From positions 1 through 24,693 of the IMG/VR virus record IMGVR_UViG_3300047550_002248: a DNA stretch of 24,693 nt. One strand, written 5' to 3'. A program made the position numbers and the translations under genes. The notes below the pieces were generated by a model. It was not told where the DNA came from and searched no databases. It was given only the letters and a program-made list of their open reading frames with translations. This DNA comes from a virus. Of the stretch, positions 1 through 24,693 are shown piece by piece. Within the stretch, counting starts at the first letter, position 1. Every line of letters starts with the position of its first letter.

Positions 1-1
1 A

Positions 2-67
2 GCAGCGGGTCGCGTGCTTCCGGGTCTCACGCGCCGCAGGGCGGCAGAAGCTGCATTAATGAGGTGA
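2..67 (+). CDS. C-terminal end of an upstream phage gene (partial)
   Basis: The frame starting at base 2 is open from the left edge and stops at TGA 65-67, three bases before the next start codon. It encodes 21 residues, rich in Ala and Arg (RRRAAEAAL near the end). The stop-to-start spacing matches the close packing of the rest of this operon, which is why this frame was preferred. Another frame ends at TAA 57-59 and is also possible. No function can be read from so short a tail. By position it is probably another virion or packaging gene. Confidence 0.4.
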   Translation, partial: AAGRVLPGLTRRRAAEAALMR

Positions 68-70
68 GGA

Positions 71-1948
71 ATGCCACTGCTGCGACTATTCCTGAAACCA
101 GGAATTGACAAACAAAACACGGAATACGGGGCTGAGGGCGGATGGATCGATGGTGATTACATCCGGTTTCGATACGGCTTGCCTGAAAAACTAGGCGGTT
201 GGACTTGGTTTAATGCGCAGGCTGAATATCTCATAGGGCTACCTAGTGACATCATCACGTGGAACGACCTAGTCGGGGTTCCACGATTGATCGTAGGCAC
301 TACACGCAAGTTATATACGTTCTATGGCGGCAATTGGTACGACATTACGCCTATTCGCGTAACCACCGCAGCAGGGGACGTTACTTTTGCCGCCTCAAAC
401 GGCAGCAACATTGTCACAGTCACAGATACTGCACACGGCGCTATCGTCGGTGATTTTGTGACCTTTAGTGGTGCCGTGAGCCTTGGTGGAAACGTCACGG
501 CCACTTACCTTAATGCACAATTCCAGATCCTCACGGTTCCTACAGTTAACACCTACACCATCCAAGTTGGCGTAACGGCCAACAGCAGCGATGTGGGCAA
601 CGGCGGTGCAGCGGTTGTCGGGGCTTATCAGATTCACGTAGGACAAGAAGATTCTTACCAGGATCTCGGCTGGGGCGTGGGAGTTTGGGGTGCCTCTACT
701 TTCGGTACACCTCGACCACCGTCAGCCGCATTAAATCTTACCTCCCGCGTCTGGCAATTCGACAACTTTGGAGAAGATGTCATTTGTCAGCTCGTGCAAG
801 GGGAAATATACCTATACGATGCTTCATTCACCTCGACGCGTGCTACAGCGATTAGTGGTGCTCCTACAAAGAGCAACTTTGCTTTAGTCTCTACCCCTGA
901 TCGACATCTTGTGTGTTTTGGCACAGAAACTACGGTTGGTACGCCCTCAACGCAAGATCCCATGTTTGTAAGGTTTTCAAACCAAGAAGACCCCAACACG
1001 TTTTCTGAGTCTGCGACTAATACAGCAGGTGGCCAGCGACTAACAGACGGCACTTACATCGTAAGCGCCATTCGGTCACGTGGACAGATATTGATCTTCA
1101 CCAATGGGGCTATGCACGGTATGCAGTATGTCGGCCCTCCGTACACCTTCGGCTTTCAACAGCTTGGTGCAAATTGCGATTGTGTGGGTCCTCATGCAGC
1201 CGTTGATGTTAACGGCGTTGCCTATTGGATGGGGATCAATGCATTTTATGCCTTTGACGGTACGGTCAAGAAGCTACCCTGCACGGTTCAAGATTATGTG
1301 TTCAAGGACATTGAATTCAGGCAGGCCAACAAGTTTATTGCAGGGGTTAATTCGCAATTCAACGAGGTGACGTGGTGGTATTGCTCCATCGGAGCCTCCT
1401 ATCCTGACCGCTTTGTGACCTTCAATTATCTTGAAAATGTCTGGTCGATTGGCAGTATGCCTCGCACGGCATGGAATGATATCGGGACCTATAACTATCC
1501 CGTGGCTACGGAATACCTGCCAAACGGCACACAAACGCCCGTGGACGGTACGATTTACGGGTTAACCGCAGGTCGGGGGACCGTGTACCTTCAAGAGGTT
1601 GGCGTTAACGGGGTGGATGCAGACGGCTTTGTGCCTTTAACGTCCTACATTAAATCGGGTTATTTTGATATCGGCGATGGCGATCAAGTCATGTACATGA
1701 AGCGGTTTATCCCCGATTTTAAGAATCAGATTGGCGATTTGACCGTGCATTTGTTGTTGCGTTATTACCCTCAAGAAACGGCCAATCCAAGCTCTTTGGA
1801 CCCTTACGTCATTACACCGACCACCAACAAGGTAGACACGCGCGCGCGAGGCAGGCAGATTAGTTTGCGCATTGAAAGTGACGAATTGGATGACAACTGG
1901 CGTTACGGCACCATGCGTGTTGACATCGTGCCTGATGGGTTGCGATGA
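71..1948 (+). CDS. P22 gp10-like tail hub / DNA-stabilisation candidate with inserted beta domain
   Basis: This 625-residue protein starts at ATG 71 behind a strong AGGTGAGGA ribosome site. The N-terminus carries a conserved-looking block (WIDGDYIRFRYGLPEKLGGW, residues 25-44). Repeated short beta blocks follow (LIVGTTRKLYTF; VAYWMGINAFYAFDG; FVTFNYLENVWSIG), typical of a beta-propeller. The FSNQEDPNTF segment and the propeller layout resemble the P22 gp10 packaged-DNA stabilisation family, which plugs the portal and joins it to the tail. P22 gp10 itself is about 470 residues. The extra length includes an insertion at about 112-168 with the pattern VTVTDTAHG...GDFVTFSG...TYTIQV, as in small FCCH-like beta domains found in phage proteins. 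It is first in a run of virion genes and overlaps the next start. The structural role is fairly sure; the gp10 assignment is an inference from pattern. Confidence 0.6.
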   Translation: MPLLRLFLKPGIDKQNTEYGAEGGWIDGDYIRFRYGLPEKLGGWTWFNAQAEYLIGLPSDIITWNDLVGVPRLIVGTTRKLYTFYGGNWYDITPIRVTTAAGDVTFAASNGSNIVTVTDTAHGAIVGDFVTFSGAVSLGGNVTATYLNAQFQILTVPTVNTYTIQVGVTANSSDVGNGGAAVVGAYQIHVGQEDSYQDLGWGVGVWGASTFGTPRPPSAALNLTSRVWQFDNFGEDVICQLVQGEIYLYDASFTSTRATAISGAPTKSNFALVSTPDRHLVCFGTETTVGTPSTQDPMFVRFSNQEDPNTFSESATNTAGGQRLTDGTYIVSAIRSRGQILIFTNGAMHGMQYVGPPYTFGFQQLGANCDCVGPHAAVDVNGVAYWMGINAFYAFDGTVKKLPCTVQDYVFKDIEFRQANKFIAGVNSQFNEVTWWYCSIGASYPDRFVTFNYLENVWSIGSMPRTAWNDIGTYNYPVATEYLPNGTQTPVDGTIYGLTAGRGTVYLQEVGVNGVDADGFVPLTSYIKSGYFDIGDGDQVMYMKRFIPDFKNQIGDLTVHLLLRYYPQETANPSSLDPYVITPTTNKVDTRARGRQISLRIESDELDDNWRYGTMRVDIVPDGLR

Positions 1949-2649
1949 GCAAGATTTTTAACGTCAGGCTACCTAACGCTTCTGCACAATACGACCCAGG
2001 GCAGTTCAATCAGCTTGTTCGGTCACTTGAACAGGTCATTTTGCAGCTTAATAATACCTATGGTTCAGTCACCGACCAGAACCAAGCGGCGGCTGCGGCA
2101 TGGTTTGGAAAGTCCGCGAGCAGTGGGTTTGCATCCGGGATCCGTGGCGCTCAAATCAGTAATGGTATTGCATTGCCACATGCCATGCTACTTTCTGATG
2201 CTGACCAGACGAATGCCAGTATCACAGGCGAGAATCTTCTGACCTACACAACTGTAGCACTTGGCAACGGCATTACGGTAGAAAATAACAGTCGCATCAA
2301 AGTACCTTGCGCTGGCGAATACCTTGTTACCTTTACGCTTCAGGTTACTAATCGTGGCAACACCGCAGCGGAGTTTGAAGTGTGGGCCAAGGACACCGGC
2401 ACAAACTTCCCGCTCAGTAATACCCGATTTGATATACCGGCACGTAAAAGCGGCTCTATTTGGTCGCATATCGTTCCTGCTATTACAGGCATTTTTACGG
2501 TAGACGATCCTGCAAATGACTACCTTGAAATCGCTTGGTGGTCCGATAGCCTTGATGTGTACTTAGAGCATTATGCTGCGGGAACCTCGCCCACGCGGCC
2601 TGAGATCCCATCAGTCATTTTGACTATTAACTTCGTTTCGGCTTTTTAA
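1945..2649 (+). CDS. Virion protein with C-terminal C1q/TNF-like jelly-roll domain
   Basis: This 234-residue protein starts within the stop of the preceding gene (ATGA, 1945-1948), so its translation is probably coupled. The N-terminal ~45 residues (DPGQFNQLVRSLEQVILQLNN) look like a short helix or coiled coil. From about residue 100 the sequence is all beta: CAGEYLVTFTLQVTNRG, then AEFEVWAKDTGTNFPLSNTRFDI, then DYLEIAWWSDSLDVYLEHY. That strand pattern is typical of the C1q/TNF-like jelly-roll domains found at the ends of phage tail and capsid-decoration proteins, often trimeric and sometimes receptor-binding. It sits between the tail-hub candidate and another small beta protein, so a tail or appendage role is likely. 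The exact role, fibre tip versus head decoration, cannot be decided. Confidence 0.55.
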   Translation: MSKIFNVRLPNASAQYDPGQFNQLVRSLEQVILQLNNTYGSVTDQNQAAAAAWFGKSASSGFASGIRGAQISNGIALPHAMLLSDADQTNASITGENLLTYTTVALGNGITVENNSRIKVPCAGEYLVTFTLQVTNRGNTAAEFEVWAKDTGTNFPLSNTRFDIPARKSGSIWSHIVPAITGIFTVDDPANDYLEIAWWSDSLDVYLEHYAAGTSPTRPEIPSVILTINFVSAF

Positions 2650-2650
2650 C

Positions 2651-2983
2651 ATGGCCAATAAATATTTTCGGGATGTATTGACGCCTGCCGCTAGTACAGA
2701 ATCGGCTATTTACACCGTGCCTGCGGCTAACGCCGCGACGGTAGCATCCTTACGCATCACCAACCGCAACGCCAGCAGCGCCACACTGGATGTGAAGCTT
2801 TATCCCGCAGGCGGGGCAACGGGGTACTCCTTACTTAAATCTTACGTGCTGCCGACCAACGCCACCATGGACGTCTTCAGCGGTGTTCCGTTGAACATGG
2901 AAGAAACAGACGTGATCAAGGTAACTGCCAGTGTCACGACAGTGGACTTTGTCATCTCCTACCTAGAGATGGACAGGAACTAG
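2651..2983 (+). CDS. Small all-beta virion protein
   Basis: This 110-residue protein starts one base after the previous stop (TAA 2647-2649, ATG 2651). No clear Shine-Dalgarno sequence lies upstream, which points to translational coupling. It is made of alternating beta strands with polar turns: ESAIYTVPAANAATVASLRITNRN, SATLDVKLYPAGG, DVIKVTASVTTVDFVISYLEMD. There are no Cys residues, signal peptide or membrane segments. This is the look of small single-domain beta-sandwich phage structural proteins that often accompany tail or decoration proteins. Its fixed place between two virion genes supports a structural role. I do not recognise a named family with certainty. Confidence 0.5.
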   Translation: MANKYFRDVLTPAASTESAIYTVPAANAATVASLRITNRNASSATLDVKLYPAGGATGYSLLKSYVLPTNATMDVFSGVPLNMEETDVIKVTASVTTVDFVISYLEMDRN

Positions 2984-2984
2984 C

Positions 2985-3068
2985 ATGATCGCGCATAATT
3001 TAGGCCATCTTTCGCGTCCTTTCCCGACGCGCGGTCCATGGACCATGGCACAACCGGAAAGGTACTAA
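2985..3068 (+). CDS. Possible 27-residue peptide gene
   Basis: ATG 2985 lies two bases after the previous stop codon, with AGGAA 8 bases upstream. The frame stays open for 27 codons and stops at TAA 3066-3068, one base before the next start. This exact fit is like other genes in the operon. The peptide is basic and aromatic and ends in GPWTMAQPERY. It has no recognisable domain. The stretch might instead be an untranslated spacer, since it contains a 12-base palindrome centred on an NcoI-like CCATGG. Confidence 0.3.
   Translation: MIAHNLGHLSRPFPTRGPWTMAQPERY
3033..3044. repeat. 12-base perfect palindrome GGTCCATGGACC
   Basis: GGTCCATGGACC is self-complementary and lies 26 bases before the start codon of the 666-residue protein, inside the possible 27-codon ORF. 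A second CCATGG follows directly at 3043-3048. It could form a small hairpin in the mRNA near the next ribosome site, or be a protein-binding site. It could also be chance. Confidence 0.35.
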
Positions 3069-3069
3069 C

Positions 3070-5070
3070 ATGGAAGAAATGCAAGGTGTTATGTCGTTGC
3101 CTCAGAGCGGCGCTGCACGTGCTCCTGTTGATCCTCAGCAGGAGCAGGTGTTTCAGAAACTTCGTCAGGAAGTGCCCCCAAAGCAATTCAGTGATGAGTT
3201 ACTAGGCGCAGCTTCGCAGGCCGATCCCCAGGCGGTCAAGGCCTTTGTTGACGAGCTTCGTTCGCTTGAAGTCCCGATGGACACGCTTGTCATGCTCAAT
3301 GAGATGGTAGATGCCATCTTAGCCAATCCTCAAGATTACGAACGCATTCGCCGTCAGTACATGGCCCAAGGCATCCCCGAGGATGTGTTGCCTGAGCGGT
3401 TTGATGCCATGTTTTTTGCTGCATTGAACATGGCCCTTGATCAATTGACCGTGCAACAAGCGGCCCCTATAGGCATGGCAGGAGGGGGTATTGCAGATCT
3501 TGCACAGTATGGCCGTCACGGCGATACGATGCTTGCGCACATTACACCTGAAGAAGCTGCACTACTTAAATCCCGTGGTGGAAGCGGCACGATCAATCCT
3601 GTTACAGGCTTGCCTGAGTTTTTTATTGGCAAGCTTTTTAAGTCCATTGGCAATGCTGTCAAGAAGTTTGCTCAAAGCACCATCGGCAGGATTGTCCTTC
3701 CGATTGCACTTGGGTTTTTTGTTGGTCCTCTAGCACTGCAAACACTAGGTGTTACAGCAGGAACCGTTATGGGGACTGCGATCCAGGGGTTTGTTGGTGG
3801 CGCAGGAGCCGCGTTGCTTAGGGGAGAAGGATTAGGAGATGCAGTTAAGGCGGGAGCAATAGCAGGCGTTACAGCAGGTGCTTTGCAAGGGGCCACTAAC
3901 GCTTTTGGCCAATCAGTAACCGCTGGGGGAACTCAAGCTCCTATTGAGTCTTATGTAGGTGAGGTTAAAACACTCGTCTCCCCGGCTCAAGCAGCGCCTC
4001 CTGCATTACCTTCGGTTCAAGAGCTTGCCGCAGGAAATCCCTCCTTAGCGTCTCTATCTGCTGACGCAGCGCCAGTTCAAGTGGGTGCTCCACTTGCTCC
4101 ACGGCTTGACATTTCTTCGGCCCCGATTGAGGGCGTAAGTCCTCTTGGCTCTCAGGCCAGTGGGCAAACATTTGCTCCACGTGCTGCGCCATCCCCTGCC
4201 CCGCCAGGAGAGCTATCTTTCCAAGAATCAATGACTCGTGGGCCATTGTCTGAAATGGCTGCACGTCCTGTTCAAGGTCCTACAGATCTCTATGGCGAAG
4301 CAATTACTCCTCCTGGAGGTAACGCATATGCAAGAACGCCGCCTGTAGGCATGGGGCAAGGACAAGACCTCTACAAACAAGCCATCTCACCATCCGGAAA
4401 CATGCCTCCTCCACCTTCTCCCAACACTGAACCGGGGTTCATGGACAAGGCTAAGGGACTATACGATAAGTACCTAAACCCCAAAACGCTTGGAGAAGTG
4501 CCTAAAGACGTTGTGAATAAAGCAGAAACTGCTTATTTGCAAAAGTTAACGGAAACCGGCAGTAGAGATCTTGCTAATAAAGCGTATGACGCAATTATTA
4601 AAGCGGGCACCCCAGGCGTGCTTGCAACCTACGGCCCCCTTGCGGCTGCGGGTCTTGCTGCAACAGCGGCACTGGGCGGCTTTGAGTCAAAGCCTGCGGC
4701 AGCACCGGATCTGGTGGCCATGGATCCTTTCAATCCGGCCTATGCCAAGCCTTTGCAGTTTGGTGGCATTTACGCCCCACGTGGTTACTACGCCCCACGG
4801 CCCAACCCGACCTATGAACCCCCTCCTGTAAGAAAAGCAGCCGACGGTGGGATCATGGCCCTTGAAATGGGAGGCACGACCTACCCACGCAAGCAGGGCC
4901 ACATCAAGGGCCCTGGCACAGGGACCTCGGACTCTATCCCAGCCCTGTTATCTGATGGAGAATTTGTGTTCACAGCCAAAGCAGTACGTAACTTGGGCCA
5001 AGGCTCACGGCGAAAGGGCGCAAAACGCCTTTATGCGATGATGAAAATGCTTGAAGGACGTAAGGTGTAG
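3070..5070 (+). CDS. Large internal/tail-associated virion protein with membrane-like segment
   Basis: This 666-residue protein starts at ATG 3070 behind GAAAGG. The N-terminal ~130 residues are helical and acidic. Residues 136-186 form a Gly-rich block (GMAGGGIADLA, then GDTMLAHITPEEAALLK, then GGSGTINPVTGLPEFF) that I recall as recurring in environmental aquatic phage proteins. Residues 203-275 are strongly hydrophobic and Gly/Ala-rich (IVLPIALGFFVGPLAL, VMGTAIQGFVGGAGAALL), a membrane-like region. A Pro/Ala-rich linker (about 285-440) follows, then a second Ala-rich hydrophobic patch near 520. The C-terminus (616-664) has SDSIPALLSDGEFVFTAKAV and a basic helix. A membrane-active segment in a late virion gene suits a DNA-ejection or tail-associated internal protein, but the function is not established. 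Confidence 0.5.
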   Translation: MEEMQGVMSLPQSGAARAPVDPQQEQVFQKLRQEVPPKQFSDELLGAASQADPQAVKAFVDELRSLEVPMDTLVMLNEMVDAILANPQDYERIRRQYMAQGIPEDVLPERFDAMFFAALNMALDQLTVQQAAPIGMAGGGIADLAQYGRHGDTMLAHITPEEAALLKSRGGSGTINPVTGLPEFFIGKLFKSIGNAVKKFAQSTIGRIVLPIALGFFVGPLALQTLGVTAGTVMGTAIQGFVGGAGAALLRGEGLGDAVKAGAIAGVTAGALQGATNAFGQSVTAGGTQAPIESYVGEVKTLVSPAQAAPPALPSVQELAAGNPSLASLSADAAPVQVGAPLAPRLDISSAPIEGVSPLGSQASGQTFAPRAAPSPAPPGELSFQESMTRGPLSEMAARPVQGPTDLYGEAITPPGGNAYARTPPVGMGQGQDLYKQAISPSGNMPPPPSPNTEPGFMDKAKGLYDKYLNPKTLGEVPKDVVNKAETAYLQKLTETGSRDLANKAYDAIIKAGTPGVLATYGPLAAAGLAATAALGGFESKPAAAPDLVAMDPFNPAYAKPLQFGGIYAPRGYYAPRPNPTYEPPPVRKAADGGIMALEMGGTTYPRKQGHIKGPGTGTSDSIPALLSDGEFVFTAKAVRNLGQGSRRKGAKRLYAMMKMLEGRKV

Positions 5071-5072
5071 TC

Positions 5073-6830
5073 ATGAGCACAACCAATTTAACTAATACTG
5101 GATTAACCGCTCCTCCAACCCTAGCAGGAGGCATCCCTGGCCTGCCTGCGGGAGCCAATGTCCAGTATCAGGTAGGCTACGCCTCAGAGGATCCCCGTGT
5201 AGCGGCCTACAAGATCGGCCTGCTTGAAGAGGCACGAAACCTTTACAACAAGCCGCTTGCTGTACCTTCTTTTGAAGTAGCAGGGCCTTCCACTGGGCAG
5301 ATACAGGCGGCTGATCTTGCACGTCAGGGTATTGGCACTTACACCGACTACCTTAACGAGGGCTATGCCAGCCTTGGCCAAGGACAGGGCATGGTGCAGG
5401 CAGGAGCAAGACTTGCTGGTGAACTTGACGTTGCGCCTGAATACCGCGACGCAAGAAAAGCGATGCAGGCAGGACTTGATGCAACAGGGCAGCTTTCAAG
5501 ATATTCAGGATTGGCTGGTCAAGGCCTTGATGAGGTGCGCTCGGGTATCGGAGGCTTACAGTACGCGCGCGGCATGGTTCCAAATTACATGCAAGCGGGC
5601 CTGGGATCCTCAAACACAGCCATCAACCAAGCACTTGGAATTATGCAAGGTTCAGGGGGCCAATCTGACTTTACCCGAGAGTATGGCATTTTAGGGGGCG
5701 CACAAACCACTGCTCAAAGAGCTGCTAATGAAGCTGCTATGGCTGCGGCTGGTCCATCCGAGCGTGTGACCGCAGAAACCTTCACCGCTCCTGGAACTGC
5801 TGCAAAGTTCATGTCTCCCTACACGCAAAATGTAGTAGACATCCAGCAGCGAGAGGCTTTAAGGCAGGATGCGATTGCCAAACAGGCTCGGGCAGCGCAA
5901 GCTATTCGTTCAGGTGCTTTTGGCGGTACACGAGAAGGTGTTGTTGAGGCAGAAGCTCAACGCAATCTTGCAACACAGCTTGGAGACATTCAAGCACAGG
6001 GATTGCAGCAGGCGTTTCAACAGGCCCAGCAACAGTTCAATGCGGAACAGCAAGCCAAACTGGCTGCTGCTCAATCTAATCAACAGGCAGGCCTTACGGT
6101 GGGGCAATTAGGTTTGCAAGCCGCCGCTCAACGCTTTCAACAAGCTGGATTTGATGCCAATACCGCTATGCAAATGGCTCAGTTGGATCAGACTCAACAG
6201 CAACAGGCGTTGCAACAAGCGCAAGCCATTCAAGGCATTGGTGCATTGCGTGGTCAGCAGGCCTTGCAGCAAGCGCAAGTAGGTCAGGCAGGCGCACAAC
6301 TTTACGGTTCTCTGGCTGCTCAGGAAGCTCAATTGGGAGGTATGTTGCCTGCTCAAATTGCTCAAGCCCAAGCGAGCATTGACGCTCAACGTGCAGGTCT
6401 TTACAACACCATGGGCTTAGGTATCGGCAACCTAGCAGCTCAACGTGCAGGTATTGACCTACAACGTGCAGGTGTTCTGGGTCAAGCGGGCGCGCAGATG
6501 GGACAGATGGGCATGCAGCAAGCTTCGTTAGGTCAGGCTGCCCAGCAGATGGGACAGGCCGATGTCAATACGATGATGGGCATTGGGGCGATGGAACAGG
6601 CCAACGAACAAGCGCAACTTGACGCTATACGTGCAACTACCACGGCTGAGACCATGGCACCTTATCAGCAGCTTGCCTTTGTTTCGGACATGTACCGAGG
6701 TGCGCCGAGCACGCAGAGCTCGTTGATTGGAACAAGTCAACCATCAGCAAGCCCGTTCCAAACCGCAGCTGGACTAGGTATCGCAGGTATATCGGCAGCG
6801 GCAGGGGCAAAAAAGGTAGGACTCCTTTAA
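5073..6830 (+). CDS. Gln/Ala-rich helical virion protein (SPYTQ/GAFGG type)
   Basis: This 585-residue protein starts at ATG 5073, two bases after the preceding stop, with AAGG upstream. The N-terminal 240 residues are of moderate complexity. A conserved-looking core follows: SPYTQNVVD at 248-256 and SGAFGGTREG at 280-289. I recall this pairing from structural proteins of aquatic phages. Residues 300-500 are a long low-complexity helix rich in Gln and Ala (LQQAFQQAQQQFNAEQQ, with AQRAGIDLQRAG repeats), probably a coiled coil or elongated rod. A short hydrophobic Gly/Ala tail ends the protein. Its size and place between two other large virion proteins suggest an internal or ejection protein or a rod-like tail component. 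No enzyme motif is visible. Confidence 0.5.
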   Translation: MSTTNLTNTGLTAPPTLAGGIPGLPAGANVQYQVGYASEDPRVAAYKIGLLEEARNLYNKPLAVPSFEVAGPSTGQIQAADLARQGIGTYTDYLNEGYASLGQGQGMVQAGARLAGELDVAPEYRDARKAMQAGLDATGQLSRYSGLAGQGLDEVRSGIGGLQYARGMVPNYMQAGLGSSNTAINQALGIMQGSGGQSDFTREYGILGGAQTTAQRAANEAAMAAAGPSERVTAETFTAPGTAAKFMSPYTQNVVDIQQREALRQDAIAKQARAAQAIRSGAFGGTREGVVEAEAQRNLATQLGDIQAQGLQQAFQQAQQQFNAEQQAKLAAAQSNQQAGLTVGQLGLQAAAQRFQQAGFDANTAMQMAQLDQTQQQQALQQAQAIQGIGALRGQQALQQAQVGQAGAQLYGSLAAQEAQLGGMLPAQIAQAQASIDAQRAGLYNTMGLGIGNLAAQRAGIDLQRAGVLGQAGAQMGQMGMQQASLGQAAQQMGQADVNTMMGIGAMEQANEQAQLDAIRATTTAETMAPYQQLAFVSDMYRGAPSTQSSLIGTSQPSASPFQTAAGLGIAGISAAAGAKKVGLL

Positions 6831-6836
6831 GGAACC

Positions 6837-8879
6837 ATGATGAAGTCAAAAGTACTGGATCGGCCCATGTTTAAGGGCGGCAAGATGGATCCTGATGAAG
6901 TCGGGATTATGTCCATTTTGATGGGCGAAGATGACGATATGGGCGGGGACGATGATGAGTCTGACATGGGTAAGCTCATGGACCGTCGGCCTGACTCGCC
7001 TGAGATCCTGATGAATAACCTGCGTGGTGACATGCGCTCGGTAGACGCTCGGTTTGAGGAGCTTGCCGATATGGTCGGCTATAACGCCGCCCAGCAAACA
7101 CCGCCTGAAGTGCTTGCGCTTTTGCAACCTGTGCTTGCTGGTCAGCAACCGATGGCTGGCCCAATGCCCATGGCCCCTGGAGCTGCACCCCCGCCAATGG
7201 CTGGGCCTGCCGGTCCTCCTCCCCCGCCACCGCCAATGGCTGGGCCTGCCGGTCCAGGCATGCCTCCGGGGGCCGCTCCTCCACCGCCTGGAGGACCACC
7301 TCCAGGGGGCATTGGCTCACTGCCCCAGGGCATGGCCAGGGGAGGGCCTGTTGTTCAAAATTTTAAGCTAGGCTCCGATCCTGATGGTGTCGAAGCCAAT
7401 GATAACGAACCATCTACAGAAATCGCAGCGACAGCAGCGGCAGATGTCGGTATCTCGTCGCGCCTGCTAACGCCTGAACAACGTCAAGCGGCAAAGAATG
7501 CTCTGTTTGCAGCTTTTGCACCTACTAAACCTTCTACGCGCACAATGGAAACACGTGTGGCAGATGCAACTAAGTTGTATCAAGGCCTGCTTGGGCAAGA
7601 CAAAAGCTCCACCCAAGCGCAAATGCTTTTTGACCTAGCAGGAGCAGGACTTGCACTGGCCGGAAATGTGGATCCACGCACGGGGCAACCGCTTAGGGGT
7701 TCTTTGGCGTCTCGTATTGCAGGTGCTGCCAGCCAGCTTCCGGCGCAGATCGGTGCGCGTGCTTCGGAAGCAGAGAAGATGGCGCAACAGATCAAGTTGC
7801 TAGGTCTTCAGGCGGCTGAGAAGGAACGTGAATCCGAGCGTGCCGCAGATCTTAAGCGCGAAGCATTGAAGGCGACGATTGGCCGTGACATCCTCAAAGG
7901 CGAGACGCAGGAGGCTATTGCTACTGCCAAAGAAGCGAGGCGTGCAGCGGATGCCGCAGAAAGGGCAAAGAATGTAGGCTTAACACCTGCTCGCCAAAAG
8001 GCGCTCTTGGCAGATATGGATCTGGTTAACGTTTATGCGTCTGGAGCACCGTTGACGGATCCAAATATTGCAGCCCTTGAGCTCTCGATTAATCAAGAGT
8101 ATTTGCAGCCTCCGATTGTTGAACGATACAGAGACCCTGATACAGACAGGATGATTGAAAGAACGATGCCTAGGGCTCAGATGCCTGACTACATTGCGCA
8201 GGCAGTAAGCATGCGAGCCAAGGCCCTTGGATCACGGCCCACGGCTACGGCTCCGACCTCGACGGCTGCTCCAGTCTCTGCACCAGCAACTATTGGAACT
8301 ACTGCTCCTGCTACCCAAGCATCAACGGCCCCTGCCGCCGCTCAAACATCCACACCCACTATCGGTCAAGCGGTGCCAACAAGTCTGTATCGCTTGGCAG
8401 CAACCGGGACGGGACCCCTGAACCTGCTTCGTTCAGGTATTGCTCGCGTACCATTGGTTGGCGGTATGGTGGATCCAAAGTATGAACAGTCTGTCACTGA
8501 GATCAATAACTCGGTTGTGCAGGTGGTCAAGGCACTTCAAGAAACGACGCGCATGGCTAACGCGGAGCGCATGGATATTGAGGAGCGTCTTAACGCTTTA
8601 CCAAGATTTATTGATCGCCCGGAGGCTTTCCAGAATCGCTTAGTCGGTTTAGATAATGTGCTGGCTGGTATTGAAGACAGTGCTGTGAAAAAATCAAAAG
8701 AAGAAAATATTGGTGCAACACGTCGACAAGAGGCCGAGCAGAAAATCAGTGAAGTACGACGTATTCGTCAAATGGTTGGACTTCCTATCCGAGTGCATTC
8801 AATCCAACAGGCTCAATCGCTTCCTCCTGGTACTGAGTTTTTGTATGTTCCAACTAACCAATTCAGGGTTCGCCAGTAG
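6837..8879 (+). CDS. Virion protein with acidic N-terminus, Pro-rich linker and coiled coil
   Basis: This 680-residue protein has tandem ATGs at 6837 and 6840 behind TTAAGGA. Order of parts: a Met/Asp-rich acidic stretch (30-50, GEDDDMGGDDDESDMG), a short helical region, a Pro/Gly/Ala/Met linker (105-165) with tandem 13-residue repeats, a MARGGPVVQNFKLG segment (166-179), a helical region, a Glu/Arg/Ala-rich coiled coil (about 309-379), a second Pro/Ala/Thr linker near 465-510, and a helical C-terminal domain. No catalytic motif is visible. Long helices joined by flexible linkers, in a run of large late genes, suggest a protein stored in the head or tail and released with the DNA. That role is inference only. 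Confidence 0.45.
   Translation: MMKSKVLDRPMFKGGKMDPDEVGIMSILMGEDDDMGGDDDESDMGKLMDRRPDSPEILMNNLRGDMRSVDARFEELADMVGYNAAQQTPPEVLALLQPVLAGQQPMAGPMPMAPGAAPPPMAGPAGPPPPPPPMAGPAGPGMPPGAAPPPPGGPPPGGIGSLPQGMARGGPVVQNFKLGSDPDGVEANDNEPSTEIAATAAADVGISSRLLTPEQRQAAKNALFAAFAPTKPSTRTMETRVADATKLYQGLLGQDKSSTQAQMLFDLAGAGLALAGNVDPRTGQPLRGSLASRIAGAASQLPAQIGARASEAEKMAQQIKLLGLQAAEKERESERAADLKREALKATIGRDILKGETQEAIATAKEARRAADAAERAKNVGLTPARQKALLADMDLVNVYASGAPLTDPNIAALELSINQEYLQPPIVERYRDPDTDRMIERTMPRAQMPDYIAQAVSMRAKALGSRPTATAPTSTAAPVSAPATIGTTAPATQASTAPAAAQTSTPTIGQAVPTSLYRLAATGTGPLNLLRSGIARVPLVGGMVDPKYEQSVTEINNSVVQVVKALQETTRMANAERMDIEERLNALPRFIDRPEAFQNRLVGLDNVLAGIEDSAVKKSKEENIGATRRQEAEQKISEVRRIRQMVGLPIRVHSIQQAQSLPPGTEFLYVPTNQFRVRQ
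7191..7255. repeat. Direct repeat of 26 bases, 39-base period, in Pro-rich linker
   Basis: The 26 bases at 7191-7216 recur exactly at 7230-7255. The 39-base period keeps the frame and gives two PPMAGPAGP copies separated by a poly-proline run. It is a coding tandem duplication in a flexible linker, likely to vary in copy number between related phages. Confidence 0.85.
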
Positions 8880-8887
8880 GAGTCGCT

Positions 8888-11800
8888 ATGGCCGATAAAC
8901 CGTTAAGCATTGATGACATTTCTCGTCCTGCTGGAGAAGTTTCGGCAAAGGAGAAAGACGATCTCTCTAGCATTTCATCTGCCGCGCAGCCTGAAGCAGA
9001 TGTGATAGATGCTGCCAAAGAGTACGCCAAGGGCCTTGTGCAGGGACTCACGGAACAAGCGCCTTCGGCAGGTGGTTTGTACGGCGGCGCACGTCTAGGT
9101 TTCCAGGCCGGAACAAGAATTCCTTTTGGCCAGCCCTATACCACGGTTGCTGCAACTGTTGCAGGGGGTTTGACGGGATTAGTTGGTGGCAGTCAGCTCG
9201 GTGAACAGCTTTACAAGAAAATCAACGAGGAACAGCCTACGCTCAGTGGCCTAATAGTGCCCCCACAAGCACCCAATCCTGAGCTCAAGCCGTTTCGCGA
9301 GGCTGGCAAGACAACAGGTGGGGGCTTGGCCTTTTTGCCTTTGGGCTACACCATTCCAGCCACCACAGGTGTTCGGGTACTCGATTTCATAGGAAAGCTT
9401 GGCACTTTTGCACGTTCGCATCCCATTTTGTATGGTGCGCTTGAAACACAGTCTGCTGTTGGATCCGGTATTGGCGCAGGTGTTGCTGAGGCTACATTTC
9501 CAGGGGAAACAGGACCACGCATCACAGGCGAGGTTGTTGGCGGGTTACTTAACCCATCAAAACTGATCACAACGGCATCGTTGCCTCTTGTTGATCTTAT
9601 TAAGCGAGGTGTAAGCCGGTTTTCCGCAGGGCAGCGTGAAGCACGGGCCGCGAACCGTCTTGCTGCCATCTTGGAAGAAAGTTTCCAGCCTGAACTGCGT
9701 CAGGCAGATCCTGAGAAGTGGGCAGATGCCTACAACAACGATTACCTGCCGCGTTTGATCCAGGCATTAAAAGACCCTGGCATTGTTCCAGGCATGACGT
9801 CTGCACAAAAGACAGGCGATCTTCCGTTGACCGTGCTTGAAACATCACTCGCACGACAAAACGATGAGTTTGGGCCAAAGGTTGCTGAACAAGGGCGCAA
9901 GGCTCAAGAAGCTGTGATCCGAATGATCAACATGCTCAATCAGTCGGGCGATCCGACGATGTTGCAAGAAGCGGCACGGTTACGTGACAGTTACCTGCGT
10001 CAACTCTTAGACGGTCGCCTTGCTGCTGCTGACGCTAAGTCAGCGATTGCAATTGCCGGAATCAGCAAAGACAGTCCTGCCAATCGCGCAAGGATCGGGC
10101 AGCTTATTCGCGACAATGTTGACAGCGCTCTCAAAGACGCTCGCGAAGTCGAACACACGCTTTGGTCTGATGTACCAAAAGCTATCCGGGCGCAGGTCAA
10201 TGAGACCGTAGCGGCTATGCAAAAACAAGGCGCTAATAAAGATCAAATCCAAGCAGCGGTAGCCCGTTTGACTGATGGGCAGGCTGTTGTTGCCAACAGC
10301 TTTACCAAACAGTTTGACGCCATTCGCTCCGAGATGTCACCTGAGTATTACAACCGCGAGTTCCCGGCGATCGTTAAAGATATCTACGGAAGGCTTTCCC
10401 GGGCAAGGACGGTTAAGGGGACACCTCCTGATGAGCTATTTGCTTTAGGCAAAGAGGCTAATCCTGAGCTTGCTACCGCACTTAGCACTGCTCAAAAAGA
10501 CCTGCAAACAACGAAGGCATCCATTGATGCTAATAATGAACTAACAAAACAACTGGGTACGATCACCAAAGGTAATAACTATGTCTTGCATGTATACACG
10601 CCAGAACCGCCCTACAGGAGATCTTTAGACCTATCCACAGCAAATGCTAAACAAAGGGAATATGCAAAGAACTTAATTGACGTGGCACTTGGCAAAGCTT
10701 CGCGTGATTCACTCCCAGAAGCCCAGCGTCAATATGAAATAGTCGATATTACTAAAGGAAAGGGCGATAAAGAAGTAAGGATTGGCTCTGTTGATTTAGC
10801 TAATCTACGTAGGGCGGGAACTGTCAAAGAGACTTACAAAACACTCCAGAATCAAGTTAAAGATATAGAAAAGAGTCTCATCGAATCCGGCAAAGACTTC
10901 GTTCGCCGTGGTGCAATCAACGTCGGCGATCTGGTCAACGCGCGTCGCGACATGCTCCGTTTGGCCATGGACGCTGAGGCAAGAGGCGAGCGCGCTAATT
11001 ACGCCTTCTACTCCAAGTTCTCTGAGGCATTGCTTGATGACATGGAACAGGTGCGCAATCCTGCCTATGACGCAGCACGCGCCTTTTCCAAGGAACTGAA
11101 CGATAGCTTCACCCGTACCTTTGCGGGAGATATGCGCGCGATTGGTAAGACCGGGGCCGAGCGCATCATCCCCGAGGTCCTTGTCTCACGGGCCTTTAGC
11201 GGTAATTCGGACATCGTTAACGCTCGTTTACAGCAGATCCAAGACGCCGTCGATATGCTGCCGCGTCTGCACAGTCAGTATGTTGCAGACTTCGGGCCTA
11301 ACGACCCAAGGACCAGGATCCTTGAAGATGCAGTCAATAGAGCAGGACCCCGTGCCGTCTCAACCGCTGATGCTGTTGACCGCGCCACGCGCCTAGCGGC
11401 TGCTGCTTCCATTGATCCGCAGACCAATCGTTTGAACACCACACGTTTATCGCGTTGGTTAAACGAAAACGAGACGTTGGTTGATAGCATTCCAGGCCTT
11501 CGTTATGATTTAGAAAACAGCATCCGCGCGCAGAACTCGTTGGACCTGATTACTAAGCAAAACTCTGCCATCTCAAAGAAGATTGACAAGCAGGTTGCTT
11601 TCTCAAAATTCCTGGGCGAGAACCCCTCTGAAGCAGTGGCCGATGCGATCAATAGCAAGAACCCTGCACTGAGCATGCGGCGCTTGGCTCAAGCAGCAAG
11701 CACCGGTATGACACGTGGCCAGAACCAGGACATGGTCGATGCGTTGAAATCGGCTGTCTACGACTACGCCTACGCCAAAGCAGGCGGTGACAAGCTCAAC

Positions 11801-12505
11801 TTCAAGGCCTACAACGACGTGTTCTTTGCCCCGACTTCGACAGGCAGGCCAGCCCTGGCTGACATCCTGGTTGATAGCGGCGTCATGAACCGGGGTGAGC
11901 TTGCCAATATCAAAAAGCTGACAGGCGAGCTCTCGCGCATTGAATCCGTCATGGGAAATAAGCAAATCCTTGAGCGCGTGCTTGAGACCTCAGATGCCGT
12001 GGAAGATCTTGTGCTTCGCGTGATTGGTGCAAGAATCGGCGCAGGTGCAGCCGAAGGCGGGTCAACACTGATTGCTGCCTCGGCAGGTTCAAAGATGATG
12101 CGTGAGATGTTTGATCGCATGCCTAATGAGAGCGTTCGTGGACTACTTGAGCAAGCAGCAAAAGATCCGGCATTTATGGTCCGGTTGCTTGAGAAAGGGC
12201 GCTCGGAGCAAGACAAAATCCGCTTTGCAAAACAGTTGCGTGGCTACCTTATCAACGCCGGTTTAACGGCTGCGGAGGAAGAAGAACAACCCGCTCCAGC
12301 CGCGCAAGTGCCTGCCCCTCAACAAACAGCACAAAAGATGCTCAGAAAACTTCCAGCAGCCCCTCAAGCAAGAGGCCTCCTCGGCTCATTCTCCCCGGCC
12401 CAGCAACCCGGACGCCCACAGGCTCAAGCCCCAGGGGGCCAGCCTAACCCGCAGGCAAGAGAGATGCTTCAAAAGCTCTTCCCGTTTGATGCGGTGTTAC
12501 GGTAG
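8888..12505 (+). CDS. Very large helical internal virion / DNA-ejection candidate
   Basis: This 1205-residue protein, the longest in the window, starts at ATG 8888 behind TAGGAG. Residues 60-110 and 140-215 are Gly/Ala-rich and weakly hydrophobic (TTVAATVAGGLTGLVGGSQLG; GSGIGAGVAEATFPGETG). The remaining ~850 residues are mostly charged helices. A Pro/Gln/Ala tail carries QARGLLGS and ends with REMLQKLFPFD. Size, composition and last place in the late operon match large podovirus internal proteins (the T7 gp15/gp16 class by analogy), which form the ejection apparatus. No transglycosylase or peptidase motif was found. Its last 37 bases overlap the end of the opposite-strand nuclease gene, so the C-terminal codons are doubly constrained. 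Confidence 0.5.
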   Translation: MADKPLSIDDISRPAGEVSAKEKDDLSSISSAAQPEADVIDAAKEYAKGLVQGLTEQAPSAGGLYGGARLGFQAGTRIPFGQPYTTVAATVAGGLTGLVGGSQLGEQLYKKINEEQPTLSGLIVPPQAPNPELKPFREAGKTTGGGLAFLPLGYTIPATTGVRVLDFIGKLGTFARSHPILYGALETQSAVGSGIGAGVAEATFPGETGPRITGEVVGGLLNPSKLITTASLPLVDLIKRGVSRFSAGQREARAANRLAAILEESFQPELRQADPEKWADAYNNDYLPRLIQALKDPGIVPGMTSAQKTGDLPLTVLETSLARQNDEFGPKVAEQGRKAQEAVIRMINMLNQSGDPTMLQEAARLRDSYLRQLLDGRLAAADAKSAIAIAGISKDSPANRARIGQLIRDNVDSALKDAREVEHTLWSDVPKAIRAQVNETVAAMQKQGANKDQIQAAVARLTDGQAVVANSFTKQFDAIRSEMSPEYYNREFPAIVKDIYGRLSRARTVKGTPPDELFALGKEANPELATALSTAQKDLQTTKASIDANNELTKQLGTITKGNNYVLHVYTPEPPYRRSLDLSTANAKQREYAKNLIDVALGKASRDSLPEAQRQYEIVDITKGKGDKEVRIGSVDLANLRRAGTVKETYKTLQNQVKDIEKSLIESGKDFVRRGAINVGDLVNARRDMLRLAMDAEARGERANYAFYSKFSEALLDDMEQVRNPAYDAARAFSKELNDSFTRTFAGDMRAIGKTGAERIIPEVLVSRAFSGNSDIVNARLQQIQDAVDMLPRLHSQYVADFGPNDPRTRILEDAVNRAGPRAVSTADAVDRATRLAAAASIDPQTNRLNTTRLSRWLNENETLVDSIPGLRYDLENSIRAQNSLDLITKQNSAISKKIDKQVAFSKFLGENPSEAVADAINSKNPALSMRRLAQAASTGMTRGQNQDMVDALKSAVYDYAYAKAGGDKLNFKAYNDVFFAPTSTGRPALADILVDSGVMNRGELANIKKLTGELSRIESVMGNKQILERVLETSDAVEDLVLRVIGARIGAGAAEGGSTLIAASAGSKMMREMFDRMPNESVRGLLEQAAKDPAFMVRLLEKGRSEQDKIRFAKQLRGYLINAGLTAAEEEEQPAPAAQVPAPQQTAQKMLRKLPAAPQARGLLGSFSPAQQPGRPQAQAPGGQPNPQAREMLQKLFPFDAVLR

Positions 12506-13164
12506 AAGTTCTCTACCCGCTCAAGCCAGCCTCTTTTGTATTGAAGAAACTCCGATCCGGTGGTCGTGAACACTTGCGTACCACCGGATTGCATCGCCAT
12601 CATCACCACGCCCATCTCGATCTCGGTCCCAAACTGGTAGTCATGCGCTAGTGCGTAGGCAGATAGTTGGTGAAAGTAATCCGTGATCCATTCATGACGC
12701 TTCGGTTTGTTGGATTGCTTAAAGTCAATGATCGCTGGCTTGCCCTTGTACAAGCCCACCATGTCCGTGGTCCCTGCATATCGTTTCGGCATGTACAGCG
12801 TAATCTCCGAGCCCCAGATCTCCGTGATGTGGTGAAACTGCTCGTTAATAAGGCGATAGCCCATCTCATAGCCCCTGATCGCCTCCCACGTGTAGGGAGC
12901 AGGCAGATCGTGCCCTGCAATCATGTGCTCAATGGCACTGTGCATATGCGTGCCCGTTGTTGCTGCTGTGACCTTGATCCGCTCGGCTTCCTCTTTGCCA
13001 ACCCGCTGCATCCACTCATCAAGCTTGGCCTTGTCCTTGGTGGCATCCAGGATCCGAGTCACGCTCGGTAGCCGCTGATCACCGTAGGTGCGCCCACCGT
13101 CACCATCGTGACGGGCAAGCTTTTCGTAAGCGTACTTCTCGTGGATCGGGATCAGATGAGCCAT
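12469..13164 (-). CDS. PD-(D/E)XK nuclease (RecB/Cas4-like exonuclease)
   Basis: This 231-residue protein shows the full PD-(D/E)XK layout: a GTHMHSAIE motif near 71-79, GTTD with Asp134, IDFK with Asp147 and Lys149, and QLSAY (Gln166, Tyr170) in the following helix. This order is typical of RecB/Cas4/lambda-exonuclease-like phage nucleases that bind Mg2+ and degrade or process DNA ends. Its start overlaps the end of the upstream SNF2-helicase gene by 13 bases on the same strand, so the two are co-translated and probably act together in DNA recombination, repair or host-DNA breakdown. A 5'-3' exonuclease role in phage recombination is the likeliest. No iron-sulfur Cys cluster of the Cas4/AddB kind is present. 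Confidence 0.8.
   Translation of the reverse strand: MAHLIPIHEKYAYEKLARHDGDGGRTYGDQRLPSVTRILDATKDKAKLDEWMQRVGKEEAERIKVTAATTGTHMHSAIEHMIAGHDLPAPYTWEAIRGYEMGYRLINEQFHHITEIWGSEITLYMPKRYAGTTDMVGLYKGKPAIIDFKQSNKPKRHEWITDYFHQLSAYALAHDYQFGTEIEMGVVMMAMQSGGTQVFTTTGSEFLQYKRGWLERVENFYRNTASNGKSF
12501..12517. terminator. Short inverted repeat at the convergent gene ends (weak terminator candidate)
   Basis: GGTAGA (12501-12506) pairs with TCTACC (12512-12517) across a 5-base loop. It spans the stop of the 1205-residue gene and lies inside the end of the opposite-strand nuclease gene. There is no T-tract on either side, so it is not a standard intrinsic terminator. Its place at a convergent junction with no other stop signal is the reason to list it. 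Confidence 0.3.
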
Positions 13165-14606
13165 TGTTTAAGTTCCTCACCAAGGACTTGGGTTGCAATA
13201 TCAATCTTATCGCGCAGGGCTTTGACGATCTTCTCATCGATCGTCTTGGGAGCAATCAGGTCCACGTAGGTCACCTTGTTGACTTGGCCGATGCGGTGAG
13301 CACGGTCCTCGGATTGCAATCGTTTTTCTAGATCAAAACTGTTGCTGTAATAGACAACGACACTTGCCGCTGTAAGCGTGATCCCATAGCCCCCCGTCTG
13401 CGGGTTGCCTACGAAAAACCGCATCGAGGAACTTGGATCTTGGAACTTCTCAATCACACGCTGGCGCTCGTCTAACTGGGTGTCACCGTAGTACACGCCC
13501 ACCGAATCCATGCCGTAAGCTTTCTGTAAGGCAAGGTGAATGGCCTCGATGTTGTGCCTGTAAGTTGCCCAGATGATGATCTTGCCGCTTGTCTCTTCGA
13601 TGACATTGAGCAACTCTTGGATGCGATTGTTGGGTAGCTCTTGCACGGCCCCATCATCAAGCTTCACGAATCCACAGACGATCTGGTGCAGCCGCATCAG
13701 TTGGGTGAGCGCGTTGACCGTGGACACCGTGCCAGTATCAAACTGTGCAAGCGCCATGCCCTTCATCTGGTTATAAGCGAGTGCTTGTTCATCGGTCAGA
13801 TCCACATCGCGCCGCACAAAAAGTTTCTCAGGCAGATCGAGACATTCCTCCTTGGTGACCCGAAAGCTAAAACGGCTGACCAGCATTTGCAATTCATTAA
13901 GCCGTTGAAAGCCAACGACTTGCTTAAAGGTGTGGCTCGCGAGCCGTCGCTCAATGACCACGCCATAGCGCGATTGAAATGCATAGAAACTATCCGTGCC
14001 TAGGCAATCAGCAGACAGGAAGTTGCACTGAGCGAACAAGTCCATCGGAGTCTTTGTCACAGGCGAGCCTGTCATGATCCGACGGAATCGGGCAAGCCTG
14101 CCAACTTTTAGAATGTTCTTGGTCCGTGCAGCGGTATGCGTTTTGATGGTCGTGCTCTCATCGACTGCCATCATCACCGTGTGCGACAAGACAAACCGCT
14201 GCGCGAAGAGCCTGCCCTTTTCCGTTGAGAACGCTTCAACATTCATCACAAGGATCTTTAAATCCTCGGTGACCTCAAAGATGGCATCCAATGCGGCCTT
14301 CTCAGCCTTGCGAGGCGAAGGCGTCCAGAGCGCTGCGCGGTAGATAACATGCTCGGGCATGTGCTTTGGGATTTCTATATCGATCCAGTTCCTGTAAACA
14401 CCTTTAGGTGCAACAATCACCGCAGCGTTGACCTCGCCGTTGTCATATAGCATGGCTAAGTTATTGATTAACATATAACTTTTGCCTGTGCCCATGTCAG
14501 CGAAAAGCGCTGCAAGCGGCTTGCGCCAGAACCGTTCTAAATACGCCTTCTGATGCGCAAAGGGTTTGTTTCGATACGGGTAATTGGCTAAGTATTGCTC
14601 TTCCAT
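13152..14606 (-). CDS. SNF2-family DNA helicase/translocase
   Basis: This 484-residue SF2 ATPase starts at the ATG on complement 14606-14604, with AAAGGA upstream on that strand. The N-terminal motor has Walker A ADMGTGKS (36-43), motif II DEST (149-152, in place of the common DEAH/DEGH) and TGSP (179-182). The C-terminal motor has the SNF2 hallmarks GNPQTGGYGITLTAA and SEDRAHRIGQ, followed by VTYVDLIAPKTIDEKI. Phage SNF2 proteins of this size lack chromatin-type accessory domains and are thought to translocate on dsDNA in replication, recombination or repair. It is the first gene of a two-gene minus-strand operon with the PD-(D/E)XK nuclease and is transcribed away from the replication operon. 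Identity is secure; its role in the cycle is inferred. Confidence 0.9.
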   Translation of the reverse strand: MEEQYLANYPYRNKPFAHQKAYLERFWRKPLAALFADMGTGKSYMLINNLAMLYDNGEVNAAVIVAPKGVYRNWIDIEIPKHMPEHVIYRAALWTPSPRKAEKAALDAIFEVTEDLKILVMNVEAFSTEKGRLFAQRFVLSHTVMMAVDESTTIKTHTAARTKNILKVGRLARFRRIMTGSPVTKTPMDLFAQCNFLSADCLGTDSFYAFQSRYGVVIERRLASHTFKQVVGFQRLNELQMLVSRFSFRVTKEECLDLPEKLFVRRDVDLTDEQALAYNQMKGMALAQFDTGTVSTVNALTQLMRLHQIVCGFVKLDDGAVQELPNNRIQELLNVIEETSGKIIIWATYRHNIEAIHLALQKAYGMDSVGVYYGDTQLDERQRVIEKFQDPSSSMRFFVGNPQTGGYGITLTAASVVVYYSNSFDLEKRLQSEDRAHRIGQVNKVTYVDLIAPKTIDEKIVKALRDKIDIATQVLGEELKQWLI

Positions 14607-14628
14607 TCGTTATCCTTTCTGGCAGGAC

Positions 14629-14657
14629 TTGCATGTCCTGAAATCGAAGTGTACACT
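14629..14657 (+). promoter_or_regulatory. Candidate sigma70-like promoter of the replication operon
   Basis: TTGCAT (14629-14634) and TACACT (14652-14657) are spaced by exactly 17 bases and could act as -35 and -10 boxes, matching the consensus at 3 and 4 positions. The -35 box lies in the spacer of the CAGGAC/GTCCTG repeat and the -10 box is the right part of the AGTGTACACT palindrome. A dimeric protein on either site would therefore cover the promoter. The match is modest and no experimental start is known. Confidence 0.35.
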
Positions 14658-14673
14658 GAGTTCTCGATTTGAG

Positions 14674-14680
14674 AAAGGAG
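14674..14680 (+). promoter_or_regulatory. Ribosome binding site AAAGGAG fixing a GTG start
   Basis: AAAGGAG lies 6 bases before GTG 14687 and marks that codon as the start of the first gene of the replication operon. A TTG six codons further upstream has no such site and would place the ribosome site inside the coding region. Confidence 0.7.
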
Positions 14681-14686
14681 AAAGGC

Positions 14687-15019
14687 GTGGCAAAAGTCTA
14701 TGCCGTTACAGAAACTGGGCAACACAATATCTCGACTGCGCTTGATTTTGGTCAGGTAGAAATCATTCTTCCCGACAATGTGCAGATTGCATTTAGCGTT
14801 GCGCCCACCGTTGCACGCGTGCAGCGTAAGCTTGAGAAGTTCACTGACGATGACTACCTGCTCTTCATCGGCGACCCTACCGCGATCGGCATTGTCAGTG
14901 CCGTTGCAGCATCCAAGAACAACGGACGCTACAAATGTCTTAAGTGGGATCGGCGTGATCGGCGGTATATTCCCATCCAGGTTGATTTGTTCCCCAAGAA
15001 AGGAGAAAGCTATGAGTGA
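14687..15019 (+). CDS. Conserved phage protein of unknown function, first gene of replication operon
   Basis: This 110-residue protein starts at GTG 14687. It begins AKVYAVTETGQHNISTALDFG and has a central FTDDDYLLFIGDPTAIGIVSA block, followed by a basic WDRRDRRYIPIQVDLF end. The alternating beta and helix pattern and lack of low complexity suggest a compact fold. I recall similar short proteins near replication genes in other phages, but know no biochemical function. It has no Cys pair, nuclease or nucleotide-binding motif that I can support. Its stop overlaps the next start by 8 bases, so the two proteins are probably made together. Being the first gene behind the divergent control region, it is probably expressed early. 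Confidence 0.65.
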   Translation: MAKVYAVTETGQHNISTALDFGQVEIILPDNVQIAFSVAPTVARVQRKLEKFTDDDYLLFIGDPTAIGIVSAVAASKNNGRYKCLKWDRRDRRYIPIQVDLFPKKGESYE

Positions 15020-15560
15020 TATGTTTGAACAAGATGCCCACGCACTGACGGTGGGCGACGATAAGCTTGCTGGTATTGCCCAGCTTGCCAAGCGCGCTAA
15101 GTTTTTGGAAAAAGAAATCCTGGACTTGGAAGCGAGCCTGACCGAGCGCAAGGACAACTACCGCAAGCTGACCGAGGAATCATTGCCCGAGGCGTTTGCC
15201 GAGCTTGGCCTTAAAAGCTTTGCGATGGAAGACGGCAGTAAGATTGAAGTCAAGCAGTTCTACAGCGCCACAATCAGCAAGGAGCGACAGGCCGAGGCCT
15301 TTGCTTGGCTGCGCGAGCGTGGCTATGACGACATCATTAAGAACACCGTCACGGTGCGTTTTGGTCGTCGCGAAGACGAGCTTTGTGCTCGTTTATTGAA
15401 TCTACTGGCAACGCAAGGCTACATGGCCGAGCAGGGTCAGAAGATAGAACCCCAGACCCTCAAAGCCTGGGTGAAAGAGATGCTGGTCGGCGGTAAAGAA
15501 GTACCCACTGAACTTTTCGGTGTGTACGTCGGCAACAAAGCCAGCATCAAGTCCAATTAA
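15012..15560 (+). CDS. Conserved phage protein with N-terminal coiled coil
   Basis: This 182-residue protein starts at ATG 15012, chosen because AGGAG lies 6 bases upstream and the start overlaps the previous stop. The same frame is open back to 14778, but that part is the shadow of the preceding gene. Residues 15-65 are a charged helix with heptad spacing (AKRAKFLEKEILDLEASLTERKDNY). A beta-rich part (KSFAMEDGSKIEVKQFYSATI) and a mixed domain (AEAFAWLRERGYDDIIKNTVTVRFG) follow. I do not know a function. Its place just before the ssDNA-binding candidate and primase suggests a replication or recombination accessory protein. The coiled coil implies a dimer or larger assembly. Confidence 0.65.
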   Translation: MSDMFEQDAHALTVGDDKLAGIAQLAKRAKFLEKEILDLEASLTERKDNYRKLTEESLPEAFAELGLKSFAMEDGSKIEVKQFYSATISKERQAEAFAWLRERGYDDIIKNTVTVRFGRREDELCARLLNLLATQGYMAEQGQKIEPQTLKAWVKEMLVGGKEVPTELFGVYVGNKASIKSN

Positions 15561-15582
15561 TCACGAACCAAGGATCAAGATC

Positions 15583-16368
15583 ATGGCAAAAGCAGATCTA
15601 GCAATAAAGAGTACCGGCACGGCACTGGCATTGGCTGACGCATTTGAGGCCGATGCTGGCGCAGGTTTGGAGCAGATGAATAAGGATGACTTTGCGCTTC
15701 CTTTTTTGAAGGCTCTGACCAATAACTCTGATGAAATCGGAGTTGTCGAGGGGGCTATGCCTGGGATGATTTTCAACACGGTAACCAAGGAACTCTTCGA
15801 TGGCAAGAAGGGTATCGTTGTGGTCCCGACCGCCTACGTACGGCAGTACATTGAGTGGGCACCGCGTGGCAGCGGTTCATCGGGCGCACCTGTGCATATC
15901 TACCCAGCAACATCCGATATCCTAAGTCGCACCAATCGCGTTGCGGGTGACAACAAGGACTATCTGGATAACGGGAACTACATTGAGAACACCGCCAATC
16001 ACTATGTGATGATGGTGGATGAGGAAGGTATCCCGACCCCTGCACTCATCGTTATGAAGTCCACGCAACTGAAGAAGTCCAGGAAGTGGAACAGCATGAT
16101 GATGTCCGTCAAACTGATGGGCAGAAATGGTCCTTACACGCCGCCAATCTATAGCCAGATGTACCGGCTCACGACCACGGCAGAGAGCAACGACAAAGGC
16201 AAGTGGTACGGTTGGGAAGTTGAGCGCATTGGCTCGATTCCTACCGAGCAGATTGCCTCGGTTTACATGCCTGCGAAGCAGTTTGCAGAGTCTGTAAGTC
16301 GTGGGGAAGTGAAGGTCAAGCATGAAACCGAAGGCGGTGACGTGCAAGATGCAAACATCCCCTTCTGA
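15583..16368 (+). CDS. Candidate single-stranded DNA-binding protein with SSB-like C-terminal tip
   Basis: This 261-residue protein starts at ATG 15583 with AAGGA 8 bases upstream; the open frame before it overlaps the previous gene. The core is beta-rich with many aromatic and basic residues (GIVVVPTAYVRQYIEWAPRG, KKSRKWNSMMMSVKLMG, YTPPIYSQMYRLTTT, KWYGWEVERIG), as expected of an OB-like nucleic-acid-binding fold. The C-terminus ends GGDVQDANIPF. Bacterial SSB ends DDDIPF, and that tip binds replication and repair partners. The match of the last three residues after a polar, Asp-containing tail, plus position directly before the primase, supports an SSB role. I see no sequence match to T7 gp2.5 or classical SSB domains, so the assignment is inference. 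Confidence 0.5.
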   Translation: MAKADLAIKSTGTALALADAFEADAGAGLEQMNKDDFALPFLKALTNNSDEIGVVEGAMPGMIFNTVTKELFDGKKGIVVVPTAYVRQYIEWAPRGSGSSGAPVHIYPATSDILSRTNRVAGDNKDYLDNGNYIENTANHYVMMVDEEGIPTPALIVMKSTQLKKSRKWNSMMMSVKLMGRNGPYTPPIYSQMYRLTTTAESNDKGKWYGWEVERIGSIPTEQIASVYMPAKQFAESVSRGEVKVKHETEGGDVQDANIPF

Positions 16369-16393
16369 TTGATGTGGGGGAAAGCCGGGAAAC

Positions 16394-16407
16394 CGGGGAG
16401 TACCCCG
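16394..16407 (+). repeat. GC-rich hairpin before the primase gene
   Basis: CGGGG (16394-16398) pairs with CCCCG (16403-16407) across the loop AGTA, in the 55-base gap between the SSB candidate and the primase gene. It ends 16 bases before the primase start codon, and no U-run follows. It is more likely an mRNA structure affecting primase translation or mRNA stability than a terminator. Confidence 0.4.
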
Positions 16408-16423
16408 TTGTGAGAAAGCAGAA

Positions 16424-17953
16424 ATGACTGACATCAAACGCTTCAAGGCGATCTTTGAGGGACTGGATATCGCCTACGGAACCTACCGAATAGAGAAGGC
16501 GAGGGGAGATGGCAAACAAGCGGGAAAGGCCGTGGTGGTTAGACAGCCGCCCGTGGATGAACTATGGGTCAAGCATCTTCAGGGGGTTGAGCCTTCTCTT
16601 GGCATTATCCCTATCCGTGCTGATAACAGTTGCACTTGGGGCTGCATTGATATTGATCAATATCCCCTCGATCACAAAGGCGTTGTGGAAAAAATCGCGA
16701 GGCTGAAGCTTCCACTCGTCGTTTGCCGCTCTAAATCAGGCGGCGCTCATGTGTTCCTTTTTACTCAGACACCTGTTCCTGCGGCGGACATGCGCAAGTA
16801 CCTTACTGCTGCGGCTGCACTGCTCGGGGAGGCGGGCAGAGAGATTTTCCCCAAACAAAGCGAGATCCTTGTTGATCGAGGCGATACCGGGAACTTTCTG
16901 AACCTGCCTTACTTTGGCGGTGATGAAACGCTGCGTTATGCGATTAAGAGCGATGGCGCAGCAGCCACGCTTGAAGAGTTCTACAGACTCTATGACGAAG
17001 CGGTTCAAGCGCCACCGCTCACGTTTCCCGAGGAGCCACCAAAGCCCGAACAACCCATTAAAGACGGTCCCCCATGCTTACAAACGTTATGCGCGCAGGG
17101 CTTTCCTGAAGGCACCCGCAACAATGGCCTTTTCAACATCGGCATCTACCTTAAGCGCACAGGCGCGCATAACTGGGAAGATAAGCTTGCTGAGCACAAT
17201 CAAAAGTACTTTGGTCCCCCATTGGGATTGAGCGAGTTGCAGGTTATCGTTAAGCAACTGACAAAAAAAGATTACAAGTACAAGTGTAAAGATGCGCCGA
17301 TTAATTCATTTTGTAATGCTGGTCTTTGTCGTACTCGTAAGTTTGGCATTGGTGCCGATGGCCCTGATGCTCCTCAAATGTCTGCCCTCTCCAAGTACAA
17401 CAGTGAGCCTCCATTATGGTTCCTGGATATCAACGGAAGGCGGGTTGAACTCGACACGGAGAGTCTATACAACCAAGCGGCATTCCAGAAAGCCTGCATG
17501 GAAAAGATCAATCTCCTTCCGCCGACGCTACGCAAACAGGATTGGGAACAGGTCCTCAATGCACTCTTGCGCGAAATGGTCGAATTAGAGCAGATCCAAG
17601 AGGCATCAGAAGACACCACCATCACAGGACGATTCACAGCGCTCTTGGAAGAGTTCACCACGCACATCCAGCAGGCCATGGACCGTGATGAAATCCTCAT
17701 GGGCAGACCCTGGGTGGATGAGGAAGATCAGAAGGTTTATTTCCGCATCAAGGATCTTGAAGACCATCTCACGCGCAATAACTTCAAGGGCCTGAGTGCG
17801 CCTAAGATGGCCCAGAGACTGCGAGACATTGGCGGTGAGCCGTTGCCCTTGTTCCTTAAAGGTCGCACCACGCGAGCGTGGCGTATCCCGTGCTTCCCGA
17901 AACAAGAAGCACCTTTTGAAACGCCGACTGCGAAGAAGGGGAGTCCGTTCTAA
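16424..17953 (+). CDS. Archaeo-eukaryotic-type (AEP) DNA primase with Cys cluster
   Basis: This 509-residue protein would make primers for the polymerase encoded two genes downstream. The N-terminal 180 residues carry AEP motifs: CIDIDQY (74-80) with the metal-binding Asp76 and Asp78, SKSGGAHVF (103-111) with the S-x-H nucleotide-binding signature, then KQSE and GNFLNLPYF (144-164). A second region holds GTRNNGLFNIGIYLKR (230-245), a motif of the primase C-terminal type. A Cys cluster at 288, 297 and 302 (YKCKD...SFCNAGLC), with Cys218 and Cys223 nearby, could bind zinc or an Fe-S cluster. The last ~170 residues are unassigned and helical. There is no helicase domain of the T7 gp4 kind. The start is ATG 16424 with a weak GAGAAAG site. 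The stop overlaps the next start (TAATG). Confidence 0.8.
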   Translation: MTDIKRFKAIFEGLDIAYGTYRIEKARGDGKQAGKAVVVRQPPVDELWVKHLQGVEPSLGIIPIRADNSCTWGCIDIDQYPLDHKGVVEKIARLKLPLVVCRSKSGGAHVFLFTQTPVPAADMRKYLTAAAALLGEAGREIFPKQSEILVDRGDTGNFLNLPYFGGDETLRYAIKSDGAAATLEEFYRLYDEAVQAPPLTFPEEPPKPEQPIKDGPPCLQTLCAQGFPEGTRNNGLFNIGIYLKRTGAHNWEDKLAEHNQKYFGPPLGLSELQVIVKQLTKKDYKYKCKDAPINSFCNAGLCRTRKFGIGADGPDAPQMSALSKYNSEPPLWFLDINGRRVELDTESLYNQAAFQKACMEKINLLPPTLRKQDWEQVLNALLREMVELEQIQEASEDTTITGRFTALLEEFTTHIQQAMDRDEILMGRPWVDEEDQKVYFRIKDLEDHLTRNNFKGLSAPKMAQRLRDIGGEPLPLFLKGRTTRAWRIPCFPKQEAPFETPTAKKGSPF

Positions 17954-19452
17954 TGAGTACGCAGAAAGTGTTTGGTCCTCCCGGGACCGGCAAGACCACG
18001 TATCTCTTGAACGTGGTTCAAGAAGAACTATCCAAGGACACCGCCTCAAACAAAATTGGCTACTTTGCCTTCACCCGCAAAGCGGCCAATGAGGCGCGTG
18101 ATCGAGCGATTGTGAAGTTCCCGCATCTGAACCCAATCACGGACTTTCCCTGGTTCAGGACGTTGCATTCACTGGCCTTTCGCTGTCTTGGGATTAACAA
18201 GAGCGAGATGATGCAAGATGAGAACTACAAAGAGTTTGGCAAGACCTGCGGCTTGCAAATCGTTACAGAAAATGACGCTGATGGGTTTGTCTCGCGCGCG
18301 GACAACGCCATCCTGAACGAGATCAACCTTGCACGAATCAAGGGCCTTGATCTGAAGGCTCACTATAACCAGTCCTCGCTTGATATCGAGTGGTTTCACT
18401 TTGAGTATGTGGAACGCGCCTACCGTCAGTACAAAGGCGAGAACGGTCTGCTTGACTTCACCGATCTGCTTGAGATGATCGTGCAAGAGCCTTACCCGCT
18501 ACCGCGCCTTGACGCATTGATTGTGGATGAATCACAAGATCTCTCACGCCTGCAATGGCAGTTAGTCAAAGAACTTGCCAAGCGCGCTACCCGTGTTTAT
18601 CTGGCAGGTGACGATGATCAGGCGATCTATAACTGGGCCGGGGCTGATGTGGATTCGTTTCTCACCTACCCAGGCGAAGTCAAAGTTTTAAACAAGTCCT
18701 ATCGCATCCCTGCTAAGGTCCATATGCTTGCCGAGCGCGTCGTTAAACGCATCCACCATCGACAGCCTAAGCAGTGGTCTTCGCGAGACGAAGAGGGCAG
18801 CATCCAAACTTACGGACATTTCTCCCAGGTCAACATGACAGAGGGCGAGTGGCTCGTGATGGCCGCTGCGAACTACATGCTCGATGACATGCCTGAATGG
18901 CTCAAGAGCCAGGGGCTGCTTTTCGAGCGCCACGGCCACCGGAGCATTGGCGAGAAAGTGCTTGCAGCGGTGTACGGCTGGGAGGCGCTGCGCAAGGGCA
19001 ATGAGGTGCCCCTGTCGATTGTGAAAACGATTTACTCGTATCTTGACTCAGGGCTCATTGCTAAAGGATTTAGAACCTTGAACAGTGCGCCCGAGGATCG
19101 GATGTACTCGATCAAGGATCTTCATGCGAAGTGGGGCTTGCTGACTGATGGCATTTGGCACGAGGTGCTGACCAAGATCAGCATAAGTCAGCGTGAGTAC
19201 ATCATTGCTTTACTGCGGCGTGGCGTGAAACTTAATGCAGCGCCGAAGATCAAATTGTCCACGATCCATGGCGCAAAAGGTGGAGAAGCTGATAATGTTC
19301 TACTTTTAACAGACCTGTCTACCAAGTTTGCTAAAAGTTATGACACCAACCCTGATGACATCAATCGATTGCTTTATGTCGGCATCACACGAACCCGCAA
19401 TGTGTTGCACTTGGTGCTACCCCAATACAATCAAAAGGGCTTTCGCCTGTGA
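17953..19452 (+). CDS. UvrD/Rep-like SF1A DNA helicase
   Basis: This 499-residue helicase has all key SF1A motifs in order: Walker A GPPGTGKT (8-15), motif Ia AFTRKAANEA (39-48), TLHS (70-73), motif II VDESQD (191-196), motif III GDDDQAIYNWAGA (219-231), motif IV SYRIP (249-253), motif V LSTIHGAKGGEADNV (about 430-445) and motif VI LLYVGITRTRN. These residues couple ATP hydrolysis to 3'-5' movement on ssDNA in the UvrD/Rep/PcrA family. At 499 residues it is shorter than bacterial UvrD (about 720), with smaller accessory subdomains. The start shares a base with the primase stop. No DnaB-type helicase is present in the window, so this enzyme may unwind the replication fork for the phage polymerase. 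Confidence 0.9.
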   Translation: MSTQKVFGPPGTGKTTYLLNVVQEELSKDTASNKIGYFAFTRKAANEARDRAIVKFPHLNPITDFPWFRTLHSLAFRCLGINKSEMMQDENYKEFGKTCGLQIVTENDADGFVSRADNAILNEINLARIKGLDLKAHYNQSSLDIEWFHFEYVERAYRQYKGENGLLDFTDLLEMIVQEPYPLPRLDALIVDESQDLSRLQWQLVKELAKRATRVYLAGDDDQAIYNWAGADVDSFLTYPGEVKVLNKSYRIPAKVHMLAERVVKRIHHRQPKQWSSRDEEGSIQTYGHFSQVNMTEGEWLVMAAANYMLDDMPEWLKSQGLLFERHGHRSIGEKVLAAVYGWEALRKGNEVPLSIVKTIYSYLDSGLIAKGFRTLNSAPEDRMYSIKDLHAKWGLLTDGIWHEVLTKISISQREYIIALLRRGVKLNAAPKIKLSTIHGAKGGEADNVLLLTDLSTKFAKSYDTNPDDINRLLYVGITRTRNVLHLVLPQYNQKGFRL

Positions 19453-19458
19453 GCAACC

Positions 19459-19488
19459 ATGCATACTAACTTCTCGGCTTCGATATGA
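19459..19488 (+). other. Nine-codon mini-ORF ending on the polymerase start
   Basis: ATG 19459 opens a nine-codon frame whose TGA (19486-19488) overlaps the polymerase ATG (19485-19487) as ATGA. The polymerase itself has no clear ribosome site in the preceding 20 bases. Termination of a short upstream ORF could hand ribosomes over to it. The mini-ORF also lacks a good ribosome site, so this is weak. Confidence 0.2.
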
Positions 19489-21350
19489 GCACACTCCCGC
19501 TATTCCCGCCCACTTCCGAGTGGGTTCCCCCAGCCTCTTTTCCTGATCTGTCTGACGCTAAGGAGATTGCAATTGATCTGGAAACGTGTGACCGAAACCT
19601 GGAACGGTTTGGCCCCGGATGGCCAAGAAATGACGGTTACATTGTCGGCTACGCCATTGCTGTTGACGGATGGCGAGGCTACTACCCAGTTGCTCATGAG
19701 GGTGGAGGTAACCTTGACCGTGGGATTGTTGAGCGATTCATTCGACGTGTGCTTGACCTTCCATGTCCCAAGATCATGCACAACGCCGCCTACGATCTTG
19801 GATGGCTTCTCGCCGCTGGATTTAATGTGCGGGGTCGAATCATTGACACCATGGTCGCTGCTGCTTGCATCGATGAAAACCGATTCAGCTACGCCCTTAA
19901 CGCCCTCGGTTTCGATTACCTCAAAGAGGTTAAATCTGAACAAGGACTAAAAGAAGCCGCACAAGATTTCGGTGTTCACGCCAAGAAAGAACTGTGGCGC
20001 TTGCCTGCCATGTTTGTGGGCGATTATGCCGAGCAAGATGCTGCGCTCACGCTCAAGCTTTGGCAGCATTTCAAGACCGTCCTGCGCACGGAAGAAGTTG
20101 AATCGATCTTTGACCTAGAGACTGAACTGCTGCCTGTCCTGGTTGGCATTACCAAGCGCGGCATTCGTTTTGATCGGGATCGCGCAGCCAAGCTTGTGGG
20201 CGAGATGCAAGACAAAGAAGCTCAACTGGTCAAGGCCATTCGCAAGGCCTGCGGTTCGCCCGTGGACATCTGGGCCGCAGCCAGCATCGCTACGGGGTTT
20301 GACAAACTCGGGATCCAATACCCAAGGACCACGAACGGCCTGCCAAGTTTCACCAAGAGTTTCTTAGATACTCACGAACACCCGATCTGCAAACAGATCG
20401 TTGAAGCACGCGAACTCAACAAGACCCACGGCACGTTCTTGCAGCCTTACCTGGACTTCTCTGCGCACGATGGTCGCATCCATCCACACATCAATCAGAT
20501 CCGATCCGATGATGGCGGCACGGTCACAGGCCGACTCTCCATGGCCAACCCTAATCTGCAACAGGTGCCCGCGCGCCACGAGGTCATTGGTCCGATGGTG
20601 CGGGGTTTATTTCTGCCTGAAGAAGGGCAGATGTGGGCTGCGAATGACTTCTCCTCTCAAGAGCCGCGTTTACTGGTTCACTATGCAAGCCTCTTGAACC
20701 TGCCTGGGGCCGATGACATGGTCGCTGCTTACAGGCAAGACCCCCGCACGGACTTTCACCAGATGGTCGCGGACATGGCAGGCATTAAACGCAAGGCTGC
20801 CAAGACAATCGGTTTGGGGTTGATGTACGGCATGGGCAAACAAAAGCTTGCCAATAGCCTTGATCTGCCACTTGATGAAGCCGATGAACTGATGAAGAAG
20901 TTTCACCAGAACGTACCCTTCCTGCGTGGTACGGTGGATGCTGTGATGCGCCGCATCGAGCACCGTGGTTCAGGAGGCGCGATCCGTACACTCTTAGGTC
21001 GCAAGTGCCGCTTCCCGCTTTGGGAGCCCACTGAGTGGGGCATCAACAAGGCACTGCCTTTTGAGGAGGCCTCGATTAAATACGGCCCAAGGATCAAGCG
21101 CGCGATGACCTACAAAGGCCTAAACCGATTGATCCAAGGCTCTGCTGCTGATCAAACCAAGCGAGGTCTTGTTGAGCTTCACAAGCAAGGGTTTACGCTG
21201 CTCTTGCAGGTGCATGATGAGATTGCGCTCTCGGTCAACAACCGTGAAGAGGCCCAAGAGGCTGCGCACGTGATGGCCACTGCCGTGCAGCTTGAGGTGC
21301 CATCAATTGTTGATGTAGAGACTGGACGTTCCTGGGGAGAGGCTGCATAA
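19485..21350 (+). CDS. polA: Family A DNA polymerase with 3'-5' exonuclease
   Basis: This 621-residue replicative polymerase of the Pol I type lacks the 5'-3' exonuclease domain. The proofreading domain is complete: Exo I DLE (31-33), Exo II HNAAYD (99-104), Exo III YAEQD (181-185). The polymerase domain has TGRLSMANPNLQQVP (348-362), motif A DFSSQEPR with catalytic Asp388 and steric-gate Glu393, motif B RKAAKTIGLGLMYG (436-449) and motif C VHDE with Asp578. Residue Leu444 in motif B corresponds to E. coli Phe762, a position that is Phe, Tyr or Leu in phage polymerases. The start ATG 19485 has no clear Shine-Dalgarno site and gives a typical N-terminus. The stop overlaps a 29-codon ORF (TAATG). 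An intrinsic terminator follows. Confidence 0.93.
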   Translation: MSTLPLFPPTSEWVPPASFPDLSDAKEIAIDLETCDRNLERFGPGWPRNDGYIVGYAIAVDGWRGYYPVAHEGGGNLDRGIVERFIRRVLDLPCPKIMHNAAYDLGWLLAAGFNVRGRIIDTMVAAACIDENRFSYALNALGFDYLKEVKSEQGLKEAAQDFGVHAKKELWRLPAMFVGDYAEQDAALTLKLWQHFKTVLRTEEVESIFDLETELLPVLVGITKRGIRFDRDRAAKLVGEMQDKEAQLVKAIRKACGSPVDIWAAASIATGFDKLGIQYPRTTNGLPSFTKSFLDTHEHPICKQIVEARELNKTHGTFLQPYLDFSAHDGRIHPHINQIRSDDGGTVTGRLSMANPNLQQVPARHEVIGPMVRGLFLPEEGQMWAANDFSSQEPRLLVHYASLLNLPGADDMVAAYRQDPRTDFHQMVADMAGIKRKAAKTIGLGLMYGMGKQKLANSLDLPLDEADELMKKFHQNVPFLRGTVDAVMRRIEHRGSGGAIRTLLGRKCRFPLWEPTEWGINKALPFEEASIKYGPRIKRAMTYKGLNRLIQGSAADQTKRGLVELHKQGFTLLLQVHDEIALSVNNREEAQEAAHVMATAVQLEVPSIVDVETGRSWGEAA

Positions 21351-21439
21351 TGATTGCGGTAGTGTCCATAGCTACTTCTCCTGTTGTTGTGACGATGTTG
21401 GCCCGTGGTCCAAGGATCACGGGTCTTTTTTATGGCTAA
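21350..21439 (+). CDS. Possible 29-residue leader/coupling ORF across a terminator
   Basis: ATG 21350 shares a base with the polymerase stop (TAATG), and GGGGAGAGG sits 7 bases upstream, a strong ribosome site. The 29-codon frame encodes a hydrophobic peptide (IAVVSIATSPVVVTML then a basic turn). It runs through the whole terminator hairpin and its U-tract and stops at TAA 21437-21439, just past the next gene's ATG 21432. The placement fits a leader ORF whose translation would keep the terminator hairpin unfolded and deliver ribosomes to the next start. No homology is recognised, so the peptide sequence may not matter. Confidence 0.4.
   Translation: MIAVVSIATSPVVVTMLARGPRITGLFYG
21402..21431 (+). 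terminator. Intrinsic terminator after the polymerase gene
   Basis: Bases 21402-21410 pair with 21415-21423 to form a 9-pair stem (CCCGTGGTC with GATCACGGG, one G-U pair) with a CAAG loop. TC and six Ts follow (21424-21431). This is a textbook rho-independent terminator and the strongest in the window. The next gene's start codon begins at 21432, with no room for a promoter behind the terminator. That suggests controlled readthrough. Confidence 0.8.
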
Positions 21440-21725
21440 GAAGAAAGGCCGACCACGCCTGTGGTTTAAGCGCGAGAAAAAGCCCATCTCGCCCTCACGC
21501 AGGCAAACAAAACCATGGTGTACGGTGATGCTGCCGCTGGAAGCCTATGCCATGCTCACGGAGTTGAGTGAGTTTCATATCGTTTCGCGCTCCACCATTG
21601 CACACCGATTGATTTACGCGGAGTTTTTACGTACACTTTCTCGCGTAGACCCCGAGAAAGCTAAAGAAATGGAGAAAGAATTTGAAGCGCGCTTTCACAA
21701 TCCCGTTATCGAACGTGTTGAATGA
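21432..21725 (+). CDS. Small basic DNA-binding candidate (ribbon-helix-helix-like, AT-hook-like N-terminus)
   Basis: This 97-residue protein begins AKKKGRPRLWFKREKK, a basic arm with a GRPR core as in AT-hooks. From about residue 37 a strand (WCTVMLPLEAY) is followed by two helices (AMLTELSEF; SRSTIAHRLIYAEFLRTL), the strand-helix-helix order of MetJ/Arc-type regulators. A charged helix ends it. ATG 21432 was chosen as start. A GTG nine codons upstream lies inside the terminator stem. No good ribosome site precedes ATG 21432, which fits coupling to the 29-codon ORF that stops over it. As the first gene of the small-gene cluster, it may be a regulator, possibly acting on the palindromes between the divergent operons. 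The fold is inferred. Confidence 0.5.
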   Translation: MAKKKGRPRLWFKREKKPISPSRRQTKPWCTVMLPLEAYAMLTELSEFHIVSRSTIAHRLIYAEFLRTLSRVDPEKAKEMEKEFEARFHNPVIERVE

Positions 21726-22050
21726 GTTACAAGTACTCGTTCAATACGAAGTCCTGCCAGCCGAGGCGGGGTTGCCGGAGCAAATCGATATAAAAACCGC
21801 ATGGCTGGATCTTGAGCACCAGGATCGGCCAAGACGTGTCAACATTCTCGGTGCACTGACCGAGTCAAACCTCATGCTTTTGGAGGATGAAGCCTTTGAA
21901 CACCATCGATCGTTACAAAAGATTGTCCAAGACCGGGATCCGCGCCAACTTGAACTACTTCCAGAACCGTATAGATCGGTTGAAGCGGGAGCTACGCGAG
22001 TTGGAGTTCCAGTACCAATGCAATATCTCAGCATACTCGTGGAAGATTGA
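21682..22050 (+). CDS. Small phage protein of unknown function, start uncertain
   Basis: The frame gives 122 residues from TTG 21682, which has GGAG 7 bases upstream. GTG 21715 or TTG 21718 next to the previous stop would give 111 or 110 residues. The first part looks like a genuine beta-rich small protein: LQVLVQYEVLPAEAG, IDIKTAWLDL, RRVNILGALTESNLMLLEDEAFEHH. The last ~50 codons overlap the next gene in another frame, and their third-base pattern is less convincing. I know no function. It belongs to the coupled small-gene chain after the terminator. The opposite-strand frame over the same bases is longer but lacks a ribosome site. Confidence 0.5.
   Translation: MKRAFTIPLSNVLNELQVLVQYEVLPAEAGLPEQIDIKTAWLDLEHQDRPRRVNILGALTESNLMLLEDEAFEHHRSLQKIVQDRDPRQLELLPEPYRSVEAGATRVGVPVPMQYLSILVED
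21882..21886 (+). promoter_or_regulatory. Ribosome site GGAGG favouring a TTG start
   Basis: GGAGG directly abuts ATG 21887, too close for initiation there. It stands 9 bases before the in-frame TTG 21896. TTG 21896 is therefore the more likely start of the small coiled-coil protein. Confidence 0.45.
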
Positions 22051-22117
22051 CAATGAAGGAGAACCCTATGCAACACCTGACCGACCGACTGCGGCTCATG
22101 GCCGAGCAAATGACTGA
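21896..22117 (+). CDS. Small basic coiled-coil protein, TTG start
   Basis: This 73-residue protein starts at TTG 21896, or at ATG 21887 if the unusual spacing is accepted. It begins NTIDRYKRLSKTG and continues into a charged helix (NYFQNRIDRLKRELRELEFQ) with heptad-like leucines. A short tail rich in Pro and Ala follows. Its codons mostly end in C or G like the larger genes here, which supports it as coding. It overlaps the preceding gene by about 155 bases in another frame and the following gene by 50 bases. I recognise no family. A small coiled-coil phage protein could be an adaptor or an inhibitor of a host protein, but nothing shows which. Confidence 0.55.
   Translation: MNTIDRYKRLSKTGIRANLNYFQNRIDRLKRELRELEFQYQCNISAYSWKIDNEGEPYATPDRPTAAHGRAND
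22056..22061 (+). promoter_or_regulatory. Ribosome site AAGGAG deciding the next start
   Basis: AAGGAG stands 6 bases before ATG 22068 and sets that codon as the start. In-frame TTG 22047 and ATG 22053 have no such site. Confidence 0.65.
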
Positions 22118-22283
22118 CATGGAAGACGCACGCACGATCATGTATGCGGTCAATCACATTGAAGCAGCAAGGACTTGGAAGATCCGATGGGCCGAGGCTG
22201 ATGAAAAATTACACAAGCTTCACGCGATGCACGACAAACTACTGAGGGAATACAATGAATACAGAAAACAGCACGGAGACTGA
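22068..22283 (+). CDS. Small helical protein of unknown function
   Basis: This 71-residue protein is almost wholly helical and charged: QHLTDRLRLMAEQMTDMEDARTIM, then AARTWKIRWAEADEKLHKLHAMHDKLLREYNEY. Heptad spacing suggests a two-helix hairpin or a coiled coil. No catalytic or metal-binding motif is visible. It overlaps its neighbours on both sides (50 bases before, 29 after), as expected in this compact, coupled chain. No family recognised. Confidence 0.6.
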   Translation: MQHLTDRLRLMAEQMTDMEDARTIMYAVNHIEAARTWKIRWAEADEKLHKLHAMHDKLLREYNEYRKQHGD

Positions 22284-22425
22284 TCCGTTTCCAATTAGCC
22301 CTGAACAAATGAAGTGGCCGTTCAGAACAGAAAAAGAACGAAAAAAGATCATCAAATGGCAACACAAACAAAAAAGACGTGGTAAAGTAAACGAACTCGA
22401 TGACATCGAGTTAGCACCCTACTGA
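22255..22425 (+). CDS. Small highly basic protein (56 residues)
   Basis: ATG 22255 follows GAGGGA by about 6 bases and lies inside the previous gene's last codons. The product has an acidic, Ser/Thr-rich start (NTENSTETDPFPISPEQ), then a strongly basic stretch (RTEKERKKIIKWQHKQKRRGK) and an acidic end (NELDDIELAPY). Charge patterning of this type suits a nucleic-acid or protein-binding peptide. The overlap and good ribosome site support it as real, although it is short. No family recognised. Confidence 0.55.
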   Translation: MNTENSTETDPFPISPEQMKWPFRTEKERKKIIKWQHKQKRRGKVNELDDIELAPY

Positions 22426-22440
22426 TACAGGAGAAAGAAG

Positions 22441-22710
22441 ATGGAAGAACGTCAATGGAAGTCCGGGTCCGATGTCCTAGCAAAGTTTCGTACACAGCCT
22501 GCTGCCAAGACGCTTACGCGTTTTGATCTGCGTGGTGCAAAAGACATCGACAACCAACCAATCGAAGAGATCGAGTACTGTTTTCGCGGCGTCGGTTTAA
22601 TGGTCAACATTAAACGCGAACAACGCGACACCTGGATCCCACCGAGTGAGGATCCTTTCTACAAGGCCAAATGGGCCTTCTACAAGGCACTATTTTCAAC
22701 AGGAGAGTAA
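22441..22710 (+). CDS. Small phage protein of unknown function
   Basis: This 89-residue protein starts at ATG 22441 with AGGAGAAAG well placed upstream. It has a basic N-terminal half (WKSGSDVLAKFRTQPAAKTLTRFDLRG), a beta-like middle (IEEIEYCFRGVGLMVNIKRE) and an aromatic C-terminal helix (DPFYKAKWAFYKALF). There is one Cys and no known motif. The stop overlaps the next start as TAATG, so the next protein is probably co-translated. Good ribosome site and codon pattern make it a likely real gene. Confidence 0.6.
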   Translation: MEERQWKSGSDVLAKFRTQPAAKTLTRFDLRGAKDIDNQPIEEIEYCFRGVGLMVNIKREQRDTWIPPSEDPFYKAKWAFYKALFSTGE

Positions 22711-23171
22711 TGATGGAAGCAGTTAAGAAAGTCTCACCGCTCAAGGGCCGTAAGCTCGGTCCACGCAAAGGACCGTCACCTTTGAAGGGCCGTAAGCTCG
22801 GTCCACGCAAGCCTAAGCCCCTCGTCGTGCCCTTGGGTGTTTTGGAAGCCGTGCAGAAGTCAAAGCGCGACCCGATTGATGAAGCTATCAAACTTGGATT
22901 GAATGTTAATACGCTCTTGCAAGAGCGTGCTCAGAGCTACGGCACGTTTGTCTCGCTTGCCAAGACCGCGCAAGAGTTTAAGAGCGTGCTTTACAGGGAA
23001 CTTGGCTCAAGGAACAAGCGCCTTGCTGATGATCAGGCTGAAGCACTTGACATGATCCTTCATAAGATCGCTCGGATCATCAACGGCAATGCGGACCACG
23101 TTGACTCATGGGCTGACATCGCGGGCTACTCGACACTCGTTGCCGAGCGGCTGCAAGGCAGGTCGCTATGA
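22710..23171 (+). CDS. DUF6378-like phage protein with basic repeat arm
   Basis: This 153-residue protein starts at ATG 22710, with a second ATG at 22713 that has better spacing to AGGAG. The first ~35 residues are a very basic arm with two copies of PLKGRKLGPRK. The C-terminal ~80 residues match the look of the phage DUF6378 domain: YGTFVSLAKTAQEF, a middle helix, LDMILHKIARIINGNADHVDSWADIAGYSTLVAE. The ARI-(x)-G-(x)-D-(x)-DIAGY signature is characteristic. Its function is unknown in the literature I know. The Lys/Arg/Pro arm resembles nucleic-acid-binding tails and is probably an addition to the common domain. The stop overlaps the next start (ATGA). Confidence 0.65.
   Translation: MMEAVKKVSPLKGRKLGPRKGPSPLKGRKLGPRKPKPLVVPLGVLEAVQKSKRDPIDEAIKLGLNVNTLLQERAQSYGTFVSLAKTAQEFKSVLYRELGSRNKRLADDQAEALDMILHKIARIINGNADHVDSWADIAGYSTLVAERLQGRSL
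22743..22810. repeat. 26-base direct repeat, 42-base period, coding for PLKGRKLGPRK
   Basis: Bases 22743-22768 recur exactly at 22785-22810. The 42-base period gives two in-frame 14-residue units in the N-terminal arm of the DUF6378-like protein. Exact identity at the DNA level suggests recent duplication or ongoing slippage. Confidence 0.9.
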
Positions 23172-23410
23172 GATGCGATGACGATTTAAAAGAAACCATC
23201 CGGGCAAGCCAGGAGTTGATGATTAAAACCACTGCGCTTTTTAACAATGAGGATGCTGACACGGTCGTGTACGTGATGAGTTGGTTGATGGGTATTTACG
23301 TGCATAGTCTTGTCGATCGTGAGCTAATGAGCAAAGAACAGGCCTTGCAATCGATTCGTGAGCTTATCGATTCAGCCTATATCGCTCAAGGGGAGAACGA
23401 TGATGACTAA
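23168..23410 (+). CDS. Small acidic helical protein of unknown function
   Basis: This 80-residue protein starts at ATG 23168, overlapping the previous stop. It is helical and acidic (DDDLKETIRASQELMIKTTALFN) with a hydrophobic middle (DTVVYVMSWLMGIYVHSLV) that could be buried or membrane-associated, and an acidic end (GENDDD). No motif or family is recognised. It overlaps the next gene by 11 bases. Confidence 0.55.
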   Translation: MRCDDDLKETIRASQELMIKTTALFNNEDADTVVYVMSWLMGIYVHSLVDRELMSKEQALQSIRELIDSAYIAQGENDDD

Positions 23411-23570
23411 GGACCATGAAGCCATTGTCCACGTGATCAAAGTGGCGCTGGACCATCATGAGTGGCGGCTTGTGCGCCACTTAACACGGCTCATCGAGAT
23501 GCTGGATGCTGATGATGCATCGCACCTTGCTGACCCACCCGCTTTTCTAACACGTAGTGAGGATCTATGA
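23400..23570 (+). CDS. Small His/Asp-rich helical protein
   Basis: This 56-residue protein starts at ATG 23400 (or 23403) behind GGGGAG. It is a single long helical stretch (HEAIVHVIKVALDHHEWRLVRHLTRLIEML) with an acidic, Pro-containing tail. Several His and Asp residues are present but no recognised metal site. The stop overlaps the next start as ATGA. No family recognised. Confidence 0.55.
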   Translation: MMTKDHEAIVHVIKVALDHHEWRLVRHLTRLIEMLDADDASHLADPPAFLTRSEDL

Positions 23571-23866
23571 AAGTACATCTGACAAAATCACAGGCCGATG
23601 GCAAGGCCTTTGCAAACACGGCTCCCGAGCCAGTGTTCGTGCTCAATGGCCTGATCTATCTGCCTCACTACTGCATGCCAGTGTGGGTGCAGCCAGGATC
23701 ATTCATCACGTCACTGAACCACCGCACCAAGTTCATGGAGTACAAGGAAGACGAAAGCAAGAGGCTCTCTGCCTCGGAACTTTTTGCGCGTGGGGCGTTG
23801 GTTGAAGAAGATCTGCTCTGGCCACGTGAGTGGACCAAGGGCTGGCGCAACTGGTTGAGGCCCTAA
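23567..23866 (+). CDS. Small phage protein of unknown function
   Basis: This 99-residue protein starts at ATG 23567, overlapping the previous stop, with GAGG upstream. It is beta-rich and aromatic in its first half (PEPVFVLNGLIYLPHYCMPVWVQPGSFITSL). A charged helix (EDESKRLSASELFARG) and a Trp-rich end (LLWPREWTKGWRNWLRP) follow. The compact mix of strands and Trp residues suggests a folded domain. No motif is recognised. Confidence 0.6.
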   Translation: MKVHLTKSQADGKAFANTAPEPVFVLNGLIYLPHYCMPVWVQPGSFITSLNHRTKFMEYKEDESKRLSASELFARGALVEEDLLWPREWTKGWRNWLRP

Positions 23867-23868
23867 TC

Positions 23869-24234
23869 ATGGGAATGCTGACCGATTACGAGGCAAAGGC
23901 CTTCAGCTACGTTCAGCTACGCAAGACACCACCTTCGGTTGCTGAGGTGGCCTTGCATCTGATGACGTCCAGGCAAAACGCTCACCGCATTCTTACGAGT
24001 CTGGTTCGTAAAGGGGTACTCAAAAGCTTTATGCAAAAGCCTGCCAAACAACGCCATGAGCGACGTTACTGCATGCCTGATGCTGTGCCTATAGCGGCTA
24101 AGTTATCACCGCTCAAGGACAAAGCACCATTGAAACCGGCCGGTCGCCCACGGACCGAGGAAAAGATAAAAGAGATGAGCTTTTTTAACGATCCATTCAA
24201 CATGACAGGGGTGCGTCATGAGTCCTGCACATAA
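23869..24234 (+). CDS. Winged helix-turn-helix DNA-binding protein candidate
   Basis: This 121-residue protein starts at ATG 23869 with TGAGG 8 bases upstream. Residues 4-70 have the MarR/GntR-like winged-helix order: LTDYEAKAFSYVQLRK, a helix-turn-helix (SVAEVALHLMTSRQNAHRIL), a helix (SLVRKGVL) and a basic wing (KPAKQRHERRYCM). A Pro/Lys-rich linker with SPLKDKAPLKPAGRPR follows, including an AT-hook-like GRPR core. It could be a phage transcription regulator for the small-gene cluster or the divergent region. The HTH call is by pattern only. Confidence 0.6.
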   Translation: MGMLTDYEAKAFSYVQLRKTPPSVAEVALHLMTSRQNAHRILTSLVRKGVLKSFMQKPAKQRHERRYCMPDAVPIAAKLSPLKDKAPLKPAGRPRTEEKIKEMSFFNDPFNMTGVRHESCT

Positions 24235-24403
24235 GTTCGCCATGTTAGCCGCATGGCTTGAGGGTTACGCCGAGGGCTTACCTGACTACTGCACTAATGA
24301 GAAGTTCAAGATTAAAGAAGCAGCAGAGTTATTAATGGAAGTGTACGAGCAGCGCATGAAGGAAAAAGAAACATGGAAACAACATGCGGGGGATCGAGCA
24401 TGA
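24218..24403 (+). CDS. Small helical protein of unknown function
   Basis: This 61-residue protein starts at ATG 24218, 17 bases inside the previous gene, behind AGGGG. It consists of two helices: AHKFAMLAAWLEGYAEGL and FKIKEAAELLMEVYEQRMKEKETWKQ. The stop overlaps the next start (ATGA). No family recognised. Confidence 0.6.
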   Translation: MSPAHKFAMLAAWLEGYAEGLPDYCTNEKFKIKEAAELLMEVYEQRMKEKETWKQHAGDRA

Positions 24404-24612
24404 GCAAGATTATTAAGTTCACAGGTGTAACAAAATTAGATTTGCCAGTAGACAGGGTACTTGATGCGGCAAAAGAAACTCTTGATGGCGTAGTCATCAT
24501 GGGTTACACGACAGACGGGGAAGAATATTTTGCGTCAACCTACGCCGATGGCGGCACGGTGCTGTGGCTAGCGGAACGCATGAAGAAGATGTTATTAGAG
24601 GTGGAAGCATGA
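24400..24612 (+). CDS. Widespread small phage protein, unknown function
   Basis: This 70-residue protein starts at ATG 24400 behind GGGGGA; the earlier in-frame ATG at 24373 lies in the previous gene. It is a compact alpha/beta protein (KIIKFTGVTKLDLPVDRVLDAA, GVVIMGYTTDGEEYFASTYADGG, VLWLAERMKKMLLEV). I recognise the GEEYFASTYADGG...WLAERMK layout from small proteins seen in many phages and prophages; no function is known to me. The stop overlaps the next start. Confidence 0.7.
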   Translation: MSKIIKFTGVTKLDLPVDRVLDAAKETLDGVVIMGYTTDGEEYFASTYADGGTVLWLAERMKKMLLEVEA

Positions 24613-24693
24613 GCAGAGAAGCTATGAAACAACCCGAAGCCTTGTGGCTGGCTGATGCTTTGGATGACGAGTTCACGCAAGGCAGAATCAGTA
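24609..24693 (+). CDS. Start of a further small phage gene (truncated by window end)
   Basis: ATG 24609 overlaps the previous stop as ATGA, and the frame is open to the edge (28 codons). The product begins SREAMKQPEALWLADALDDEF, resembling the start of small phage proteins whose N-termini carry a PEALxLADxL motif. Function unknown. Confidence 0.55.
   Translation, partial: MSREAMKQPEALWLADALDDEFTQGRIS

Follow-up and report, generated by a model that had tools for sequence, protein, structure and literature searches.

A candidate small-RNA gene with a promoter signature in the end of a phage DNA polymerase gene

What is the role of a strong terminator that ends directly against the start codon of the next gene and is crossed by a short open reading frame? 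We addressed this question in a 24,693-nt virus record fragment (IMG/VR IMGVR_UViG_3300047550_002248; the whole of this stretch is called the window), in which the arrangement follows the gene for a DNA polymerase. The original prediction held that translation of the short leader ORF switches the terminator. Comparison with relatives suggests that a short phage RNA, unannotated and common to many freshwater-type phages, is a more probable reading of the locus than a leader-switched terminator. The interval is probably a phage small-RNA (sRNA) gene of about 74 nt, with its promoter in the polymerase end, its start at about G21358 and its terminator end at about 21431. If so, a whole environmental phage family related to Dishui Lake phage DSL-LC04 has an unannotated sRNA at a fixed position. 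The features discussed below are as follows.

19485..21350, + strand: family A DNA polymerase gene (Pfam DNA_pol_A, 2.9e-57; PHROG 17)
21323..21328, + strand: -35-like hexamer TGGACG, within the last polymerase codons (T enriched at a synonymous site; same 17-nt spacing in detached copies)
21334..21342, + strand: GGGGAGAGG, claimed as a ribosome site, which is the polymerase C-terminal codons W-G-E-A
21346..21351, + strand: -10-like hexamer CATAAT, overlapping the polymerase stop (conserved in terminator-bearing regions)
21350..21439, + strand: 29-codon leader ORF, MIAVVSIATSPVVVTMLARGPRITGLFYG and stop, passing through the hairpin (putative coding role)
21358..21431, + strand: predicted small RNA, about 74 nt, with +1 at G21358 and the T-run at its 3' end (initiator signature; folding z -3.5 for 21357-21431)
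21376..21382, + strand: TTCTCCT, an anti-Shine-Dalgarno-like motif (TCTCC/CTCC enriched in relatives)
21400..21431, + strand: intrinsic terminator, 11-pair hairpin and T6 (folding statistics; conserved in relatives)
21432..21725, + strand: ribbon-helix-helix-like gene, 97 aa (predicted fold; neither a promoter nor a Shine-Dalgarno site is visible for it)

Locus layout and terminator

The layout was as originally described, with correct coordinates: a terminator lies against the ATG at 21432, and a 29-codon ORF runs across its hairpin. The polymerase, which is nearest to that of the uncultured Dishui Lake phage DSL-LC04 (76%) and next to that of pelagiphage HTVC023P (51%), ends in a TAA (21348-21350) that shares its last base with the leader ATG (21350-21352). 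The hairpin and T-run adjoining the ATG were confirmed, while the hairpin proved larger than predicted, with 11 pairs from 21400 rather than nine from 21402. It spans 21400-21425 with a loop of 4, and is followed by T6 at 21426-21431 and directly by the ATG. GC skew at the post-polymerase site showed nothing special. Upstream of the polymerase gene, the window's primase (16424-17953) has a match to Pfam PF22548 (6.8e-13), the domain of archaeo-eukaryotic primases in TOTE conflict systems.

A stand-alone sRNA gene should have an intrinsic terminator at its 3' end, a promoter and start site of its own, and a conserved pairing motif. The 34-nt terminator has a minimum free energy of -20.5 kcal/mol (z -5.5; none of 200 shuffles was as good), and this hairpin was the top terminator match within 17000-24693. 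Identical or near-identical copies occur in 20 viral contigs, and these are also the 20 that carry close relatives of the downstream gene; the terminator is conserved in relatives. These data support a post-polymerase terminator that is real and conserved.

Promoter and start-site signatures at the polymerase stop

Relatives of the locus were gathered through four polymerase queries, one downstream-protein query and one hairpin pattern, and were collapsed to 141 distinct sequences following the polymerase stop. All are metagenome contigs and are mutually related. A terminator was detected 25-90 nt past the polymerase stop in 70 of these regions and was not detected in the other 71. The hexamer at the stop (the last five gene bases and the next base) was -10-like in 62 of the 70 terminator-bearing regions (CATAAT in 52, TATGAT in 7 and TATAAT in 3), while CATAAT occurred in 6 of the 71 others, holders being defined here by the terminator alone. 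Four of those six (L016, L019, L187 and L214) have a longer unit that the terminator filter missed. L104 and L105, nested in a unit-bearing clade, have kept CATAAT and lost the RNA body and terminator.

Seventeen bases upstream of the -10, terminator-bearing regions have TGGACC, TGGACG or TGGCCC, while the others mostly have CGGACC or CGGCCC. The first base of this -35-like element is a synonymous third position of the polymerase gene. It is T in 58 of 65 unit-holders compared to 13 of 68 non-holders, with nearby third-position backgrounds of 16% and 13% T, respectively. For this comparison, and for the tree below, the definition of a holder included the -10, leaving the -35 comparison as the only independent one. 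The window itself has the sigma70-like arrangement TGGACG-17-CATAAT (21323-21351), which takes in the ATG of the leader ORF and in which the -35 matches at only four of six positions.

The same spacing recurs where the unit has moved away from the usual polymerase end. The polymerase has an earlier end (..WGASMG) in L005, L086, L088 and L089, where TTTACA-17-CATAAT lies ahead of the same leader, and in the detached unit of L007 TTTACC-17-TATGAT lies upstream of the leader. L081 has an HNH endonuclease gene (L081:1819-2343) inserted between the polymerase gene and the RNA unit, and the last codons of the HNH gene form the new promoter, again TTTACC-17-TATGAT. In the detached units of L005, L007 and L088, and after the HNH gene of L081, the 17-spaced promoter has 9-10 of 12 matches; the background rate for hexamer pairs with at least 9 of 12 matches at this spacing is 1.9e-4 per position. 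Comparison thus shows a promoter signature that overlaps the polymerase stop. On the polymerase tree, the presence of the unit requires 13 changes, at least seven of them forced by well-supported branches, and it is therefore not the habit of a single clade.

Which residue ends the polymerase goes with the presence of the RNA unit. Most holders end in ..GEAA or ..GEAV, while most non-holders end in ..GEAK or otherwise. The polymerase C-terminus seems to be shaped by the promoter of the unit (21340-21350 in the window, and in relatives).

The likely start of transcription was examined in an alignment of 65 distinct units anchored on the -10. The sixth base past the -10 is a pyrimidine in 62 of the 65 units, and the seventh is a purine in 52 and G in 47. 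A pyrimidine at -1 and a purine at +1, at this distance from the -10, is the usual preference of a start site. By group, the respective counts were 13/13 and 9/13 in the window's clade, 29/30 and 29/30 in the group carrying the heptamer GCAGTTG, and 20/22 and 14/22 in the remainder. The comparison therefore shows a start-site signature seven bases downstream of the -10, and an own promoter and start site are supported by comparative promoter and initiator signatures. In the proposed mechanism, a sigma70-like promoter would be embedded where the polymerase gene ends, in its final codons and stop codon, transcription would begin at about G21358, and the hairpin and T-run would end the RNA at about 21431. 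This RNA would lack the leader ATG, which is 8 nt upstream of its predicted start.

The window's RNA region had no match at threshold in Rfam, and in the literature covered, which was partial, such an RNA was not found described in these phages.

The leader ORF

A -10 box that overlaps a stop codon can mimic the start of a leader ORF. The strong ribosome site claimed for it, GGGGAGAGG, is present. It belongs to the conserved polymerase C-terminus (..SWGEAA) and is equally frequent in relatives lacking the leader ORF or terminator, and is therefore not independent evidence. The stop of the ORF over the downstream ATG also comes cheaply, because the T-run and the Lys-rich start of the next gene (ATGGCTAAG, ATGATTAAG, ATGACTAAG) provide off-frame stops.

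The leader ATG is present in 34 of the 65 units and absent in 31. Among the 34, the ORF is open past the T-run in 27 and stops before it in 7. Its frame is no more open than a control frame: in the 11 closest sequences both frame 0 and frame 2 are open in 11/11, and outside the close clade they are open in 16/23 and 14/23, respectively, where shuffles predict 54%. Neither an alternative antiterminator structure nor regulatory codons were seen by eye in the leader. As its ATG coincides with the conserved -10 box, is lacking in nearly half of the units, and opens a frame no more open than frame 2, the idea that the leader ORF drives the system is not supported. Related phages with the hairpin and no overlapping ORF, which the original prediction had named as evidence against it, do occur in the wider family and do not occur in the close clade.

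Within the close clade the leader ORF is open in all 13 sequences, length changes ahead of the hairpin come in multiples of three, and all four isolated core substitutions are synonymous. The same four substitutions fall in unpaired positions of a GUAG/CUAC hairpin. Fewer third positions vary in the leader (6 of 24 codons) than in the downstream gene (34 of 75; p 0.10), pointing to a constraint on the nucleotides. Similarly, the window and L086 differ by one change over 73 leader sites, compared to 20 changes over 75 third positions of the downstream gene. The leader part thus seems to be constrained at the nucleotide level, which in the close clade could be partly due to an ORF. As a general explanation, a selected coding frame was rejected from the frame openness, the substitutions and the third-position data.

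These results bear directly on a coupled system, in which ribosomes that have finished the polymerase restart at the overlapping ATG, translate through the hairpin, so permitting transcription, and re-initiate at the downstream ATG. The open ORF and synonymous core substitutions of the close clade are what such coupling would give. Its stop/start overlap is also retained in each of three settings upstream: at the polymerase stop, as TAATG or TGATG; in L005 and L007, where the frame is extended to an ATGA overlap; and past the HNH gene of L081, as TGATG. Furthermore, only in the window's clade is the downstream gene without a Shine-Dalgarno site. Against it stand the equal openness of frame 2, the relatives that lack the ATG, a ribosome site dictated by polymerase codons, the low variation of leader third positions, and a predicted RNA that would exclude the ATG; in addition, the peptide frame across the hairpin is not the same in the L001 and window lineages. 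We regard coupling as improbable overall, and as a possibility at the level of the close clade. In ribosome-mediated attenuators such as the trp and his leaders, a leader ORF crosses a terminator, and the window's leader ORF does so too. Unlike them, it has no evident regulatory codons, its peptide is not kept, the ORF is absent in about half of the relatives, and the predicted transcript begins past the ATG.

Motif, structure and possible action of the predicted RNA

The preferred reading, an sRNA gene, also calls for a conserved pairing motif. TCTCC is the commonest 5-mer in the leader part (43 of 65 units), and CTCC occurs in 48 of 65 units compared to 17% in shuffles. The UCUCC-rich part ahead of the terminator is found across all groups, in different reading frames. 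A terminator together with a conserved UC-rich motif is thus shown by the comparison. In many relatives the predicted RNA consists of a short 5' hairpin, a UC-rich stretch (UCUCCU) and the terminator hairpin. The window's own 5' hairpin is weak (z 0.3 for the leader part alone).

In the GCAGTTG group (group A), the 5' hairpin mostly begins at or next to +1. The heptamer, which was the criterion for picking the group, is invariant within it and bordered by much less conserved sequence. The hairpin arms co-vary (GGGG/CCCC, GAAGC/GCUUC, UGAGG/CCUCA and AGGGC/GCCCU), and none of 2000 permutations of the right arm was as good, in a kind of test that kinship among sequences inflates. This anchored permutation test was used in place of RNAalifold, which on a plain MAFFT alignment of the group performed poorly because the stem shifts register.

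If the hairpin simply closed the replication operon and did nothing else, a strong intrinsic terminator immediately past the last replication gene would be accounted for. This reading would leave unexplained the initiator signature and that of the -10/-35, the conservation of UCUCC, the co-variation in the 5' hairpin of group A and the movement of the unit away from the polymerase, and we consider it very unlikely. A role as a replication primer was also considered, with evidence neither for nor against it.

If the sRNA is made, its UCUCCU would be likely to base-pair with phage or host mRNAs at ribosome-binding sites of the GGAG type. We infer from the signatures and the motif that the RNA is made in cells and acts in trans through such pairing. 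The complement of UCUCC is any Shine-Dalgarno site, so the motif carries a direct, testable prediction on translation control during infection. A further and tentative possibility is a widespread, undescribed anti-Shine-Dalgarno family of phage RNAs that would be driven by a promoter in the polymerase stop codon, would be made while the replication genes are on and would repress Shine-Dalgarno-dependent mRNAs, while the repressor-like gene downstream in the window's clade, having no such site, would escape.

Two other pairings were discarded. Sequestration of a GGGGAG in the polymerase end by UCUCC is not borne out, since UCUCC showed no association with an upstream GGGGAG (Fisher p 0.57). Pairing of the group A loop GCAGUUG with CAACUGC at gene starts was not supported, as CAACTGC showed no enrichment near gene starts, and no target was found.

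In several relatives (L030, L012, L103 and others) the ribosome-binding site of the next gene is a near-identical AGAAAGGAG, complementary to the TTTCTCC/UCUCC stretch of the RNA, with 10 consecutive complementary bases by eye in L012. In these relatives the AGAAAGGAG site of the gene that follows the unit is a possible self-target of the RNA.

In form, the predicted RNA resembles the Neisseria sibling sRNAs NmsRA and NmsRB, in which a UC-rich stretch that can pair with the Shine-Dalgarno region of the targets mediates translational downregulation (PMC5362039). Like the predicted window RNA, these are short and have a stem-loop followed by a single-stranded UC-rich anti-Shine-Dalgarno stretch. 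They are bacterial, while the window RNA is from a phage, and no homology is claimed; the window scored 18.5 bits against the NmsR family (RF02877), compared to a gathering score of 52. PreS of lambda and VpdS of VP882 are phage-encoded sRNAs that act on host or phage mRNAs, and the 6S RNA of lambda is counted with the phage sRNAs that depend on Hfq (PMC12197685). The predicted RNA resembles PreS and VpdS in being short and encoded in a phage genome, a likeness of kind.

What, then, of the gene beyond the terminator? Its product had no Pfam or PHROG match. An AlphaFold model (pLDDT 81) gave best fold matches that were mostly ribbon-helix-helix proteins (Arc, CopG, TacA, AmrZ and VapB), all with E >1. 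Between the window and L005 there are 21 synonymous and no non-synonymous changes over 70 codons, a mark of strong purifying selection on the gene. In many groups a homologue comes after the polymerase, and it usually has AGAAAGGAG and often a visible promoter. The window's clade, with L007 and L008 included, is alone in having the terminator immediately ahead of the start and neither a visible promoter nor a Shine-Dalgarno site. As the gene is nevertheless strongly selected, in this clade it would need some readthrough of the terminator, either leaky or by antitermination. Thus the readthrough part of the original model is retained, together with its conserved terminator, while the leader ORF is not supported as the driver.

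The arrangement resembles that of lambda, where the promoter pR' is followed closely by the terminator tR' and then by a gene that needs readthrough, and where Q antiterminates. This pR'-6S-tR' logic is the closest known, sharing with the window a promoter, a nearby terminator and a gene reliant on readthrough. A terminated leader of this type, before a gene with no other promoter, was found in the window's clade and not in the other groups. The predicted RNA differs from 6S in being about 74 nt and in that the next gene has its own promoter in many relatives.

By the same logic, the unit could be a promoter-proximal attenuator. Transcription of the ribbon-helix-helix-like gene would then start from the promoter at the polymerase stop, the hairpin would act as a regulated terminator, passed by leakage or antitermination, and the short RNA would be a by-product. 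This would fit the window's clade, where the terminator adjoins the ATG with no other promoter or Shine-Dalgarno site in view, as well as the strong selection on the gene and the co-occurrence of hairpin and gene in all 20 contigs. In other groups a separate promoter and/or a AGAAAGGAG site comes after the promoter-RNA-terminator unit, so that there the unit does not serve the next gene, and it is retained whether or not the next gene possesses its own promoter. An attenuator is therefore rather unlikely, and an sRNA gene is preferred.

In about 20 units of the GCAGTTG group (L103, L065, L132 and others), the terminator loop carries a -35-like TTGC or TTGT 17-18 bases before a TACACT -10, and in these the terminator of the RNA therefore overlaps the promoter of the next gene.
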